64,000 nt of DNA from assembly GCA_013178225.1 (NCBI GenBank), contig JABLXE010000013.1, positions 62,001 through 126,000 of the forward strand, written 5' to 3'. The translations under genes and the position numbers were made by a program. The notes under the pieces were generated by a model. The model ran no database searches. It was not told the origin of the DNA and saw only the letters and a program-made list of their open reading frames with translations. This document shows, piece by piece, positions 1 to 64,000 of the stretch. Position 1 is the stretch's first letter; every line of letters starts with the position of its first letter. The DNA is from Methanotrichaceae archaeon. GTDB lineage: Archaea; Halobacteriota; Methanosarcinia; Methanotrichales; Methanotrichaceae.

Positions 1-177
1 TTAGCCTGGGGCTTACCGGGGGCATTACCGTCGGCGCCGATCCTGGCGCGCCAGTGGCGCCCTTCTACGAGCCGCCCTTCGAGTTTACCGGTACGATCCG
101 CATCGTAACGTTTGATCAGCGGTGAGGTGATCAAGGATAGTGAAGCCGAAATGCGCATGATTATGGCGCGGCAATAA
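1..177 (+). pseudogene. Arylsulfatase C-terminal remnant, copy 1
   Basis: The reading frame from base 2 encodes the end of an arylsulfatase, with motifs SLGLTGGITVGADPGAP and FEFTGTIRIVTFD, then breaks. Compared with the second copy near 1911-2149, two bases are missing after TTTGAT, giving an early TGA. The downstream frame resumes as EVIKDSEAEMRMIMARQ before a stop. The window starts inside it, so its 5' extent is unknown, but the frameshift shows it is not functional as read. The nearly identical second copy lies about 1.97 kb downstream in the same orientation. Confidence 0.75.
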
Positions 178-322
178 TCAGCGAGCGGGTACAGGGCACT
201 CTTGCATTTCCCTGCACCTGCGGCATCAATGAGACTTTTCCACAAGATAGTAAATTGATTGAGATAGATCTAATTTGGCTGGACATAAACTCACCATGAA
301 CAATTAGGAAAGGAGAAGTCAC

Positions 323-955
323 ATGACCTTGATCGCGATCAACGTACTGCTGGATCCAGATGCTGCCACGGTCGAGAAGGCACAGGCGACAAACGCTCGG
401 CTGCGAGAGAGCTATCCGGACGGTTTCGCCTTGGATGCCAACCACGCGCCGCACATCACAATTCTCCAGCGGTTTGTGCGAACGGCGGACCTCGACGAGG
501 TCGCGAAAGCCGTGGCCGAAGTGCTACGTACAGAGCAGTCGATGAAATGGGAAAGCCATGCGACTGGCTACTATGACCTGGCCTACCAGAATCTCGGCTT
601 GGTGGGAATCGTCATCGAACCGACCCAGGACCTGCGTCGACTTCAGCGAAGGATCATCGACGCCGTCGCCCCGTTCGCTGTGGAGAAGGGGACAGGCGAG
701 GCCTTTGCGCCCCGTCCCGACGGCGGGGCAATCAGCCAGCCGACCGTGGACTACGTGAACAACTTCGTCGGACCCCGCACCGGCATGAACTACCACCCTC
801 ATCTAACCGTCGGGATAGGTACCCGTGACTTTGTGGACGCTCTGAAAGCGGAGCCATTCGAGGCCTTTACCGTCCGGGCAGTATCCGTGAGCCTCTACCA
901 GGTGGGGGATTACGGTGTCGCGCAGAGGAGGCTCTATGAACTCCAACGCTGCTGA
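323..955 (+). CDS. 2H phosphoesterase (2'-5' RNA ligase-like) family protein
   Basis: This 210-residue protein has two H-x-T type motifs spaced as in the 2H phosphoesterase superfamily: HIT at residues 44-46 and HLT at 160-162. Members cleave or form 2'-5' or cyclic phosphodiester bonds in RNA or nucleotide derivatives; the substrate cannot be read here. The start is supported by AAAGGAGAAG a few bases upstream. The 3' end overlaps the HAD gene by 20 bases, so the two are probably translationally coupled. GC-rich codon use differs from the AT-richer archaeal genes further right and suggests transfer from a bacterium. Confidence 0.75.
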   Translation: MTLIAINVLLDPDAATVEKAQATNARLRESYPDGFALDANHAPHITILQRFVRTADLDEVAKAVAEVLRTEQSMKWESHATGYYDLAYQNLGLVGIVIEPTQDLRRLQRRIIDAVAPFAVEKGTGEAFAPRPDGGAISQPTVDYVNNFVGPRTGMNYHPHLTVGIGTRDFVDALKAEPFEAFTVRAVSVSLYQVGDYGVAQRRLYELQRC

Positions 956-1877
956 TCCGCTACCCTCCTGGAACGATGGCCCCGCCAAACAGGGGATCAT
1001 GGCGTTCATCGCCAGGGTGACAAAGGAAGGATCGCCCGACTTCTTGCCATTGGCAGAACGCATTGCCGTACACGACAACGATGGCACTCTCTGGCCAGAG
1101 AATCCGGTGCCGTTTCAGGCAGCCTTTGCCATCGACGAACTGAACCGGCGCATCCTCACTGAGCCCAAGCTCGCTTCGGATCCAATGGTGCAAGCCGCCT
1201 TGGCCGGCGAATTTGCAAAACTCCTGGAAGGCGAACACTTCGATGGTCTGATGCAGGTCTTGGCGCTCACCCATGCAGGGATGACGGTCGACGAGTTTCG
1301 TGTCGCGGTGGAGGCATGGTTCACATCGGCCAAACATCCGCGGTATGGCCGGCCCTATGACGAACTCACCTACCAACCCATGCAGGAACTCCTGTGCCAT
1401 CTGCGGGCAAATGGCTTCAAGAACTTCATCGTTTCCGGCGGCGGCGCGGACTTCATGCGCGTCTGGGTGGAACGCGTTTACGGCATACCACCAGAGCAGG
1501 TTGTCGGCTCGACAGCGCGGACGACATTCGAGCTACTCGACAGCGGACCGGTTTTGACAAAGACTCTCGACTATGTATTCGTAAACGACAGGGAGGGCAA
1601 GCCGGTCGGCGTTCATCAGTTTATCGGCCGGCGACCTACGATATGTTGTGGGAACAGTGACGGCGACCACGCGATGTTGCAGTACACCACGATCAACAAC
1701 CCGCGCCCTAGTTTCGGCCTCATCGTCCACCATACCGACAGTGAACGCGAATATGCCTACGACGCCGAGACGAAGAGCACCGGCAAGCTTGTCGAAGCCC
1801 TCAAGGAGGCCCCCAAGCGCGGCTGGCTCGTTGTAAACATGAAGCAGGACTGGAATGCCATCTTCCGGACCGAGTAG
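936..1877 (+). CDS. HAD-superfamily phosphatase
   Basis: This 313-residue protein carries the HAD catalytic set: motif I DNDGT at residues 47-51 with the nucleophile at 47, a motif II serine in FIVSGGG around 167, and acidic motif III/IV residues in GNSDGD (242-244). These resemble PSPase-like HAD hydrolases, which remove phosphate from small molecules. The start at ATG 936 follows AGAGGAGG and lies within the end of the 2H gene, so the two genes form an operon. Together they sit between two broken arylsulfatase ends and look like cargo of a transferred segment. The substrate is unknown. Confidence 0.8.
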   Translation: MNSNAADPLPSWNDGPAKQGIMAFIARVTKEGSPDFLPLAERIAVHDNDGTLWPENPVPFQAAFAIDELNRRILTEPKLASDPMVQAALAGEFAKLLEGEHFDGLMQVLALTHAGMTVDEFRVAVEAWFTSAKHPRYGRPYDELTYQPMQELLCHLRANGFKNFIVSGGGADFMRVWVERVYGIPPEQVVGSTARTTFELLDSGPVLTKTLDYVFVNDREGKPVGVHQFIGRRPTICCGNSDGDHAMLQYTTINNPRPSFGLIVHHTDSEREYAYDAETKSTGKLVEALKEAPKRGWLVVNMKQDWNAIFRTE

Positions 1878-1910
1878 AGGTAACTCGTGGATGGGCGCCA
1901 TTGTGCAGCG

Positions 1911-2149
1911 CGCAGCTCTACATCGATAGCTGGCTCGTCGGCTAAACCGATATCCTTCACACCACACCGTCCAGCCTGGGGCTGACAGGGGGGATCACAG
2001 TCGGCGCCGATCCTGGCGCGCCGGTCTCGCCCTTCTACGAAACACCCTTCAAGTTCACCGGCACGATTCACAGTGTGACCTTTGATGTCAGCGAAGAGGT
2101 GATCAAGGATAGTGAAGCCGAAATGCGCATGATTTTGGTGCGGCAATAA
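1911..2149 (+). pseudogene. Arylsulfatase C-terminal remnant, copy 2
   Basis: In the frame ending at TAA 2147-2149 the sequence reads QLYIDSWLVG, an in-frame stop, then SLGLTGGITVGADPGAP, a TGTIHSVTFDVSEE stretch and SEAEMRMILVRQ. This is the typical C-terminus of a large bacterial-type arylsulfatase, including the final beta-sandwich strands. No N-terminal sulfatase domain (C-x-P-x-R formylglycine motif) is present upstream, where the HAD gene lies instead. It is a truncated, stop-interrupted remnant and a direct repeat of the fragment at 1-177. Confidence 0.75.
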
Positions 2150-2241
2150 GTGGCGAGGACGAACAGGTCTGAGCCCGGAAGAAAAGATCAAACTCAGACT
2201 GGCATTGGATTAGCACTAATCACCTACTCAGGAGTCCAAAA

Positions 2242-2613
2242 ATGACAACCATATCGAGCGAACAAATGGCGATGACAGATGTGAAGCAGTCCGTCATCAG
2301 CTTGCGAAGACTGCGATTTAGCATGCTGCTCGCCTCATTGCCCTTCGGTATGCTGCAACTCGGCTTGCCGCTCATCGCGCGCGAGATGGGGGCAAGCGCC
2401 TTCGTGACTGGTGGGCTTTTATCGGCCTCCGCACTGATAATCGTTGCTGTCCAGCCCGTTGTCGGGCTTGGAATGGACCGTTTTGGGCGTTGGCCTTTTC
2501 TGATCGTGGGATTGCTCAGCTACGCCTTCTCAAACGCGATCTTCGGGTTGACATCCGAAATAGCAGGACTATTTCTTGCCCAGCTAGCCCAGGGCATAGG
2601 GTCAGGACTATAA
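2242..2613 (+). pseudogene. Truncated MFS transporter (N-terminal fragment)
   Basis: The 123-residue frame begins after CAGGAGTCC at ATG 2242 and encodes the first three or four transmembrane helices of a major facilitator protein. It includes the helix 2-3 loop signature G-x-x-x-D-R-x-G-R (GMDRFGRWP) and ends in QGIGSGL before an abrupt TAA. A functional MFS protein needs about 400 residues, so this is a fragment. The stop coincides with a drop in GC content, which suggests a recombination junction near 2613 between transferred and resident DNA. Confidence 0.7.
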
Positions 2614-2630
2614 TCCAAGGGACACCAAAG

Positions 2631-3317
2631 GTGATTAGAATTCCCGAAGAAACCTCAACCAGAAAGAAACTCAAAACCCCTCGTGCTGCAGCCATAGCCG
2701 GGATTCTCTTCTCAATGCTGCTGATGGCAAGCCTAATACTGATCAGGTTTTCGGTACCAGATAGTCCTTCAGTTCCCGGAGAATGGATAAATGATCCCAT
2801 TCTATTCAGTAGAATTATAATTGCCTTGAACATCATCCCCTTTTCGGGAATAGCTTTTCTCTGGTTCATTGGCGTGGTAAGGGATTTGATAGGGGAGCAG
2901 GAGGACAGGTTCTTCTCGACTGTATTTCTGGGCAGCGGTCTCATCTTTGTAGCCATGCTCTTTGCCTCCGCAGGGCTTGCTGGTGGATTGCTTTCAATCT
3001 TTGCGGCTGATTCTCGCCCGCAGCTGAGCTCGGATGTCCTCTTGTACAGCCGCGCCATAACTTATTCCATTCTGTATGTGTACGCCATGAAGATGGCAGG
3101 GGTATTCATGATTTCCACAGCCACAGTGGGGCTTCGGACAGAGGTCGTCCCCCGCTGGCTGGGATGGCTTGGGTATTTCTTTGCCGCCCTTCTGCTGCTG
3201 AGCATAAGCTACTGGGAATTGATGACTCTGCTCTTCCCGCTATGGATTCTCCTGTTGAGCATATATATATTGATTCAGAACTACAGGCACAAGCTGCCAG
3301 ATTCATTTAGGCGTTGA
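2631..3317 (+). CDS. Conserved six-helix membrane protein of unknown function
   Basis: The longer open frame runs antisense-free back to 2490 but overlaps the MFS fragment, so I start at GTG 2631 (VIRIPEETSTRKK). The 228-residue product has about six hydrophobic segments and no recognised catalytic motif. It is followed after 21 bases by the SulP transporter and then an MFS transporter in the same direction, so it is probably the first gene of a membrane-transport operon. Function unknown; an accessory role for the SulP protein is only a contextual guess. Confidence 0.65.
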   Translation: MIRIPEETSTRKKLKTPRAAAIAGILFSMLLMASLILIRFSVPDSPSVPGEWINDPILFSRIIIALNIIPFSGIAFLWFIGVVRDLIGEQEDRFFSTVFLGSGLIFVAMLFASAGLAGGLLSIFAADSRPQLSSDVLLYSRAITYSILYVYAMKMAGVFMISTATVGLRTEVVPRWLGWLGYFFAALLLLSISYWELMTLLFPLWILLLSIYILIQNYRHKLPDSFRR

Positions 3318-3338
3318 AGGATGGTGTGAGGAAATTCA

Positions 3339-5042
3339 ATGAATCGCATGAAAAACATTTTTAAGGCAAAGTCATTCTCCTCCGCCGACCTACTTGCCGG
3401 CCTGACCACCGCCATAGCGGCCATACCCGATGCATTAGCCCAGGGAGTCCTCGCGGGAGTCAGTCCCATCAACGGCCTCTATGGATTGATGGCAGGCACA
3501 CCCGTTGCCGCCTTGACCACTTCCTCGCAGTTCATGAGCGTAACCATCACCGGTGCCATGACCATTGCTGTAGGCAGCGCTCTCGTTGACTATACGGGAG
3601 ACGCACTTATTCAGGCATTGGTCACAATAGCCCTGATAATAGGAATCTTTCAGGCAATCGCCGGACTAATGCATTTAGGCTACTTCGTGCGTTTCGTCTC
3701 CAACGCGGTCATGACCGGCTTTCTCACAGGCGTCGCTCTAAAGATCATTCTCGGCCAGCTGGGAGGACTGACAGGATACCAGTTCACCATCGAATCCGCA
3801 AACAGAATTTTAAGAACTCTGGAACTTATGCTAAACATGGGCCAGATAGAACCGGCCACTACGGCAGTCGGTCTCACAACCATTATATTGATTATAGCGC
3901 TGAGAAAAACCCGCGTGGGCAGTTTGTCTCTGCTTCTGGCGCTCATTGCGGCCGCCCTTCTGGTGTCGCTCTTTAAGCTTGAATCAGTAGTTCTGGTGGG
4001 GGATACTACATTCATTCCTGGCGGGTTTCCGAGGCCCGCGATGCCTGTGCCAATTTTGGACTTTGAATTGATTTCTGCAGCTGTGGCAGTTGGCATCATC
4101 GGACTGGTCCAGGCCGCAGGCGTGAGCAGCAGCTATCCCAATACGGACGGCAAATACCCGAATATCTCCCGCGATTTTCTGGCCCAGGGAGCGGCCAACT
4201 TGTCAGTCAGCCTCTTTCAGGGCTTGCCTGTGGGCGGCTCTCTATCGTCAACCGCTCTGCTGGTAAGTGCTGGCGCCAGGTCACGCATGGCCAATATCTT
4301 CACAGGCCTGCTGATCATCGTATCTGTTCTCTTCTTCAGCTCTTTCATCAAGATGTTGCCCATGGCATCCCTATCTGCGGTGCTGATAGTAGCCGGGCTG
4401 CAATCCTTCAACCGCGAGCGCATCCTGACGGTATGGGAGACGAGCCTCGTATCTCGCGGGGTAATGGCATTTACATTTTTCTCCACATTGTTCCTGCCAA
4501 TCCCTACTGCAGTGTTCCTGGGCGTGGGGACACATATCCTGCTGCACGTCTTCCAGACTGCGGATAGTGTTGAGGTAATGCAGATCTCTCCCTTGACAGA
4601 CATTAACAAAGTTGTACAGTTGGGCGATGGCATTTACGAAGAAAGAGAAGTTCCTGAAAAGCTGCCCGATAACCAGGTTACCGTTCTCATGCCATACGGC
4701 AGCCTATTCTTTGCCGGGGCAGTTCAATTTGAGGAAAAGATGCCTGCTTCGGAAGTGGCCAGGAATGCTGTGGTCATAGTGCTCCTCCGAGGGAGGAATG
4801 ATGTAGGAAGCACTTTTCTGCGCGTTTTGGATCGTCTGGCAAATAGGCTGGATGCCAATGGAGGCAAGCTGATGCTGGCTGGAGTGAGCGAGCCGGTATA
4901 TAACCAGCTCAAGAAAACGGGACTGCTGGTGCGATTGGGAGAAGAGAACGTTTATATCGCCACGGATATCTATGGCGAAAGCGCACTCAAAGCTTATTTG
5001 GATGCACAGAATTGGTTGAATAATAAAATTAACAAATATTAG
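3339..5042 (+). CDS. SulP-family anion transporter with C-terminal STAS domain
   Basis: The 567-residue protein has the SulP N-terminal pattern: SADLLAGLTTAIAAIPDALA, then GVSPINGLYG and the conserved helix-1 to helix-3 region. About 12-14 hydrophobic segments follow, with a soluble STAS domain in roughly the last 130 residues. SulP proteins move sulfate, bicarbonate or other anions, usually by symport or exchange; the anion cannot be predicted. It lies 21 bases after a six-helix membrane protein and 3 bases before an MFS gene, consistent with one transcript. Confidence 0.85.
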   Translation: MNRMKNIFKAKSFSSADLLAGLTTAIAAIPDALAQGVLAGVSPINGLYGLMAGTPVAALTTSSQFMSVTITGAMTIAVGSALVDYTGDALIQALVTIALIIGIFQAIAGLMHLGYFVRFVSNAVMTGFLTGVALKIILGQLGGLTGYQFTIESANRILRTLELMLNMGQIEPATTAVGLTTIILIIALRKTRVGSLSLLLALIAAALLVSLFKLESVVLVGDTTFIPGGFPRPAMPVPILDFELISAAVAVGIIGLVQAAGVSSSYPNTDGKYPNISRDFLAQGAANLSVSLFQGLPVGGSLSSTALLVSAGARSRMANIFTGLLIIVSVLFFSSFIKMLPMASLSAVLIVAGLQSFNRERILTVWETSLVSRGVMAFTFFSTLFLPIPTAVFLGVGTHILLHVFQTADSVEVMQISPLTDINKVVQLGDGIYEEREVPEKLPDNQVTVLMPYGSLFFAGAVQFEEKMPASEVARNAVVIVLLRGRNDVGSTFLRVLDRLANRLDANGGKLMLAGVSEPVYNQLKKTGLLVRLGEENVYIATDIYGESALKAYLDAQNWLNNKINKY

Positions 5043-5045
5043 GAC

Positions 5046-6611
5046 TTGATCCACGAAAAAATGGACTGCATTCGTATGAAAGACATCGAGATTGCACCAA
5101 ATCCAGATCGATGGATAATCCTGGCGGCATGCATTCTGGCGGCCATGGTTCCGGCCATTGGGCTGTCCATGATCGCCTTCATAGCCCCTGCCATTCAAAG
5201 GACTTTTCAAATGTCTAACTCTTCAATCGGCCTCCTTGCAAGCATCGGCCTTTTGATCATTTCCGCCTTCATCCTGGGAGGCGGCACTCTGGGAGACATC
5301 TATGGCAGGAAACGCTTGCTCTTGATCGGTCTGGTTGGTTCGATCTTAGCATCCCTCCTTTCGATGGTGGCCGTCTCTTATAGCTTTCTGCTTGCAGCCC
5401 AGATACTGGCCGGTGCGAGCGGTGCATTGGTCAGTCCTCTGTCTCTGGCCATTATCCTGGTATCATTCGACTCAAATGAACGTCCCAAGGCGCTTGGCAT
5501 CCTTATTGGCATATCCAGCCTGATGGTAGGATTATCGATTCTAGCAATTCAATGGCTGAACCAGTCATACGGCTGGAGATCTACATTCTCCATAATCACT
5601 TTGATTGGGCTTGTGGCACTATTTCTGATACTGAAGATCGCGCCCGAAAGCAAATCTCCCTCTCAGAAAAGAGTTGACTGGATGGGGATATTTCTGTGTG
5701 CGGCAGGCCTCATCGGGATTGTCTTTGGCATCAATGCGGCCAATAGTGCAAGCGGTTTTTTAACTAGATCGGTAATGGTTCCTCTTCTCCTGGGACTAAT
5801 TATCATGTGTCTGTTCTTCTGGTGGGAATCGCGAACGCATCACGCCGCCATGCCCTTTGGCCTTTTCCAAAACCGTGTTTTCTCCATCAGCATGATCATC
5901 AATGTCCTGATGGGCCTGGTTGTCTCTGGAGTCACGTTCCAGATTTCCAACTATTTTCAGGTTCTGCTCAACCTCCCTCCCATGAGGGCCGCATTACTAA
6001 TGGCTCCGTTGCCGCTATCCTTATTTTTATTCAGCATATTTGGCGGACTTTTTATTGGCAGGCTTGGCAATCGAAAAGTCCTGTTCCTCGGCAATGTCAT
6101 TTCCATGTTGGGCGTCCTCGTGATGGCATTGATCGTCGGGCGCGACAATGTTCTTTGGATATTCCTCGCATCAGAGGTGTTGCTGGGATTTGGCCTTGGT
6201 GTTGCCAATACGGCTCAGGCTAATGTGACCTTGAGCATACCACCAAAAGAGCTGGCCGGCTCCTCCTCAGCGGTTAACAATGCCGGTCAGACTCTGGGAA
6301 ACTCATTTGGAATTGCCCTCTTGAACTCGCTGCTCATGATATTCGGAATCTCTGCCTATCACAGAATTCTCGACGATGCAGGACTGAGTCAAACTCAAAT
6401 CTACAATGCAACCATTCTGCTCAGGAAAATACTCGCAGACGACATTGGCTATGTCGCATCCAGGTACTCAGTTCCTGTTTCAAAGCTGGAAGGGCTTTTT
6501 GCAGGCTATGTTCAGGCTTATGAAACTGGATTGGCCGAGGTGTTGATTTTCACATCTATAGTTTTATTGATCTGTGCTGCATTGACCTGGATATTTATCC
6601 CAAAAGAATAG
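5046..6611 (+). CDS. MFS transporter, DHA2-like (14 helices)
   Basis: The 521-residue protein has the major facilitator signature GDIYGRKR between helices 2 and 3, a motif-C-like GASGALVSPLSLA stretch, and about 14 hydrophobic segments. This suits the drug:proton antiporter DHA2 (EmrB/QacA-like) group. Likely role: export of a small hydrophobic or charged compound across the cell membrane. The start is uncertain among TTG 5046, ATG 5061 and ATG 5076, because none has a strong ribosome-binding site. The gene follows sulP closely and is the last of that operon. Confidence 0.8.
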   Translation: MIHEKMDCIRMKDIEIAPNPDRWIILAACILAAMVPAIGLSMIAFIAPAIQRTFQMSNSSIGLLASIGLLIISAFILGGGTLGDIYGRKRLLLIGLVGSILASLLSMVAVSYSFLLAAQILAGASGALVSPLSLAIILVSFDSNERPKALGILIGISSLMVGLSILAIQWLNQSYGWRSTFSIITLIGLVALFLILKIAPESKSPSQKRVDWMGIFLCAAGLIGIVFGINAANSASGFLTRSVMVPLLLGLIIMCLFFWWESRTHHAAMPFGLFQNRVFSISMIINVLMGLVVSGVTFQISNYFQVLLNLPPMRAALLMAPLPLSLFLFSIFGGLFIGRLGNRKVLFLGNVISMLGVLVMALIVGRDNVLWIFLASEVLLGFGLGVANTAQANVTLSIPPKELAGSSSAVNNAGQTLGNSFGIALLNSLLMIFGISAYHRILDDAGLSQTQIYNATILLRKILADDIGYVASRYSVPVSKLEGLFAGYVQAYETGLAEVLIFTSIVLLICAALTWIFIPKE

Positions 6612-6684
6612 TGAGGGTGCCACTTACAACGAATATCCAATTATCATTAAAGATTTTTACGGGCTAAATCGAAGTGAGAAAACC

Positions 6685-6810
6685 GTGCATGAGGCAATAG
6701 CTGAAAACGCACCAGTTGTAGCCGATTATAAGGCTGGAAGCGAGAGGGCGCTTAACTTCATCGTGGGACAGGTGATGAAGAAAATTCGGGGGAAGTCCTA
6801 TCCGGGTGAG
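6685..6810 (+). pseudogene. gatB C-terminal (YqeY-like) fragment
   Basis: The translated stretch AIAENAPVVADYKAGSERAL followed by NFIVGQVMKKIRGKS matches the C-terminal tail domain of GatB, subunit B of the Asp/Glu-tRNA amidotransferase. That tail typically reads NPxxVxDYRxGKExALxFLVGQVMKxTRGxA. Nothing of the roughly 400-residue catalytic part lies upstream, where the MFS gene ends at 6611. The open frame runs on to 6900 but loses similarity after about residue 42. I read it as a displaced gene fragment. Confidence 0.6.
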
Positions 6811-6970
6811 GTGAGGTGCATAAACTGTTCAAGGCTGAGGGGAGAATCTAAAAAGGCAGAAGGCCGGGGTATCAGAGACATTTCTCATGCTCCATCGTAG
6901 TAGTTGCCTTGATGGAAGCATATTCCAAGCGGCCATATGCGCTCTCAAGTGCCCATTCCTATTTGAATCC

Positions 6971-7110
6971 GACTCCGCAAATTGGTTCAAATCAGAGGTC
7001 CGATCCGAGGAATCGGCGAAATTTGAATTCCAGTCTGAGGAATTGGTGAAATTTGAATCCCAGTCTGCGGGATTGGTGTAGTTTTAACTCCAGTCTGCGG
7101 GATGAGGTAA
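6971..7110. repeat. 30-bp tandem repeat, about 4.7 units
   Basis: Units of 30 bases (core CAGTCTGCGGGATTGGTGAA) repeat at about 6971, 7001, 7031, 7061 and 7091, with increasing divergence towards the left. The right-hand units encode, on the minus strand, the 10-residue repeat IPQTGIQISP at the end of the secreted protein. The leftmost unit extends past the stop codon at 6987, so the array is larger than the coding part. Confidence 0.8.
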
Positions 7111-7904
7111 ATTGGTGCATATTTCAAAGGAGTTTTATCGTATTGGTTTCTATTGCCGTAAATTGCGTATTTGTCTGCCTCGTAGAAAGGCCCGCCAGGA
7201 TGATCTGCCAACCAATCCAGGTTGAGCCATATATCCTTTGTATCGGTATCAACATGGGTGTAGATTTTATCGACGCTTAGGTTTTGCTTGAGATACTCTA
7301 TGATCCCCTGTACATCTGAGTCTTGACCTGTATCCCTGCCTAAGTAGACTTCCGCAAAGGCATGGGCCTCCTCAGGGTTTGTGCCCTGAACAATTCGAGA
7401 AGTACCACCAATTGAGTCCACGAGCGCCGACATGACAATGGCAGAATCATCATAATCTCCAGCAGAGTTATTTCCAGTCTTCTTGCCCATTTGATTGGAT
7501 ACATTTGCATATGCCCAAGTAAATCCTCTTGGATCGTTTGTATTGAGCCAAATCTTGGTTGTATTGTTACCATATTTATAATATTCAAAAATAGACATGA
7601 TTTGACCGATATTTGGAGATCCGTCGTTGCCATCCAGGAACATAGAGGCTTCTTCACGAACGATTTGGCTGATTTGTGATATTTTAGCATCAAGCTGGTT
7701 TTCCTTCTGAACATCTAATATGTCTGGAGAAAATTCCTTGGGCACTCCCTGGAGATCGGGAGAAGAAGCACTAATCGAACTTATCTGCTCAGATGTATAA
7801 TTAGCTATGCTCGCATGATCGCCGCTAAAGACGAAAGGCACATCTGCAGCCACTCCAAATCCCATCAGAAGAAATGCATAAAGCCCAATAAGCAGGTAAT
7901 TCAT
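6987..7904 (-). CDS. Secreted transglutaminase-like protein lacking the catalytic cysteine
   Basis: The 305-residue protein has a signal peptide (residues 1-20). A transglutaminase-like core follows: GDYDDSA at 149-155, HAFAEVYLG at 181-189 and an aspartate near 230. In active relatives the first motif is GDCDDxA. Here Tyr 151 replaces the nucleophilic Cys while the His and Asp positions remain, so the fold is probably kept but protease or transglutaminase activity is unlikely. From residue 268 the tail is a 10-residue repeat (IPQTGIQISP) ending at the stop. It is probably exported and may bind peptides or cell-surface polymers. Confidence 0.6.
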   Translation of the reverse strand: MNYLLIGLYAFLLMGFGVAADVPFVFSGDHASIANYTSEQISSISASSPDLQGVPKEFSPDILDVQKENQLDAKISQISQIVREEASMFLDGNDGSPNIGQIMSIFEYYKYGNNTTKIWLNTNDPRGFTWAYANVSNQMGKKTGNNSAGDYDDSAIVMSALVDSIGGTSRIVQGTNPEEAHAFAEVYLGRDTGQDSDVQGIIEYLKQNLSVDKIYTHVDTDTKDIWLNLDWLADHPGGPFYEADKYAIYGNRNQYDKTPLKYAPIYLIPQTGVKTTPIPQTGIQISPIPQTGIQISPIPRIGPLI

Positions 7905-8359
7905 ATAGATCCCATATAATGTACTTATGTATTTTATTTAAGCTATTCTCTTTGCCAGTCGCAATAGGCCAAGGCCTTTTTCGGTAGAACCCATCTTCTC
8001 CGGCAGCCTAACAAGCGTTTTCATCCAGGGCCACCTGCATCAGCCGAGTATCAGCCTTCCTCTATCCTCCTTTGGGCATCTTCAACATCCTTTATGCTAA
8101 GAATCCGCTCTCCGCTAACTGGAACACCCTTGGCTCCTGCATGCCGGGGCATTCCCTCATGTGTGCGCAGATGCAGCTGGCCTCAGGCTGGCTTTGGCAG
8201 GGAACTGCCAGAGCTCTGCAGCTCCCGGTGAAAAATCCGGCTGCAAGAGGCAATAAAAATTGCTACATTGATTTGGAATCTAAACACTCATCTGCGAGTA
8301 ACCAGATAGATTCAGATCAAGAGACAATCATGCCAGAAGCAGAATTTTAAGGAAGCTTG
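7905..8359. other. Intergenic region without a supported gene
   Basis: This stretch follows the promoter side of the secreted protein gene and precedes the GAP-family remnant. A 92-codon open frame at 8072-8350 has no ribosome-binding site and no recognisable composition, and I do not accept it. An AGGCCAAGGCCT palindrome lies near 7968. Nothing else is supported. Confidence 0.5.
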
Positions 8360-8480
8360 CATCCCAGCAATCCGGTCAGGCCTTGATAGGAAGATCACGC
8401 CGAACTCCAGCGAGACTGCGATTACGATCGAGCGATTGTATTTAGTCAGCCAGTAGGAGATCGAAGCAAGCAGGTTTTTG
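8360..8480 (-). pseudogene. GAP/Sap-family membrane protein, C-terminal remnant
   Basis: The minus strand reads KNLLASISYWLTKYNRSIVI then AVSLEFGVIFL, closely matching residues near the C-terminus of the intact GAP-family protein at 17962-18642 (KSLLASISSRLNQYNRPIVI, VVSLVFGLIFL). The frame then shifts before the final GLTGLLG. The DNA similarity is visible by eye over about 120 bases. No upstream part of the gene is present. It is either a partial duplication or the stump of a second copy. Confidence 0.7.
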
Positions 8481-8549
8481 GATTGTCTTTCTCTTATATC
8501 TAGGACTTTGCATGAACAATGTGTAAGAGCTCTACAAATCGATTAGCTC

Positions 8550-8903
8550 CTATCGTATATCCACCAGAATCCTGTCTCCCTCTTCTTTTACCGAATAGGT
8601 CTTAAGGGGCCTCGGCTGCCTGAATACTTTGGCCAAATTCAATTTTATTCCCGACCAATTGGTCCATTGAATTACCCGACCATCTCTAAGGTCGAATTTT
8701 GACCGATGTCTGGGGCAAACGATTGACGTGCCTTCGAGTTTGCCTTCAGATAGATCCGCACCAAAATGTGGGCATTTGTTATCGACTGCATAATACTTCC
8801 CGCCTACCTTTGCCAGCAAGATCTCATGGCCCTGGATTTTAGCCTTCTTCATTGAGCCGTCCTTTAGCTCACTTGATTTGGCAACCTCGATTAAAGCGCT
8901 CAT
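8550..8903 (-). CDS. Rieske-type [2Fe-2S] ferredoxin
   Basis: This 117-residue soluble protein has the two Rieske cluster motifs: C-P-H at residues 44-46 and C-P-R-H at 63-66. They would bind a [2Fe-2S] cluster through two Cys and two His. There is no signal peptide or membrane anchor, so it resembles the small ferredoxins of oxygenase or nitrite-reductase (NirD-like) type and probably carries electrons in the cytoplasm. A divergent membrane methyltransferase-like gene starts just upstream. Its redox partner is not evident in the neighbourhood. Confidence 0.85.
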   Translation of the reverse strand: MSALIEVAKSSELKDGSMKKAKIQGHEILLAKVGGKYYAVDNKCPHFGADLSEGKLEGTSIVCPRHRSKFDLRDGRVIQWTNWSGIKLNLAKVFRQPRPLKTYSVKEEGDRILVDIR

Positions 8904-9011
8904 ATTACATCACCCAAAGATCTTTATAAGCTTATGAATGATAAAAGATTCTATCGAAAATGGCAAAAGCCAAATACGTTCAGAAACAATAAATATCAGA
9001 GTCCTGATCAT

Positions 9012-9623
9012 ATGTTGTTTATCAGTTTAGTCCAAGTTGCTTATCTGGTAGCTTTCGCAGCCATGCATAGCTTGCTTGCCAGCAAGCAGTTCAAGGGTTT
9101 TGCCTGGCGCATCTTCGGGCCTGATATGGATCGCTGGTATATGACATTCTTCACAATCTTTGCAGTAATCACTTTCTTGCCTCTGGCCGTAATGCTTATG
9201 CTATTCCCCGGACGAAAGCTCTACGTCATTCGCTCGCCCTGGCGCTGGATCATGGTAGGAGTGCAGCTACTGTCTGCGGTATGGATTGTCAAGGGATTTG
9301 CGGATTCACCGCATCGATTTTCTGTTAGCCAGCAGCTTTTAAAATCAAAAGAGGCAAAGCCTCTCATGCCAAGAGGCGTCTACTGTTATGTTCGTGATCC
9401 TTTCCTTATTCCGGGCTTGTTAGGAATGTTGATGACCCCATTCATGACCACAAAGCTTCTAATAGCATATCTGTTGGCATTCGTCTACCTTTATCTGGGA
9501 TCTCTGCATTGGGAAACGAGGCTTTTGGCTCAGTTCGGAAAAGAGTATGTTGATTACCAGAAAAAAGTGCCTAGGATGATTCCCTGGAACGGAAATCAAT
9601 GCCCTTGGGCCAATAAGAAATGA
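9012..9623 (+). CDS. Membrane methyltransferase-like protein (ICMT/NnrU-type)
   Basis: About five hydrophobic segments and a C-terminal block, YCYVRDPFLIPGLLG followed by LGSLHWETRLLAQFGKEY, match the isoprenylcysteine/phospholipid methyltransferase-like superfamily. In that family R-H-P-x-Y-x-G and an E-E-x-x-L-x-x-x-F-G-x-x-Y helix bind S-adenosylmethionine. Here D replaces the usual H of RHP. I begin at ATG 9012, where the first membrane helix starts (203 residues); the open frame reaches back to 8934. The substrate is unknown and activity is uncertain. Confidence 0.6.
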   Translation: MLFISLVQVAYLVAFAAMHSLLASKQFKGFAWRIFGPDMDRWYMTFFTIFAVITFLPLAVMLMLFPGRKLYVIRSPWRWIMVGVQLLSAVWIVKGFADSPHRFSVSQQLLKSKEAKPLMPRGVYCYVRDPFLIPGLLGMLMTPFMTTKLLIAYLLAFVYLYLGSLHWETRLLAQFGKEYVDYQKKVPRMIPWNGNQCPWANKK

Positions 9624-9651
9624 AAAAGTTCAGTAAGCAAGGTTTTATTGG

Positions 9652-9839
9652 CCATCAGCATCTAAAACACCCTTTGCTACCTTGGAAAAGGCTTCATCTG
9701 CAGGGGCAAAGGCGGTGAAAGGTCTGGGCCACTCAGAGTCTCAACAAGACCTGTTGCATTTACTGATTCGGTCAGAGTTTTGAAATTGCCAGCAGCGATA
9801 GCAGTATTAACAATGTTCTTTTGCGATGCATTTCCTAAT
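9652..9839 (-). pseudogene. FAS1 (fasciclin) domain remnant
   Basis: The minus strand encodes NIVNTAIAAGNFKTLTESV followed by [12 protein letters not shown], the start of a FAS1 domain very like the intact genes at 15581 and 16136. A one-base deletion after GGCCCAGA shifts the frame; the next frame continues FTAFAPADEAFSKVAKGVL and stops after DADGQ. The upstream end abuts the IS200-type end at 9842-9892, which probably removed the start. It is clearly non-functional. Confidence 0.8.
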
Positions 9840-9841
9840 TC

Positions 9842-9892
9842 ATTACATCGGGAGTGCGGAGGGCCACGAATACCCCGACCTTCAGGTCGGGA
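9842..9892 (-). repeat. Solo IS200/IS605 element end
   Basis: About 50 bases, including GGGAGTGCGGAGGG and the palindrome CCCCGACCTTCAGGTCGGG, match the reverse complement of the end of the IS element at 21989-22039 with only a few differences. No transposase lies beside it. It is a solo end left by excision or an internally deleted copy, and it forms the boundary between the FAS1 remnant and the PsiE-like gene. Confidence 0.75.
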
Positions 9893-9893
9893 A

Positions 9894-10325
9894 TCAAAGT
9901 CGCTTGCAGCTTGCTTCATCCTGACTTTTTTTAACCAGATAGTATCCAGCAGCCAGAGCAAGGATGATCAATCCGATGCCTAAAAGAGTTAGGCTCTGCA
10001 TCTCCTTGGAATCCAAAATAATTACCTTTCTAGCCAGAGCGATCATAGCAACTAATAAAACGACCTGCACATTAATAGCACGTTCATGAAGATAAATACT
10101 AAATGTCTCTAGAAGCTCGATGCCTATCAAGATCAGCAGGAAATATCCAAATATATCAAGCAGTTCATCTGCATCTAATAGGACGAAAGGTGGAGAAAAT
10201 ATATCCAGAGCTATGACATAGACTAGCTCTAAAGTAGCTAGCATTACTACAAGTGCCATTAGAGCTGTTAAAACAGCAATAACTAATTTTTGGAATGAAT
10301 CCAAGTAGCTCATCAGCATCTGCAT
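9894..10325 (-). CDS. PsiE-like four-helix membrane protein
   Basis: The 143-residue protein has four hydrophobic segments. A conserved loop, DIFGYFLLILIGIELLETF, lies between helices 2 and 3 and is characteristic of the phosphate-starvation-inducible PsiE family. The biochemical role of the family is unknown. The C-terminus ends in a short basic tail (KKSQDEASCKRL), the last codons of which run up to the neighbouring IS end, so the original C-terminus may have been altered by the insertion. GGATGAAT precedes the ATG at 10325. Confidence 0.7.
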   Translation of the reverse strand: MQMLMSYLDSFQKLVIAVLTALMALVVMLATLELVYVIALDIFSPPFVLLDADELLDIFGYFLLILIGIELLETFSIYLHERAINVQVVLLVAMIALARKVIILDSKEMQSLTLLGIGLIILALAAGYYLVKKSQDEASCKRL

Positions 10326-10448
10326 TATTCATCCTTTGAGATCATACTTTATAAATATGTGTGATTACGGACCGACTGCATCTCGACATCAGATGTTCCA
10401 TTCTACGGCGAAATTTTAAAGGCCGAGCAAAAAAGTTTAGGATAGGCC

Positions 10449-10670
10449 CTAACCAATCTGGGCCTCGATCTTTTCCTCCCTCAGCCTGCACAGGTTATCA
10501 GCTCCGCGCACGAAGAACCAGTAATGGACGATTACCAGGAGGCCCCAGCCAATAGGGGAATAATAAACTGCCCAACCTGGCTCTATCTTTATAGATCCCA
10601 TCGCATTTAGCGCTAGCCAAATGATGTTCACTACCAGATATATGGCTATATGTATTTGAAATAGCTTCAT
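10449..10670 (-). CDS. Small 2TM-domain protein
   Basis: This 73-residue protein has two hydrophobic helices (about residues 5-25 and 37-55) separated by a short polar turn containing GWAVYYSPIGWG. The second helix is followed by the charged tail RLREEKIEAQ. This fits the short 2TM-domain family found alone or attached to histidine kinases and transcription factors. No catalytic residues are visible. It stands alone between the PsiE-like gene and the Acg-type nitroreductase. Confidence 0.6.
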   Translation of the reverse strand: MKLFQIHIAIYLVVNIIWLALNAMGSIKIEPGWAVYYSPIGWGLLVIVHYWFFVRGADNLCRLREEKIEAQIG

Positions 10671-10877
10671 TTGGTCAGCTACGGTTGCCTCCCTGAAGAG
10701 CCCCTTTTATATTCATCTATAGCGCCAGCCATGTTATCTCATCCTCCTTAATGGTTCAATAATACAACCAATAGTTTGAAAAAGATCTAAGGCTTATGGT
10801 GGAGATTTTGCTTGATTTATAAAAATTCTTTTTAAAACTCTTGACTCGACCAACTGTCATGCGTTAAATAGATGTAG

Positions 10878-10896
10878 CCGATAAGCCATTTATCGG
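10878..10896. promoter_or_regulatory. Inverted repeat upstream of the Acg-type gene
   Basis: CCGATAA-gccat-TTATCGG is a perfect 7-bp inverted repeat with a 5-base spacer. It lies just before the ribosome-binding site GAGGAGATGG (10901-10910) of the gene starting at GTG 10917. It could be an operator or a 5' UTR hairpin. Confidence 0.45.
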
Positions 10897-10916
10897 TTAA
10901 GAGGAGATGGTATAGA

Positions 10917-11936
10917 GTGAGCAATAAACTGGCAGCCTGGGATGTCCAAGAGGCAGATTTTCCATCGACTGGGACTTTATTCGATCAGCTCAAGTTCCTT
11001 CTGAGGTATGCGGTCCTGGCCCCGTCTGGCCCCAACACTCAACCCTGGAAGCTATCGATCAAGGATAACGAAGTTTCTCTAATCGCTGATTTTGCAAGGT
11101 CTTTGCCATCTTTGGATCCCACCAACAGGACCATGTATTTAAGTCATGGCTGCCTGCTCGCCAATATTTTGATCGCGGCCGAGCACTTCGGCTTCGGGTA
11201 TGATGTGAAATGTCTGCCTGACGGCCCCTCTGGAAATAGGTCCGCGTCCATAAAATTCAATAAGATGGCATCTGAACCAAGATTTCCAAATCTTTTCCAG
11301 GAGATAACCAAGCGCCATACCAACAGGAAGCCTTATGAGAGCCGTGCCATAGAGGCAGAAAAGCTTGAAAAATTGAAAAGCTGCGTTGACAGACAAGGAT
11401 TCAGGCTGGACATAATCACAGATGATGAAGGAAAGAATACGATGGCAGATATTTTGGCGAGGTCCCAGAAGATCCAGCTAGGAAACAAAGAAATGAGAAA
11501 AGAGCTGGCAAACTGGATAAGGCCTAACACATCCAATGCCAAGGATGGGTTGCCAGGATATTCCTTCGGCTACTCGGACTTCGAGTCTTACCTAGGCAAA
11601 TTTATCTTTGGAACATTTGATATGTCCTCTTCCAGGGCCAGGGTGGAGACCGCTAATATGATAGCCGCGCCAGCAGTTGCCATCCTGTCCACAGATAGCG
11701 ATGACAGGCTGACCTGGATCAAGGCAGGCATACTTTTTGAGACACTATTCTTGAAAGCAACCGGGCTGAACGTAATGTTTGACCTATTCAGCCAGCCCGT
11801 AGCCATCCCGGAGCTCAGACAGGAGATGTCCCAGAGGCTGAACGCAAAATATCCTCAGCTGCTTATCCGCATGGGTTATGCCCAACCGTCTAAACATACG
11901 CCAAGACGACTTGTAGAAGAGGTCTTGATACCTTAA
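10917..11936 (+). CDS. Acg-family nitroreductase-fold protein
   Basis: The 339-residue product matches the Acg-type branch of the nitroreductase superfamily. It has an N-terminal RYAVLAPSGPNTQPWKLSI block, as in FMN-binding nitroreductases (APSxxNxQPW), KRHTNRKPYE in the middle, and a C-terminal PQLLIRMGYAQP segment. Mycobacterial Acg proteins are flavin-sequestering proteins without ordinary reductase activity; this may be similar. GAGGAGATGG, 7 bases before GTG 10917, fixes the start. A 7-bp inverted repeat directly upstream may control expression. It may respond to redox or oxygen stress, as do neighbours WrbA and PNPOx, but this is inference. Confidence 0.75.
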   Translation: MSNKLAAWDVQEADFPSTGTLFDQLKFLLRYAVLAPSGPNTQPWKLSIKDNEVSLIADFARSLPSLDPTNRTMYLSHGCLLANILIAAEHFGFGYDVKCLPDGPSGNRSASIKFNKMASEPRFPNLFQEITKRHTNRKPYESRAIEAEKLEKLKSCVDRQGFRLDIITDDEGKNTMADILARSQKIQLGNKEMRKELANWIRPNTSNAKDGLPGYSFGYSDFESYLGKFIFGTFDMSSSRARVETANMIAAPAVAILSTDSDDRLTWIKAGILFETLFLKATGLNVMFDLFSQPVAIPELRQEMSQRLNAKYPQLLIRMGYAQPSKHTPRRLVEEVLIP

Positions 11937-12135
11937 ACCTCTTAATTTTTAATATATCGCTGAGCCTTGACGTTGCTACATTTAAAACTTTCAGAAATTT
12001 AGTAAACTCAAAATTGGAGAGAAGATTCATGAAGAAAGATGTAATCTTAAAAATATTAACTTAGGTTTTCTATCCTTCTATTCATTCCTTGGACAGGCCT
12101 TAAAGAGGCCCATATCCCTTCATGCTTATTGTTTA

Positions 12136-12747
12136 TTACTTCTCTAACTTAGCTGCTATATACGCCACGTGCTTTCCCTGGAATCTGGCTGCAGCCAGCT
12201 CGTTTTCGCTTGGCATGCGCTCTCCCTTTTGGCCTGTTATGGTCGTGGCTCCATAAGGTGTCCCCCCTGTTATCTCATCGATGCGAAGCTGACCTTGGAA
12301 GGTATAGGGAAGGCCGACTACAATCATCCCCAGATGGAGCATTGTTGTATGAGCACTTAGAAGGGCCACTTCTTGTCCGCCATGCTGCGAGCCGGAGCTG
12401 GTGAAGGCGCTGCCTACCTTCCCCACCAAGACGCCATCTCGCCACAGCTTTCCTAGAGAATTGAGGAAATGCTGCATCTGTGCACACATATTTCCCAGAT
12501 ATGTGGGAGCTCCTAGAATTATGGCATCGGCCATGGCAAGGTCATCTGGTCTGCATATGGGTATATTTTCAAATGATTTGCTGAAGTCTCCTGCTCCTCT
12601 GCGCTTTATCTCCTCATTTGTTAGAATCTCGGGAACACGCATCAGCTTTGCCTCAGCGCCCTCGATCTCCTTTACACCTTGCATTACGGCCTCTGCTAGG
12701 CGACTGGTATGTCCCAACAAAGAGTAGTGAGCTATTAGAACCTTCAT
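12136..12747 (-). CDS. wrbA: NAD(P)H:quinone oxidoreductase, WrbA type
   Basis: The 203-residue protein begins MKVLIAHYSLLGHTSRLAEA, the FMN phosphate-binding loop of flavodoxin-like WrbA. It continues with APTYLGNMCAQMQHFL, the TSSGSQHGGQE motif, GGTPYGATTI and a final AARFQGKHVAY. These are the diagnostic WrbA blocks. WrbA reduces quinones by two electrons with NAD(P)H and protects against oxidative stress. I start at ATG 12747 rather than the upstream in-frame start, because the flavodoxin strand begins there. It stands alone and faces left. Confidence 0.9.
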   Translation of the reverse strand: MKVLIAHYSLLGHTSRLAEAVMQGVKEIEGAEAKLMRVPEILTNEEIKRRGAGDFSKSFENIPICRPDDLAMADAIILGAPTYLGNMCAQMQHFLNSLGKLWRDGVLVGKVGSAFTSSGSQHGGQEVALLSAHTTMLHLGMIVVGLPYTFQGQLRIDEITGGTPYGATTITGQKGERMPSENELAAARFQGKHVAYIAAKLEK

Positions 12748-12972
12748 TAAATACCCTCTTAGATATCGCAATAATAGTAACATGGCATTTTAGGGATTTA
12801 AATATTGCTGCCTTCTTTAAACTGCTTTTGTTTTCTTGAAATACCGTCCAGCGTCAGAAGAAAATCATTATTTATATTATTTAAAAAATAGAGGACTTAA
12901 GAGTGGAAAATAAAGAGCAACACTTCACTTCCAAGAGAAAAACTGAAATCCAATCAAAGAAAGGAATATCTC

Positions 12973-13425
12973 ATGATTTATACTTCTGATCTTCGAGATA
13001 GGATTTTCAATCTGCTCGAATCTCAATCCCTAGCAGTGCTTGCCACCCAAAAAGATGGTCAATCCTATGCGAACCTGGTTGCGTTTGCGGTTTCGGATAA
13101 TTTACAAACGATGATATTTGCTACCTCTCGCTCTACTCGAAAGTTTTCAAATATTCAGAGCAACTCTTTGGTGGCCTTATTAGCAGACAATCGATTAAAT
13201 CGCCCTGCAGATCTTAAGGATGCTCTAGCTGTTACCGCAATAGGGAAGGCCATGGAGGCAAATGGCGCAGAAAAGGAGAAATTATCATCGATGTATCTTG
13301 ATAAACATCCTCATATGTCCGATTTCATAAGCTCGCCTAATCAGGCTCTAATAAGAGTTAATGTCTCTAAATATATCGTAGTCAGCAATTTCCAGCGAGT
13401 ATTGGAGATGAATGTTGATGAATGA
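12973..13425 (+). CDS. Pyridoxamine 5'-phosphate oxidase-like flavin-binding protein
   Basis: The 150-residue protein has the split-barrel flavin-binding pattern: SLAVLATQKDGQSYANLVAF, then MIFATSRSTRKFSNIQSNSL and the helix-linked end AVTAIGKAMEANG. These features place it in the PNPOx-like family, whose members bind FMN, F420 or haem. AAAGGAATATC precedes the ATG. The gene overlaps the downstream phosphotransferase by 14 bases, suggesting coupled translation. A role in reducing or detoxifying a small molecule is possible. Confidence 0.75.
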   Translation: MIYTSDLRDRIFNLLESQSLAVLATQKDGQSYANLVAFAVSDNLQTMIFATSRSTRKFSNIQSNSLVALLADNRLNRPADLKDALAVTAIGKAMEANGAEKEKLSSMYLDKHPHMSDFISSPNQALIRVNVSKYIVVSNFQRVLEMNVDE

Positions 13426-15565
13426 AATGGTCGTCCCCGCGGATCTGGCCAAGGATCATGATAATAACTTCTTTGGGGGCAAGGCCTTAGCATTGGGAAA
13501 AATGATCCGGGGTGGTTTTAAAGTTCCCTTTGCAGTCTGCTTGGGCACAAAGGCATACGACCAATTCGTCGATTCAACGGGGATTAGAGGCAGGATAATG
13601 CTGGAGCTTGGCAGAAAGAGATTCGAGGACATGCGCTGGGAGGAGATATGGGATACATCCCTCAGGATTAGATCTCTATTCAATAATACGCCCATGCCCG
13701 ATGATTTTAAAAAATTTCTGCAGGAGGTTATTGAACCCGCCTTCAAGGATAAAGCAGTAGTAGTGAGATCCTCCGCCGTCGGAGAGGACTCAGCAAATGC
13801 CTCTTTCGCTGGAATCCATGAATCTTTCGTCAATGTTAGGGGTCTGGAATCGATAATCGACCGTATAAAACTGGTATGGGCTTCCTTATGGTCGGATGGG
13901 GCTATGCTTTATAGAAATGAACTGGGACTGAAAGTCGAGGAGAGTTCCATGGCCGTAGTAATTCAAGAGATGATCCAAGGACAGCGCTCGGGTGTTGCGT
14001 TCAGCGTCAATCCTAACGACAACAGCCAGACTGTGATTGAAGCGGTATATGGACTGAACCAGGGACTGGTTGACGGATCTGTAGAGCCCGATCGGTGGCT
14101 TCTCGATCGCAAGACAGGATCAATAATTAATCACTTTCAACCGGCCAGGGACAAGATAGTGACTCTCTCTTCAAGTGGAGTCGCCATAAAACCATTGATT
14201 GCAGAGCTGGCCTTGCGTCCCCCTCTAAATGAAAATGAATTAGCTCAGGTATATCGCCTCGTATTAACGGCCGAGTCCATATTTGGTGCGCCTCAGGATA
14301 TGGAATGGACGTTTGATGGAAGCGATCTCTATGCCCTTCAATCCAGGCCCATAACCACCCCTGCAAAAGATAATGATTCCAGCCGAATTTGGCATATGAA
14401 TCTGCGTCGGTCATTTGATAGCCTCAAAAAACTGAGCATAAAGATTGAGGAAGAGCTTATCCCAGGAATGATAATTGAAGCAGTTGTTTCAGGGGATTTG
14501 AAAGGGCTCACCAATCAAGATCTTGCACAAGAGATTGAACATAGAGCCGAAATTTTCCAGAAATGGGATGAAATCTATATGACGGAGTTCGTACCTTTTG
14601 CCCATGGAGTCAGGCTTTTTGGGCAGGTTTATAACGACATTATGAAGCCCAAAGATCCCTTTGAGTTCGTGGAGCTTCTGGCAGAAAGTGAGATGTTAAG
14701 CCTGCAGAGAAATGCAATGATGGAAGGAATGGTTGCCAGAATAAAGGAGACTTCAGATCTGCCAGGAAGCTTGCCCTTGAGTTGCGATGAAATCCTAAAT
14801 AAAATGATGGACGCCTTTTTGAAAAAGTTCTCAGGATCCTTCGGAGGAGATCTTCTGGCAAGGGATGGATTGCTGAAAATACTACTTGAGATGACCAATT
14901 ACCAGGCTCAGAAAAGGATAATCGATGCTAATGGCTTAATTAATTCAAAAAAAGCCTTCCTGGCTCATTTCCGGGGAGAAGAAAGGAAGAACGCGGAAGA
15001 GCTTCTAGATCTGGCCAAAGCAAGCTACCGGCTAAGAGACGATGATAATATACATTTGGGAAGGATACAGGCAAATCTGGCTGAAGCAGAAAAAGAAGGT
15101 GCAAAGAGGCTGGGGCTTTTGCATAGCATATCAGGAGTTGAGATCGTAAAAGCCCTGAGAAATCCGCACTATGTTCCCAGGAATGATATGCTCCCGCCTA
15201 AAAGATCAGACAAAGCAACGCCCAGGCAGTTAGTGGGCCAGCCCGCAGGTCCAGGAATCGGAAGCGGTCCTGCCAGGGTCTTAAGAGAGAGCTCTGATCT
15301 TTATTCGTTTAAGTCAGGGGAAGTTATGGTTTGCGATGCCGTAGATCCGAATATGACATTCATTGTGCCTCTTTGCTCAGCTATAGTGGAAAGAAGAGGG
15401 GGCATGCTTATCCATGGGGCCATCATCGCTCGAGAATATGGAATTCCGTGCGTTACCGGCGTCCCTGAAGCGGTCGAGCTGATTGAAACCGGAGATATGT
15501 TGACGGTCGACGGCTATTTGGGAGTAATCACCATCAACAGAATAAATCCTGAAAAAATGAAGTAA
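13412..15565 (+). CDS. PEP synthase/PPDK-related phosphotransferase with rifampicin-phosphotransferase-like architecture
   Basis: The 717-residue protein has an N-terminal ATP-grasp domain of the PEP synthase/PPDK family (FFGGKALALGKM, VVVRSSAVGEDSANASFAG, SGVAFSVNP, ALQSRPI at about 305). A helical middle region of some 270 residues follows, then a C-terminal swivelling phosphohistidine domain (GGMLIHGAIIAREYGIP, His 668). The PEP/pyruvate-binding TIM barrel is absent. This three-part order resembles rifampicin phosphotransferases, which move the beta-phosphate of ATP through the His to a drug or metabolite. The acceptor is unknown. It overlaps a PNPOx-like gene. Confidence 0.75.
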   Translation: MLMNEMVVPADLAKDHDNNFFGGKALALGKMIRGGFKVPFAVCLGTKAYDQFVDSTGIRGRIMLELGRKRFEDMRWEEIWDTSLRIRSLFNNTPMPDDFKKFLQEVIEPAFKDKAVVVRSSAVGEDSANASFAGIHESFVNVRGLESIIDRIKLVWASLWSDGAMLYRNELGLKVEESSMAVVIQEMIQGQRSGVAFSVNPNDNSQTVIEAVYGLNQGLVDGSVEPDRWLLDRKTGSIINHFQPARDKIVTLSSSGVAIKPLIAELALRPPLNENELAQVYRLVLTAESIFGAPQDMEWTFDGSDLYALQSRPITTPAKDNDSSRIWHMNLRRSFDSLKKLSIKIEEELIPGMIIEAVVSGDLKGLTNQDLAQEIEHRAEIFQKWDEIYMTEFVPFAHGVRLFGQVYNDIMKPKDPFEFVELLAESEMLSLQRNAMMEGMVARIKETSDLPGSLPLSCDEILNKMMDAFLKKFSGSFGGDLLARDGLLKILLEMTNYQAQKRIIDANGLINSKKAFLAHFRGEERKNAEELLDLAKASYRLRDDDNIHLGRIQANLAEAEKEGAKRLGLLHSISGVEIVKALRNPHYVPRNDMLPPKRSDKATPRQLVGQPAGPGIGSGPARVLRESSDLYSFKSGEVMVCDAVDPNMTFIVPLCSAIVERRGGMLIHGAIIAREYGIPCVTGVPEAVELIETGDMLTVDGYLGVITINRINPEKMK

Positions 15566-15580
15566 GGTTCCCGGACTCGA

Positions 15581-16069
15581 TCAGGGCATAAGCACTGTGT
15601 CTATAGCGTGAATAACGCCGTTTGAAGTGACGATGTCCGCCTGCACGACCTTAGCATCATTTACCATAGGGCCCATGGTAGTATTGATGGTGAGATTTTC
15701 TCCCTGAACTGTTTTGACCATCATGCCATTCTCAAGGTCGGTGGACATGACTTTGCCGGGAACCACATGGTAGGTAAGAACAGCAGTCAATTGCGTTTTA
15801 TTTGCCAGCAATGCCTCTATCTGATCCTTCGGTATCTTGGCAAAGGCAGCATCTGTTGGGGCAAAGACCGTAAAGGGACCTTCACCTTTCAGCGTTTCCA
15901 CTAATCCCGCTGCCTGGACGGCGCTAACCAGAGTAGTGAAACTTCCCGCCGCCACTGCAGTATCTACGATATCCTTTTCAGCAGCCATTTCTTTTGAAGC
16001 GGCCATTGAATTCGACCCACCGTAGCACATCCCAACCAGTAACATGGTTGAGATTAACAATGCATACAA
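15581..16069 (-). CDS. Secreted FAS1 (fasciclin) domain protein
   Basis: The 162-residue protein has an N-terminal signal peptide, followed after KEMAAEKDIVDTAVAAGSF by a single FAS1 domain with the H1 motif [17 protein letters not shown] and the H2 region LTYHVVPGKVMS. It ends in GVIHAIDTVLMP. FAS1 proteins act in cell adhesion or surface attachment. It is one of three related FAS1 sequences in the window; the third, at 9652, is broken. The second copy lies directly upstream in the same direction. Confidence 0.85.
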   Translation of the reverse strand: MYALLISTMLLVGMCYGGSNSMAASKEMAAEKDIVDTAVAAGSFTTLVSAVQAAGLVETLKGEGPFTVFAPTDAAFAKIPKDQIEALLANKTQLTAVLTYHVVPGKVMSTDLENGMMVKTVQGENLTINTTMGPMVNDAKVVQADIVTSNGVIHAIDTVLMP

Positions 16070-16135
16070 AATTGCTCCTTTAATGGTTTCATCTCCTTTT
16101 TAAATTGACCTAATATTGCTAAAAATTGCTAAAAT

Positions 16136-16537
16136 TCATTTAGGCATCAACACAGAGTCAATCACGTGGCAGACTCCATTGGAGACTTCTATGTCAGCCT
16201 GAATTACCTTGGCTCCGTTCACCTTAACCCCATCAGAGGTATCAATTGTTAGGCTTCCTCCTTGCAAGGTCTTAACAGATTTCATTTTCATAACATCTTT
16301 CGCCATGACCTTGCCGGATACTACGTGATAAGTGAGGATAGCGGTTAACTTTGCCTTGTCCTTGAGCACAACATCCAAAGTTGCCTTGGGAATTTTGGCA
16401 AAAGCTGCATCATTCGGCGCAAAGACTGTAAAAGGTCCTGGACCGCTCAATGTTTCAACAAGTCCGGCTGCCTTGACGGCTGCTACCAAAGTATTAAATT
16501 GTCCTGCTTCTATGGCTTTCTCTACAATATTTTTCAT
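16136..16537 (-). CDS. Cytoplasmic-looking FAS1 domain protein
   Basis: I start at ATG 16537, which follows AAAGGGG by six bases, giving 133 residues from [12 protein letters not shown]. The whole protein is one FAS1 domain: [32 protein letters not shown] and a final [13 protein letters not shown]. Unlike its neighbour it has no signal peptide. The open frame extends 22 codons upstream through poly-Lys/AT-rich sequence that is more likely promoter. It is probably a tandem duplicate of the secreted FAS1 gene. Confidence 0.8.
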
Positions 16538-16853
16538 AAAATACCCCTTTATCTTTTTTGTTAGATTTATTAAGTGTTTTTTTTTCTTTATAAACTTTAT
16601 CATACCTTTCGTGAGGGATCTAAATCAGGAGAGAACATCTTTGACCGGTGTGTATTAACCATGATGCCTATTGGATTGGAGTAACGTCCACTATAGATGA
16701 AGCCTAGAAAAAAGCAATAAATAGAAACAGAATATAGGAAATAGCGATGGCCAATTTTTTGTGCACTACAAACTTCAGTCCGCTCCAAAGCTTTAAATGT
16801 TAGGGAATTGATTATATTTCGTTGCCACATTTAAGATAATCTGAGGTATTTTC

Positions 16854-17510
16854 ATGAAATTATCAAGGCCAATTCAGGTTGGGATCATCCTCCTGGGATT
16901 ATTATTCTTATGGACCCTTTATGGAGTGTATACATCTATGTCGGTATCTGAAGCTCGTTATGAAGTCCTGGAAATGTTGGAGAACGGAGTGGAAATAAGG
17001 GCCTATCCAGAGCAGATCTGGGCCACCACCCTGGCGGAGGATCAGAACGATGCCTTTGGCCCCTTGTTCAGATACATCTCCGGAGATAACGATAAAAGTG
17101 AAAAGATCGAGATGACGGCACCTGTTGTAACGCCAACACCGCAATCTGCTGGAACAGGCTCTGCCAAGGGTGAAAAGATAGAGATGACGGCACCTGTCGT
17201 GTCAATGGATACTGAAAAAGGTCAATTCATGGCTTTTATAATGCCGGAGCGGTTCGATATCAATACCATTCCAAAGCCTTCATCTAGCAGAGTCAAGATC
17301 GAGTTGGTCGAGCCAAGAAAGCTAGCCACGATCAGATTCTCCGGCTATGTGACCGAGGATAATTATAAAAAGAATCTTGAGCAGCTGAATAAGACACTGG
17401 AAAATAGGGGAATCTCGACAATTGGAGAGCCAATATTGATGCAGTACAATGATCCCTGGACTCCGCCATTCTCTCGCAGAAACGAGATTGCGGTCGAGGT
17501 AAATCAGTAA
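16854..17510 (+). CDS. Membrane-anchored SOUL haem-binding family protein
   Basis: The 218-residue protein has one N-terminal membrane helix (residues 8-28) and then a SOUL domain. The domain begins EARYEVLEMLENGVEIRAYP and contains KIEMTAPVV twice: at about 84-92, and again in a segment after an insertion rich in Gly, Ser and Ala. It ends YNDPWTPPFSRRNEIAVEV. The SOUL/HBP family binds haem or related tetrapyrroles. The duplicated KIEMTAPVV motif suggests a small internal duplication. Confidence 0.85.
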   Translation: MKLSRPIQVGIILLGLLFLWTLYGVYTSMSVSEARYEVLEMLENGVEIRAYPEQIWATTLAEDQNDAFGPLFRYISGDNDKSEKIEMTAPVVTPTPQSAGTGSAKGEKIEMTAPVVSMDTEKGQFMAFIMPERFDINTIPKPSSSRVKIELVEPRKLATIRFSGYVTEDNYKKNLEQLNKTLENRGISTIGEPILMQYNDPWTPPFSRRNEIAVEVNQ

Positions 17511-17739
17511 CTTCGAAAGAGATCTGCAAAATGGACAAATCGAAGACTTCGAGGGCAGCAATGGCTAGTGAAGCTATGTCTGCCTAAGAAGGACACTGGC
17601 GGCCCATTACCGTCTTGACTCTGCCTGTCAGAATCCCAGCCAAAGATTTCTGGTCCGTGGCGGGGCTAAGAAGCCAAGACGCTCGCTGCTGTAAAACGGC
17701 TAGCCCAAGCTTAGCATCAGCACTTGAGGCCATACTGAG

Positions 17740-17920
17740 CAAAACCCTGATGGTTCTGTCGATATCTACTTCGGTCCACAAGCGCCGGATGGTGAGGAGA
17801 AGAACTGGGTCAAAACGCTGCAGTGGCAAGGCTGGTTCGCCTACATCCGCCTGTACGGCCGCTTGAGCCCTTGTTCGAGCAGATATGGAACCGGAGGATA
17901 TTGTAAAACGTTTGATAGAC
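17740..17920 (+). pseudogene. DUF1214 (DUF1254/1214 family) C-terminal remnant
   Basis: The plus strand encodes DGSVDIYFGPQAPDGEEKNW followed by VKTLQWQGWFAYIRLYG, the conserved C-terminal strands of DUF1214. The frame then shifts at least twice: EPLFEQIW and EPEDIVKRL lie in different frames. No N-terminal DUF1254 domain is present. The fragment lies between the SOUL gene and the GAP-family gene and is a decayed gene end. Confidence 0.7.
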
Positions 17921-17961
17921 AATAGTATGACCAACTACCCTTCTGAACAAGAAAAATAGGA

Positions 17962-18642
17962 CTAAAATCCCAGCAACCCGGTCAGGCCTTTATACAGGAA
18001 GATCAGGCCGAACACCAGCGAGACTACGATTACGATCGGGCGGTTGTACTGGTTCAGCCGGGAGGATATCGAAGCAAGCAGGCTCTTGGATCGTTTTGGC
18101 AAAGCCAGGCTGATCAAAATCGGCAACAGCAAGAGGATTTCGGCCAGCAGCACGAAGCCCAGGAAAGCGATGGCGCTGGCTGTCTGGCCTAATTCCGCTT
18201 CGGCAATCTGCCCGATTGCGCCCAGCGTGAACACCCAGCATTTCCCGCAGATCAGCAGCAGCCCAAAACCGAAGCCAAGGGCTTTCAAAGGGGTAAGGTT
18301 GTCGATCATGGCCATCCATTTCGGCGGCGGAGCATCAGGGTCATCCTCTGTTCGCCATTGCCTGTAGGCTGTCACCAGCAGCAAGATACCCAGAACGGTG
18401 ACCAGGGTCAGCACCACAAGGCTTTTTCCCTGCTCATCATCTGCCAGTTCGCTGTTATACAGGACCAGGCCGAAGACCAGTCCTTGGAGCAGGCGCATAA
18501 GGGTCATCCCGCCCACATAAGCACTGGCTTTCAAAACTCCCTGGTTTGGATTATTCAGGATCAGGATGACGATGATGATCTGGATCGGCAGCAGGGCGCT
18601 GCCGAGGATGAAGGGCAGCAGGGAGACAAACAATTCACTCAT
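17962..18642 (-). CDS. GAP (Sap/LysE-like) family membrane protein
   Basis: The 226-residue protein has six hydrophobic segments. Features of the GAP/Sap family, relatives of LysE-type exporters linked in mycobacteria to surface glycolipid export, include LLPFILGSALLPIQIIIVIL at the start, the polar loop AYRQWRTEDDPDAPPPKWM, and a C-terminal block ending GLIFLYKGLTGLLGF. The transported compound here is unknown. A truncated copy of its 3' end sits at 8360-8480 and a shorter one near 19880, so this gene has been a source of duplications. Confidence 0.75.
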   Translation of the reverse strand: MSELFVSLLPFILGSALLPIQIIIVILILNNPNQGVLKASAYVGGMTLMRLLQGLVFGLVLYNSELADDEQGKSLVVLTLVTVLGILLLVTAYRQWRTEDDPDAPPPKWMAMIDNLTPLKALGFGFGLLLICGKCWVFTLGAIGQIAEAELGQTASAIAFLGFVLLAEILLLLPILISLALPKRSKSLLASISSRLNQYNRPIVIVVSLVFGLIFLYKGLTGLLGF

Positions 18643-18750
18643 TTATGCTCTCCTTTAAACTCAGGGTCATTTCGTTTTTCCTCCCAGGATCGACGCTGTG
18701 AAGCAAATGAATTGACTGCTTTTGATCAAATAGAGGACTATGCAATTTTG

Positions 18751-19782
18751 CTAGAACCAAAGCACAATCTCGAGAACGATCAGCACAACTATCAGGAACT
18801 CAAGAATAAGACCGAACCGCGCCTCCGTTACCTGCTCTGCCATCTCGTACAAATCCGCTAGAAGCTGGAGTTTGGCCTCAACCTGTGCCCTCCAGGTGTG
18901 CAGATGAAACTTCTTGCTTGCCAGGTCGTAAAGCTTGCCCGAGTACCAGTCGCCATAAAGCCGTAGAGCCGATTCGAGATCCTCCAGCTCCAGAACGCTC
19001 TGGCTCCGCATCCTGATCAGATTCTTCATAAAGGGAGAGAGACGAAGGAAGCTTCCCATATCTATTGGCTGCCCTTGCCTCTTTAAAAGGTCAATTCGTT
19101 CCGCAAGCCTCCTGTCCATTATCCGGTAGTTCAGAAGCTGAATGATGGCTAGCTCTAGGACAGCGATTGTCTCTTTGAACTCACCCGTTGAGTCGATCAG
19201 AAACGCGCCATCCCAGTCGACGATGGCCACATCCTCCCGGCCGTAGCGGATGTTGGCGTCCAGAGTTTCTTCAATCTCCTTAGAAGCAAGCTTCATTGGC
19301 TCATCCTTTAGCAATGCTGCAATCAGCTCGCCATGATGGTCAAGGAAAGAATCGATCGTTCCCTCGTAATCTTTCAGGCAGAAGAAGATGTACTCCTCAA
19401 ATAAAGAACCGGGCCGAAACTCCTCGGTCAACTTTCTACACTCTTCTAAGATGATCTTCTTGAGATAGGAGATGTCCGCAAATTCCCGCAGATCCAGAGG
19501 AGTCTTCGCCTCGACGATCAGGTTGCTGTCCTCGAAGATCTTTAGGTCAAAAGAGACCCTCCGGCCTGTGATCTCACGCACGATATCCTCCTTTACCACT
19601 TTGAAGCGGAGAATGCTCTCCTCGTACATAGGAGCGGAGCGAAACGGCCTGATAATCTCGTCCTTGGCCTCTTTCCCTTCTCCTGTAATGGAGTAGATGA
19701 GAGCGTAGATAATGGTACCATTCGCTGATGAAGGAAGCCCTGAGGGGGAAGGCTCGACCGAGTAAGACATTAATATATTCAT
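18751..19782 (-). CDS. RMD1/DUF155-like protein with C-terminal membrane anchor
   Basis: The 343-residue protein has a soluble N-terminal part with AIVDWDGAFLIDSTGEFKET. It continues with a helical region (AIIQLLNYRIMDRRLAERID), a WRAQVEAKLQLLADLYEMAE coiled helix, and a single C-terminal hydrophobic helix (LILEFLIVVLIVLEIVLWF). This order is typical of the RMD1/YagE (DUF155) family, whose eukaryotic members are inner-membrane proteins. The molecular function is unknown. The start may be ATG 19782 or ATG 19770. It stands alone. Confidence 0.65.
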   Translation of the reverse strand: MNILMSYSVEPSPSGLPSSANGTIIYALIYSITGEGKEAKDEIIRPFRSAPMYEESILRFKVVKEDIVREITGRRVSFDLKIFEDSNLIVEAKTPLDLREFADISYLKKIILEECRKLTEEFRPGSLFEEYIFFCLKDYEGTIDSFLDHHGELIAALLKDEPMKLASKEIEETLDANIRYGREDVAIVDWDGAFLIDSTGEFKETIAVLELAIIQLLNYRIMDRRLAERIDLLKRQGQPIDMGSFLRLSPFMKNLIRMRSQSVLELEDLESALRLYGDWYSGKLYDLASKKFHLHTWRAQVEAKLQLLADLYEMAEQVTEARFGLILEFLIVVLIVLEIVLWF

Positions 19783-19879
19783 CCTTTGGGGGATAATTAA
19801 GTTTTCTATTCTGTCTCCAACGGCCCCTCAGGGAATAGCTCGCCACGACAGTTGAATCAACCAGCCGAAGGTGGCCTGA

Positions 19880-19915
19880 ACTAAAATCCCGCAATCCGGT
19901 CCGGCCCAGATACCA
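19880..19915 (-). repeat. Short copy of the GAP gene 3' end
   Basis: ACTAAAATCCCGCAATCCGG, continuing TCCGGCC, resembles the sequence at 17956-17990, which covers the GAP gene stop and last codons. Only about 30 bases align, so this is a weak call. It may mark a third duplication of the same sequence. Confidence 0.3.
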
Positions 19916-19990
19916 AGCTGCAAAAGATTCCTGATGTCCTGCAAATCAAGGAAAAGACTTTAGTTGATACATAATAAGAGGTATAAACCA

Positions 19991-21292
19991 ATGGACGCAA
20001 GAGCGACATCAGCGGATTTTCATCCGGCATTTCACATCATGGTCAAACCTTCGGGATCAGCCTGCAACCTCAACTGCGATTACTGCTTTTTTCTCAAGAA
20101 GGAACGCCTTTATCCAGGCAGCAACTTCCGCATGTCGGACGAGGTTTTGGAGGCGTACATCAAGCAGCTCCTTGAAGCCCACCGTGTTCCTAAGGTGACG
20201 GTGGCCTGGCAGGGCGGAGAGCCGACTCTGATGGGACTTGATTTCTTCCGTCGATCCATTGAGCTTCTGGAAAAGCACCGCAGGCCCGGCATGGTGATCG
20301 AGAATACCTTCCAGACCAACGGCATTTTGCTTGATGACGAATGGTGCCGCTTTTTTTGCGAGAACAGCTTCCTGGTAGGGCTCAGCATCGATGGGCCAAA
20401 AGATCTGCATGACTTCTATCGCAAAGACAAAGGGGGCAATGGAACCTTCGAACGGGTGGTTGAGGCCGCAAGGCTGCTCCAAGAACATGGAGTGGAGTTC
20501 AATGTCCTTTGTGCAGTTAATTCAAAAAATGCCGATCATCCTCTCGAAGTCTATCGGTTCTTCAGAGACGAACTCGAGGTCCGCTACATCCAGTTCATCC
20601 CCATTGTCGAGCGGGAGAATGAGGGCGGCTTTCAGGAGGGCGACGAGGTCACAGGCCGCTCAGTTGGTCCTGCTCAGTGGGGTGGCTTCTTAATTGAGAT
20701 CTTTGACGAATGGGTGAGACGGGATGTGGGAAAGACGTTCGTCCTCAATTTCGACGGTGCGCTTGCAGGGTGGCTGGGGATGGCAGGAACACTTTGCATC
20801 TTCGGGCCCACCTGCGGGCTCGGAATGGCCCTAGAGCACAACGGCGACCTCTATTCCTGCGACCATTTTGTCGATCCTGACCACTTTTTAGGAAACATTC
20901 TGAGAACTCCTCTGATTGAGATGGCAAATGGGGAAAAGCAGCGAAAATTTGGAAGAGACAAGCGGGACATGCTCCCGAATTTTTGCTTGAAATGCGAGTT
21001 CCTGTTTGCCTGCAACGGCGAGTGCCCGAAGAATCGCTTTATAGAAACGCCTGATGGAGAGCCCGGCGGAAACTACCTCTGTGAGGGCTACAGGGAGTTT
21101 TTCAAACATGCCGATCCATATATGAAGATAATGGCCGATCTTCTGCTCCAAGGTAAGACTGCAGACGGCATTATTAAGATGTTGAGCGATTCTGAGAGCA
21201 AATCTGCGACTAGGTCTCCTAAAATCGGCAGAAACGATCCTTGTCCGTGCGGGAGCGGGATGAAGTTCAAAAAATGTCATGGGCGAAGATGA
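19991..21292 (+). CDS. Anaerobic sulfatase-maturating enzyme (radical SAM/SPASM)
   Basis: The 433-residue protein has the radical SAM motif CNLNCDYC (Cys 25, 29, 32) and the AnSME hallmarks WQGGEPTL, TNGILLDDEWC and SIDGPKDLHD. A SPASM-type region with CGLGMALEHNGDLYSCDHFV and FCLKCEFLFACNGECPKNRF would hold two extra [4Fe-4S] clusters. It ends in an SEC-C zinc motif (GRNDPCPCGSGMKFKKCHG). It would oxidise a Cys or Ser of a sulfatase to formylglycine. AGAGGTATAAACC precedes ATG 19991. The only sulfatase sequences in this window are the broken ends at 1 and 1911. Confidence 0.9.
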   Translation: MDARATSADFHPAFHIMVKPSGSACNLNCDYCFFLKKERLYPGSNFRMSDEVLEAYIKQLLEAHRVPKVTVAWQGGEPTLMGLDFFRRSIELLEKHRRPGMVIENTFQTNGILLDDEWCRFFCENSFLVGLSIDGPKDLHDFYRKDKGGNGTFERVVEAARLLQEHGVEFNVLCAVNSKNADHPLEVYRFFRDELEVRYIQFIPIVERENEGGFQEGDEVTGRSVGPAQWGGFLIEIFDEWVRRDVGKTFVLNFDGALAGWLGMAGTLCIFGPTCGLGMALEHNGDLYSCDHFVDPDHFLGNILRTPLIEMANGEKQRKFGRDKRDMLPNFCLKCEFLFACNGECPKNRFIETPDGEPGGNYLCEGYREFFKHADPYMKIMADLLLQGKTADGIIKMLSDSESKSATRSPKIGRNDPCPCGSGMKFKKCHGRR

Positions 21293-21320
21293 ATAGGGAT
21301 GGGGCTTAAAATCAAACTGC

Positions 21321-21366
21321 GTGCGGCCACCCCGCCCTAAAGGACGGGGTATGCTTCGGGCCGCAC
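21321..21366. repeat. Nested hairpin at the left end of the IS element
   Basis: GTGCGGCC at 21321-21328 pairs perfectly with GGCCGCAC at 21359-21366. Inside lies an imperfect 8-bp stem, CCCCGCCC with GGACGGGG. Such subterminal hairpins are the recognition structures of HUH transposases. Confidence 0.65.
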
Positions 21367-21392
21367 GCCCCGTTTGCCCGGTTTTCCGGAAT

Positions 21393-21857
21393 CTAGAAAT
21401 CATCAAGCCTTAGTTGACCGGATGCCCTCGATCTGCACGACTGAAACCTCGACTTAGGTTTTCCCTGAGATTCCTTGATATAGTGCTTGATTGTGTCAGC
21501 TGTCACATTTCCAACGGATCGAAAAAATTTTCCACTTGACCACAGATTTCCACCCCAATAGCGTTTTTTCAATTCAGGATGAAGCATGAACAACTTATGC
21601 GAACTGCCTCCTTTTAAGTATTGAATGACCTTTGATAGAGAAATGCTTGGGTGGAATTCCAGGAACAAGTGAACATGGTCATCGACAATCTCTAAAGCAT
21701 GAATTTTATAGCCTTGCTCCATGCAAATATTGTTGAGGATCAACTCGCAATCCTTTTTTACTTGGTTATTGTAGAATATCTTGTATCGATACTTTGGCAC
21801 CAATACGATATGGTAGGTAATTTGGCCATAGCCATGGCTGAAGCTGCGCAATTCCAA
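21393..21857 (-). CDS. tnpA: IS200/IS605 transposase TnpA (HUH single-strand)
   Basis: The 154-residue protein has the Y1 transposase signature: the metal-binding pair HVH at residues 61-63 in DDHVHLFLEF, and the catalytic tyrosine at about 126 in KHYIKES. It begins GYGQITYHIVLVPKYRYKI, as usual for IS200 TnpA. It cuts and rejoins single-stranded DNA at the element ends. Length and motifs are intact, so it may be active. The start is a TTG at 21857 with no clear ribosome-binding site. Confidence 0.9.
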   Translation of the reverse strand: MELRSFSHGYGQITYHIVLVPKYRYKIFYNNQVKKDCELILNNICMEQGYKIHALEIVDDHVHLFLEFHPSISLSKVIQYLKGGSSHKLFMLHPELKKRYWGGNLWSSGKFFRSVGNVTADTIKHYIKESQGKPKSRFQSCRSRASGQLRLDDF

Positions 21858-21988
21858 TGCGTATCACATCCTAGCCATAGGTGGCTGGCACCACCTGTGG
21901 CTAAGGTGCCAAGTAAACCTCATCTTAAAAGAAGCAATGTTTTTATCGATTTAAGAATGAGCAAAAAACGGGCGAGGGTTCACTTCAT

Positions 21989-22008
21989 CCCCGACCTGAA
22001 GGTCGGGG
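21989..22008. repeat. Right-end palindrome of the IS element
   Basis: CCCCGACCTGAAGGTCGGGG forms a 9-bp perfect stem with a 2-base loop (or 8-bp with 4). The same palindrome with its right flank recurs at 9842-9892. Confidence 0.75.
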
Positions 22009-22173
22009 TATTCGTGACCCTCCGCACTCCCAATGTAATAAAATAGGGCTTATAATCAGCAGGGCTTATCTATAACCTAATCAGCACAGTGGAAATTTGA
22101 CTGACACAACTGGATGCGAACAAGTCCAAAGAAGTCCAGCTTCAGGACCAATTGCCTTAGTGGAGTTCTCAAG

Positions 22174-22422
22174 TCACTCTGTTGAACGGTCAGATGAGTT
22201 TCCAGCGTAGATGCTTTTGCACAACTCCACCAGCACCGAGAAAACAGCTGCCTCCAGCGGATCGTCCAGGGCATAGAAGGCCTCGCTGGAGTGCTTTTTG
22301 ACCATCTCCGCCAGCATCTGCCCGAAGATCTGGTCCTCCTTCTTCAGGGCCCGGCTGGCCTTCAGCCATCTGGCAGAGACGTCCTTTGCACCCATCCTCA
22401 CGCTCTCGAAGCTCCGGCCCAT
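22174..22422 (-). CDS. Conserved-looking hypothetical protein, third gene of a three-gene operon
   Basis: The 82-residue protein starts at ATG 22422, two bases after the upstream stop. It is helical and contains MGAKDVSARWLKASRALKKE and ALDDPLEAAVFSVLVELCK. No known domain is recognised. The codon use is regular and GC-rich, and the close spacing with the two upstream genes supports a real operon of unknown function. It ends just before the intergenic region next to the IS element. Confidence 0.55.
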   Translation of the reverse strand: MGRSFESVRMGAKDVSARWLKASRALKKEDQIFGQMLAEMVKKHSSEAFYALDDPLEAAVFSVLVELCKSIYAGNSSDRSTE

Positions 22423-22424
22423 GG

Positions 22425-22601
22425 CTATTCCCCCAGGCAGAAGGCGGGAGGCCACAGATCACCCTGGAGATCGCCCTGGGGCAGAGCTCTTTCCTTCTCC
22501 ATTCTGCGGCGGATCATCTCCTCCACCTCGCACGCTCGGACCCGGAAGATCTCGGCCAGGATCTCCTTGGCGGCCTGTAGCTCGGCAAGTCCGGGATCCA
22601 C
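22425..22601 (-). CDS. Small helical hypothetical protein, second gene of the operon
   Basis: In the frame ending at TAG 22425 the sequence VDPGLAELQAAKEILAEIF, followed by RVRACEVEEMIRRRMEKE, is a plausible amphipathic helix. The start is uncertain: GTG 22601 gives 58 residues. ATG codons near 22656, which overlap the upstream stop, are in another frame. It fills the gap between the two neighbouring genes almost completely, which supports it. Confidence 0.45.
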   Translation of the reverse strand: MDPGLAELQAAKEILAEIFRVRACEVEEMIRRRMEKERALPQGDLQGDLWPPAFCLGE

Positions 22602-22644
22602 CCTATGGGCTTTAATCTGCCGGCCATCTGGCCTGAGCCGCCCA

Positions 22645-23157
22645 TCATGAGAAGGCCTCCAGCGTCCTCTGGCTGCTCTGCAGCCTGGGATGGGTCCGGG
22701 ACATGATGCGGGGCTTTTCTCTCGGCTCTTCGTCGAAGTACCAGGCCCGGTCGGCATTCTGCACCATCTGCTCGAAATAGGGGTCCATGCCGGTGGCATA
22801 CAGCAGCACTGCCGCTTCCTGTGCCGTCTGCCTCATGGCCTGGGAGACGTACTCCGTCATCTCTACCGCGTCTTCGTAGAGCATGGGGTCGTGCTCGATC
22901 AGGATCAGCGAATGCCGGGCCTGCTCCAGGATGGCCATGAGCTGGAAGACTGTGAAGCCTCTGCGGATCTCCAGCTCGGTGAACCTGCGGCTTAAATGAG
23001 TGAGGACCCGGGAGTAGTTGCCGGTGACGTACAGCACTTTGAACCTCTGCAGGTCCAGGTTGCGGTTCAAGGCCTGGATGAACAGCTCGCTCGGAGCCAC
23101 GAGGGCGTTAAATGACCTGGGTCGGAGAGTGATGCTGGGATAAAGCTCGAAGTCCAT
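22645..23157 (-). CDS. Unknown protein with a RecA/KaiC-like pattern lacking Walker A
   Basis: From ATG 23157 (MDFELYPSITLRPRSFNALV) the 170-residue protein shows a RecA-like order of strands: APSELFIQAL where a P-loop would be, FKVLYVTGNYSRVLTHLSRR, IRRGFTVFQLMAILEQ, then LILIEHDPMLYEDA like a Walker B strand. No GK[ST] is present. I therefore suggest a degenerate, non-ATP-binding relative of RecA/KaiC, with low certainty. ATG 23178 is an alternative start. It heads a leftward operon with the two small genes at 22425 and 22174. Confidence 0.55.
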   Translation of the reverse strand: MDFELYPSITLRPRSFNALVAPSELFIQALNRNLDLQRFKVLYVTGNYSRVLTHLSRRFTELEIRRGFTVFQLMAILEQARHSLILIEHDPMLYEDAVEMTEYVSQAMRQTAQEAAVLLYATGMDPYFEQMVQNADRAWYFDEEPREKPRIMSRTHPRLQSSQRTLEAFS

Positions 23158-23499
23158 GACGGAGTACAGGCTGCCCATAGGATATGAGGGCCCGCAGGGG
23201 GCAGGGCGAAAGTGAACTGAGGGCCAAAAACAACCATTCGGCTTGCTCGATCTGGCAGCGCCATTTACTTCGTCACGATCGACATCCACTACCGGCCTTT
23301 CCCGGCGCCTGACCGGGATGCCTGCCCGGACCTCCAATTGACAGCTGCAGGTCTGGTTGGCAATGGTCCTGTCGGTGCTGTTCCTACAGGGCTCATATGC
23401 CCCCTTGCCCCCAGATGTGCGATGCCAAATGCTCTAAGGGACTTGGAAAAGGACCACTTCATGGCCCAGGCAGGCTAGTATCTACTGGAATCAGACTGC
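23158..23499. other. Intergenic region, no gene supported
   Basis: This GC-rich stretch lies between the start of the unknown operon and the stop of the secreted protein gene. An open frame continues upstream of 23157 to 23337, but its composition (MEVRAGIPVRRRERPVVDVD) looks non-coding. No promoter or repeat stands out. Confidence 0.4.
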
Positions 23500-24135
23500 C
23501 TATCCAGCTCTTCTAATCTGATTGCCGTTTAAATCGGTCCTAACCTCGTACTCCTTCTCCATGACGCTGAAGATTATCTTGTATCCTGGAACGAACGCCA
23601 TTGTACACGCCTCGTCGGGCCCACCGAGCCCGAGGCATCCGTCTGGCCAATATTCCTCTGTAACTTCAACGACCGTTACTAGACCAATGTCCACCCCCAA
23701 GTCATTGGCCAGCCATTCTTGTGCCTTCTGGACCACCGGATCGGCCTCGGACATAGGGTCCTCTTGAACTACGTCTTCGGAGTCTGCTGCTTCAGGCTCA
23801 TCCATTGAGATCCGATCTAAGAGCGTCATCCAGTTGTACGAATCTCCCATCTTTAGATGTACCGATATCGCTGGTGACTTAGGCAGTTCTGGCAGTGCAA
23901 TAGCCGTATCTGTAATCTCTGGCATTTGAGCAGCAAGGGGTACGGTTGGATCTGCCGGCAGATCGATCGTATAGCTAAAAGTCTCTAAATCATAACAGGT
24001 TTGCAATAGGTTTATGCTATCTACATATTTCACTATTGTTGAATCAGGTTCCCACTTAGGCTTCTCTATAATGATGGCAGAAGCGGCTGAAACGAGCATT
24101 ATCAGCCCTATAACAAGCGTTAATCGAGTTTTCAT
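23500..24135 (-). CDS. Secreted protein with a conserved C-terminal WPDGCLG domain
   Basis: The 211-residue protein has a signal peptide (residues 1-20) and an acidic linker (MDEPEAADSEDVVQEDPMSE). The C-terminal domain of about 80 residues contains VQKAQEWLANDLGVDI, EEYWPDGCLG, VPGYKIIFSV and YEVRTDLNGNQIR. The pattern W-x-D-x-x-LG ... PGY-x-I ... Y-E-x-x-T-D-x-x-G recurs in secreted proteins of bacteria and archaea that I know only as hypothetical. It is probably extracellular. The AT-rich region upstream of 24135 would hold the promoter. Confidence 0.55.
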   Translation of the reverse strand: MKTRLTLVIGLIMLVSAASAIIIEKPKWEPDSTIVKYVDSINLLQTCYDLETFSYTIDLPADPTVPLAAQMPEITDTAIALPELPKSPAISVHLKMGDSYNWMTLLDRISMDEPEAADSEDVVQEDPMSEADPVVQKAQEWLANDLGVDIGLVTVVEVTEEYWPDGCLGLGGPDEACTMAFVPGYKIIFSVMEKEYEVRTDLNGNQIRRAG

Positions 24136-24349
24136 TACTTGCCTCCTTGGATATCCACTAATCGCATAGCTCCTTTTAAATATTGTACACTTCTTACTAA
24201 TAAAATGAAGTTAAAGTTGAATACGAAAATACGATCGATAAACGAGGTAATAATGATATGATTGTAATAAAAGTACTTATCTGTGGAACCAGGCACGATC
24301 CCGGACTAGCTAAACTATACAAGGCTTTTTACGTTCAGTCGGCAATGGA

Positions 24350-24526
24350 ATGGACGTTATGGAAATGAGGGATCTGGGTCTGATCCTCAGAGAGATCGAG
24401 ACGATTTCAGAACCCTGTCTTGAAGAAATACTGGATTATGTGCGCTTTCTCCGGGAAAAATCATCCAGAAGGGGGGATAGAAACGGCAATAATGAGCCAG
24501 TCGGGTCCTTTCAGGAGACTGGTTAA
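24350..24526 (+). CDS. Small helical protein, DUF2281-like
   Basis: The 58-residue frame (MDVMEMRDLGLILREIETIS) continues EPCLEEILDYVRFLREKSS. The pattern L-x-x-x-I-E-x-L-x-E-x-x-x-x-E-(V/I)-L-D-Y/F-x-x-F-L resembles the short DUF2281 and antitoxin-like proteins. No toxin partner is visible next to it. The 3' ends of this gene and the convergent restriction enzyme lie 70 bases apart. Confidence 0.45.
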   Translation: MDVMEMRDLGLILREIETISEPCLEEILDYVRFLREKSSRRGDRNGNNEPVGSFQETG

Positions 24527-24595
24527 GGCCTGAGGAGGACGACGCTAAGTGCTAATTGTATACTGCTTTGGATCAGAGCCTTGCTCTTCGCTCGA

Positions 24596-27500
24596 TCAAA
24601 CGCTAGCCTCCTCCACGATCCGAATCTCCTCCTCGGTCAGCCCGTAAAGCTCGTAGACCAGCGCATCGATCTGCCGGTCGGTGGCCTCGATCCGGCGCTG
24701 GAGCAGGGTGCGCTCGTGTTCACCCCTGACCTCGGCAAGCTGTTTGTGCAGATCGAGCATGGTCTGGACCAGGGAGACCATGCGATCGTGGCGGGCGACG
24801 TCCTCGGGGTTGGAGAAATCGATGGTGCGGATTGGAAATCCCTCAAGATATTGACCAAAAAACCTCAAATAGATTTCAGAAGATCCTTCGAGTCCGGCAC
24901 ATACGTTTCTAAAATAAAAAGATGCAATAGAAGAGTTTAATACGCCCAATAGATAAAAATCATGAACGGGGATAAAGTATGTCGTATTTGCACCATAATA
25001 ACCGGAATCGTCGTAAGTAAATCTCGGTGACTTGGATATGTCCGGGAATATGATTTTTGGCTGATCCAAAAATTTTGAAAATTTGAACTGAGGTTGTTGA
25101 AGTTCGTACCATTGTTGTTTTGTTGCTCGGTTAATCAACTTTTTCCGAAATTGGCTAAGATGTTCTTCGACTCTCGGATATTTTTCAATTGGAACTCCAT
25201 GGTATGTATAGATTAGGTAAAGATTCTTAGATTGAATATGATAACGCCTAACTTCTCTTCCATTGAGGAATGGTTTTATTATCTTTTTTGCTTCTGGATT
25301 TGCGCTAAGGATTTCATTTCTTTTTTTAGCATCAATTATAAAAGCATTAGAAAGTCCTGATTTAATACCCATAAAAATTTTGCCATTGCAATAAACAACC
25401 AAAGGCTCGTTAGCTTCTCGAAGTTTTCTCAATAATTTTTCAGATTCTATGCAATTGAAGCTCCAATAGGATTGGACTAAATAGCTCGATGGAACCTCAG
25501 AAATAGATTGTTTAATTGCATCCTCAATAGATAAGACTCCACTTGAAAGAAGCTGGAATTTACTCAAGGGCAATGGCTGGGAGTATAGAATATTATAATT
25601 ACCGTCCTCTTTTAAAGGTGAACCTAACAGAATAATCGTCCTTACCGTTGCGCCTCTAAATACAGGAAGTCCCGCAAAATCAATTACTTGGTCAATTCTA
25701 GCTCTTTTCAATAACAGATACCGTAAATTCTTTCCGTACTTGGCCCTCAAGAATTTGTTGGAGACTATAAAGCCAAATTTACCATCACGATTGATTAATT
25801 GTTGGCCGCGCTCAATGAAATATGTGTAGAAATCAGAGCGTTCTTCATGCGAGGCGTAATTAGATCTAAGATAGCATTTTATCTCTTTAAACTCTTCCAT
25901 CCTCACATACGGCGGATTCCCGATCACCGCATCGAACCCGCCCCGACTGAAGACCTCAGGAAACTCCTTCTCCCAGTCGAAGGGATTGATCCGGGCCAGC
26001 TCCTCCTTTGACAGGTCCGGCCGGTCGTCCAGGATGTCCCAGCCGATCAGCGAGTTGCCGCACTTGATGTTGCTGCCTAAATCCGGCAGCGCCCGCTCCC
26101 GGGCGTAGCGGAGCAGGCTGCTGATGGTCTCCTCGGTCTCGCCTTCCAGCACCTTCAGGAGCAGGCTGAGCTTGGTCACCTCCACGGCCTGCGGGTCGAT
26201 GTCCACCCCGTAGATGTTGTTCAGCAAAATCCGCTTGCGTTCAGCCGTGGTCAGCCGCCATTCGCCCTCTCCTGCCTGAAAAACGGGGAGTGCTGCTTCT
26301 GCTGCCCGGGCGTGGATTTTTCGGGCCCGCCGGTCCTCACGGCGCTCCGGAGCCTCTGGCAGGAGCTTCAGGACTTCCGGCGAGGTGGCGGCATAGCCCC
26401 TCTCCCTCAGCGGCACCAGGTTCTGCAAGTACCATTCCAGGTGCCAGTCCAGCAGATATTGATAGGCACCTATCAGAAACGAGCCCGAGCCGCAGGCCGG
26501 GTCCAGGATTCGCAGGCCTGCGGCCTCCTGGGGGGTCTTTTCCTCCAGCAGCTTTCCAACCGTATTCTTGACGATGTACTCCACGATGTAGGAGGGGGTG
26601 TAGTACACGCCACCGGCCTTCCTGACCTCCGGCTTGTACTCCACTTTTGCGCTGCGGGAGACGACGGCGCTCTCGCTCTCGCTCTCGCTCTTGCCCTCGT
26701 TCTCCCCTTTTCCCTCCTCCAGTACTATTACCTTGCCCAGGAACTGCTCGTACACCTGCCCCAGGATCTCCGCCGGAATCTCCGAGAAGACATAAGGGCT
26801 GTCCGGGAAGTACAGGTCCTTGATCATGTCCTTTAAAACCGCGTCGTCCACCGCCAGGGCGGGCGTGATTCTGTCCGGCGGCTCGGTCAGGCCTCGCTCC
26901 TCCCGAAAGCGGAAGATGCCGGAGTTGTATCTGTCGTCCGCTTCGACGAATAGCTGCTGCAGCCTCTGGTAAACTCCTTGGCCCTCCAGCAGGGCTCTCA
27001 GGCGGCCGTACTCCTCAATTGACCGGTCCTCGCAGATGCGCAAAAAGAGTATCCGGTCTATAGTCCTCTGCACTGCGAAGTTCAGCTCCGGCTGGGGAAG
27101 AGCGGGGTTTCGCCGCGCCATATTTTGGGCTAAAGCCTCCCTCCAGCCGGAGATCTCGTCCAGCAGGGCCGCGTCCACCCTCTTGGCTCCACGCTTCTCC
27201 GGAACCGCCTCGATGTATTTGTCCAGCGATCCGGCCAGCACAGACTCCCGGGAAAATAGCGAGGCGATCTCGTCCCAGCGTTCCACATACTGGTCGTACT
27301 GCAGGTACAGCAGCCGGGCCCTGGCCGGCTTATCCGATTTGTGGGGCTCGGACCGGCAGTCGTAAACCGAAAACTCCTCGAAGTCGGTCAGAATGGATAT
27401 GGGAAGCCCTGAAGACCAGGCGTACCGCCGCACCTGAAAGGCCGGATAAACCCCGCCCTCGATGTTCACCGCCGGCTTCTTGGCCTCCACGAAGAACTTG

Positions 27501-27754
27501 CGGGCCTTTCCCAGGCGGAAGGTGTAATCCGGATTCCTGATGCTCTCCTCCACCCGGATGGCCTCCTCCAGCTTCACCTCCCGCTGGTCGGAGGAAAGAT
27601 CCTTCCGGTTATGCACGTCCCAGCCCAAGGCCGAAAAGAACGGGTTCAGGAACTGGTCCCGCAGCTCCAGCTCGTTGAAATCCGCCGATTTCAGCTCCTC
27701 AATCCTTCTCTCAAACCTCTCTACCAGCTCCACGATCTCCGGCGGCGCAGCCAC
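24596..27754 (-). CDS. Type IIG restriction-modification enzyme (single chain)
   Basis: I start at GTG 27754, preceded by GAGGAGGAG (1052 residues from VAAPPEIVELVERFE). An N-terminal nuclease-like region has PDYTFRLGKARKFFVEAKKP (PD...ExK). The methyltransferase core has DPACGSGSFL (SAM binding) and IGNPPYVRMEEF (N6-adenine NPPY). A TaqI/Eco57I-like target-recognition domain follows (FLNGREVRRY, KPKIIFPDIS-like). It would cut and methylate the same DNA site with one chain. A Ser-Glu run (KSESESESAV, about residue 385) is encoded by a hexanucleotide repeat. No separate S or M genes are nearby. Confidence 0.85.
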   Translation of the reverse strand: MAAPPEIVELVERFERRIEELKSADFNELELRDQFLNPFFSALGWDVHNRKDLSSDQREVKLEEAIRVEESIRNPDYTFRLGKARKFFVEAKKPAVNIEGGVYPAFQVRRYAWSSGLPISILTDFEEFSVYDCRSEPHKSDKPARARLLYLQYDQYVERWDEIASLFSRESVLAGSLDKYIEAVPEKRGAKRVDAALLDEISGWREALAQNMARRNPALPQPELNFAVQRTIDRILFLRICEDRSIEEYGRLRALLEGQGVYQRLQQLFVEADDRYNSGIFRFREERGLTEPPDRITPALAVDDAVLKDMIKDLYFPDSPYVFSEIPAEILGQVYEQFLGKVIVLEEGKGENEGKSESESESAVVSRSAKVEYKPEVRKAGGVYYTPSYIVEYIVKNTVGKLLEEKTPQEAAGLRILDPACGSGSFLIGAYQYLLDWHLEWYLQNLVPLRERGYAATSPEVLKLLPEAPERREDRRARKIHARAAEAALPVFQAGEGEWRLTTAERKRILLNNIYGVDIDPQAVEVTKLSLLLKVLEGETEETISSLLRYARERALPDLGSNIKCGNSLIGWDILDDRPDLSKEELARINPFDWEKEFPEVFSRGGFDAVIGNPPYVRMEEFKEIKCYLRSNYASHEERSDFYTYFIERGQQLINRDGKFGFIVSNKFLRAKYGKNLRYLLLKRARIDQVIDFAGLPVFRGATVRTIILLGSPLKEDGNYNILYSQPLPLSKFQLLSSGVLSIEDAIKQSISEVPSSYLVQSYWSFNCIESEKLLRKLREANEPLVVYCNGKIFMGIKSGLSNAFIIDAKKRNEILSANPEAKKIIKPFLNGREVRRYHIQSKNLYLIYTYHGVPIEKYPRVEEHLSQFRKKLINRATKQQWYELQQPQFKFSKFLDQPKIIFPDISKSPRFTYDDSGYYGANTTYFIPVHDFYLLGVLNSSIASFYFRNVCAGLEGSSEIYLRFFGQYLEGFPIRTIDFSNPEDVARHDRMVSLVQTMLDLHKQLAEVRGEHERTLLQRRIEATDRQIDALVYELYGLTEEEIRIVEEASV

Positions 27755-27907
27755 GGCTCTCTTCTCCTCCTCGGGAACTAGCAGGAACCCAGGACAGCAA
27801 AAAGCTTTTGCACCGGAGGATTGTGGCCCTTGAACTTTGGGAATCACCTCTCCGGTTCGAAAAATTGAATAAGAATGCAGTGCTTCTATTCTCGTGAGGT
27901 CAGAAGG

Positions 27908-28147
27908 ATGGCAAAGAGGAGCACTGAAAGGATGGGCTGGACGGACTTCCACGTCATGAACGCCGCCAAAAAGCACCCCGGCGAGACCATGATCCGGCTT
28001 CTGAGCGCCTGCCAGGAGGAGAAAAGTTCCTGGAATTGGACGGCCAGCAAGCTCAGGAAATCATTGCGAAGGCTGGAGCGGCAGGGGAAGCTGCGGATCG
28101 AAGACCGGGAGGCGGGAGTTTTTCAAAAGATCTATCCGGCAGAATGA
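27908..28147 (+). CDS. Small basic hypothetical protein
   Basis: From ATG 27908 (MAKRSTERMGWTDFHVMNAA) the 79-residue protein is basic and helical. Its second half, WTASKLRKSLRRLERQGKLR, reads like a winged-helix recognition helix and wing. It is divergent from the Type IIG gene, with 150 bases between the starts, so a controller-like role is conceivable but only by position. Start chosen over the upstream ATG because of AGAAGGATGG. Confidence 0.4.
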   Translation: MAKRSTERMGWTDFHVMNAAKKHPGETMIRLLSACQEEKSSWNWTASKLRKSLRRLERQGKLRIEDREAGVFQKIYPAE

Positions 28148-28267
28148 TCCGTTGTCTTCTTTTCGTTTTTTGCCTTATCGTTTTTTCGCTTTTTGCCGTC
28201 CGGGCCGGCGGGAACTGAGCCGGGGAAAAGGAGCTTTTTTATCCTAAAAAAGTGGCAATTCTATGCC

Positions 28268-28636
28268 ATGAACAGGACGGTTTTAATCGGATCTATCTTT
28301 CTGGTGCTGCTCTGCGCCGGCTGCCTGGACCAGGGATCAAATGAAAGCGACAGCAAAAGCGCTTCTACGGAGAAGCTCACCGCCGCCATCATCTCTCCTC
28401 ATGCCGGCGATATCCTCTCTACCGGCCAGAACTACAAGTTCGAGGGCCGGGTCACGGGCGGCCAGGCTCCCTACACCTACAGCTGGTCCTCCAGCATCAA
28501 TGGCCCCATCTCCTCGGATCTGTCCTTCTCGAAGAAGGGCTCGGGCCTCAGCCCCGGGGAACACATCCTGATCCTCAAGGCCACCGACTCCACAGGAGAG
28601 TCCACCCAGGCCAGCGTGATCATCAGAGTGATGTAA
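28268..28636 (+). CDS. Putative lipoprotein with PKD/Ig-like domain
   Basis: The 122-residue protein begins MNRTVLIGSIFLVLLCAGC, a signal peptide with a lipobox-like CAGC. A Ser-rich linker and a beta-rich domain with GQAPYTYSWSSSINGPISS and GEHILILKATDSTGESTQAS follow, typical of PKD/Ig-like surface modules. It is probably anchored outside the membrane. ATG 28268 is chosen because the signal peptide starts there. No operon partner is visible. Confidence 0.6.
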   Translation: MNRTVLIGSIFLVLLCAGCLDQGSNESDSKSASTEKLTAAIISPHAGDILSTGQNYKFEGRVTGGQAPYTYSWSSSINGPISSDLSFSKKGSGLSPGEHILILKATDSTGESTQASVIIRVM

Positions 28637-29260
28637 ACAAATATCCAAAAGAGTCATCTGTAGAGGCCGAAAATTGGCCTTAGATCTAATACATTTTTTT
28701 ATAAATTGATTAGAATGACTCAGTACTCGGCTGGATAATATGTTAAAGAGGCTAATAGAAGAGAGATGGCTCTAAAGGCAGGCGCATGGACATCTCCGCC
28801 CCCCCCGGGGTCCGCGCCGTGCCGCTGAGACGCTCGATGCATGCTGCTAAGGGCAGCCTGGCTGATGAGGCCCATCCTCTGCAGCCGGCCGGGGGATCTT
28901 GGGTAGGCCGATGGGCCGCTCGCTGGTCCGGGCAGGGCATCGTGGGAAGGCCGGCAGACGGAGGGCGATTGTCAGTTAGGAGGCAGGGGGGCGTGTCCGT
29001 GTGTGGTTAGGAGGGCCTTATGGAAGGGCGGGTCAGAGTGCCGACCGGGATATAGTGCTTGAAGAAGGGCCAAGCTGCAGGCTGAAAAGTTCGGGAGGTA
29101 GATTTTTGTGCAGAAAATTCAATATTCTAAAAATCTGATCGTGTCTTAGGTCTGAGATGGAAAACTTAGATAATCTCAGAATACTGGGGAAAGGTTGCAT
29201 CTAGACTTTCTCGATCGGAGGGAATGTTCCGATCTTCCTGAATCGGAAATTCTGCCACCG
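28637..29260. other. Long intergenic region with GC-rich repeat
   Basis: No gene is supported here. The region contains the GC-rich block at 28790-28925 that recurs at 30790-30903, a C8 tract near 28800, and an AT-rich stretch near 29110 that may hold the promoter of the ThiC-like gene. Confidence 0.5.
28790..28925 (+). repeat. GC-rich dispersed repeat, copy A
   Basis: Core shared with copy B: GGGGTCCG, GTGCCGCT, GATGCATGCTGC, GGCAGCCTGGCT, TCTGCAGCCGGCCGGGG, ATCT-GGGTA. The order and spacing are kept over about 120 bases with small gaps. It has no convincing open frame and may form RNA hairpins. Confidence 0.6.
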
Positions 29261-30538
29261 ATGCAAGTGTACCGGGTGGGAATACCATTGAACGAGAATC
29301 TTCTTGATACCGCAATTGCTGGTAAAGAGGTCCAGGCCATCTATGCAGTGGCCAAAACAGAAGGGGTGAGGCCCACATTACTTTTGAAACAGGTAGCCTC
29401 GGGACGCGTCGTTATACTACAGAGGGACGGCAAGCAGCCCGTGGGAATAGGCGAGAGCCTGAGAACAAAGATCAATGCCAACATCGGGACTTCGGCCGAG
29501 ATTTTTGATCCCGGCGAGGAGGTCAAGAAGGCCGTGGTTGCAGAAAAATATGGAGCAGACACTATTACCGACCTCTCAATGGGCGGTCCCATCGACAAGA
29601 TCCGAGGAGGGATGTTGGAGGAGACGAATATCCCGCTAACTACCGTGCCTATCTATCAAGCGATTGTGGAAGCTGGCTCCATCAAGGCCCTAACTGAGTA
29701 CGACCTGGTCCAGATGATTAAGAAGCATGTCGACGAGGGAATTTCGTCCATCGTTGTCCACGCCGGCCTCACACTTGAGATGCTTGAGAAGTTGATGGGC
29801 GTTAAGAGAATAATGGGTATGGTTTCCAAGGGCGGCTCCTTTACATCGGCATGGATGCTTCAAAATAATAACGAGAATCCCTTCCTGCCTAGGTTCAATG
29901 AGATATGTGAGATCCTTGCTGAGAGGGATGTGGTACTTTCCCTTGGGAACACCATGAGAAGTGGCTGCATCCACGACCCCATGGATGAGCCGCAGGAGGA
30001 AGAGATTGAGATGAATGCCAATCTTGCCAGGAGAGCGAATGAACTTGGAGTCCAGGTTATTATCGAGGGTATGGGTGGCCATGTCAGCCCGAACATAATA
30101 TCAGATTACGTTGCCCATTACAAGAGGAAGACAGATCATAGGCCCTTATTCGTCGCTGGCCCTCTTCCAATTGACATAGGCGTCGGGTATGATCATATCT
30201 CAGGATGCGTGGGTGGGGCACTCGCTGCGGGCGCTGGAGCGGACTACCTCTGCTACATCACTCCATCTGAGCATTTAGCCCTGCCAAACGTGGATCAGGT
30301 CCGGGAAGGAATAGTGGCCTTCAAGATAGCAGCCCACATAGGAGACACCCTAAAGTACGGACCAAGGCCAGAAGATAAGAAGCTGGCTGAGTATAGGCGG
30401 GCAAGGGATTGGGAAAACCAGTTCCAGCTTGCTATCGATGGCGACAGGGCTAGGGAAATACATCTTCCGAATAAGAAGACCTGCTCGATGTGTGGGAAGT
30501 ACTGTGCGATAGCCATCATGGAAGATTACCTGAAATGA
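29261..30538 (+). CDS. ThiC-family radical SAM enzyme, divergent paralogue
   Basis: The protein (425 residues from ATG 29261; an upstream TTG 29195 is possible) has the ThiC blocks GIGESLRTKINANIGTSAE, GADTITDLSMGG, VPIYQAI, GNTMRSGCIHDP, GVGYDHISGCVGG and CYITPSEHLALPN. ThiC converts aminoimidazole ribotide to the thiamine pyrimidine; a related enzyme makes 5-hydroxybenzimidazole for cobamides. Two features differ from common ThiC: IEGMGGHVSP instead of EGPGHVP, and a cluster motif CSMCGKYC with three rather than four residues before the last Cys. The exact product is uncertain. Confidence 0.75.
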   Translation: MQVYRVGIPLNENLLDTAIAGKEVQAIYAVAKTEGVRPTLLLKQVASGRVVILQRDGKQPVGIGESLRTKINANIGTSAEIFDPGEEVKKAVVAEKYGADTITDLSMGGPIDKIRGGMLEETNIPLTTVPIYQAIVEAGSIKALTEYDLVQMIKKHVDEGISSIVVHAGLTLEMLEKLMGVKRIMGMVSKGGSFTSAWMLQNNNENPFLPRFNEICEILAERDVVLSLGNTMRSGCIHDPMDEPQEEEIEMNANLARRANELGVQVIIEGMGGHVSPNIISDYVAHYKRKTDHRPLFVAGPLPIDIGVGYDHISGCVGGALAAGAGADYLCYITPSEHLALPNVDQVREGIVAFKIAAHIGDTLKYGPRPEDKKLAEYRRARDWENQFQLAIDGDRAREIHLPNKKTCSMCGKYCAIAIMEDYLK

Positions 30539-30657
30539 TGGTCTATGCCGTCTCGACTGACAATAGGCAAATCCTGATGGCATCACCTGCCTTAATTGCC
30601 GTCTCTAGCCTGCATGAAGCTCATTGTGTTCTTCGCTCAACGATTGGGGTATCTTAA
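30535..30657 (+). CDS. Possible 40-residue protein coupled to the ThiC-like gene
   Basis: ATG 30535 overlaps the ThiC-like stop (ATGA), a common coupling arrangement. The frame encodes MMVYAVSTDNRQILMASPAL and 20 more residues. No known family is recognised and no independent ribosome-binding site is seen. It may be a chance frame. Confidence 0.25.
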   Translation: MMVYAVSTDNRQILMASPALIAVSSLHEAHCVLRSTIGVS

Positions 30658-30789
30658 GACGAGTAGCAGTGTCAAAAATATTTAAATTTGCTTTAAGACC
30701 CACTGCTATTCATTACTCATGCATTCTTCGCCAGCGCCGCCAGGCTTGCGGGGGCGCGCGCCATCCCGGATCATGGATTGGGGCAGGCT

Positions 30790-30903
30790 TCTCCATCCCT
30801 CGGGGGTCCGGTGCCGCTTGTGGATGCATGCTGCAGCTGGCAGCCTGGCTCTTGGGGCACTCTTCTGCAGCCGGCCGGGGATCTCGGGTACGCCTCGCTG
30901 AGC
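30790..30903 (+). repeat. GC-rich dispersed repeat, copy B
   Basis: This is the second copy of the block at 28790-28925, in the same orientation, with GGGGGTCCGGTGCCGCT, GATGCATGCTGC, GGCAGCCTGGCT and TCTGCAGCCGGCCGGGG. It lies in the 350-base gap between the ThiC-like gene and the small gene at 31007. The two copies flank the ThiC-like gene as direct repeats. Confidence 0.6.
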
Positions 30904-31006
30904 CGCGAGTTGGACAAATCATAGTCGTGGAAGAAGATTGATAAATGATCGAATCTGTTATATTATGACTTGAACATTGTCTGGCCTCAAAGAGGAGAAA
31001 TGTTTA

Positions 31007-31360
31007 ATGCCCCGAAAAGTGCCTCCTGCCAGATTGGATCCTGTAATCTATGAGGCCTGGCTAGGGGAAAACCCAAAGCTGGTTCAAGAAGGCCCGCTTG
31101 AGCTAAAGCCTTGTGATGGGACCACTGATGAGGATGCTGTGAATTTGGAGGCACACCGAGTTTCCTCAGACGTATTGGATACTCCTTATGCAGATAATTT
31201 ATATATCTACGGCTTCCATAATAAATATGAAGGGTTTAAAATTTTTGTCAAGGACGGGCACGGGTATCTGCTAATGGCGCATCAAACACACTCTGATGGT
31301 ACCTTTAGGTCTGATGATGGGCGTGAGTTCGGAGATCACCCTCATTTCCATCTGATTTAG
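31007..31360 (+). CDS. Hypothetical protein, 117 residues
   Basis: From ATG 31007 (MPRKVPPARLDPVIYEAWLG) preceded by GAGGAGAAATG, this acidic soluble protein contains DNLYIYGFHNKYEGFKIFVK and ends GREFGDHPHFHLI with a His-rich tail (HPHFH). I do not recognise the family. The His cluster could bind a metal. It stands alone downstream of repeat copy B. Confidence 0.5.
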   Translation: MPRKVPPARLDPVIYEAWLGENPKLVQEGPLELKPCDGTTDEDAVNLEAHRVSSDVLDTPYADNLYIYGFHNKYEGFKIFVKDGHGYLLMAHQTHSDGTFRSDDGREFGDHPHFHLI

Positions 31361-31486
31361 AAGCCAAAACGCCAGAACCAGATAAATTTAGAGATTATAC
31401 TGCACTCAATGAAATCGATATTATAAGAGAGCAAGAGATAGGGGCAGGCATTTTACATTTTCCACTAGCTTCATAACAGGAGTGAT

Positions 31487-31588
31487 GTGAAGAATTCAGG
31501 TGACGTGAAAGCTTCAGGTGACGAAAAAAATTCGGGCGGTGTGCAAAATTTAGGCGGCGCGAAAGAGCGGTGGGAAGAAACGATGTGA
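31487..31588 (+). CDS. Possible small protein of hexapeptide repeats
   Basis: GTG 31487 follows AGGAGTGAT. The 33-codon frame encodes VKNSGDVKASGDEKNSGG followed by VQNLGGAKERWEETM. The DNA underneath is a degenerate 18-bp tandem repeat of about five units. The repeat, the ribosome-binding site and the intact frame agree, but the size makes the call weak. The methyltransferase gene follows 98 bases later. Confidence 0.35.
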   Translation: MKNSGDVKASGDEKNSGGVQNLGGAKERWEETM

Positions 31589-31686
31589 AGAGCGATGTGA
31601 ATAATATCCTGCAGCATATCCTGCAGCTCGGCAGATAGTTAGGCTGCCGGCCACAGAAGACGGATCTATGAGCCAGAGACTCACCA

Positions 31687-32385
31687 ATGACTAATAGATT
31701 GCTCGAAGATAGACTGCTGCAAATTCGAGCCGCTTACGACCTGACCGTGGAGCAGGCCGAAAAGGGCATCGATCCGATGGCTGAGCTGCCCGAGGAGATC
31801 CGGAGTTCGGCCGGCTACAAGTATCTTATGGAAAACCGAAGTTCAGTGAACAGTGCTGCTCCCGATATCAGGGAATATCTCGATCCCAAGCCGCAGATGC
31901 GATTCCTCGATGCCGGTTGCTGTGCCAACCTGCACAACTACCGGCTTGACCGCTGGCCGTCGACCTACTACGGCATAGATAACAGCCCCCGCCTGATCGA
32001 GGCCATGAAAAATTTCGCCAGCCGGGTGGGGATATCTACCGGCGGACTGTATCTCGCGGAAATTGTCGAGATGCCGTTTGCTGACGACTTTTTCGATATC
32101 GGGGCGGCGATCGGCCTGCTTGAATACTACCCGCTTGAATACATTCAGGAGGCCCTCAGGGAACTAAACAGGGTCCTCAAGCCGGGGTCGCGGGTCGTCC
32201 TCGACATTCCCAATCGGGATCACCGCTACGTTGCAGACATGGCGGGAATCGAGAGCTATCTGGGCCGCCCCAACCTTATTTTCCCCCGCCTTGAATTCGA
32301 GAAATTGCTGGAGCCGTTCTTCTTCACGGAGCGAACCGACGATTCTCAGGTAATGATCAAATACTATATCCGGACCCGCAAATAA
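31687..32385 (+). CDS. Class I SAM-dependent methyltransferase
   Basis: The 232-residue protein has motif I MRFLDAGCCANLHNYRLDRW, an acidic post-I strand (YYGIDNSPRLIEAMK), motif II-like FFDIGAAIGLLEYYP and RVLKPGSRVVLDIPNRDH. These indicate a Rossmann methyltransferase of the Methyltransf_11 type. In motif I the usual GxGxG is replaced by AGCCANL, which is unusual. The substrate is unknown and no operon partner is present; the next gene is convergent. Confidence 0.75.
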   Translation: MTNRLLEDRLLQIRAAYDLTVEQAEKGIDPMAELPEEIRSSAGYKYLMENRSSVNSAAPDIREYLDPKPQMRFLDAGCCANLHNYRLDRWPSTYYGIDNSPRLIEAMKNFASRVGISTGGLYLAEIVEMPFADDFFDIGAAIGLLEYYPLEYIQEALRELNRVLKPGSRVVLDIPNRDHRYVADMAGIESYLGRPNLIFPRLEFEKLLEPFFFTERTDDSQVMIKYYIRTRK

Positions 32386-32458
32386 AAAAAATAACAAAAT
32401 AATAAAATAATAAACTAGTGAATTCCGCAGACGAAAAAAACAGCTACCGAAGCCCTGC

Positions 32459-33214
32459 CTAAAGCCCGGCCTTGGGAAGGGCATCCTTGCAGCGGCAGGT
32501 CCTCTCCTCGGGCAGGCTCTGCGCCGCCAGCGACAGGACCTCTGTCACCTTCTTTTCCATAACGTCCATGGTCTCGATGAGGTCCGACATCTTCAGAGCG
32601 CAGCCGGCGTTCATCCCGCAGGCCGGGTTGGTCACGATGCACAGCGAGGCATAGCACAGCGCCAGCTCCCTTGCCAGCACCACCTCGGGATATCCGGTCA
32701 TCCCCACCACATCCCCGAACTGCCTCATCATCCTGATCTGAGCCGGTGACTCCAGGTGAGGGCCCTCGGCACAGACATAAACTCCGTGAAAGGGCTCGAG
32801 ACCCTGAGATCTTACGGCCTCCGCCAGATGATCCCGCAGCTCGGAACAGTAGGGCTCGGACATGTCCACGTGCACCGCACGGTCCTCGAAGAAGGTGTTG
32901 GTCCGGGCCTTGGTGAACTCCACGAAGTCATCGGGCAAAAAGAGGCTTCCCACCTGATGGTGCGACATGGTCCCGACCGTGTTGACAGAAACGACTCTGG
33001 CCGCTCCGGCGCTCCTGGCCGCCCACAGCAGAGCGCGGTAGTTGACCCTGTGCGGCGGCAGGTGGTGCTCACCGTGTCTGGAGATGAACACCACCCTCTT
33101 GCCCTTCAGCCGGGTCAGATTGACTTTGACGCTGCCGTAAGGGGTCTCGATCCGATCGGCCAGGCCCTCCAGAAAAAAGCCCACTCCGCCGATTACCGCC
33201 AGGTCCATGCTCAT
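32459..33214 (-). CDS. mtnP: S-methyl-5'-thioadenosine/thioinosine phosphorylase
   Basis: The 251-residue protein has the MTAP/PNP family motifs ISRHGEHHLPPHRVNYRA, the phosphate-site VNTVGTM and EGPHLESPAQIRMMRQFGDV, and the purine-site GMTGYPEVVLARELALCY with TNPACGMN. It splits methylthioadenosine or methylthioinosine with phosphate, giving methylthioribose-1-phosphate and the base. Methanogen relatives act on methylthioinosine, and the residues here cannot settle it. Its product is the MtnA substrate, and mtnA lies 110 bases upstream in the same direction. Confidence 0.85.
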   Translation of the reverse strand: MSMDLAVIGGVGFFLEGLADRIETPYGSVKVNLTRLKGKRVVFISRHGEHHLPPHRVNYRALLWAARSAGAARVVSVNTVGTMSHHQVGSLFLPDDFVEFTKARTNTFFEDRAVHVDMSEPYCSELRDHLAEAVRSQGLEPFHGVYVCAEGPHLESPAQIRMMRQFGDVVGMTGYPEVVLARELALCYASLCIVTNPACGMNAGCALKMSDLIETMDVMEKKVTEVLSLAAQSLPEERTCRCKDALPKAGL

Positions 33215-33323
33215 GGTGACTCCTTGATCGCCTCTGGGCTTATATCGTTAATCTCTGAGCCTGGATTGCTGAGACGGGGGGGTTCGATTCTCCGGGTCCG
33301 GTGCTCTGAGAGATGCTGCGGGC

Positions 33324-34340
33324 TCAGATGGGCGGCATCAGCGGCGGCCGGAATACGCCCTTCTCGGTGATCAGGGCCGAGACCAGATCCAGAGGCGTGG
33401 CGTCAAAAGCCGGGTTGTAGACCTCGATTCCCTCCGGGGCCAGCCTGACCTCTCCTTGCAGGCAGATCTCATCGGGATCGCGCTCCTCCACCACGATGTC
33501 CTCTTCTGCATGCGCTAGATCGAAGGTTGAGAGCGGGGCTGCCACGTAAAAGGGAACCTTATGGTACCTGGCCAGGACCGCGTGGTTGTAGGTGCCTATC
33601 TTGTTGAAGACTACGTCCCTGGTGATCCGGTCTGCCCCCACAATGGCCTTGTCGATCCGGCCCTTTCGCATCAGGCTTCCTGACATGCTCTCGCAGATCA
33701 GGGTGACGGGAATCCCGTCCTGTGCCAGCTCCCAGGCCGTCAGACGCGAGCCCTGGTTGAGGGGCCGGGTCTCGCAGGCGTAAACGGAGATGTCTTTTCC
33801 GGCCTCTACCGCCGAGCGGATCACTCCCAGGGCTGTACCCCAGCCCACACAGGCCAGCCGGCCGGCATTGCAGTGGGTGAGCACGCAATCGCCGTCTTCC
33901 AGGAGTCTTGACCCCGCCTTTCCCAGAGCCTTATTGGTCCGGACATCCTCCTCGGCGACGGCCTCGGCTTCTCTCAATGCCGCTTCTTGGATCTCCTCCA
34001 CAGTCTCCTGATCCTCTACCGCCCGAAGCGCTCTGTCAACACCCCAGGAGAGGTTGACGGCTGTAGGCCGGGAGCCCTTGATCATCTCTTTCGCCTGCTC
34101 CAACTCCTGGCGCATCTCGTAAGTGTTTCCGGTGCGGGAGAGCTGTGCCGCCAGCGCAATTCCGTATGCTCCGGCCGCACCCAGGGCCGGAGCGCCCCTC
34201 ACCCGGAGGGATTTAATGGCCTCGATCAGCTCCCTCACGCTTCTGATCCTGATGGACAAGAGCTCTCCCGGAAGCCTGGTCTGGTCGATCATCCACAGGC
34301 CGCCGTCCCACCAGATGGTCCTGGACTCGCACGCGCTCAA
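33324..34340 (-). CDS. mtnA: Methylthioribose-1-phosphate isomerase (aIF-2B-like)
   Basis: The 338-residue protein has the MtnA signatures RVRGAPALGAAGAYGIALAA, THCNAGRLACVGWGTAL, ETRPLNQGSRLTAWELAQDG and GADRITRDVVFNKIGTYNHA, ending in an APLSTFDL block. It isomerises methylthioribose-1-phosphate to methylthioribulose-1-phosphate. The related ribose-1,5-bisphosphate isomerases have different motifs, so I favour MtnA, though the AMP phosphorylase in the same run leaves the R15P role open. TTG 34340 follows AGGAGGGTC. Confidence 0.8.
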   Translation of the reverse strand: MSACESRTIWWDGGLWMIDQTRLPGELLSIRIRSVRELIEAIKSLRVRGAPALGAAGAYGIALAAQLSRTGNTYEMRQELEQAKEMIKGSRPTAVNLSWGVDRALRAVEDQETVEEIQEAALREAEAVAEEDVRTNKALGKAGSRLLEDGDCVLTHCNAGRLACVGWGTALGVIRSAVEAGKDISVYACETRPLNQGSRLTAWELAQDGIPVTLICESMSGSLMRKGRIDKAIVGADRITRDVVFNKIGTYNHAVLARYHKVPFYVAAPLSTFDLAHAEEDIVVEERDPDEICLQGEVRLAPEGIEVYNPAFDATPLDLVSALITEKGVFRPPLMPPI

Positions 34341-34362
34341 AGTTTGACCCTCCTGCTATCTC

Positions 34363-35214
34363 CTAAACCGGCCTGACCACCAGCATTCCTCTGGACACCC
34401 CCACGGTCATGGCCACCGGCTCGCATTTGGCCCTCATCACGTAGATCAGCCGACCTTTCAGCTGGTCGTCGTACTCAGACATGGTCTCGAAGTTCCCCAT
34501 CCCCTTGGCCAGGATCAGCCAGTTCCGGTCCCTTAAGAGCTTCAGGGCCTCCGGGCTGCTGTCCTCAAGGGTAGTACCCACCACCGGCCCGGTGGGAACG
34601 ACCGGGGTATTGGTGAGGGCGGAGATCTCCTCTGCGGTCACGTCGTTAAGGATCGGCTCGGACTTGGAGCCGATCACCACCTTCTTTCCCATCTCCTCCA
34701 GCTTCTCGATCACAAACAGGTCGAAGACCATCTCCCCGCAGTTGTCGGTCAGGTAAAGGATGCGGTCAAAGGCCTCCAGCCGCCTCTTGACCTCGTCCAA
34801 ATCCCCGGCCAGCCGCTCCTCGAGAGTCTTTCTAAAGACCTGGGAAAAGGTGGCGTTGTCGAAATCGTGGCCCTTCACCCCGTACTCCATGGAGTTGGCG
34901 GCTGCGGCAATCCTGATCAGGGCCTCCAGCTTGTTCTGCGATTGCTCGTAGAACTCCCGGGCCAGAGGCACGAGCCTTTGGGCCACGCGGTTGCTCTCGG
35001 CCTTTATGTCTCGATAAGGGTCATCTCTGCCGCTCTTCCGCTTGAGGATTCTCTCCCGCTCGGTCCCGACCAGCGCCGGGACGCCCCCTTTGTGGCAGGC
35101 CATGAAGTCCAGCAGCTCTTCCATGACCTCCTTTTTGGGAGCGTCATCAGAGAAGACCAGGTCGCCCTCGAACTTGGCCCGGTCCATGATGCAGGTGTAG
35201 CAGTTGGACGCCAT
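34363..35214 (-). CDS. DUF89/ARMT1-like metal-dependent phosphatase
   Basis: The 283-residue protein has N-terminal ASNCYTCIMDRAKF (the CxxC of archaeal DUF89), the metal-site motif ILYLTDNCGEMVFDLFVIEK, and KGMGNFETMSE near the end. DUF89 proteins are metal-dependent damage-control phosphatases that remove phosphate from abnormal sugar or nucleotide phosphates. Starting at ATG 35214 puts it two bases after the deacetylase stop, in the same transcript. Its nearness to nucleotide salvage genes supports a metabolite-repair role. Confidence 0.85.
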   Translation of the reverse strand: MASNCYTCIMDRAKFEGDLVFSDDAPKKEVMEELLDFMACHKGGVPALVGTERERILKRKSGRDDPYRDIKAESNRVAQRLVPLAREFYEQSQNKLEALIRIAAAANSMEYGVKGHDFDNATFSQVFRKTLEERLAGDLDEVKRRLEAFDRILYLTDNCGEMVFDLFVIEKLEEMGKKVVIGSKSEPILNDVTAEEISALTNTPVVPTGPVVGTTLEDSSPEALKLLRDRNWLILAKGMGNFETMSEYDDQLKGRLIYVMRAKCEPVAMTVGVSRGMLVVRPV

Positions 35215-35216
35215 TC

Positions 35217-36068
35217 TCAATTGGGCCACCGCCCGGCCAGAACTCTGATCACATCCGGTATGGCCTGTTCGCCCACATGAATGGAGGAGCCTCCGGACAA
35301 AACGAACACCAGCCCTTTTTCTCCCACCGCCTGCTTGATGATCTGGGCCATGCGGGGATAGGCGTCGAAGGTCAGGTCGAACCCGCCGTAATCATCCTGG
35401 TGCGAGTCGTGCCCGAAGATCACAAAGGCTATCTGGAAATCGAAATCCTTGGCCAGCTCCAGAGAGTTCTTGAGGGCGGTCAAGAAACGCTCGTTGTCGG
35501 CCCCGAAGCCCAGCCCGATGTCGTAGTTGTTGTTGGCGGGATCGTACTGCTCTCCTGAGCCGCTATGAAAGTTGATGTGAAAGACGTTGGGGTCGTCCTT
35601 GAAGAAATCCCGGGTTCCGTCTCCGAAGTGCGGATCTACATCGATTATCAGAAACCTCTCCAGCCCCATCTCTCGCAGGCGGGAGATGGTGATGGCCACG
35701 TCGTTGAAGTAGCAGAATCCCCAGCAGCTCCCGCGCGAGGCGTGATGGCCTGCCGTCCCGGTGAAGGCAAAGGCCGACTTGGCCTCGCCTTTAGCCACCA
35801 TCTCTGAGGCCATCATCACGCTTCCGGCGGATAAAATGGCCACCTCCCGGTAGGGATCGTGCAGCATGTTCTGCATATGCGCCTCGGTATGGGCTGCCTC
35901 CACCAGCTTCAAAGGGGCGGGAGCGGCCTTGAAGACCTGAACATCGACTCCGTCCACAATGCCGGTCTTCATCAAAGCCTCATAGGAGGGCCTGATTCTG
36001 TCGCGAAGAACTGAAAATCCGTATTTACCGAAGTCCTCGTGATAAGTAATTGCCACCTTCATAACCAT
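35217..36068 (-). CDS. Histone deacetylase-fold amidohydrolase
   Basis: The 283-residue protein shows the arginase/HDAC-fold active site: GTAGHHASRGSCWGFCYFND (general-base His), LIIDVDPHFGDGTRDFF (zinc Asp and His), HINFHSGSGEQYD, and FGHDSHQDDYGG (zinc Asp). It would remove acetyl or acyl groups from lysine, polyamines or acetylated small molecules. The substrate is unknown. I start at ATG 36068, where MVMKVAITYHEDF begins. It sits between AMP phosphorylase (13 bases upstream) and DUF89 (2 bases downstream). Confidence 0.85.
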   Translation of the reverse strand: MVMKVAITYHEDFGKYGFSVLRDRIRPSYEALMKTGIVDGVDVQVFKAAPAPLKLVEAAHTEAHMQNMLHDPYREVAILSAGSVMMASEMVAKGEAKSAFAFTGTAGHHASRGSCWGFCYFNDVAITISRLREMGLERFLIIDVDPHFGDGTRDFFKDDPNVFHINFHSGSGEQYDPANNNYDIGLGFGADNERFLTALKNSLELAKDFDFQIAFVIFGHDSHQDDYGGFDLTFDAYPRMAQIIKQAVGEKGLVFVLSGGSSIHVGEQAIPDVIRVLAGRWPN

Positions 36069-36081
36069 GTTATATTCTCCG

Positions 36082-37596
36082 TTAAATCTCCATGACCCTC
36101 GGGTATCTCTCCAGCAGCATGCCCTCGACCACGATCGGCATCTGCCTCTTGGCATCCTTTACCGCGCTCTCCAGCTCCCAGTCCGAGCTGGAGCATATGG
36201 TGATCAGAGGCTCGTCCCTCCTGACCCGTTCGCCCATCTTCTTGTGGATGATGACCCCAGCCATCTTGTCCGAGGGGGCTCCGGCCATCCTTGCCAGCTC
36301 CACCAGCCGCTTGTTATCGAAGGCCACCACGTAGCCGCCCACCGGGGCGAGAATGTCCTGGCACTGCTCTCCGACCTCAATGCTCTCGCTGGTGACCTTC
36401 GGGTCCCCTCCCTGGACCTCGATGATCTCCAAAAGCTTCTGAAGAGCCCTTCCGCTGGTGAGGATCTCCTCGGCGGCTTTATAGCCACCTCCCCGCCCGG
36501 CGATTCCTCCCATCTCCAGGAGGATGCCGGCCAAAGACAGGCTCTTTTCGCGCAGGCTGTTGGGCCCGCCCTTGTTCTCCAGAACGGTAAGCGCTTCCCT
36601 GACCTCCAGCGCCGGCCCGATAGTCCTTCCGACCGGAGAGCCGCCGAAGGTCATGGCGCACTCCACCCGGATGCCGAGGCGCTCGCCCAGGTCGATTAAG
36701 TCCTTTGCCAGGGACCTTCCGGCCTCTGGAGAGGGAAGCTTGGTCCCAGGGCCTACCGGCATATCGATAACTACTGAGTCGGCTCCCACAGCCCCCTTCT
36801 TGGCCATGATGGAGGCCAGCATCTGGCTGTAGGGGTCAATCGACAGCGCGTATTCGGCCTTGATCAGCTTGTCGTCAGCCGGAGCGATGTTGGTGGCTCC
36901 GCCCCACACGATCACCCCTCCGACCGTCTCGGTCAGCTCCTTGATCTCTTCGGCCGAGAACTCGACCGGAGCCACTACCTCCATCAGGTCGGCGGTTCCG
37001 CCGGCTCCGGTAATGGCCCGAGAAGAGGTCTTGGGTATCATTAGCCCGGCTGCGGCGACGATCGGCACCACCAGCAGCGAGACCTTGTTGCCGGGCACGC
37101 CGCCGATGCTGTGTTTGTCCATGACCGGACGGGTGTCGAAGTGTATGCGCTCACCGGTATCGATCATGGCCCGGGTGAGCCATTCCGTCTCCTGGGCCTC
37201 CAGCTTGTGAATGTAAGATGCGGTGATGTAGGCCGAGAGCTCGATCTCGCTCAGGTTGTTGTCCACTATGTCCTGGACTATGGCCCGGATCTGGTCCTCC
37301 TCCAGCTTCTGGTTGTCCATCAGCATCTTGATGTAGCAGAGCGACATGGGCTTGGGAGCAGGCAGAATGTCCACCTGCTTTGGATCCTTGAGATCCTTCA
37401 GGGCCTCGGTGAAGATGCCTATTTCTCCGGGCTTGACCATTTGAGTGGTTGTATCCAGGATGGCCGTGGTAGAGGCCCCTTTAGCTCTGACCCGGACTCT
37501 GTCTCCCGCATAAAGCCCCCTCTCCCTTGCGTTCTCCACGTTGAGCATGACCTTATGCTGGCCGATCTCAATATCGAATGGCAGAACCTGTAACAT
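36082..37596 (-). CDS. deoA: AMP phosphorylase (archaeal thymidine phosphorylase family)
   Basis: The 504-residue protein has the archaeal N-terminal domain (MLQVLPFDIEIGQHKVMLNV) followed by the family core: DTRPVMDKHSIGGVPGNKVS, MIPKTSSRAITGAGGTADLM, KGAVGADSVVIDMPVGPGTK and a C-terminal HKKMGERVRRDEPLITI. This type phosphorolyses AMP to ribose-1,5-bisphosphate and adenine, in the pathway that feeds type III RuBisCO. No RuBisCO gene lies in this window. It is the first of the salvage genes, 28 bases after the nucleotidyltransferase. Confidence 0.9.
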   Translation of the reverse strand: MLQVLPFDIEIGQHKVMLNVENARERGLYAGDRVRVRAKGASTTAILDTTTQMVKPGEIGIFTEALKDLKDPKQVDILPAPKPMSLCYIKMLMDNQKLEEDQIRAIVQDIVDNNLSEIELSAYITASYIHKLEAQETEWLTRAMIDTGERIHFDTRPVMDKHSIGGVPGNKVSLLVVPIVAAAGLMIPKTSSRAITGAGGTADLMEVVAPVEFSAEEIKELTETVGGVIVWGGATNIAPADDKLIKAEYALSIDPYSQMLASIMAKKGAVGADSVVIDMPVGPGTKLPSPEAGRSLAKDLIDLGERLGIRVECAMTFGGSPVGRTIGPALEVREALTVLENKGGPNSLREKSLSLAGILLEMGGIAGRGGGYKAAEEILTSGRALQKLLEIIEVQGGDPKVTSESIEVGEQCQDILAPVGGYVVAFDNKRLVELARMAGAPSDKMAGVIIHKKMGERVRRDEPLITICSSSDWELESAVKDAKRQMPIVVEGMLLERYPRVMEI

Positions 37597-37624
37597 CTTT
37601 AGACCTCTCTTAATTGATAATCTC

Positions 37625-38593
37625 TTAAATCAACGTGTTCTTCGTTGTGGTGATCCTTTTCTGTTTTTCCGCCTCCAGGAGCGAGAGGGAGCGGATCCAT
37701 TCTCCTCTGGCCTCGCGGGTGGTGCCCACCACCATTCTCCGCCCGGCCTCGGTCTCCTCCACCAGTCCGGCGGCCTCGATGGTCTCGCCCGGCAGGGCCT
37801 GTCCGGCATAGGTGTGAGAGAAGCACAGTATCTCCTCTATCTCCTCGTGTTCCAGCCGGTAGATGGCCGGGCTGTCAAAGGCAAACCTCGCGTCCGTCAC
37901 CTGAGCCACGATCTTTTCCCGGCCGATGGGAACCCCTGGGCCGGGGTTTGATAAAACGATCTGCTCCCAGCTCCTGGTGAAGAGCAGGTCGAAGTAGGTG
38001 CCCTCGACCATTCCTCGATTTCCCTTCCTTTGCTCGTGCAGCACGAACTCCTCGAAGCCGATTTCGGGCCGTCTCTTGTTGTAGATCTTGGTCCAGGTTT
38101 CGGCGTCCAGTTCCTGGATGTCTCCGTCTTCCTTGGCCTGTTCCAGGATATTTCTGGCCTGCCACCACCAGGTTCCGTAGACCACGAAATCTATATCGGA
38201 CGACGGCCCCTCCAGCCCCACCAGCATGGATCCGGTAACTCCCATCTCCTGCCGCGGAATTCCGTGACCGGCCAAAAGGTTCGCGATCTGGCGCACCCTC
38301 CGGTCTCTCTTAACCACCTCTCTTAAGCCGTCCGGCGGAAGATGGAACCTGGCGATGTCATCCTCCGGGACCACATGCAGATCGCGGACGTATTCCGGCC
38401 TGTGCTCCCGCAGGAAAGCGAAAGACTGATCGAAATCCATCTTGCGGTATCTGCGGCCTCCCACCTCGCGCTCTCCGCGGCTGTCGGGAACGTAGCGCAG
38501 AAGCGATCTGATCCCCTCCGGATGGTTGTAATCCGCCACCGCGAAGATCCAGCCCTCACAGGTCTCGAAGAAATCTCTGATCCTGGCCTTCAC
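37625..38593 (-). CDS. DNA polymerase beta-like nucleotidyltransferase, archaeal
   Basis: The 322-residue protein starts at GTG 38593, overlapping the Sua5 stop by four bases (GTGA). It has GSMLVGLEGPSSDIDFVVYG, the pol-beta nucleotidyltransferase motif G-S-x(8-12)-S-D-I-D-F. A conserved N-terminal region (FAVADYNHPEGIRSLLRYVP) and a C-terminal HTYAGQALPGETIEAAGLVE block follow. It probably transfers a nucleotide to an unknown acceptor. The gene order with Sua5 is likely conserved in methanogens, which I recall only loosely. Confidence 0.75.
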   Translation of the reverse strand: MKARIRDFFETCEGWIFAVADYNHPEGIRSLLRYVPDSRGEREVGGRRYRKMDFDQSFAFLREHRPEYVRDLHVVPEDDIARFHLPPDGLREVVKRDRRVRQIANLLAGHGIPRQEMGVTGSMLVGLEGPSSDIDFVVYGTWWWQARNILEQAKEDGDIQELDAETWTKIYNKRRPEIGFEEFVLHEQRKGNRGMVEGTYFDLLFTRSWEQIVLSNPGPGVPIGREKIVAQVTDARFAFDSPAIYRLEHEEIEEILCFSHTYAGQALPGETIEAAGLVEETEAGRRMVVGTTREARGEWIRSLSLLEAEKQKRITTTKNTLI

Positions 38594-39162
38594 GAAATCG
38601 CCTTCTGGACTTCTTTTAACCCGGCACCGGGCCTGATGATCTCTCGCCGTTTTAGATCCAGGAGGGTGGAGGGCTCCGCGTATCTGCACCGGCCGCCGTC
38701 AACCATAAGATCTGCATTCTTGCGAATGTGGTCGGAGATCTCCTCCGGGCTGGCCGGAGCAGGCTGCCCGGTGATATTGGCGCTGGTCGAAGTTATGGGC
38801 CCAGCAGCAGCAATCATCTCCAGGGCCATTGCATGATCCGGAAATCTGATTCCGACCAGCGGAGATCCCGCGGTGAGCAGGTCAGGAACCACGTCCTTCT
38901 TCCTGACTAAAACCGTGACCGGTCCAGGAAGGAGGCGCTTCAAAAGCTCGAGGTCCTCGTCTCCGATCTCTGATACCTCACCCATCATCTCCAGGCTGGA
39001 GACGGCCAGGGTGATGGGCATGGAGAGCGGCCTCTTCTTGATCTCGAATACCCTCAACACGGCCTGTCTGTCGAATGCTCCGGCCCCCAGGCCGTAAACG
39101 GTCTCGGTGGGGTAGATCACTACTCCGCCACCGATAATTATCTCTGCCGCCTCTGCCGTCAT
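38590..39162 (-). CDS. L-threonylcarbamoyladenylate synthase (Sua5/YrdC/YciO)
   Basis: The 190-residue protein has GGVVIYPTETVYGLGAGAFD, FEIKKRPLSMPITLAVSS, LLPGPVTVLVRKKDVVPD, VGIRFPDHAMAL and ITSTSANITGQPAP, all typical of the YrdC fold. It makes threonylcarbamoyl-AMP from Thr, bicarbonate and ATP for t6A37 in ANN-decoding tRNAs. The Sua5-specific C-terminal domain is absent, so this is the short YrdC type. It overlaps aMBF1 by four bases (ATGA). Confidence 0.9.
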   Translation of the reverse strand: MTAEAAEIIIGGGVVIYPTETVYGLGAGAFDRQAVLRVFEIKKRPLSMPITLAVSSLEMMGEVSEIGDEDLELLKRLLPGPVTVLVRKKDVVPDLLTAGSPLVGIRFPDHAMALEMIAAAGPITSTSANITGQPAPASPEEISDHIRKNADLMVDGGRCRYAEPSTLLDLKRREIIRPGAGLKEVQKAIS

Positions 39163-39638
39163 TTCCGTTTGATATTTGCTATGTCTCCAAGCGTTAATCC
39201 TCGGGCTCCTCCTGAGGATCTGCTCTTCTCCTCACCGGTCGTTTCGGTGAGCTTGATCTTCAGCTCTCTTTCCAGCTTTTTCCTGATTTCGTCCTCAGGA
39301 ACGATCTCCTCTCGCTCTATCTTCTTGATTAGAGTGGCTTTCTCCTTGATCCGGACGCCAAGCTGCTCCGGGGTCATTCCCTGGCTCTCGCGAGCGTCTC
39401 TGATCCTGGCCCCGTAATCCGGGACTATCTCTACCAAATCTTTGAAACGGTCGCGAGGTTTGGGCTTTCGGACAGAAAATGCCCTCTCCACCGGAACCAT
39501 CTTTCTGGTAACAGGCGACCATTTGTCTTCGGGCTTTCCGAAGCGCGCACAGCTCTTGCATACCTCCAGCGATGAGCTGTCAATCACTATCCTGCAAGGG
39601 CTGCCGGAAATTTCAGCACCGCATATCTCGCATTGCAT
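39159..39638 (-). CDS. aMBF1, archaeal multiprotein bridging factor 1
   Basis: The 159-residue protein has an N-terminal zinc ribbon (MQCEICGAEI ... EVCKSCARFG, two CxxC pairs), a basic linker, and a Cro-type helix-turn-helix (YGARIRDARESQGMTPEQLG then KATLIKKIEREE). MBF1 associates with ribosomes and transcription factors. I choose ATG 39638 because a TATA-like CCTATAAAGG on this strand lies about 23 bases upstream, fitting a leaderless mRNA, and because the zinc ribbon starts there. An ATG at 39647 is possible. It is first in the leftward series. Confidence 0.9.
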   Translation of the reverse strand: MQCEICGAEISGSPCRIVIDSSSLEVCKSCARFGKPEDKWSPVTRKMVPVERAFSVRKPKPRDRFKDLVEIVPDYGARIRDARESQGMTPEQLGVRIKEKATLIKKIEREEIVPEDEIRKKLERELKIKLTETTGEEKSRSSGGARGLTLGDIANIKRK

Positions 39639-39654
39639 CTCGCTCATCTCGGAA

Positions 39655-39668
39655 ACCTTTATAGGGGT
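39655..39668. promoter_or_regulatory. Shared TATA-like element between aMBF1 and PAN
   Basis: CCTTTATAGG is almost self-complementary and lies about 23 bases from ATG 39638 on the left and about 30 bases from ATG 39692 on the right. It could serve divergent promoters with very short leaders. A second AT-rich element (TTTAATAA, 39674) is too close to the PAN start for the usual spacing. Confidence 0.4.
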
Positions 39669-39691
39669 CGGAGTTTAATAATCTTTTACTT

Positions 39692-40921
39692 ATGGAGAGC
39701 GGAGAAGGAATAAACGAGTCGTCGGCCAGCGCAGACTTTTCACGCTACATCTTGGATCGTATGCGCCAGCTGGAAGAGCGAAACCTGGCATTGCGAGAAC
39801 AGAAAGACCGGGTGGAAGGCGAGAAGCGGCTCATAGAGAACCAGAAGCTCAAGTTCGAGAGAGAGGCCAGGAAGCTTCGATCCGAACTCGAGCGTCTGAG
39901 GGTCGGCCCCATGATCGTGGGAACGATCATCGATGTCCTGGATGAGAACCGGGTAATCGTCAAGAGCAGCACCGGCCCCAGGTTCGTGGTGAACATCTCT
40001 CAGTTCATCGAAGAGGAGATAAAGCCCGGCGTTCAGGTGGGCTTAAACCAGCAGTCCTTCGCAGTGATGAGCGTTCTGCCCTCGCCTCGCGACCCGGCCG
40101 TCTTCGGAATGGAGATTGAAGAAGCGCCCAACGTGACCTTTTCCCAGATCGGCGGCCTGGACAGCCAGATCTCGGAGATCAGGGAGATCGTGGAGCTTCC
40201 CCTAAAGAGGCCTGACCTCTTCTTGTCGGTTGGAATCGAGCCGCCCAAGGGAGTGCTCCTCTACGGGCCGCCCGGGACCGGCAAGACCATACTGGCCAAG
40301 GCGGTTGCCAACAGCACTGAAGCCACCTTCCTCCGGGTGGTGGGCTCAGAGTTCGTGCAGAAGTACATCGGAGAGGGTGCCCGGCTGGTCAGGGAACTTT
40401 TCGAGCTGGCCAAGAACGAATCGCCGGCCATAATCTTCATAGATGAGCTTGATGCCATTGGCGCACGCCGGATGGACGGAGCCACCAGCGGAGATCGCGA
40501 AGTTCAGAGGACGCTGATGCAGCTTCTGGCGGAGATGGACGGCTTTGACCCGCGAGGAGAGGTAAAACTGATCGCGGCAACCAACCGGCTGGATATGCTG
40601 GACCCGGCCCTGATGAGGCCGGGAAGGTTTGACCGGGTAATTGAGATCCCGCTTCCCAACCGTGAAGCCAAGGCCTCGATACTCAAGATTCACACCGGCG
40701 GCATGAACCTGAATGCTGATGTAAATCTGGAGCGGGTCGCAGATATGGCTGATCTCGCGAGCGGAGCCGACTTGAAGGCTCTGGCCACAGAGGCCGGCAT
40801 GTATGCCATCCGCGAGGAGCGGACGGTGGTGTACCAATCGGACTTCGAAAGGGCTGCGGCCAAGCTGCTGCACAAAGAGAAGATAAAGGAGCCAGACGGC
40901 CTGATCCAGCAGTATATCTGA
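39692..40921 (+). CDS. pan: Proteasome-activating nucleotidase (PAN)
   Basis: The 409-residue protein has an N-terminal coiled coil (residues 20-70), an OB-like domain (about 72-140) and an AAA+ module. The AAA+ module has Walker A GPPGTGKT at 192-199, Walker [15 protein letters not shown], an Arg finger in [15 protein letters not shown], and [20 protein letters not shown]. It unfolds proteins for the 20S proteasome in a hexameric ring. The C-terminus ends QQYI. The gate-opening HbYX motif is present as QYI, with Gln at the normally hydrophobic position. It is divergent from aMBF1. Confidence 0.92.
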
Positions 40922-40944
40922 GGAATTCTGCGCTCTTTCCTGCA

Positions 40945-41010
40945 GCCGACCTCGCTTTTTCTTTTAATAATCCTCTTTTCTTGAGCCTTTGACCTTTTTT
41001 CGTCTTTTCC
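40945..41010 (+). terminator. T-rich transcription termination region after PAN
   Basis: Successive T tracts (CTTTTTCTTTTAATAATCC, CTTTTCTT, CCTTTTTTCGTCTTTTCC) follow the PAN stop within 80 bases. Archaeal RNA polymerase terminates at such oligo-T stretches. Confidence 0.5.
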
Positions 41011-41122
41011 GCAGCCTTGCGAGACTCCTTGATATAATGCAGTTTGTTCTCAATTTTAACATTTCAGGATCCCAGGAGCCTCCTGTTTTCTCACGGAGAA
41101 GAGATGATTGGCCCTTGAGATG

Positions 41123-41263
41123 TTATTTTACGGGTTTTTCCCCTCTGGCCCGAGCCTTTTGTCTTCGCTCGTCCTGCCGTTCCTTTCTCTCTTTGATCTT
41201 GACAGTGGCCTCGCTATTTTTCCGGAAAAGGTTGATCGTGAATATCACCTCATCAATCTTCAT
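41123..41263 (-). CDS. Small highly charged protein, 46 residues
   Basis: ATG 41263 begins MKIDEVIFTINLFRKNSEAT followed by a basic Arg/Lys/Glu helix ending EKPVK. On the same strand an AT-rich TTAATTAATATTA lies about 25-35 bases upstream, at the spacing expected for a leaderless transcript. There is no Shine-Dalgarno sequence. The charge pattern resembles a small nucleic-acid- or ribosome-associated protein, but the family is unknown. It lies in an otherwise empty 400-base gap. Confidence 0.4.
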   Translation of the reverse strand: MKIDEVIFTINLFRKNSEATVKIKERKERQDERRQKARARGEKPVK

Positions 41264-41328
41264 CACGATTAATGGATATATTCTATCTGCTAATATTAAT
41301 TAATTATCATGTAGACCTGGGACGGGTG

Positions 41329-42000
41329 CTACGAGGGCGTAGTGAGCATCCCTTCAGCCTGCCCCTCCCAGCGTTCTCCGCTGGAGGAAAAGGCCACGTA
41401 CCGGCCCGATGCCGAGCTGCCCCTGGTAGTGAGATTAAATCTGTAAAGGCCGGTTGTTCCGTCGGAGACGACATCCAGGCTCAATTCATCCCCAGCAAGC
41501 GATCCGGAAGCCAGGACTCTGAGGGTATCGGCTCCGTCATTCATGGTGCCTGATCCAAAAACGGCATCTTCTGACTGGAAAAGCCTCAGAGCCATCACTC
41601 TGTTCTTGTCGTCTTCGAGGTAAAACGACCAGTTTCCAGCCATGCTCCTCGCTGGCAATTCCGCTGCCGGTTGTGAAGGCGTCACCGAGTCCCTGCTATC
41701 CGCGTTAGATGTTTGACCTTGATCGCCTGCTTCGTAATCTGCCCTAGACTCCTCCGGGGTGGTGGCACTTTCAGATAATCTGCCAGGCATCGAAAAGTCG
41801 ACCCCGCTTTCCCGGCTCCATATCCTTCGAGATTCCTGGGGCGTTTCGGGAAAGCCGAGATCGAAATGAAAGTTTCCGCGACTGGCTTCAATCAGCTCTT
41901 CTGCAGATAGGCCGGAGCCTCCGTCCAGGATGCCGACTGCATTGATGGCCAGTAGGACAAACAGGGCTGATAATGCGACAGCCGTGATCCAGAACCTCAT
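41329..42000 (-). CDS. Membrane-anchored or secreted hypothetical protein
   Basis: The 223-residue protein begins MRFWITAVALSALFVLLAIN, a signal peptide or anchor. A low-complexity acidic/Ser linker (about residues 60-110) and a beta-rich C-terminal domain follow: GNWSFYLEDDKNRVMALRLF, GSGTMNDGADTLRVLASGSL and SGRYVAFSSSGERWEG. The C-terminal pattern resembles small lipocalin-like or beta-barrel surface proteins, with no firm family. The start at 42000 is where the hydrophobic helix begins. Confidence 0.6.
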   Translation of the reverse strand: MRFWITAVALSALFVLLAINAVGILDGGSGLSAEELIEASRGNFHFDLGFPETPQESRRIWSRESGVDFSMPGRLSESATTPEESRADYEAGDQGQTSNADSRDSVTPSQPAAELPARSMAGNWSFYLEDDKNRVMALRLFQSEDAVFGSGTMNDGADTLRVLASGSLAGDELSLDVVSDGTTGLYRFNLTTRGSSASGRYVAFSSSGERWEGQAEGMLTTPS

Positions 42001-42055
42001 GTTTTCAGAACCATTAGTTATAACGCGGTTCGAATAGAAAAAGAGATCGGTTCTC

Positions 42056-42119
42056 GTAGAGACCGCTTCTTGTAAAGACCGCTTCTTGTAAAGACAGTTT
42101 CCTGCAAAGGGCGGTTCCT
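42056..42119. repeat. 16-bp degenerate tandem repeat, four units
   Basis: Units GTAGAGACCGCTTCTT, GTAAAGACCGCTTCTT, GTAAAGACAGTTTCCT and GCAAAGGGCGGTTCCT follow without gaps. They lie between the divergent genes at 42000 and 42218. Confidence 0.7.
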
Positions 42120-42217
42120 GTCTGAGGCCGGCTACTTCGAGAGATGGGGTCAAGGTTGAGGGAAAAAGCCTTAGCGAATCGAAAACCACTTTATATCCAA
42201 GCGAGAAGTGAACCCTG

Positions 42218-42874
42218 ATGGAATCCGAAGAAGATTGGCAGGAAAACGGTCTGCAGGATCTGCATGCCCTGTACATGCCGGTAAGGGAGCAGATCGAGGC
42301 CAGGCTGGAGGATTTCGGGCAGATCTGGAAGACTGGAAGCGACGAACTGCTCTTCTCCGAGATGGCGTTTTGCCTGCTCACCCCTCAATCCAGGGCCAGG
42401 ACCTGCTGGAAAGCCGTGGAACGCCTGAAACGCAATTGCACCATGGCGGAGGATTCTTTCCGGATTCAGCAGGACCTGACCGGCGTTCGGTTCAGCCAGC
42501 GAAAAGCTGAGTACATATGCCTGGCAAGAGCCATGTTTTCGCGGGCATCCCTGCGGGCGACCCTTTCGGATTTTGCCGGCCCCTACGAAGCCAGGGAATG
42601 GCTGGTTAAAAACGTTAAGGGCTACGGCTACAAGGAAGCCAGCCATTTTCTGAGAAATATCGGCCTTGGAGAGGACCTGGCCATACTGGACCGGCACATT
42701 CTCAAGAACCTGAGGCTTTTGGGGGTCATCGATGAGGTGCCGGCAAGCCTGAGCCGCAAGACCTATCTGGATATCGAGCAAAAGATGAGGGCGTTTTCAA
42801 AAACGGCGGAAATTCCCATGGGACAGCTTGACCTCTTGCTGTGGTATAAGGAGGCCGGAGAGATATTCAAATAG
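42218..42874 (+). CDS. ogg: 8-oxoguanine DNA glycosylase/AP lyase, Ogg2 type
   Basis: The 218-residue protein has the helix-hairpin-helix region NVKGYGYKEASHFLRNIG with the catalytic Lys of Ogg2, and LAILDRHILKNLRLLG with the catalytic Asp. The rest is all-helical with TPQSRARTCWKAVERL, as in archaeal N-glycosylase/DNA lyase. It removes 8-oxoguanine and nicks the abasic site. A TTTATAT element lies about 25 bases before ATG 42218, so the mRNA may be nearly leaderless. Confidence 0.88.
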   Translation: MESEEDWQENGLQDLHALYMPVREQIEARLEDFGQIWKTGSDELLFSEMAFCLLTPQSRARTCWKAVERLKRNCTMAEDSFRIQQDLTGVRFSQRKAEYICLARAMFSRASLRATLSDFAGPYEAREWLVKNVKGYGYKEASHFLRNIGLGEDLAILDRHILKNLRLLGVIDEVPASLSRKTYLDIEQKMRAFSKTAEIPMGQLDLLLWYKEAGEIFK

Positions 42875-43068
42875 TCTCGATCAAATAGCCCGCTTGACCA
42901 GAACAGAATTGGCAAAATGGTCCTTCTCATTGCACCGTCATTTCAGCGTCAATTCGGGCCTCGCTCAATTGGAGCTTCATGCTATTTCGATTCAAGCGAT
43001 CCGATTTGAACACTTGAGCTTCTATTAATCGTCTATTTATACGGTCCCTGCACAAGATGCATATTGGC

Positions 43069-43093
43069 AATTAATGAGAGCAATTCATTAATT
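43069..43093. promoter_or_regulatory. 9-bp inverted repeat upstream of the TPR gene
   Basis: AATTAATGA-gagcaat-TCATTAATT is a perfect inverted repeat about 90 bases before the TPR start and about 35 bases before the TATA-like TTAATATTTATG (near 43128). Its place fits an operator or upstream activator site. The 310-base gap has no gene. Confidence 0.4.
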
Positions 43094-43184
43094 ATTAGAA
43101 TCATCAGTACTTAATTGAAATAAGGCTTAATATTTATGTACCGTATGAATAGAATTGTAAATATGCTGGGGGGCCGATGAGTTA

Positions 43185-43637
43185 ATGGACAAATCAGTTG
43201 ATGATGCCAGGAGCAACGATTCTCTTAAGAAAGCTTTGCGCTTGCTATCCTCAAACGGCCTGGATGGTGCATTGATGGTTGTCGAACGGGAACTGGAGAA
43301 CAATCCAGAAAGCTGGGAGGCCTGGGCAGCAAAAGCTGATATTCTGTACTTTCAAGGATTCTATGAGTCCGCTTTGCAGTGCTGCAAGAGGTCTCTGGGT
43401 TTGAATCCCGACAACGCTTTGGCTTACAATACCCAAGGAAACATATTCTACAAGCAGGGGAGATATGAAGAGGCCTGTGAATGCTACACCAAGGCCATTG
43501 AAATTGAGCCCATGCTCGTTCGAGCCTGGTACAATAAGAAGCTGGCCGTCGAGATGCAACTCACAAAAGCCCGGCCCAGGATCTATCTCATGCCGTCTCG
43601 CAAGTCGACCTTGAGAGGAAATGCCAAGGATCGATAG
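43185..43637 (+). CDS. Tetratricopeptide-repeat protein
   Basis: The 150-residue protein contains about three TPR units: WEAWAAKADILYFQGFYESA, ALAYNTQGNIFYKQGRYEEA and MLVRAWYNKKLAVEMQL, with the usual Ala/Gly and Pro positions (GLNPDN, EIEPM). TPRs form protein-binding superhelices; the partner is unknown. It stands alone and is followed by a T13 tract. Confidence 0.8.
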   Translation: MDKSVDDARSNDSLKKALRLLSSNGLDGALMVVERELENNPESWEAWAAKADILYFQGFYESALQCCKRSLGLNPDNALAYNTQGNIFYKQGRYEEACECYTKAIEIEPMLVRAWYNKKLAVEMQLTKARPRIYLMPSRKSTLRGNAKDR

Positions 43638-43688
43638 AATTGGCGAGGCCGAAGAGAGGCTCTGCTTTTATATTTTATCACTGAATTC

Positions 43689-43701
43689 TTTTTTTTTTTT
43701 T
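43689..43701 (+). terminator. T13 tract after the TPR gene
   Basis: Thirteen consecutive T residues lie 52 bases after the TPR stop and before the convergent KaiC-like gene. This is a strong archaeal oligo-T terminator candidate for rightward transcription. Confidence 0.6.
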
Positions 43702-43755
43702 ATTCTGGATCAATTGAGATATGAAGTCACTCATAAGCCGCTCAATTATCAATGA

Positions 43756-44442
43756 TCAATAAATCGGTCCTAATATATGCAGCCCATCCTCCTCCACTAC
43801 CAGCTGGTGTTTCTCCATGGAGTGCTTGGCAGATCGCATCTTGGTGATGCGAATGAACCTCTTTACACCCTCAGTGCGCTCAATTGCCCCAAGCTCAATC
43901 ACGCCATCGGCCAGGAAGTTCTCCGGCTTTGTTGTGCTGAGCCGCCCTTCAGCACAGGTCGAGCTTTCTTTAATCAGAAAAGAGGTCAGGCCCCGGTCCC
44001 TGAGTTCCGAAAAGAAATGATACATATCCTTTCTAATTGTTGATTCATCTGAAAGATAAAAAAGAGCATTGAGAGAATCGAGGACAAGAACGGTCATCTT
44101 CTCATGCTTATCCTCATAGAAATCTATGACTTCTCCGGTCGTTTTTATCAGATCGGGTTCTCTATTCTTCCACTCTCTGCGCATATCCCAGTAGTCGAAG
44201 ATGTGCATTCCGTTGCTTTTTGACAAACCCAGACTTTTCATATTCTGCATATGGCTCTCTTCAGTCTGCTCTAGGGTAGCATACAATCCGTGCTCGCCTC
44301 TTGCTGCCAGATAATTGGAGGCCAGGCCGAACGCCAGGCCGGACTTTAAAGTTCCCTCTCCGCCGGTTATCAAGACCACTGAACCTTGAGGAATCTCAGC
44401 ATTGAGAATTCTGTCCAGGCCGCTTATGGCATCTCTGAACAA
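43756..44442 (-). CDS. KaiC/RecA-like ATPase with altered Walker A
   Basis: The 228-residue protein begins AISGLDRILNAEIPQGSVVL and has ITGGEGTLKSGLA where KaiC-like proteins have GGPGTGKT: the Gly before the Lys is Leu. Walker B is TVLVLDSLNALFYL, and a final IRITKMRSAKHSMEKHQLVV resembles the KaiC end region. It lies five bases after the PadR gene in the same operon. The haloarchaeal gas vesicle regulator GvpD is also a P-loop protein, so a matching role is possible but inferred from position. Confidence 0.75.
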   Translation of the reverse strand: MFRDAISGLDRILNAEIPQGSVVLITGGEGTLKSGLAFGLASNYLAARGEHGLYATLEQTEESHMQNMKSLGLSKSNGMHIFDYWDMRREWKNREPDLIKTTGEVIDFYEDKHEKMTVLVLDSLNALFYLSDESTIRKDMYHFFSELRDRGLTSFLIKESSTCAEGRLSTTKPENFLADGVIELGAIERTEGVKRFIRITKMRSAKHSMEKHQLVVEEDGLHILGPIY

Positions 44443-44447
44443 TCAGC

Positions 44448-44819
44448 TCACCTTCTTATTAGGCTGGATACATGCAAAATGGCTTTAGCGAAATCATCCA
44501 GCCTCTTTTGTGCCAGCTCCCTGCCTTTTGGGGTTAGAGAATAGCGCTTGGATCTCATGTCTCCCTTGCTGAACTCAGCCTGGAGAATGCCTTCCTCTTC
44601 CAGGGAGTATAGAATCGGATAGACTGTGCCCTGGCTGAGGAAGACGTCGCAATCCTGAAAGATCTCCTTTATCAGGTCATAACCACACATTTGTTTATTC
44701 AACAAAGAAGACAATATGAATATATCTTTATTTATTTTTATGGTTCTATCAATGATTTTCTTATATTCATCTTCCTGAGATTCATCAATATTTTCTGAAG
44801 TCTCTCTCAATCGGACCAT
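44448..44819 (-). CDS. PadR-family transcriptional regulator
   Basis: The 123-residue protein has the PadR winged helix: FILSSLLNKQMCGYDLIKEI, LSQGTVYPILYSLEEEGILQ and RSKRYSLTPKGRELAQKRLD. PadR proteins repress or activate by binding DNA as dimers, often in response to a small molecule. A TTTTTATAGG element upstream on the minus strand could be its promoter. It is co-oriented with the KaiC-like gene (5-base gap) and lies 2.8 kb from gvpA1, a plausible target. Confidence 0.88.
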   Translation of the reverse strand: MVRLRETSENIDESQEDEYKKIIDRTIKINKDIFILSSLLNKQMCGYDLIKEIFQDCDVFLSQGTVYPILYSLEEEGILQAEFSKGDMRSKRYSLTPKGRELAQKRLDDFAKAILHVSSLIRR

Positions 44820-44969
44820 GATTGCAACTACCCAATTTCAGGTTTCTTCCCAGTTCCTATAAAAACTTTTTCCATAAATTTTGACCTTGAGAATCAGAAT
44901 CTCTATTCCATATCTTATTTTTTAAAAATCAAATGCAGCGGATTTCGCACAATACTTATTTTCATGTTA

Positions 44970-45602
44970 TTATTCTATTAGTTTCATATTTCGTTGGATT
45001 AATGCCAATTCTTTCTTCTCAATCGCGAGAGGATTGACCGGCAATATTAGTATGGCGTCATATAGAACAGAATATTCCTGTATGTCCTTTAGGAACCTCA
45101 ACACCGGCAGAGCGCCATTGATCAGCATCAAATGCTCAATTCCATCGAGGAGCACCACCGGATTCCTGCTCTGCTTCATGAAACTCTGAATTACGTCTGA
45201 CATGACCTCCAGCCCTGCCGGATCGATGCTATCTCGACCGTGATGGCTGATCCAGAAGATGGGGGTGGTTTGCAGGGCATAGCTCATCCTGATATCCAAT
45301 GGTGAGCGCATAGTGAAGCATAAACCCTGTGCCCTTAGGTGCTTACACTCTGCACACGGACAAGCCAGAGTACACCTCTCACAGCCTATGCTCTCACACG
45401 GAAATGCCCCCTGGTGCTCACATTCTATGCACTTGCCCTTGATCAAGGATATGAAGATGTCAAAGCTGTGCTGAGCCTGGCTCTCTAACACCAAGTAGCT
45501 AGATCCTCTGGACAGGTCTTGACATGCCACGTGATTTAGAGGTTCAGTCGCTGGCACAACTTCAGGCCTGTGTTTTACAAATCTAAGGAGATCCCGGATC
45601 AT
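44970..45602 (-). CDS. DUF835 protein with a cysteine-rich insertion
   Basis: From ATG 45602 (20-base overlap with the kinase) this 210-residue protein shows DUF835 features: SSYLVLESQAQHSFDIFISL, PLDIRMSYALQTTPIFWISH and NPVVLLDGIEHLMLINGALP. Between the first and second lie nine Cys in about 45 residues (CIEC, CESIGCERCTLACPCAEC, then a further C), suggesting an Fe-S or zinc site. DUF835 occurs in archaeal signalling proteins, often near KaiC-like ATPases. It probably acts with the upstream kinase and response regulator. Confidence 0.75.
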   Translation of the reverse strand: MIRDLLRFVKHRPEVVPATEPLNHVACQDLSRGSSYLVLESQAQHSFDIFISLIKGKCIECEHQGAFPCESIGCERCTLACPCAECKHLRAQGLCFTMRSPLDIRMSYALQTTPIFWISHHGRDSIDPAGLEVMSDVIQSFMKQSRNPVVLLDGIEHLMLINGALPVLRFLKDIQEYSVLYDAILILPVNPLAIEKKELALIQRNMKLIE

Positions 45603-46725
45603 ATTTTGGAAGCGTAAAGAAGAACGTGCTCCCTTTTCCCACCTCGCTTTCAACCCATATACGACCCTGATGAGCCTCTACTATGCCTTTGGCGATGGCC
45701 AGCCCCAGACCCATTCGCCCCGATTCTCTGGTGAGAGAGACCTTCCTTCCGGTGAAGAATTTTTCGAATATCTTCTCGTGGTCCTTCTTGGGGATCCCTA
45801 TGCCGTTATCGCTGATGGACACAAGCAAAAAGTCGTGTTCATCTTCAATCCTCACCACTATGCAACCTTTCTTGGGCGTGTACCTTATGGCATTGGTCAA
45901 CAGGTTGTTGAACACCTGTTTTATGCGCCTTTCATCGCCCATTACAACCGGAATCCGGCCGGACGATTCTATTTTAACAGTGTGTTCTTTTAGTCCTGCC
46001 AGCCTGCCGAGCTCGGCCACCACATTGGTGGCTATCTTCTCAAGCTGGATCGAGACCATATTGATCTTAAATTTCTTTGATTCCAGACGCATGGTGTCGA
46101 GCATGTCTTCGACCAGGCGAATCATGTGGTCGGTCTGGGAATGAATTACCTGAATCTTCTCCCTCTGTATGGGAGTCAGATCCCCGAGCAAGCCCTCCTC
46201 AAACATCTCGGTATAGCTGTTTATTACGGTCAAAGGAGTCCTGAGTTCATGAGAAGCTGTGGAGATGAACTCGGACTTAATTTCATCGTTCTCCTTGAGT
46301 TCCTCAAAGGCATTTTCAAGCTTTATATAGGAGTACTTAAGCTCCTCCTCCAGCCTGGTGAGTTTGGTCACGTCCTCCATGAAGATCACCGCGCCGCTGA
46401 CGCATCCGTCCGCTCCCTTCAGGGGGTTTATCCGGTAGAAGTAAAACATGCCATCCGGATACCGAAGCTGTTCCCCGTCAAAGGGAATTCCGGTCTGGAA
46501 GACGTCCTTGATCTTCTCTTCGATATTGGTCTTTTCCATCAGCACATGCGGAAAAACCCGGCAGAGCCTTTCGCCGACTGCATCCCTTTCTCTCTTTCCG
46601 GACTTGAGATAATAATTTTTGTTGGCATAAAGAATCTCAAGGTTCCTGTTTACAACCAGTATGGTGCTCGGAATGGTCTCGATTATGTCTTCCTGATAAC
46701 CGTGTACGGACTCAATTCCCTTCAT
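45583..46725 (-). CDS. PAS-domain sensor histidine kinase
   Basis: The 380-residue protein has a PAS domain (residues 12-120, ETIPSTILVVNRNLEILYAN), then an H-box FISTASHELRTPLTVINSYT, N-box VFNNLLTNAIRYTP, G1 DNGIGIPKKD and G2 GRMGLGLAIAKG. There is no membrane helix, so it senses a cytoplasmic signal. It follows the response regulator by 2 bases and overlaps the DUF835 gene. It is likely to phosphorylate that response regulator. Confidence 0.92.
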   Translation of the reverse strand: MKGIESVHGYQEDIIETIPSTILVVNRNLEILYANKNYYLKSGKRERDAVGERLCRVFPHVLMEKTNIEEKIKDVFQTGIPFDGEQLRYPDGMFYFYRINPLKGADGCVSGAVIFMEDVTKLTRLEEELKYSYIKLENAFEELKENDEIKSEFISTASHELRTPLTVINSYTEMFEEGLLGDLTPIQREKIQVIHSQTDHMIRLVEDMLDTMRLESKKFKINMVSIQLEKIATNVVAELGRLAGLKEHTVKIESSGRIPVVMGDERRIKQVFNNLLTNAIRYTPKKGCIVVRIEDEHDFLLVSISDNGIGIPKKDHEKIFEKFFTGRKVSLTRESGRMGLGLAIAKGIVEAHQGRIWVESEVGKGSTFFFTLPKYDPGSP

Positions 46726-46727
46726 GG

Positions 46728-47078
46728 TCAGGATAACGCCTGAATCGAGCTGAGGAGTTCCTTCATCTTGAAGGGCTTGACTATGAACTTCTTGGCTCCT
46801 GCCTCAAGACAATCCTTTTCCAGCCCGATCTTTCCCATTGCGGTTATCACTATTATATTAGCGGTGGGATCGCGCTCAATTATCTTTCTGGTGGCGCTCA
46901 GTCCGTCCAGAGTGGGCATGAGTATATCCATGAGGACGATGTCCGGTTTGATTTCCGAATACCTGATCAAGGCCTCCTCTCCGTTGAGTGCTTCGTAAAC
47001 CTCATGCTGGTAGGCTTCCAGAATATCCCTTATGACTTTGATCATATACGGTGCGTCATCGACAATTAATACTTTCAT
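46728..47078 (-). CDS. Single-domain response regulator (CheY-like)
   Basis: The 116-residue protein is only a receiver domain: acidic pocket VLIVDDAPYM, phospho-Asp in IVLMDILMPTLDG, the Thr in IVITAMGK and the Lys in FIVKPFKMKELL. With no output domain it must act through a partner. It is the first gene of the leftward regulatory arm and its start faces gvpA1 across 554 bases, which makes control of gas vesicles a reasonable hypothesis. Confidence 0.92.
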   Translation of the reverse strand: MKVLIVDDAPYMIKVIRDILEAYQHEVYEALNGEEALIRYSEIKPDIVLMDILMPTLDGLSATRKIIERDPTANIIVITAMGKIGLEKDCLEAGAKKFIVKPFKMKELLSSIQALS

Positions 47079-47632
47079 TATCCATCCCTGGTGTCCCGAG
47101 GCTTGCAGCTACCATTTTCGATACGAGAGATTGTAAACTCTATTCTTCATCCGGACAAGATAAGGGTTCTTAACTCTCAAGGATTGAGAAATATCTGAGA
47201 ACTATATCAGAAAGATGAAAGGGTATTTTAAGGTTTGATGGATAGTGGATGTATACAGGATGTATTGGCAGATATGTCCTAAGTGCTCAGCCGCTATAGA
47301 TACCTCCGCGGCCGTAAGATCAGACACGGGATATGGTGGCAGGGGGCTCTTCCATGAGCCGCCTCATCATATCTTTCGTACTGATAAATGTTCAGATAAT
47401 AAATGACGTCCGATTCGATTCTCGGGCACCCATCAAGTCGAAGTCTGAAAGGCGAAAATGATGAGCGAAATGAAAATCGAAGAGATTTCAGAGCATTTCA
47501 AACCCCATAAGTATCATAATATGCAAATGGGCTTGGTTCCGGCTCCCGGTCTTTCAGCCCATTTCTGCAGAATTCAAACCTTCATGATTCACGAGATCTC
47601 GGGAATACAAAAATTACAGGAGGTGAAAAAAA
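47079..47632. promoter_or_regulatory. Divergent intergenic region before gvpA1
   Basis: This 554-base region separates the response regulator from gvpA1 and should contain both promoters. TATA-like sequences occur near 47510 (AGTATCATAATATG) and near 47225 (GTATTTTAAGG). The gvpA1 ribosome-binding site AGGAGGTG ends 7 bases before the ATG. A 70-codon frame at 47458-47670 overlaps gvpA1 and is not accepted. No clear inverted repeats were found. Confidence 0.45.
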
Positions 47633-47863
47633 ATGGTAACAGCAACGCCGGATTCTTCAAGCCTTGCTGAGGTCCTGGACAGGATCTTGGATAAGGGAAT
47701 AGTTGTCGATGTGTGGGCCAGGGTCAGCCTGGTCGGTATAGAGATTCTGACCGTAGAGTCTAGAGTTGTCGTAGCGTCGGTCGATACCTTCCTCCACTAC
47801 TCTGAGGAGATGGCCAAGATCGAGCAGGCAGCCATTGGAGCAGCCCCGGAGATCAGGGCTTGA
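47633..47863 (+). CDS. gvpA: Gas vesicle shell protein GvpA, copy 1
   Basis: The 76-residue protein is a typical Gvp[41 protein letters not shown] and [18 protein letters not shown]. GvpA forms the hydrophobic wall ribs of the vesicle. AGGAGGTG precedes the ATG. The three copies differ almost only in the last ten residues (this one ends AAPEIRA), so they have been kept alike by recent duplication or gene conversion. Confidence 0.97.
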
Positions 47864-47896
47864 GTTTGAATGTCAGGTTGAAACAAAGGTGGGAAA

Positions 47897-48127
47897 ATGG
47901 TAACAGCAACACCGGATTCTTCAAGCCTTGCCGAGGTCCTGGACAGGATCCTGGACAAGGGAATAGTTGTCGATGTGTGGGCCAGGGTCAGCCTGGTCGG
48001 TATAGAGATTCTGACCGTAGAGTCTAGAGTTGTCGTGGCATCGGTCGATACCTTCCTCCACTACTCTGAGGAGATGGCCAAGGTTGAGCAGGCGGCAATC
48101 GGAGCGGTCCCCAAAGTGCCGGCTTGA
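47897..48127 (+). CDS. gvpA: Gas vesicle shell protein GvpA, copy 2
   Basis: This 76-residue copy is identical to GvpA copy 1 except for MAKVEQ in place of MAKIEQ and the end AVPKVPA. It is 33 bases after copy 1 and preceded by AAAGGTGGGA. Extra gvpA copies raise the amount of wall protein, which must greatly exceed the minor Gvp proteins. Confidence 0.97.
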
Positions 48128-48159
48128 AAAATAAATAAAATTCGAGGGAGATAGGAAAT

Positions 48160-48390
48160 ATGGTAACAGCAACACCAGATTCGTCCAGCCTCGCTGAGGT
48201 CCTGGACAGGATCCTGGATAAGGGAATAGTTGTCGATGTGTGGGCCAGGGTCAGCCTGGTTGGCATAGAGATTCTGACGGTTGAGTCAAGGGTTGTCGTG
48301 GCATCGGTTGATACCTTCCTCCACTACTCTGAGGAGATGGCCAAGGTCGAGCAGGCAGCCATTGGGGCCACTCCGGCAGTACCTGCGTAA
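48160..48390 (+). CDS. gvpA: Gas vesicle shell protein GvpA, copy 3
   Basis: This 76-residue copy ends ATPAVPA and is otherwise the same as copy 2. GAGGGAGATAGG precedes the ATG. Its stop codon lies in the loop of a hairpin, and a second hairpin follows directly, before the GvpC-like gene. Confidence 0.97.
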
Positions 48391-48398
48391 AAGCAGGT
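48381..48398 (+). promoter_or_regulatory. Hairpin over the gvpA3 stop codon
   Basis: ACCTGC-GTAAAA-GCAGGT is a perfect 6-bp stem with a 6-base loop containing the TAA stop of gvpA3. It touches the next hairpin with no spacer. Confidence 0.6.
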
Positions 48399-48426
48399 GC
48401 TCCTAATCCAATTTTTTTGGAGGAGC
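48399..48426 (+). promoter_or_regulatory. Hairpin burying the gvpC ribosome-binding site
   Basis: GCTCCT pairs with AGGAGC and, inside, CCAA pairs with TTGG across a T5 loop, with one AAT bulge: 10 bp in all. The right arm holds GGAGGAG, the ribosome-binding site of the gene starting at ATG 48428. It would limit translation of the GvpC-like gene. Confidence 0.6.
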
Positions 48427-48427
48427 T

Positions 48428-49222
48428 ATGGAAACGACTTTTGATGAGCTGGTGACCAAACACACCAGAAGAGAGCTGGAAGAAATGGCTCTGAGTCATG
48501 GTGTGCAGAACCTGGGCGGAACCAAATCTCAGCTGGCCGAAGCCATATTGGAGGCCATCAAGAAACAGGAAGCCACCAAGCCATCTGCGCCGGAAAAGCC
48601 CAAAGAGGTACGTATGGCTGAGAAGCTTAAGGCAAACGTCGCTGAGCCAAAGCCTCAGCGCAAAAAGTCAGGCGTCATGTCCAAGGTTTCGTCCACTCAG
48701 AGCTTTTCCGCAGATATCCAAAAAGCCGGAAGAGAGATGCGAGACGAAGGCATCCGCAGGAGATCCAAAGGCATCAGAGAGTTTCATTCCGCTCGAGATA
48801 AAATGACAGTGGATATGCAATCTGGTGCCAGGTCGATGCTGGATGATGCGATCAAGAGGCGCAATTCGGGCCTTGAGGCATTTGGAGACAGCCTAAATCT
48901 GCAAATCAAGGAGAACCGGGAATCTGCGGCGAAGTTCAACTCTGCGTCCGGACAGATGCGGGCTGATATGCAGAGAATGGCTGAAGAGTTCCAGCGAGCC
49001 GGCAAAGATATCCGGAGCGAAGGGTCCAGGAATCTGCAAAGAGGCCTGAATCAGTTCGGCATCAACGTCAGCTCCCAGATAAAGGCTAACAGAAAGGCAT
49101 GCAACCGAATTCACTCCGGGGCATCCGAACTGCAATCCAGAGCCCGCTCTCTGCAAAGCGATATTCAGCTCTACCGAAACCAGGATCTCAGCAACTATAT
49201 TAGGGATTTCTACTACGGGTGA
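48428..49222 (+). CDS. gvpC: GvpC-like repetitive protein with SAP/Rho-N-like N-terminus
   Basis: The 264-residue protein has an N-terminal helix-extended-helix segment (TRRELEEMALSHGVQNLGGT then KSQLAEAIL, residues 13-41) that resembles SAP or Rho-N domains, and a Pro/Lys linker (45-75). About 170 residues of helical repeats of roughly 33 residues follow, each with a charged helix and a Phe/Met (FSADIQKAGREMRDEGIRRR, FQRAGKDIRSEGSRNLQRGL). The position between gvpA and gvpN and the repeats indicate GvpC, the outer rib-strengthening protein. The sequence shares no clear identity with haloarchaeal GvpC that I can assert. Confidence 0.65.
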   Translation: METTFDELVTKHTRRELEEMALSHGVQNLGGTKSQLAEAILEAIKKQEATKPSAPEKPKEVRMAEKLKANVAEPKPQRKKSGVMSKVSSTQSFSADIQKAGREMRDEGIRRRSKGIREFHSARDKMTVDMQSGARSMLDDAIKRRNSGLEAFGDSLNLQIKENRESAAKFNSASGQMRADMQRMAEEFQRAGKDIRSEGSRNLQRGLNQFGINVSSQIKANRKACNRIHSGASELQSRARSLQSDIQLYRNQDLSNYIRDFYYG

Positions 49223-49245
49223 TCACCCTAGTAGAATTTTTATTA
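49210..49245 (+). terminator. Terminator-like hairpin at the gvpC stop
   Basis: CTACTAC-GGGTGA pairs with TCACCC-TAGTAG as a 12-bp stem with one bulged C and almost no loop. AATTTTTATTAATT follows. The gvpC stop codon lies at its centre. It could partly terminate transcription or stabilise the upstream mRNA before gvpN. Confidence 0.55.
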
Positions 49246-49264
49246 ATTATTTGAGGTGCCAATA

Positions 49265-50359
49265 ATGCGATATGTTTCCCAGCATCCCAGAAAGGTCCGA
49301 GGGGAAGCGGTCCATCAAACAATAAGCGAGAAGAAAGCCGATGATCAGCTTCGAAAAACTGAGCACTTGGAAGATGACTCGGAGATTAGAGTTCGTATCA
49401 GATCTCCAGTGAATATGGATTGCAGCTACGAGCTTCTCGCAGAAGAGAAAAAGCGCAAGGCCATAGAAGAGGCCTATCTAATGCCTGAGGTCAGCCATTT
49501 CATCAGGACTCCTGAAGTTCAGGAGATCGAAAACAGGATGAAGCTATGGCTGCAGGCGGATTACCCCGTCCATCTCATCGGCCCAACCGGATGTGGCAAA
49601 ACCAGCCTGGCCACTCATGTGGCCAAAGAATTGGGAAGGCCTGTGGTCTGGATCAACGGGGACGAATCGATCACCACCACCGACTTAATAGGCGGATACT
49701 CTCAGATTCAAAATGAGAGCGTTCGAGACAATTACATACATAACGTCTTCAAGAGCCGGGACGTCATGAAGATCGAGTGGGTCGACAATCCCCTTTCTCT
49801 GGCCTGCAAATACGGCTACACGCTGATCTATAACGAATTTTCAAGAACCAAGCCCGCTGCCAATAACATTCTCCTCTCAGTATTTGAGGAAGGCATATTG
49901 GAGCTGCCCACCAAATTTGGGGAAGAAAGATACATCAAAGTGCACCCCGACTTCAAGGCCATCCTCACCAGCAATTCCATCGAATATGCAGGGATTCATC
50001 GGCCTCAAGATGCACTCCTGGATAGAATGGTGGGAATTTATGCCGATTATTACGGGCAAAAAACCGAGGCCCAGATCGTGGTCGAGCATACCGGAATTTC
50101 GTCACTTCAGGCCGATCGCATCGTCAGTGTGGTGAGATTTCTAAGAGACAAGCTTCCGGATGCGGAGAAGCCCGGAACCCGGGCCTGCATCATGATTGCC
50201 AAGGCACTCAAGCTTCAGGAAGATTCAGGATTCAACGGAAACAGTAATATTAATTTTGAACAGCTCTGCATTGACGTGATTGCCAATAAAACCTGCTCGC
50301 CTAAGGACATGATGGAGAAAAAGATGCTGGTTCTGGAGTCGATCGCCAACACGGCGTGA
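49265..50359 (+). CDS. gvpN: Gas vesicle AAA+ ATPase GvpN
   Basis: ATG 49265 (MRYVSQHPRKVRGEA) follows GAGGTG by six bases; 364 residues. A basic N-terminal extension of about 80 residues precedes the MoxR-type AAA+ core: Walker A LIGPTGCGKTSLATHVAKEL, TDLIGGYSQIQNESVRDNYI, Walker B LIYNEFSRTKPAANNILLSV and the sensor region AILTSNSIEYAG. GvpN helps vesicle enlargement. It is preceded by the terminator-like hairpin and followed by a small unknown gene. Confidence 0.95.
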   Translation: MRYVSQHPRKVRGEAVHQTISEKKADDQLRKTEHLEDDSEIRVRIRSPVNMDCSYELLAEEKKRKAIEEAYLMPEVSHFIRTPEVQEIENRMKLWLQADYPVHLIGPTGCGKTSLATHVAKELGRPVVWINGDESITTTDLIGGYSQIQNESVRDNYIHNVFKSRDVMKIEWVDNPLSLACKYGYTLIYNEFSRTKPAANNILLSVFEEGILELPTKFGEERYIKVHPDFKAILTSNSIEYAGIHRPQDALLDRMVGIYADYYGQKTEAQIVVEHTGISSLQADRIVSVVRFLRDKLPDAEKPGTRACIMIAKALKLQEDSGFNGNSNINFEQLCIDVIANKTCSPKDMMEKKMLVLESIANTA

Positions 50360-50366
50360 GGTAGCC

Positions 50367-50735
50367 ATGCAATCAACCAAAGGCGCAATCGTTGAGGCAT
50401 CCGTGCAAAAGATAAGCGCTATCTTTCCCAAGAAACCGCCGGGCTTGAGGTTCAATGAAACCGATGCCCTGATCGTTAAGGCGAAAACGCCGGAGGGATT
50501 GAACGCCTCTGCCACATTTTACTTCAGCCTGAAGCCCGATGGTAGCTTCGATGAAAATGCCATGGGATCTCGCGTCGTTCAGGGAAGAAGACATAAATTG
50601 GCCTCCTTCTTGAGGTATTACCGGATAGCTGATAATATCAAAGAATTTAAATTTAATGAGTGTTCTAGTGAGTTGATGGGAAGAGAGGTTGAGATCGTCT
50701 CCGATGGAGGAGATGCAGCAATCTATGTTCCCTGA
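50367..50735 (+). CDS. Unknown gas vesicle cluster protein between gvpN and gvpO
   Basis: The 122-residue soluble protein starts 7 bases after gvpN and contains SVQKISAIFPKKPPGLRFNE, ATFYFSLKPDGSFDENAMGS and HKLASFLRYYRIADNIKEFK. I do not recognise the family. Its place inside the operon, with tight spacing on both sides, supports a role in vesicle assembly. It is not GvpO, whose signature is in the next gene. Confidence 0.6.
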   Translation: MQSTKGAIVEASVQKISAIFPKKPPGLRFNETDALIVKAKTPEGLNASATFYFSLKPDGSFDENAMGSRVVQGRRHKLASFLRYYRIADNIKEFKFNECSSELMGREVEIVSDGGDAAIYVP

Positions 50736-50753
50736 TCGACCGAGATGACCTAC

Positions 50754-51023
50754 ATGTCGAAAATTCAGAACATCATTGCGGAGGCGATGAGCTCAGCTGA
50801 GATCCTCCTCAGGAAAAAAGTTGAAGGTGTTGTGGGCGTGACCGGAGACGATGGTGGATGGATCGCGGAAGTTGAAGTCCTGGAGAAGAAGATAGTTCCC
50901 GACACTCAGGACATAATAGGGCGGTACGAGATGAAGTTCGACAATTCGGGAGAACTCCTGGGCTACAAGAGAATCGTCCTCCGACGCCGGTCAGATCTGG
51001 AATGCGTAGAGGAAGAGGTGTAG
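50754..51023 (+). CDS. gvpO: Gas vesicle protein GvpO
   Basis: The 89-residue protein (from ATG 50754; GTG/ATG 50745 is possible) has the GvpO signature VEGVVGVTGDDGGWIAEVEV, EKKIVPDTQDIIGRYEMKFD and SGELLGYKRI. GvpO is a small essential protein of archaeal and actinobacterial gas vesicles. It is shorter than haloarchaeal GvpO because the long acidic N-terminus is missing. Confidence 0.9.
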   Translation: MSKIQNIIAEAMSSAEILLRKKVEGVVGVTGDDGGWIAEVEVLEKKIVPDTQDIIGRYEMKFDNSGELLGYKRIVLRRRSDLECVEEEV

Positions 51024-51063
51024 CTCGTTGTCCAGGAGAACCCTGAGAGCCGATGGGCAGGCG

Positions 51064-51711
51064 ATGGATGCCAAAGGAAAGTATGTTTACTGCATTATTG
51101 GCAGTCCCGGCGAGAGGAAGACCTTTGACATTTCCGGTTTTATGGGGAGTGAGGTCTATGCCCTCCTCTACAGAGACGTCTCTCCAGTAGTTAGCGATGT
51201 TCCATTCAGAGAATATGCTGTGAACGAGGAAGAGGTCGAAGGTCACAGGAGGGTGGTCGAAGAAGTGATGAAAGACCACAGCGTGCTTCCTGTTGCATAC
51301 GGCATGTCCTTTAAGAACCGAAAATTGCTTCAGATCGCCATGGCAGCGGGCTATCCCGCCATGCAGAAGGCTTTTTCGACAGTGGATGGCAAGGTGGAGC
51401 TTGGGGTCAAGGTCTTTTTGCCCAGAAGTGCCGACTGGAATGACGAACGCAAGAGATGCTGCAGAGATGATTTTCTCTCGAATTTGCAGAACGCCGCCGC
51501 CGACCACAAGGAACTGAAGCTTTTCAGCGATCGATTAATTCTTAACGATGCCTACCTGGTAAAGAAAAATAGGATTGATGAATTTTCCCAACTGGTTAGC
51601 CAGCTCTCCTCAAGGTATGACGATGCCAGGGTACAGTACTCCGGACCCTGGCCGGCCTACAACTTCGTGGATATCCACATACTGGGAAAGAAGCGAAAGG
51701 GGTTCAGGTAG
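51064..51711 (+). CDS. gvpF: Gas vesicle protein GvpF (GvpF/L family)
   Basis: The 215-residue protein (from ATG 51064, MDAKGKYVYCIIGSPGE) has the GvpF/L pattern: an N-terminal YVYCI strand, REYAVNEEEVEGHRRVVEEV, SVLPVAYGMSFKNRKLL and a C-terminal YSGPWPAYNFVDIHI. GvpF is a minor wall-associated protein thought to chaperone GvpA. It is followed directly by gvpG, with no gap. Confidence 0.93.
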   Translation: MDAKGKYVYCIIGSPGERKTFDISGFMGSEVYALLYRDVSPVVSDVPFREYAVNEEEVEGHRRVVEEVMKDHSVLPVAYGMSFKNRKLLQIAMAAGYPAMQKAFSTVDGKVELGVKVFLPRSADWNDERKRCCRDDFLSNLQNAAADHKELKLFSDRLILNDAYLVKKNRIDEFSQLVSQLSSRYDDARVQYSGPWPAYNFVDIHILGKKRKGFR

Positions 51712-51993
51712 ATGTTCTTCGTGGACGATCTTCTCCTCCGAAGCGTGGGTCTGTCGCTTCCCGGCCTGGATATGATCTGGACGCTGGAACAGGTCCACAA
51801 GTTTGCTCTAAAGGAATTGTACAACCCGGAGAAGATCAAAGCCCGCATCAAAGAGACCCGGCTGCTCTATGAGTTCGGAGAGATCTCCCGGGCGGAATAC
51901 GAACGAACTAATTCAATGTTGATTAACAAGCTAAAACTTGCAGAAAAAGCTGAAAAAATGGATCTGGGCTCAAGGCTCGATCTGCTGGGATGA
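51712..51993 (+). CDS. gvpG: Gas vesicle protein GvpG
   Basis: The 93-residue protein begins MFFVDDLLLRSVGLSLPGLD and has the GvpG helix ELYNPEKIKARIKETRLLYE with EYERTNSMLINKLKLAEK. GvpG is a helical accessory protein. It starts at the base after the gvpF stop and overlaps the next small gene by four bases (ATGA). Confidence 0.92.
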   Translation: MFFVDDLLLRSVGLSLPGLDMIWTLEQVHKFALKELYNPEKIKARIKETRLLYEFGEISRAEYERTNSMLINKLKLAEKAEKMDLGSRLDLLG

Positions 51994-52190
51994 ATATGGT
52001 CGAAATTAAAAAAAGGGCAGCCCGTTCAGAATCTACAACCGGTCTTCTCCAGGTCCTGGAGGAGATGGACCGGAAAGGACAGAAGCAAAAAGACCTGAGA
52101 GGAGATGTCATAGGCCCCTTCTTCTCTCGAGCCGTTTATAATTGCGAGATCCGGATCGGCCTGCCGAGACGGACCAGGGCCAAAAATTGA
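51990..52190 (+). CDS. Small gas vesicle cluster protein at the gvpH position
   Basis: The 66-residue protein overlaps gvpG by ATGA. It has TGLLQVLEEMDRKGQKQKDL and ends AVYNCEIRIGLPRRTRAKN. This resembles the N-terminal part of Hsp20-type GvpH proteins (LxxLLexLxxLxxkG ... YxxxIRIGL), and the region near residues 60-110 of the GvpH gene at 52873. No Hsp20 domain is attached. In haloarchaea gvpH also follows gvpG. It may be a separated N-terminal half. Confidence 0.5.
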   Translation: MNMVEIKKRAARSESTTGLLQVLEEMDRKGQKQKDLRGDVIGPFFSRAVYNCEIRIGLPRRTRAKN

Positions 52191-52219
52191 ATGATGCCTA
52201 TAAGGATTGAGGTTTGTTC

Positions 52220-52495
52220 ATGCTATCGTCACAAATCTTGGAGAACAAGAGGAAGCAGCACAATCAGGTTCTAGCTCACAAGAGGAAGATACGGGATGAA
52301 GTCAACCCCCAGCTTCGGGCCGCGAAGAGAAGCTGGAGCGATGCCTCAAAGGAGAACAAATTAAAGATAAAATTGATGTGGCATGAGCAAAAATGCAGGG
52401 TTCAAGGGCATCAGAGGCAGCAGAAGATCAAACACAAGGCCCAAATTTTAGCTCACAAGCGGAGAATAAAGCGGGAGATGTTAAACAGAAGGTAG
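52220..52495 (+). CDS. Basic gas vesicle cluster protein at the gvpI position
   Basis: The 91-residue protein (ATG 52220) is very rich in Lys, Arg, Gln and His, with an internal repeat: QVLAHKRKIRDE near the start and QILAHKRRIKRE near the end. It has a Trp-containing middle (KRSWSDASKENKLKIKLMW). No domain is recognised. Haloarchaeal GvpI is also small and basic and also precedes gvpJ, so it may be the equivalent. RNA or protein binding is possible. Confidence 0.5.
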   Translation: MLSSQILENKRKQHNQVLAHKRKIRDEVNPQLRAAKRSWSDASKENKLKIKLMWHEQKCRVQGHQRQQKIKHKAQILAHKRRIKREMLNRR

Positions 52496-52499
52496 GGCC

Positions 52500-52868
52500 A
52501 TGACGGGACTTTCATCCTCCAGGAATACAAATCTGGCCGACGTTATAGAGAGAATTCTGGACAAAGGACTGGTGATCAACGCCGATATAGCGGTGTCGGT
52601 GGCAGGAACGGAGCTTCTGGGAATCAAGATCCGGGCCACGCTGGCGTCATTTGAGACCGCAGCCAGATACGGCCTTGAGCTTCCCTCTGGAACCAACCTG
52701 AATGCCCCTGGCTGGAGAGAGATCGATCGCCCCAAAGCGTACTGTCCGGAATGCGGCAACAGGAGGGATGAAGACCTCCTGAAGAGAGAGGGCTGTCCAA
52801 TTTGCGGATGGATAAGCCCGGTGCAGAGCCTGCCGGTGATAAATCACGGGCCGGAAAGATACGATTGA
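52500..52868 (+). CDS. gvpJ: GvpJ-type protein with C-terminal zinc ribbon
   Basis: The 122-residue protein has an N-terminal GvpA/GvpJ fold (NLADVIERILDKGLVINADI, VSVAGTELLGIKIRATLASF). The extra tail has YCPECGNRRDEDLLKREGCP followed by ICGW. The tail is a CX2C-X13-CX2C zinc ribbon. GvpJ-type proteins form the cone tips of vesicles. A zinc ribbon on a vesicle wall protein is unusual. Three bases separate it from the gene before. Confidence 0.85.
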   Translation: MTGLSSSRNTNLADVIERILDKGLVINADIAVSVAGTELLGIKIRATLASFETAARYGLELPSGTNLNAPGWREIDRPKAYCPECGNRRDEDLLKREGCPICGWISPVQSLPVINHGPERYD

Positions 52869-52872
52869 TAAA

Positions 52873-53484
52873 ATGGTGGATGACATGGAAAAAGAACCGA
52901 AGGACTGGGAGGATGCCAGGAAAGCCTATGAGGAGAGAATAGGACGTCTGGAGGAGAAAATTGAAGAACTGGAGAAGAAATCCGTTCGACAGGACGAGGA
53001 TATTCGCATCGAAGGCATCACAGAGAGCGTTATAGGTCAGTTCGTTCCCGGGCTGGGGGGGATTATAAAGGCTCTGGAACAGTCATCGCCTGAGTTCAAG
53101 AAGAAGATTGCCGAAACGGACGCCGAAATCAGACACAGGATTGACGTAGGATGGTCCAGCAAGCCGGTAGTGGATTATCATGTTTCCACCAGGCCGGTCA
53201 GACACGGCACCCGGAGAACGCCCCCACGGCCGGACAGCGTGAAGATGCCACAAGGCGGCCCGACAAGAGAGCCGATCGTGGACGTGCTGGAGGGCAAAGA
53301 CGAAATAACGGTTATTGCCGAGCTTCCTGGTGTGGCCGAGGATGAGCTTCTGGTGAGGCTTGAGGGAGATTTTCTGGAGATCTCGGCCGGTCAGCTTTGC
53401 AAGAAGGTGACCCTTCCCAGGAAGTCCAGGCGCATTTTAGAGAAGAGCTTCAAGAACGGCATACTCCAGATAAAGCTGGATTGA
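52873..53484 (+). CDS. gvpH: Hsp20-domain gas vesicle protein GvpH
   Basis: The 203-residue protein has an N-terminal coiled coil (YEERIGRLEEKIEELEKKSV) and a middle segment (ESVIGQFVPGLGGIIKALEQ). A C-terminal Hsp20/alpha-crystallin-like domain follows: EPIVDVLEGKDEITVIAELP, GVAEDELLVRLEGDFLEI and FKNGILQIKL. It is a chaperone-like accessory protein. It lies between gvpJ and gvpK, unlike haloarchaea where gvpH precedes gvpI. Confidence 0.85.
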   Translation: MVDDMEKEPKDWEDARKAYEERIGRLEEKIEELEKKSVRQDEDIRIEGITESVIGQFVPGLGGIIKALEQSSPEFKKKIAETDAEIRHRIDVGWSSKPVVDYHVSTRPVRHGTRRTPPRPDSVKMPQGGPTREPIVDVLEGKDEITVIAELPGVAEDELLVRLEGDFLEISAGQLCKKVTLPRKSRRILEKSFKNGILQIKLD

Positions 53485-53517
53485 CCGGGTTGGTTTTGAT
53501 CAGCTATCATAACTAAA

Positions 53518-53817
53518 ATGACCATAAATATCGATGAAGACAACCTGAAAGACGGCCTGCTGGGCCTGGTAATAGCGCTGGTGGAAGTGATACAGGAGCT
53601 GCTGGAGCGCCAGGCGGTCCGGAGGATGGAAAGCGGCTCCTTGAGCGATGCTGAGGTGGAAAGGCTGGGCATGGCTTTAATCGACCTGAAAGAATCCCTT
53701 GACCGGATAAAGTCCGACAACCGGCTCGACGATGCGGTCAGCTCGATCCGGCAGGGCCTGGACCAGATAGCTGAAGATCTGGTAGATCCTTTTCTCGATC
53801 AAGAGGAGGGGGCTTGA
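53518..53817 (+). CDS. gvpK: Gas vesicle protein GvpK
   Basis: The 99-residue protein has the GvpK pattern IDEDNLKDGLLGLVIALVEV, IQELLERQAVRRMESGSLSD and EVERLGMALIDLKESLDRI. GvpK is a small accessory protein, mostly helical. Its stop overlaps the region of the GvpL ribosome-binding site (GAGGAGGGGG). Confidence 0.93.
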   Translation: MTINIDEDNLKDGLLGLVIALVEVIQELLERQAVRRMESGSLSDAEVERLGMALIDLKESLDRIKSDNRLDDAVSSIRQGLDQIAEDLVDPFLDQEEGA

Positions 53818-53819
53818 TC

Positions 53820-54593
53820 GTGCAGGCCAGGTATCTTTACTCCGTGGTCAGATCAGGCTCTCAGGAGAACCTGGGAAACATCGGCATCCAGGAAAGTGAG
53901 GTCTATACAATTCCATTTCATGATCTGGCAGCAGTGGTGCACTCCTGTGAGGCTCAGCCCTACGATACCAGAGACAGGCGTCAGGCTGAGGAATGGGTTC
54001 TGGAGCACAGCTATGTGATAGATCAGGCCACGGCAAAGTACGGAACGGTGCTTCCCTTCTCGTTCGACGTTCTGCTAAAGGGCGATGACGCGGCGGTCCG
54101 AGACTGGCTGTGCAGGGGTTATCTGCACCTGAATTCGGAGCTATACCGCCTCAACGACTGTGCGGAGTATTCAATTCAGATCTATTACGATTACCACCTG
54201 CTGGCCGAAGATCTCATGAAGACGAACCCGGAACTGGCCCAGCTCAGGATTAAAATTGACCAACAGCCTAAGGGCAGAGCGTACCTGCAAAAACGCCAAT
54301 TCGAGATGCAGCTGCGGGAGCAGGTCTTGGGCCTGGCCCGGAAGACAGCAGACGGCTTATTCTCACAGATCGAGAAAAGGTGCCGGGAGATCCGAGTCGA
54401 AAAGGGAAGCAGCTCCAAAAAAGAGAGGTTCAAAGATAAGGAGCACCTGGTCTCCTTTGTTTGTCTTTTCACGGACGAGGAGATGGAGGAGATAGGCGAC
54501 CTGCTCGAAGATGTGGACAGCGATCCGGGATTTTCGGTCAGGTTCACCGGTCCCTGGGCACCTTTTAGCTTCGTTAGGCTGGAGGCAGAATGA
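53820..54593 (+). CDS. gvpL: Gas vesicle protein GvpL (GvpF/L family)
   Basis: The 257-residue protein, from GTG 53820 after GAGGAGGGGG, has the GvpF/L features QARYLYSVVRSG, AEEWVLEHSYVIDQATAKYG, TVLPFSFDVLLKGDDAAVRD and a C-terminal FTGPWAPFSFVRLE. It is the second GvpF/L protein of the cluster. GvpL links minor Gvp proteins during assembly in haloarchaea. It overlaps gvpM by four bases (ATGA). Confidence 0.93.
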   Translation: MQARYLYSVVRSGSQENLGNIGIQESEVYTIPFHDLAAVVHSCEAQPYDTRDRRQAEEWVLEHSYVIDQATAKYGTVLPFSFDVLLKGDDAAVRDWLCRGYLHLNSELYRLNDCAEYSIQIYYDYHLLAEDLMKTNPELAQLRIKIDQQPKGRAYLQKRQFEMQLREQVLGLARKTADGLFSQIEKRCREIRVEKGSSSKKERFKDKEHLVSFVCLFTDEEMEEIGDLLEDVDSDPGFSVRFTGPWAPFSFVRLEAE

Positions 54594-55141
54594 ATCCGGA
54601 AAGAGAGAGCTGCCTGGTGGAGGTCCTGGACCGTCTCCTGAACAGAGGTGTGATATTGAACGCCGACCTCATAATAACTGTGGCGGGCGTCCCGCTAATC
54701 GGACTGAACCTGAGGGCAGCACTGGCGAGCATGGAAACCATGCTGCAGTACGGCGTAATGGATTCGTGGGACCGCCGAAGCCGGGATAGCTTCACTTCAT
54801 CCGAGGTCAGCCCTCCACTGCAGGAAGGCGAGCACATAATCCTGAAGTCGTTCGGATACGTCTGGCAGAATTGGGCCTCCACAGGAAACTGGATACCTGG
54901 GAGCTGGTATCTCACCAGCAGAAGGTTGCTCTTATGGAGGAAGTCTCCAGGAGAGGCCGTGTTTGAGATCTCGCTGGAGAGAATCCAGATCCTAAAAGTG
55001 GTAGAAGCTCCCGAGAGAGAACGATCTGAGCTGGACCTGTTATATTCGGGCGGTGTGGCGCGCATTTATGTTTCCGATCTGGAAGAGTTCAGATCGGAGC
55101 TGTATCAAGCCCTGGCATCAGCCAGAGCGCTGGTGAGCTGA
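54590..55141 (+). CDS. gvpM: GvpM/J-type protein with C-terminal PH/GRAM-like domain
   Basis: The first 65 residues are a GvpA/J/M fold (CLVEVLDRLLNRGVILNADL, ITVAGVPLIGLNLRAALASM). The remaining 115 residues form a separate domain: EGEHIILKSFGYVWQNWAST, IPGSWYLTSRRLLLWRKSPG, EISLERIQILKVVEAP and ARIYVSDLEEFRSELYQAL. This matches the pattern of GRAM or bacterial PH-like domains, which bind lipids or proteins. Ordinary GvpM is about 80 residues. The tail may tether the growing vesicle to a membrane or scaffold. Confidence 0.85.
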   Translation: MNPERESCLVEVLDRLLNRGVILNADLIITVAGVPLIGLNLRAALASMETMLQYGVMDSWDRRSRDSFTSSEVSPPLQEGEHIILKSFGYVWQNWASTGNWIPGSWYLTSRRLLLWRKSPGEAVFEISLERIQILKVVEAPERERSELDLLYSGGVARIYVSDLEEFRSELYQALASARALVS

Positions 55142-55213
55142 GGCGGGGGCTTTTTTCCCGGTAATCAAGCGGCCATCGAGCCTTTTCAGTCCGGGCCGGC
55201 CGGGCCTCCCCAC

Positions 55214-55804
55214 TTAATCCAGGCATTTCACATCGATGTCTCTGGCAAGCCTGGAAACCACATTGTGCGATGCTCCTATGAAAAGCAGCCCTGTCTCCCC
55301 CTCCTTCAGCGTCGAATCGATGCTGTGGGCGATGAAGGCATCTCTTTCTGCAAGCAGTCCGGCGCTTGCTGCATCATACTCTGCAGCTGCCTTTTGCCGA
55401 TCTGAATCGCTCTTGGCGTCCACTATGGCCTTGATATAGCCGTATTCCCGCCGGAGGAGGTCGGGGCTCTCGGTGGCCTCAATTGTGGCACCCCTATCCA
55501 TCAAGTTTTTTATAATGCCGTAGTTCCTGCTTCCCTTGGCGGCAGTCTCTTCGACAATCCGCTTACCCAAATCGCCGGCACAGGGAAGGCCATCCTGATA
55601 TATGCGAACTTTTTCCATATCCAGTCCCTGTGCTGTTACTTCCTGCTCGACATCGCTCCAAAAGCGCTCGATCCGGCGCTGGTTCTCTTCCCAGCGCTGC
55701 CTTCCCATCTTGGAGACGCCTTCCCTCACCAGGCTTTCCTGCATGGAACCCATATCCGATGGAGTATGCACGATTCTAATCACGATCAGCTTTCTCATGA
55801 GCAT
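55214..55804 (-). CDS. Conserved hypothetical protein (HTPSDMGSM family)
   Basis: The 196-residue cytoplasmic protein begins MRKLIVIRIVHTPSDMGSMQ (ATG 55798) and contains MGRQRWEENQRRIERFWSDV, RIYQDGLPCAGDLGKRIVEE, RGATIEATESPDLLRREYGY and GLLFIGASHNVVSRL. I remember similar proteins in bacteria and archaea annotated only as hypothetical. The conserved His, Asp and Glu residues suggest an enzyme. It is convergent with gvpM, with a 72-base gap. It has no partner gene. Confidence 0.6.
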   Translation of the reverse strand: MLMRKLIVIRIVHTPSDMGSMQESLVREGVSKMGRQRWEENQRRIERFWSDVEQEVTAQGLDMEKVRIYQDGLPCAGDLGKRIVEETAAKGSRNYGIIKNLMDRGATIEATESPDLLRREYGYIKAIVDAKSDSDRQKAAAEYDAASAGLLAERDAFIAHSIDSTLKEGETGLLFIGASHNVVSRLARDIDVKCLD

Positions 55805-55977
55805 CTCCCTATTTTTCCCTCTATTATTTTGAAATCCAGACCTTTCCTCCTTTTCCTATCAAAGAATTTAAAAATGTTCCCTGGAGTAGGAGGCATATTT
55901 CTGGGCGGTGTTTCTGGTAACGTTCCAGGAAGATCTTTTCCAAAATTGGGCTGGAAGAATTTCCGGCCGCGCAGCTT

Positions 55978-57873
55978 TCACGGCTTCTGCTCCCTGAAGC
56001 CCATCCTGATCTCGTAGACCTCTTCCTCCAGCTTCTTCTGCACATCAAATCCCATCTTCTCGAACAACCTGATCATGGACCGGTTCTCAGCCAGGACTTC
56101 GGCCGTGAATCCCAGCAGCCCCTGCCTGCGAGCCAGATAAGTGAGATATGAGAGGAGCATGGTCCCCACTCCCTGCTTCTGGTAGTCATCCCGAACCACC
56201 AGTGCCACTTCTGCGGTGTGCATGTCGCGGTTCACTTCGTACTGGCCAAGGCCGATCAGGGTCTCACGGTCCGCCGCCTCGATAAGCGCCAGTATCACCA
56301 TCTTTCGGGAGTAGTCTATCACCCCGAACTCCTGCAGCCGCTGGTGAGGCATGTCCTTTCGGGCCGAGAAGAACCTCAGGTACATGCTCTCATCAGACAG
56401 AGAGTAGAAGAAGTCTTTTAACAGGGGCTCATCGCTGATCTTCACCGGCCGCAGGAATATCAGCAGGCCGGAGCTGCTGGTCCTCCAGGTCTCCAGGTTG
56501 GCCGGATACTCGCCCTTCTTGCCCGGAATGAAGGCCTGATCGCGGTAGATGAGAGTTCTCTGCTTGGCCTCCTGGATCAGCCAGGGCCGGAACTTGGGGT
56601 GGGCTATGGCTATCAGATCCATGGCCCTCTCCCGGATGTTCTTGCCGTGGAGATAGGCGATGCCGTACTCAGTCACCACGTAGTGCACATCACCGCGAGT
56701 GAGCGTGACGCCTGCTCCCTCCTGCAGCACGGGAACGATTCTGGAGATGCTGTCGTTGAGCGCAGTAGAGGGAAGCGCCAGGATGGTCTTTCCCTCCCGG
56801 GCCATGACCGAACCCCTCATGAAGTCAGCCTGCCCGCCGATCCCGCTGTAAAACATATAGCCCAGGGACTCAGCCGTGGCCTGGCCGGTGAGGTCGATCT
56901 CCATGGCGCTGTTGATGGCGGTCATGCGGTAATTCCTGGCGATTATCATCGGGTTGTTGGTGTAGTCTATTCTCTTGAAGTCCACCGCGGGATTCTCGTC
57001 CAGGAAATCGTAGGTGTCCCGGCTGCCCATGCAGAAGGTGGCTATGGTCTTTCCCGGGTTGTTGGCCTTGCGGGAGTTGTCCACGACCTCCTTCTTCATC
57101 AGGTCCACTATGCCGTCGCTCAAAAGCTCGGTGTGCACTCCCAGGTTCTTCTTCTCCCCCAGGTGGGGAAGGACAGCGTCCGGGACCATTCCGTAGCCCA
57201 CCTGGATAGTGGAGCCGTCTTCGATTATGCGGGCAACATACCCTCCAATCTTGCGCACGATATCGCTCGGGGCCCTGATCGAATACTCCAGCAGCGGCTC
57301 GTCGTGAGGCAGGATGAAGTCCAGGTCCTTTAGGTGGATGAACCCGTCTCCGTGGGTTCGGGGCATGCTGGAGTTTACCTGGGCGATGACGACAGATGCC
57401 GTCTCAGTGGCAGCCTTCACGATGTCAACGCTTATCCCCAGGCTGACGTAGCCGTGTTTGTCGGGAAGGGAGGTCTGGATTAGTGCCACATCGATGGGCA
57501 CGATCCTCCTCCTGAACAGGTCGGGAACCTCGGAGAGAAAGATGGGCGTATAGTCTGCTGCTCCTCTGTTGACGGCGTTTCTGCTGCTGTCGCCCACGAA
57601 GAAGGAATCTAGCCGGAAATTATCCCTGAACTTCTCGTCGGTATAGGGAGCCACCCCCAGGGTCCAGACGTGCATGACCTCGGCATCGAAGAAGGCTTTG
57701 GGATGACCCCGCACGTAGTTTACCAGCGCTTTTACCAGGTATTGCGGCTCGCCGCAGCCAGTGCCTATGAATATTCTGTCTCCGGCGTGGATGTGGCCGA
57801 AGATCTCTTCTTCCGAGGCGAACTTCTCGGGGTACGCTTTACGGAAATCCTCCAACTGCTTCCCATCATTCAA
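55978..57873 (-). CDS. Acetyl-CoA hydrolase/CoA-transferase fused to a GNAT domain, copy 1
   Basis: The 631-residue protein has a CoA-transferase part of about 450 residues (GDRIFIGTGCGEPQYLVKAL, YFLSE-like VALIQTSLPDKHGYVSLG, YTNNPMIIARNYRMTAINSA, YSGIGGQADFMRG, TEYGIAYLHGKNIRERAMDL). A C-terminal GNAT domain follows (FLRPVKISDEPLLKDFFYSL, ALVVRDDYQKQGVGTMLLSY). The fusion probably moves CoA between short acyl groups while the GNAT part acetylates an unknown amine. TTG 57873 follows GAGGTC. It is a paralogue of the gene at 60305. Confidence 0.88.
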   Translation of the reverse strand: MNDGKQLEDFRKAYPEKFASEEEIFGHIHAGDRIFIGTGCGEPQYLVKALVNYVRGHPKAFFDAEVMHVWTLGVAPYTDEKFRDNFRLDSFFVGDSSRNAVNRGAADYTPIFLSEVPDLFRRRIVPIDVALIQTSLPDKHGYVSLGISVDIVKAATETASVVIAQVNSSMPRTHGDGFIHLKDLDFILPHDEPLLEYSIRAPSDIVRKIGGYVARIIEDGSTIQVGYGMVPDAVLPHLGEKKNLGVHTELLSDGIVDLMKKEVVDNSRKANNPGKTIATFCMGSRDTYDFLDENPAVDFKRIDYTNNPMIIARNYRMTAINSAMEIDLTGQATAESLGYMFYSGIGGQADFMRGSVMAREGKTILALPSTALNDSISRIVPVLQEGAGVTLTRGDVHYVVTEYGIAYLHGKNIRERAMDLIAIAHPKFRPWLIQEAKQRTLIYRDQAFIPGKKGEYPANLETWRTSSSGLLIFLRPVKISDEPLLKDFFYSLSDESMYLRFFSARKDMPHQRLQEFGVIDYSRKMVILALIEAADRETLIGLGQYEVNRDMHTAEVALVVRDDYQKQGVGTMLLSYLTYLARRQGLLGFTAEVLAENRSMIRLFEKMGFDVQKKLEEEVYEIRMGFREQKP

Positions 57874-58152
57874 GACTTTGACCTCAAATTTAGCTTACGC
57901 TTATTGATTTTGCCACACCACTTTCTAAATTAAAAGGTTGCTTCAGATATAAGTTTTTTCTCAATATTATTTATCCCAGAATCGTTAGTATATTGATTCA
58001 GAAGCCTGGAGATAGATCTCAGCTGCTTCTGCAGCCCAGGAGACGGTCCGGACGAAAGTGGGTGATCAGAAGGCCTCCATTGAATTTAGCCACTACCTAA
58101 TTTTATAATTTATATTTGATAATCATTGGCGGGACGGTTAGAGTTGAAAACA

Positions 58153-59118
58153 TCATTCTTCCTCTCTCTTCGAAAGCCCGTCTTTTATGGATATCTCGGG
58201 GAATCCCACGATGTCGAAGGTCGCGGATGCGATCTTGATTCCTTCTGAGGCTTCGATCTCCTCCAAGATCATCTGGCTTATCCGGCTTCTCGTAATCCGC
58301 CTCTGCCTGGCCGGGATTACGTATCTGGCTGTGAGTTCTATCCAGTTGTCAGTCAGCCTCATGAATATGTCGGCTTCGAGAGAGCGCTTTGAGAGCAGAT
58401 ATTTCTTCTCCATGGTGGCGATCTCTTGCTCTGCCACATCCTTGGCTGTCGCAGTCTCCCTTCGAATGATATTCAGGATCAGCGATCGAGCCTGTCTCCA
58501 GTCGCTTTCGTAGGTTATGGGAACGGTGATCTCATCCCAAAGGAAATTGAAATCTCTGGTGTAATTGTTTAGAGTTCCGCCCAGTACGTAGCTGTTGGGG
58601 AGCACGGAGAGCCTTCCAGTGTGCTGGTCTCCTGATACCCATTCGTTGGTCTCCATGAGGGTCGTGTACAGTATGCCTATGTCTATCACGTCTCCCTTCT
58701 TGGATCCGATCTCGATCCTGTCTCCTACTTTATAAATACCGTTTACATATATGATTGAACCACCGGCGAAGTTCCTGGCCACGTCCTGCATGGTGATGGT
58801 GAAGGCGGCAGCAACCAGGCCGAAACCGAAAAGCAGGGCCTGGATGTTCTCGACCCAGATCGCAGCTATTGCAGCGACAATTGCGAAAATATAGCCCGTA
58901 AAGGCCACTTTGGAGAGATAGTATCTCCTATCGGGCAGTTCAATTCTGGTTATTATTCTATCCTGGACTATGATTTTAAATACGAAATATATCGCGGCCA
59001 GAGCAAAGACGGTAGCCGCTCCTCTGGTCAAGGTGATCTCGCCCAGCCAGCGGTTCGCCAGCAAAATAAAGGAGCCTGCAAATAATAGGAGTCCCAGCGT
59101 CAGCCATCGTCTTGCCAT
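58153..59118 (-). CDS. MscS-family mechanosensitive channel
   Basis: From ATG 59118 (MARRWLTLGLLLFAGSFILL) the 321-residue protein has four hydrophobic segments. The MscS pore and beta-domain follow: VAAAFTITMQDVARNFAGGS, YVNGIYKVGDRIEIGSKKGD and ERDPN-like LPNSYVLGGTLNNYTRDFNF. It opens under membrane tension to release solutes after osmotic downshock. It lies between the two CoA-transferase fusions in the same orientation as DUF389. Confidence 0.85.
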   Translation of the reverse strand: MARRWLTLGLLLFAGSFILLANRWLGEITLTRGAATVFALAAIYFVFKIIVQDRIITRIELPDRRYYLSKVAFTGYIFAIVAAIAAIWVENIQALLFGFGLVAAAFTITMQDVARNFAGGSIIYVNGIYKVGDRIEIGSKKGDVIDIGILYTTLMETNEWVSGDQHTGRLSVLPNSYVLGGTLNNYTRDFNFLWDEITVPITYESDWRQARSLILNIIRRETATAKDVAEQEIATMEKKYLLSKRSLEADIFMRLTDNWIELTARYVIPARQRRITRSRISQMILEEIEASEGIKIASATFDIVGFPEISIKDGLSKREEE

Positions 59119-59200
59119 ATTGCACTTCCACAGAGAAATTTCTAGATATTGATTCCCCACCAATAATTAAAATTTTTCGGATTATTGGCGGCGGGAGAGC

Positions 59201-60277
59201 TCACGATCCGGAGAACGGAAAGATCCTAAAGGAGGTCTGCTGCGATATGATCAATATCAGTACCAGTAATAGGACTATCCAGACTGCGATTGCGACAAAG
59301 GTAGCCCTCTTGGCCGCCTCTGCCTCCCACCAGTCTCTGGGACCGATTCCCTGAGCCAGGAAAGTGGCCACTCCGGCCAGGTTCACGCAGATGACGTTCA
59401 CCAGGAAGAGCAGCAGCGCTCCGAAGGCCAGCGTCTCGTGACCGGATCCGAGCAGGAGCCCGCAGGCCACCAGCGGGGGCAGGAGAGCAACGGCCACCGC
59501 CACGCCGATCAGCACCGCCGGAGCCGCGGTTGTAAAGGACAGCGCCCCTGCGGCTCCGGAGGTCAGCGCCAGGACGATATCCATGAGGCCTACTCGAGTG
59601 CGGGTGGCAATCTCGCTGAGCGTTGGGTCGACCGGCAACACCGATCCGATAAAGACGGACAGGGACAGGGCGATCAATATCCCCATCAGATTGGTCCTTA
59701 AAGCGCTCTTGGCCAGCGGCAGGTCTCCGAGGGTGGTGGCCAGGGACAGGGCCACGTTTGGCCCCAGCATGGGGGCTATGACCATGGCCCCGATGATCAC
59801 CGCCACGTTGTTGTTCAAAACTCCAATCGCGGCCACAATTGATGAGAGCACGATCATCACCAGGTAGATATTGGTAGCCTTGGCCGCCTCCTGCAGATCC
59901 TGGTACAGCTCCTCCCGGCTGATGCGCTCAGGGTTCTTCTTTTCCGGCTCTTCTTCTGTGCCTTTCTCTTCCTTTTCGGGAACGGCAGGAAGCGATGCCT
60001 CTACAGGAAGAATATTTATTCGAAAGCCGTCGTCCTGTCCGAAACGCTCCCCCAGCAGATCCAGAAGGTCCTGACTCCCCTCCGCCTGAATCAGCATCTT
60101 GATGAGAATTTGGTTGGTGGAAAACCGGTCCTTCCACACCCCCAGTACCGGCAGCTTCCAGGAGCCGGTCATCTGCTGCATTCGAACGTCCAGTATCTCC
60201 GGCCGGCCGCTTATCGCCTCCTCCACGGCTTTTAGCCGGTCTTCGGGAAGAGTCATCTCCAACAGACGAAGAGCCAT
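59201..60277 (-). CDS. DUF389 (TIGR00341) membrane protein
   Basis: The 358-residue protein has a soluble N-terminal part (MALRLLEMTLPEDRLKAVEE) and an acidic/Glu-rich linker (EKEEKGTEEEPEKKNPERIS). About six hydrophobic helices follow, with AAIGVLNNNVAVIIGAMVIA, PMLGPNVALSLATTLGDLPL and ALLPPLVACGLLLGSGHE. These are the DUF389 signatures (NxxAVIIGAMxIxPLMxP). The family is an uncharacterised membrane family. It starts 28 bases after the second CoA-transferase fusion's stop. Confidence 0.88.
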   Translation of the reverse strand: MALRLLEMTLPEDRLKAVEEAISGRPEILDVRMQQMTGSWKLPVLGVWKDRFSTNQILIKMLIQAEGSQDLLDLLGERFGQDDGFRINILPVEASLPAVPEKEEKGTEEEPEKKNPERISREELYQDLQEAAKATNIYLVMIVLSSIVAAIGVLNNNVAVIIGAMVIAPMLGPNVALSLATTLGDLPLAKSALRTNLMGILIALSLSVFIGSVLPVDPTLSEIATRTRVGLMDIVLALTSGAAGALSFTTAAPAVLIGVAVAVALLPPLVACGLLLGSGHETLAFGALLLFLVNVICVNLAGVATFLAQGIGPRDWWEAEAAKRATFVAIAVWIVLLLVLILIISQQTSFRIFPFSGS

Positions 60278-60304
60278 AATTCGAGTCTCCTAAAGGATTT
60301 GTAT

Positions 60305-62257
60305 CTACTGCGATTTGAACATAGCTCTCATGTCGTAGAAACCGGACTCGTTCTTGCGGGTCACGTCAAAGCCCGTCTTGCTGAAGAGATTGAAAACCGC
60401 CTGATTTCCGGCCAGGACCTCTGCAGTGAAGCCTAAAAGCCCCTGTTTCTTGGCAAGATAGGTCAGATAAGCCAATAGCTCTTTTCCAACGCCCCGGCTC
60501 TGGTACTCGTCTCTTACCACCAGAGCGATCTCCGCCGTATGCATGTCCCGGTTTAGCGCATACTGTCCCAGCCCGGAGATGATCTCCTTTCCCTCCTTCT
60601 TTGTCAGGGCCAGGATCACCATCTTTTGAGTATAATCGACCGCCACAAAATCTTGCAGCACTTCATGTGGTATATCCTTTCGGACCGACAGGAACCTCTG
60701 GTACATGGTTTCATCGGAAAGAGAGTAGAAGAAATCCTTGAGCAGGGGCTCGTCGCTGATCTTTACCGGTCGCAAGAACAGGCGCATCCCTCCTTTGGCC
60801 GTCCGGCAGGTCTCCAGGTCCTCCGGATATTCGCCCCGTCTGCCGGTAACGAAGGCCTGGTCCGGATAGATGAGAGAGGCCCTCTTGGCCTCATCAATCA
60901 GCCAGGGCCGAAAATCGGGATGGGCTATGGCTATCAGGTCCATGGCCCTCTCCCGGATGCTTTTTCCGTGCAGGTAGGCAATCCCGAACTCGGTGACCAC
61001 GTACTGAACGTCTCCCCGGGTCAGGGTGACGCCTGCCCCCTCTCTTAGGAAGGGGACTATCCTGGACACCTGACCGTCCCCGGCCGTGGACGGAAGGGCC
61101 AGGATGGTCTTTCCGCCGGGAGCCATAACCGCTCCCCTCATGAAATCGGCCTGTCCTCCGATGCCGCTGTAAAAGAGATGGCCCAGCGACTCGGCCGTGG
61201 CCTGGCCGGTGAGGTCCACCTCCAGGGCGCTGTTTATGGCCGTCATGCCCTTGTTGCGGGCGATGATCAGGGGATTATTGGTGTAGTCGATGGTCCTGAA
61301 CTCTATTCCCGGATTTTCGTCCAGGTAGCGGTAGGTCTCCCTCCTGCCCATGCAGAAAGTGGCAACGGTCTTTCCGGCATGAATGGATTTTTCGCTGTTG
61401 TCAACCACTCCATTCCTCATGAGGTCGGCAATGCCGTCGCTGAAGAGCTCAGTATGCACACCCAGATGTCGTTTCTTGGACAGGCTGGCAATAACGGCAC
61501 CAGGGATGCTCCCGTATCCCACCTGGATGGTGGACCCGTCCTCAACTATGCGGGCCACGTATTTGCCAATCCTGCGGGCCACGTCTCCGGGTACGGATTC
61601 GATGTACTCCAGAAGGGGCTCGTCCTTCCGCACCACGAAATCTACGTCATCGATGTGGATATTCCCGTCTCCGGATACGGTGGGCATTTGGGAATTGGCC
61701 TGAACCACTACCTTCGAGGCTTTCTCGGCTGCGGCCTTTACGATGTCCACGCTTATCCCCAGGTTCATGTTGCCCTCTTTATCGGGAAGAGATGTCTGGA
61801 TGAGGGCCATGTCCAGGGGAGTCCTGCCGGAGCTTATGAGATTCGGCAGGGCTGATAGGAAGACCGGCGTATAGTCAGCTGCTGCCTTGTTGACCGCAGG
61901 TCTGGTGTTCTCAGAAATGAAAAACGATTTCAGGCGGAAGTTATGCCTGAACTTCTCATCGGTATAGGGAGCCACCCCCAGAGAGACTATGCTGATCAGT
62001 TCCGCATCCAGGAAGGCCTTGGGGTAATTCTGAAGATAGCTCACCAGCTGCTGGACAAGGTACTGGGGCTCGCCACATCCTGTTCCCAGAAATATCCGGT
62101 CTCCGGGCAAAATCTCCTGGAAAATGAACCGCTCCTGCTCCCGAAATTTGTCCGGCCAGAGCTTTTTCATCTCTTCCACAGTAATTGGATCTCTTGCGGA
62201 TGTCTCAGGCAAATCAAGCATCTCTCTGCTCCGATTCGGGTTTCTGCTTAAAACCAT
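60305..62257 (-). CDS. Acetyl-CoA hydrolase/CoA-transferase fused to a GNAT domain, copy 2
   Basis: The 650-residue protein has the same order as the fusion at 55978: a CoA-transferase core (GDRIFLGTGCGEPQYLVQQL, ALIQTSLPDKEGNMNLGISV, YTNNPLIIARNKGMTAINSA, YSGIGGQADFMRG) and a C-terminal GNAT domain (ALVVRDEYQSRGVGKELLAY). It differs by a longer N-terminus and many substitutions, so the duplication is not recent. It heads a leftward run with DUF389 and MscS. Confidence 0.88.
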   Translation of the reverse strand: MVLSRNPNRSREMLDLPETSARDPITVEEMKKLWPDKFREQERFIFQEILPGDRIFLGTGCGEPQYLVQQLVSYLQNYPKAFLDAELISIVSLGVAPYTDEKFRHNFRLKSFFISENTRPAVNKAAADYTPVFLSALPNLISSGRTPLDMALIQTSLPDKEGNMNLGISVDIVKAAAEKASKVVVQANSQMPTVSGDGNIHIDDVDFVVRKDEPLLEYIESVPGDVARRIGKYVARIVEDGSTIQVGYGSIPGAVIASLSKKRHLGVHTELFSDGIADLMRNGVVDNSEKSIHAGKTVATFCMGRRETYRYLDENPGIEFRTIDYTNNPLIIARNKGMTAINSALEVDLTGQATAESLGHLFYSGIGGQADFMRGAVMAPGGKTILALPSTAGDGQVSRIVPFLREGAGVTLTRGDVQYVVTEFGIAYLHGKSIRERAMDLIAIAHPDFRPWLIDEAKRASLIYPDQAFVTGRRGEYPEDLETCRTAKGGMRLFLRPVKISDEPLLKDFFYSLSDETMYQRFLSVRKDIPHEVLQDFVAVDYTQKMVILALTKKEGKEIISGLGQYALNRDMHTAEIALVVRDEYQSRGVGKELLAYLTYLAKKQGLLGFTAEVLAGNQAVFNLFSKTGFDVTRKNESGFYDMRAMFKSQ

Positions 62258-62384
62258 TTTATTGGAGTTTTTCTTATATCTTTAATGTAATTATGATTCG
62301 ACGGTATTTATTTCTGTCGTCTTGGACGAAGAACAATTACCAATAGTATTATCCTGGCAGATGGGCAATCAGGCATCCACCTGG

Positions 62385-62855
62385 CTAATAGGATGAGGCC
62401 CAAGCCTTCTTTCGATAGGCAATCATAGTCTTCCAGCATCTTGGGGATCTGATCTCGGTTACAGACCAAATTGACACCATTAGTGGAAGTACGATCAAGC
62501 TTCCGTTCCCGTCCTCGAAAGGGTCGGCGGCCTTCGACGCATTTTGCATCACAGATTCTAGTGTCGGATCTGGAACAAAGGGTCCGGTTGCCGTAAATGA
62601 ACGCTGGCTGCGGCATGATGATACGAATAGCAGAACTGCAATTATCTCCGGGGCACCGTGGGAATCGAGCCGCTCGATGGCATTGCTGAATTCCAGGAAT
62701 CCCAGCTCACCCGTGCCAGGCAGGGATACTATTCGCGGGATACGCCCTTTGCGGCTTGGTTTCCGCCATCGCCCTCTGCCACCATGGATCCGGCCGCCGC
62801 CAGGATCAGTACCAGGAAAAATGATAGACAGTCTGACTCCCATAGTCCTTTTCAT
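62385..62855 (-). pseudogene. Decayed secreted-protein gene
   Basis: The frame starts MKRTMGVRLSIIF and then shifts. The neighbouring frame continues FLVLILAAAGSMVAEGDGGN, a good signal peptide. Further on, PDPTLESVMQNASKAADPFE looks coding in one frame and KMLEDYDCLSKEGLGLILLA in another. At least two frameshifts are needed to join these pieces. The family is not recognised. It lies 20 bases after the ZinT-like gene in the same direction. Confidence 0.45.
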
Positions 62856-62875
62856 ACGCCAAATGCTCCAAAAAA

Positions 62876-63553
62876 TTATGCTGAGTCGTTCTTCTCGCTT
62901 AGAGCATTTGCAGCGCTGGATGCAGCCTCGTAGACCGGCTCCATAAGGGGATCATCGAGCAGCTGTTCGGTGTTCACCCATCTCCCGTTCCATTTATCTA
63001 AGGAGATTGAGCTGGTTGCAGCTTTCTGGGCTGCGACGACCAAGTCTCCAATCATCTCCGCTTCGGCAGCGTAGGCGTTCGCTACCGTCTTTGCGTTGGT
63101 TCCTTCAGCAGCCATGGTTGGATACCACATCTCGTAGGCGGGATTCTCCATCAGGATATCGAAGCATAGCTTGCCGTATCTCATATGCCAGTGAGAAAGC
63201 CCGGCTTCTTCGTGGACATCAGTGGCAATCACATGTTTATATTCCGAGCAGCCATACTGATCCGATCGCAGATTGAACATGTGCCACTCAAGTTGATATC
63301 CCTGAAAGTTAACGGTCTTGGATCCAACGTAGTCATATTCGCCTTTGCACTTGACCGAGCCGTCGGGGCTATAGAATGTGATGTTGTTTCCTGATATCTC
63401 GATGTCCCCGAAGTCGGTCTTCTGCATGGCATGGAAGAAATTGCTTACATCGTCGATGGCAAAATTGCCGCCCTCATCATCCGCCATGACAGAGATTGTG
63501 GCCAGCATCAAGACCATCACAGCGATAATACCTGAACTTTTCAATGTATTCAT
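62876..63553 (-). CDS. ZinT-like secreted metal-binding protein, apparently circularly permuted
   Basis: After a signal peptide (residues 1-24), the 225-residue protein has a ZinT/YodA-like core: VSNFFHAMQKTDFGDIEISG, GEYDYVGSKTVNFQGYQLEW, and metal-ligand His residues in IATDVHEEAGLSHWHMRYG. The W-x-G-x-W segment normally at the ZinT N-terminus instead appears at the C-terminus (SISLDKWNGRWVNTEQLLDD then PLMEPVYEAASSA). The order is thus permuted. ZinT binds zinc or cadmium outside the cytoplasm. This assignment rests on remembered motifs. Confidence 0.6.
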   Translation of the reverse strand: MNTLKSSGIIAVMVLMLATISVMADDEGGNFAIDDVSNFFHAMQKTDFGDIEISGNNITFYSPDGSVKCKGEYDYVGSKTVNFQGYQLEWHMFNLRSDQYGCSEYKHVIATDVHEEAGLSHWHMRYGKLCFDILMENPAYEMWYPTMAAEGTNAKTVANAYAAEAEMIGDLVVAAQKAATSSISLDKWNGRWVNTEQLLDDPLMEPVYEAASSAANALSEKNDSA

Positions 63554-63747
63554 CTTTCAAACCTCTCTTCTATGTCGGATGCCGCTGCATCCGCAAGATG
63601 TAACTTTACAATTAGGTGTATTTCCAATTAATCCAAATAGAGTTAGAAATATAAATGAATCCTAACCATTTTAGAATCAGAACTGATAGATTGAGGTTTA
63701 ACAGTGTGGTCTAAAGATGAACTTTAGCATCGCTTTTGCATGGCTGC

Positions 63748-63999
63748 CTAGCTCCCATGAAAATGAGAACTCGCCCTATAGATCACGTAATTCGCCCCCT
63801 TCTGCTCTATTAGAGATTCGTATTCGGATGGCAGAAGAGACATGATGGGGCCGCTTCTTATGATCACTCTGTCCTGAGCTATGCGAAGCATCTCATCTAA
63901 AAACCCCTTGATCCCAGAACGGAGATCCCCACGTTCCCGAAAAGGCCTAAGGGGCGGATTGAAGGTGACTACATAGCGAAAACTCTTGGTTGGATAGTC
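63748..63999 (-). CDS. Partial gene at the window edge, function unknown
   Basis: A minus-strand frame without stops enters from the right edge and ends at TAG 63748-63750. It encodes 83 residues, including SFRYVVTFNPPLRPFRERGD and GFLDEMLRIAQDRVIIRSGP. No family is recognised from the C-terminal fragment alone. The start lies beyond the window. Confidence 0.5.
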   Translation of the reverse strand, partial: DYPTKSFRYVVTFNPPLRPFRERGDLRSGIKGFLDEMLRIAQDRVIIRSGPIMSLLPSEYESLIEQKGANYVIYRASSHFHGS

Positions 64000-64000
64000 A

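Follow-up and report, generated by a model that had tools for sequence, protein, structure and literature searches.

The closest described relatives of the protein analyzed here belong to the ZinT/YodA family (PF09223), which includes ZinT of Escherichia coli. Known structures of ZinT/YodA show a lipocalin-like domain, and the family is characterized by a signal peptide for secretion, an eight-stranded barrel, a WxGxW ... LDPVF segment that precedes the core, and the binding of zinc in aid of ZnuABC. In Gram-positive AdcA, a ZnuA domain is fused to a ZinT domain in which three histidines bind Zn; this ZinT domain, which is also stabilized by Co and Ni, has an accessory role in metal uptake (PMC7858048). 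With regard to regulation, DtxR-family proteins recognize CCTAA repeats, classically in a 19-bp box (PMC10317159). In the open-access literature, we found neither a permuted ZinT nor a natural permutation of a lipocalin-like barrel, and none of the open-access titles and abstracts dealt with ZinT-type proteins in archaeal FeoB/DtxR loci.

Here we describe a gene (P0001) in a 64,000-nucleotide stretch of DNA (the window) from the 2.98-Mb genome of a Methanotrichaceae archaeon (G000). The encoded protein carries both parts of a ZinT domain in swapped order (Table 1). Its first 24 residues appear by inspection to be a hydrophobic signal sequence, as in secreted ZinT proteins, and the core follows directly. 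The WxGxW ... LDPVF segment, which comes first in the family, was found at residues 184-214, behind an Ala-rich linker that connects the old C-terminus with the moved segment and varies more than either of them. P0001 contains one WxGxW and one HxH core, and a single WxGxW per protein indicates that the segment was relocated rather than duplicated. As all six genomes with this gene show the core first and the N-terminal segment second, P0001 was classed as a permuted homologue of the ZinT family and not as an ordinary member. Comparison of the sequences supports the reading that this ZinT domain was circularly permuted in nature, which adds a new form to the known ZinT family.

Table 1. Coordinates of the permuted ZinT-like gene, its parts and the associated elements (window positions unless another record is named)
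Feature	Position	Strand	Basis
Circularly permuted ZinT-like gene (P0001, 225 aa)	62876..63553	-	ORF call; same-order orthologues in five further family genomes
P0001 signal peptide, residues 1-24 (MNTLKSSGIIAVMVLMLATISVMA)	63482..63553	-	By inspection: hydrophobic
P0001 ZinT core, residues 27-149, directly behind the signal peptide	63107..63475	-	Pfam ZinT positions 49-170
P0001 predicted metal ligands His114, His121, His123 (VHEEAGLSHWH)	63185..63214	-	Conservation and AdcA ligands
P0001 linker, residues 150-183 (~34 residues)	63005..63106	-	Predicted helical, low confidence
P0001 moved N-terminal ZinT segment, residues ~184-214 (SLDKWNGRWVNTEQLLDDPLMEPVYEAASSA; W188-N-G-R-W192)	62912..63004	-	ZinT positions 18-51
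Predicted operator TTTGG-N16-CCTAA; begins 84 bp ahead of the start codon	63612..63637	-	Conserved upstream of permuted and normal genes
Perfect inverted repeat of the 5' leader, GGATGC-N4-GCATCC	63577..63592	.	Nearly kept in L002 and L009
Further TTAGG-N16-CCTAA sites	L010:8301, 9702, 16445, 16757, 17494; L013:12409		Near ZinT, DtxR-type, feo and methyltransferase genes

The first-pass annotation had placed the core straight after the signal peptide and W-N-G-R-W at the end, an arrangement that was borne out by Pfam, phmmer and the archaeal comparison. First, the core (residues 27-149) matched profile positions 49-170 of Pfam ZinT with 36.2 bits (7e-9), above the cut-off of 27 bits, and the C-terminal piece alone matched positions 18-51 with 12.4 bits, under the cut-off. 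Second, phmmer aligned P0001 with E. coli ZinT in two pieces whose order was swapped, both matches being weak. The sub-threshold Pfam score of the tail and the weak phmmer matches would be compatible with a chance resemblance, i.e., a fragment of a ZinT core joined to an unrelated tail that happens to contain W-N-G-R-W. However, blastp against normal-order archaeal ZinT proteins gave 45-47% identity for the core of P0001 (E about 1e-46) and 41-44% between its tail and their N-termini (E 9e-10 to 1e-8), and the corresponding values for the permuted proteins of genus g7 were 62-67% and 52-77% (E to 2.5e-12). Over the whole permuted family, identity to the normal-order archaeal proteins was 42-67% for the core and 40-77% for the W-segment, with the pieces in swapped order, and the tail aligned over 25-47 residues with E-values of 2e-7 to 2.5e-12. 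Third, we searched whole genomes with a 30-position profile of the opening segment, which was built from normal-order N-terminal segments only (alignment A3). Its top match was the C-terminus of the permuted gene in all six permuted genomes, with E-values ranging from 2e-4 in the window genome, where the next-best match had an E of 0.35, down to 1.4e-9 elsewhere. Finally, none of 5000 shuffles of the P0001 C-terminus reached the observed scores. When the score gain was tested jointly against tandem E. coli ZinT, the result was mildly significant (5/1000), and only mildly because E. coli ZinT is distant; the comparison with archaeal ZinT, which is decisive for the swap, takes its place. A chance origin of the tail therefore appears extremely improbable. 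The earlier proposal of a natural circular permutation of ZinT is thus supported at the level of sequence by the normal-order relatives in the same phylum, by the whole-genome profile and by the selection described below.

The permuted order was observed in six genomes of the family, belonging to three genera (6 of the 50 genomes searched in the order, and 6 of 238 in the class, all in the same family), and the viral contigs searched contained no relatives. The named near relative of P0001 is L002 from Methanosaeta sp. PtaU1.Bin060 (genome G016, Methanotrichaceae; 73% identity), and a scan of genome contigs yielded one relative. L006 and L008 have an additional C-terminal domain of ~190 residues, for which only weak Pfam matches under the cut-off were obtained (FmdE, Prp). 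All six permuted genomes share the same cut, immediately ahead of [NG]F-[AT]-x-DD, as well as the same join, behind the post-core helix, so that a single event is the simplest reading. Many of the genomes here are metagenome assemblies, in which an assembly error, a frameshift or a gene-calling artefact might fuse two pieces. Such an explanation has almost no plausibility for a single open frame with the same order in six genomes and three genera, including G013 (one contig) and G015 (two contigs), with identical join points and with purifying selection.

Normal-order ZinT was found in three archaeal proteins of ~370 aa (L014, L015 and L016) from two other families of the phylum (genomes G256, G134 and G094). 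The bacterial ZinT examined, which were plasmid-collection relatives, had the normal order in all cases, and we therefore took this order as ancestral. The C-terminal ~150 residues of the three archaeal proteins are conserved and had no Pfam match in L014, which was the one searched. In the rhizobial records L033 and L034, the ZinT domain follows a different domain in a fusion, and this partner may be the zinc chaperone AztD; a related match carries the annotation aztD. In a maximum-likelihood tree of the permuted and normal-order archaeal sequences, with bacterial ZinT for comparison, the normal-order archaeal proteins fell beside the g7 permuted group (92/87) and the permuted sequences were not one clade; a single permuted clade was not rejected (AU p 0.085), and the g1/g8 branch was long. 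One origin, two origins and a reversal are each compatible with this tree. Repeated changes of the domain order in these archaea, be it a second permutation that returned a permuted ancestor to the normal order or a permuted order that arose twice with the same cut points, seem improbable to us.

The three ligand histidines, which had also been predicted from the first reading to be kept, do occupy the ligand positions: His114, His121 and His123 were invariant in the permuted and normal-order archaeal sequences (alignment A1), and they are the counterparts of the Zn ligands His452, His461 and His463 of Streptococcus pneumoniae AdcA (PMC7858048). Between the window gene and L002, dN/dS was lowest in the moved segment (0.07) and the core (0.08), followed by the linker (0.13) and the tail (0.28), and residues 1-27, the signal peptide region, were fast-evolving (0.80). 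For G012 versus G009, the moved segment was less constrained, at 0.31 (core 0.10, linker 0.78); the number of substitutions behind these values is small. In the pair of the window gene and L002, the moved segment is under purifying selection about as strong as that on the core.

The fold of the permuted protein is most likely still the lipocalin-like barrel of ZinT, in which the W-x-G-x-W strand would be back in its old place, as the closeness of the barrel ends would allow. In the lipocalin Blc, the termini are close together (PMC7338535). In a Subdoligranulum plasmid record (L019:2446-3963), a ZinT domain (139-325) lies inside ZnuA, at a His-rich stretch, and not at the C-terminus as in AdcA, which implies that the ends of ZinT can lie near each other. 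An AlphaFold model of P0001, based on a two-sequence alignment (window and L002), had a pLDDT of 46, and Foldseek returned no usable structural matches for this low-confidence model. Given the low confidence of this model and a long, less conserved linker (~34 residues) that would allow swapping, the C-terminal segment might instead complete the barrel of a second molecule in a swapped dimer, or pack elsewhere; the order would then be swapped, but the fold would not be a simple permutation. We regard this arrangement as quite improbable, as selection holds the moved segment about as strongly as the core, the identity of up to 77% between permuted and normal segments suggests the same packing, and the ZinT domain within ZnuA shows that the two ends can be neighbours.

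Circular permutation is usually explained by a tandem duplication followed by loss. This is also the likely route for the permuted ZinT: after an in-frame tandem duplication of the domain, the outer parts would have been lost, with copy 1 losing the opening segment and copy 2 losing everything behind it. The signal peptide would thereby be joined to a new N-terminus just ahead of the first core helix, and the opening strand-and-helix segment (W-x-G-x-W ... P-V-Y-E) would follow the old C-terminus via the Ala-rich linker. The direct intermediate would be a protein in which two ZinT domains are both complete or overlap, and no such protein was found among the relatives examined. At the G013 locus (L011:9075-14335), a gene for ZinT plus the extra domain has been duplicated with complementary loss. 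Copy 1 keeps the signal peptide and the permuted ZinT and ends there, whereas copy 2, which lies beyond two ABC-exporter genes, has the same upstream region and the same signal peptide, which is followed without a gap by the end of the ZinT domain and then by the extra domain. The two copies match in DNA at 226-473 with 269-518 and at 1024-1074 with 514-564, and both have kept the operator-like site. Copy 2 thus provides a real case in which the sequence adjoining the signal peptide was deleted, as the permutation model requires for copy 1. We also considered a derivation of the linker from the old signal peptide (blastp aligned P0001 residues 167-212 with L014 19-64), but dropped it, as these residues could be aligned with the C-terminal helix of L014 as well.

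The surroundings of the gene contain a DtxR-type regulator (L013:12721-13230, 0.7 kb past the window end), which matched PF01325 and PF02742 well above cut-off; its best NCBIfam match was MntR, below the cut-off of that model. In the window genome, this regulator and FeoB both lie just past the right end of the window, and the two genes occur within several kilobases of the permuted ZinT in G000, G015 and G012. A DtxR-type gene also lies downstream of the normal-order genes in L014 and L016. ZnuABC was not seen in the stretch read around the window gene, where the nearby transporter gene is FeoB. An unrooted tree of six sequences of this regulator was too star-like to order events. Several other neighbours were observed. 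A remnant of a CbiX/CfbA-like exported chelatase is present at window 62419-62729 (-) in two reading frames, which correspond to pieces of residues 78-294 of a 582-aa L002 protein, and intact copies follow the permuted ZinT in L002 and L009. On the other side, a small methyltransferase-like gene adjoins ZinT (window 63748-64000 (-), continuing into L013:11752-12225), with an operator-like site upstream; its L010 relative has borderline methyltransferase matches only, and the gene possibly belongs to the same regulon as ZinT. In G015 (L009:6446-7755), a gene that by inspection is transposase-like separates the permuted ZinT from its operator-like site.

The motif TT[A/T]GG-N16-CCTAA was present upstream of all eight distinct ZinT genes, permuted and normal, with a half-site gap of always 16 bp. 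In shuffled sequences it occurred 0.01 times on average and at most once, a figure that overstates the case for the pattern, which was chosen after viewing these sequences. A slightly longer form had one to four sites per genome, many of them at the ZinT locus, and G012 has further copies of TTAGG-N16-CCTAA in the vicinity of the regulator gene, of the feo genes and of a methyltransferase gene. The classical 19-bp box TTAGGTTAGSCTAACCTAA, whose outer half-sites are 9 bp apart, was not seen, the N9 spacing occurring in none of the genes. Given that CCTAA repeats classically form such a box, the N16 element would be a related, differently spaced one, and we consider TTAGG-N16-CCTAA a candidate metal-regulator operator with unusual spacing.

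Taken as a whole, the observations are best explained by a secreted, circularly permuted ZinT-like metal binder that is metal-regulated and has a role in metal capture, to which we assign a probability of roughly 0.8. P0001 would act in a metal-regulated locus beside FeoB, its three histidines holding a divalent metal outside the cell membrane. Under metal shortage, the neighbouring DtxR/MntR-type regulator would probably derepress the gene via TTAGG-N16-CCTAA, and the protein would then help to capture metal (Fe2+, or Zn/Ni/Co) alongside FeoB. Several observations weigh against this explanation: the AlphaFold model is of low confidence and had no structural match, the permuted sequences were not one clade in the tree, a direct two-domain intermediate did not turn up among the relatives examined, the half-sites are not spaced as in the classical DtxR box, and the gene's surroundings suggest iron more than zinc. 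The order swap, the homology of both parts, the conservation of the ligands, the selection on the moved segment, and the shared regulator and operator-like site are the computed part of this explanation; barrel closure, metal identity, regulation, the uptake role and the evolutionary route are what we infer. It is also conceivable, if unlikely, that the permuted protein is a repurposed relative that takes no part in metal uptake and serves, for example, as a general metal sink or in a sensor-like function. The patchy distribution (6/50 genomes of the order), the degraded CbiX-like gene downstream in the window and the transposase-like gene that separates the operator-like site from the gene in G015 would fit such a change of function, whereas the core dN/dS of 0.08 with invariant ligands, the operator-like site shared with the normal-order genes, and the FeoB and DtxR-type genes close by argue against it.

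As a rule, a natural circular permutation has to be deduced from proteins that are only very distantly related. In the present case, the permuted and normal forms (core up to 67% identical) occur in related loci of one phylum and share their operator-like site. Such close pairs, together with the G013 duplication with complementary loss, make the states before and after the permutation and part of the route directly testable, and the permuted ZinT, found in a few methane-making archaea, offers unusually good comparative material for how permutation arises.

Compared with known systems, P0001 resembles E. coli ZinT/YodA in its predicted secretion, its homologous core with H-x(n)-HxH ligands and its homologous W-x-G-x-W ... 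LDPVF segment. It differs in the swapped order, the archaeal host, the lack of a His-rich N-terminal stretch, and a location beside a DtxR/MntR-type regulator and FeoB. The ZinT domain of AdcA has the normal order and is part of an ABC-transporter binding protein, whereas P0001 stands alone. The locus is similar to DtxR/IdeR/MntR loci in having a nearby DtxR-family regulator and TTAGG/CCTAA half-sites, but these putative half-sites are 16 bp apart, in contrast with the 19-bp four-repeat box. Finally, the permuted family shares its operator-like site with the normal-order archaeal ZinT proteins (L014, L015 and L016), which differ from it in having W-x-G-x-W at the N-terminus and ~150 extra C-terminal residues.
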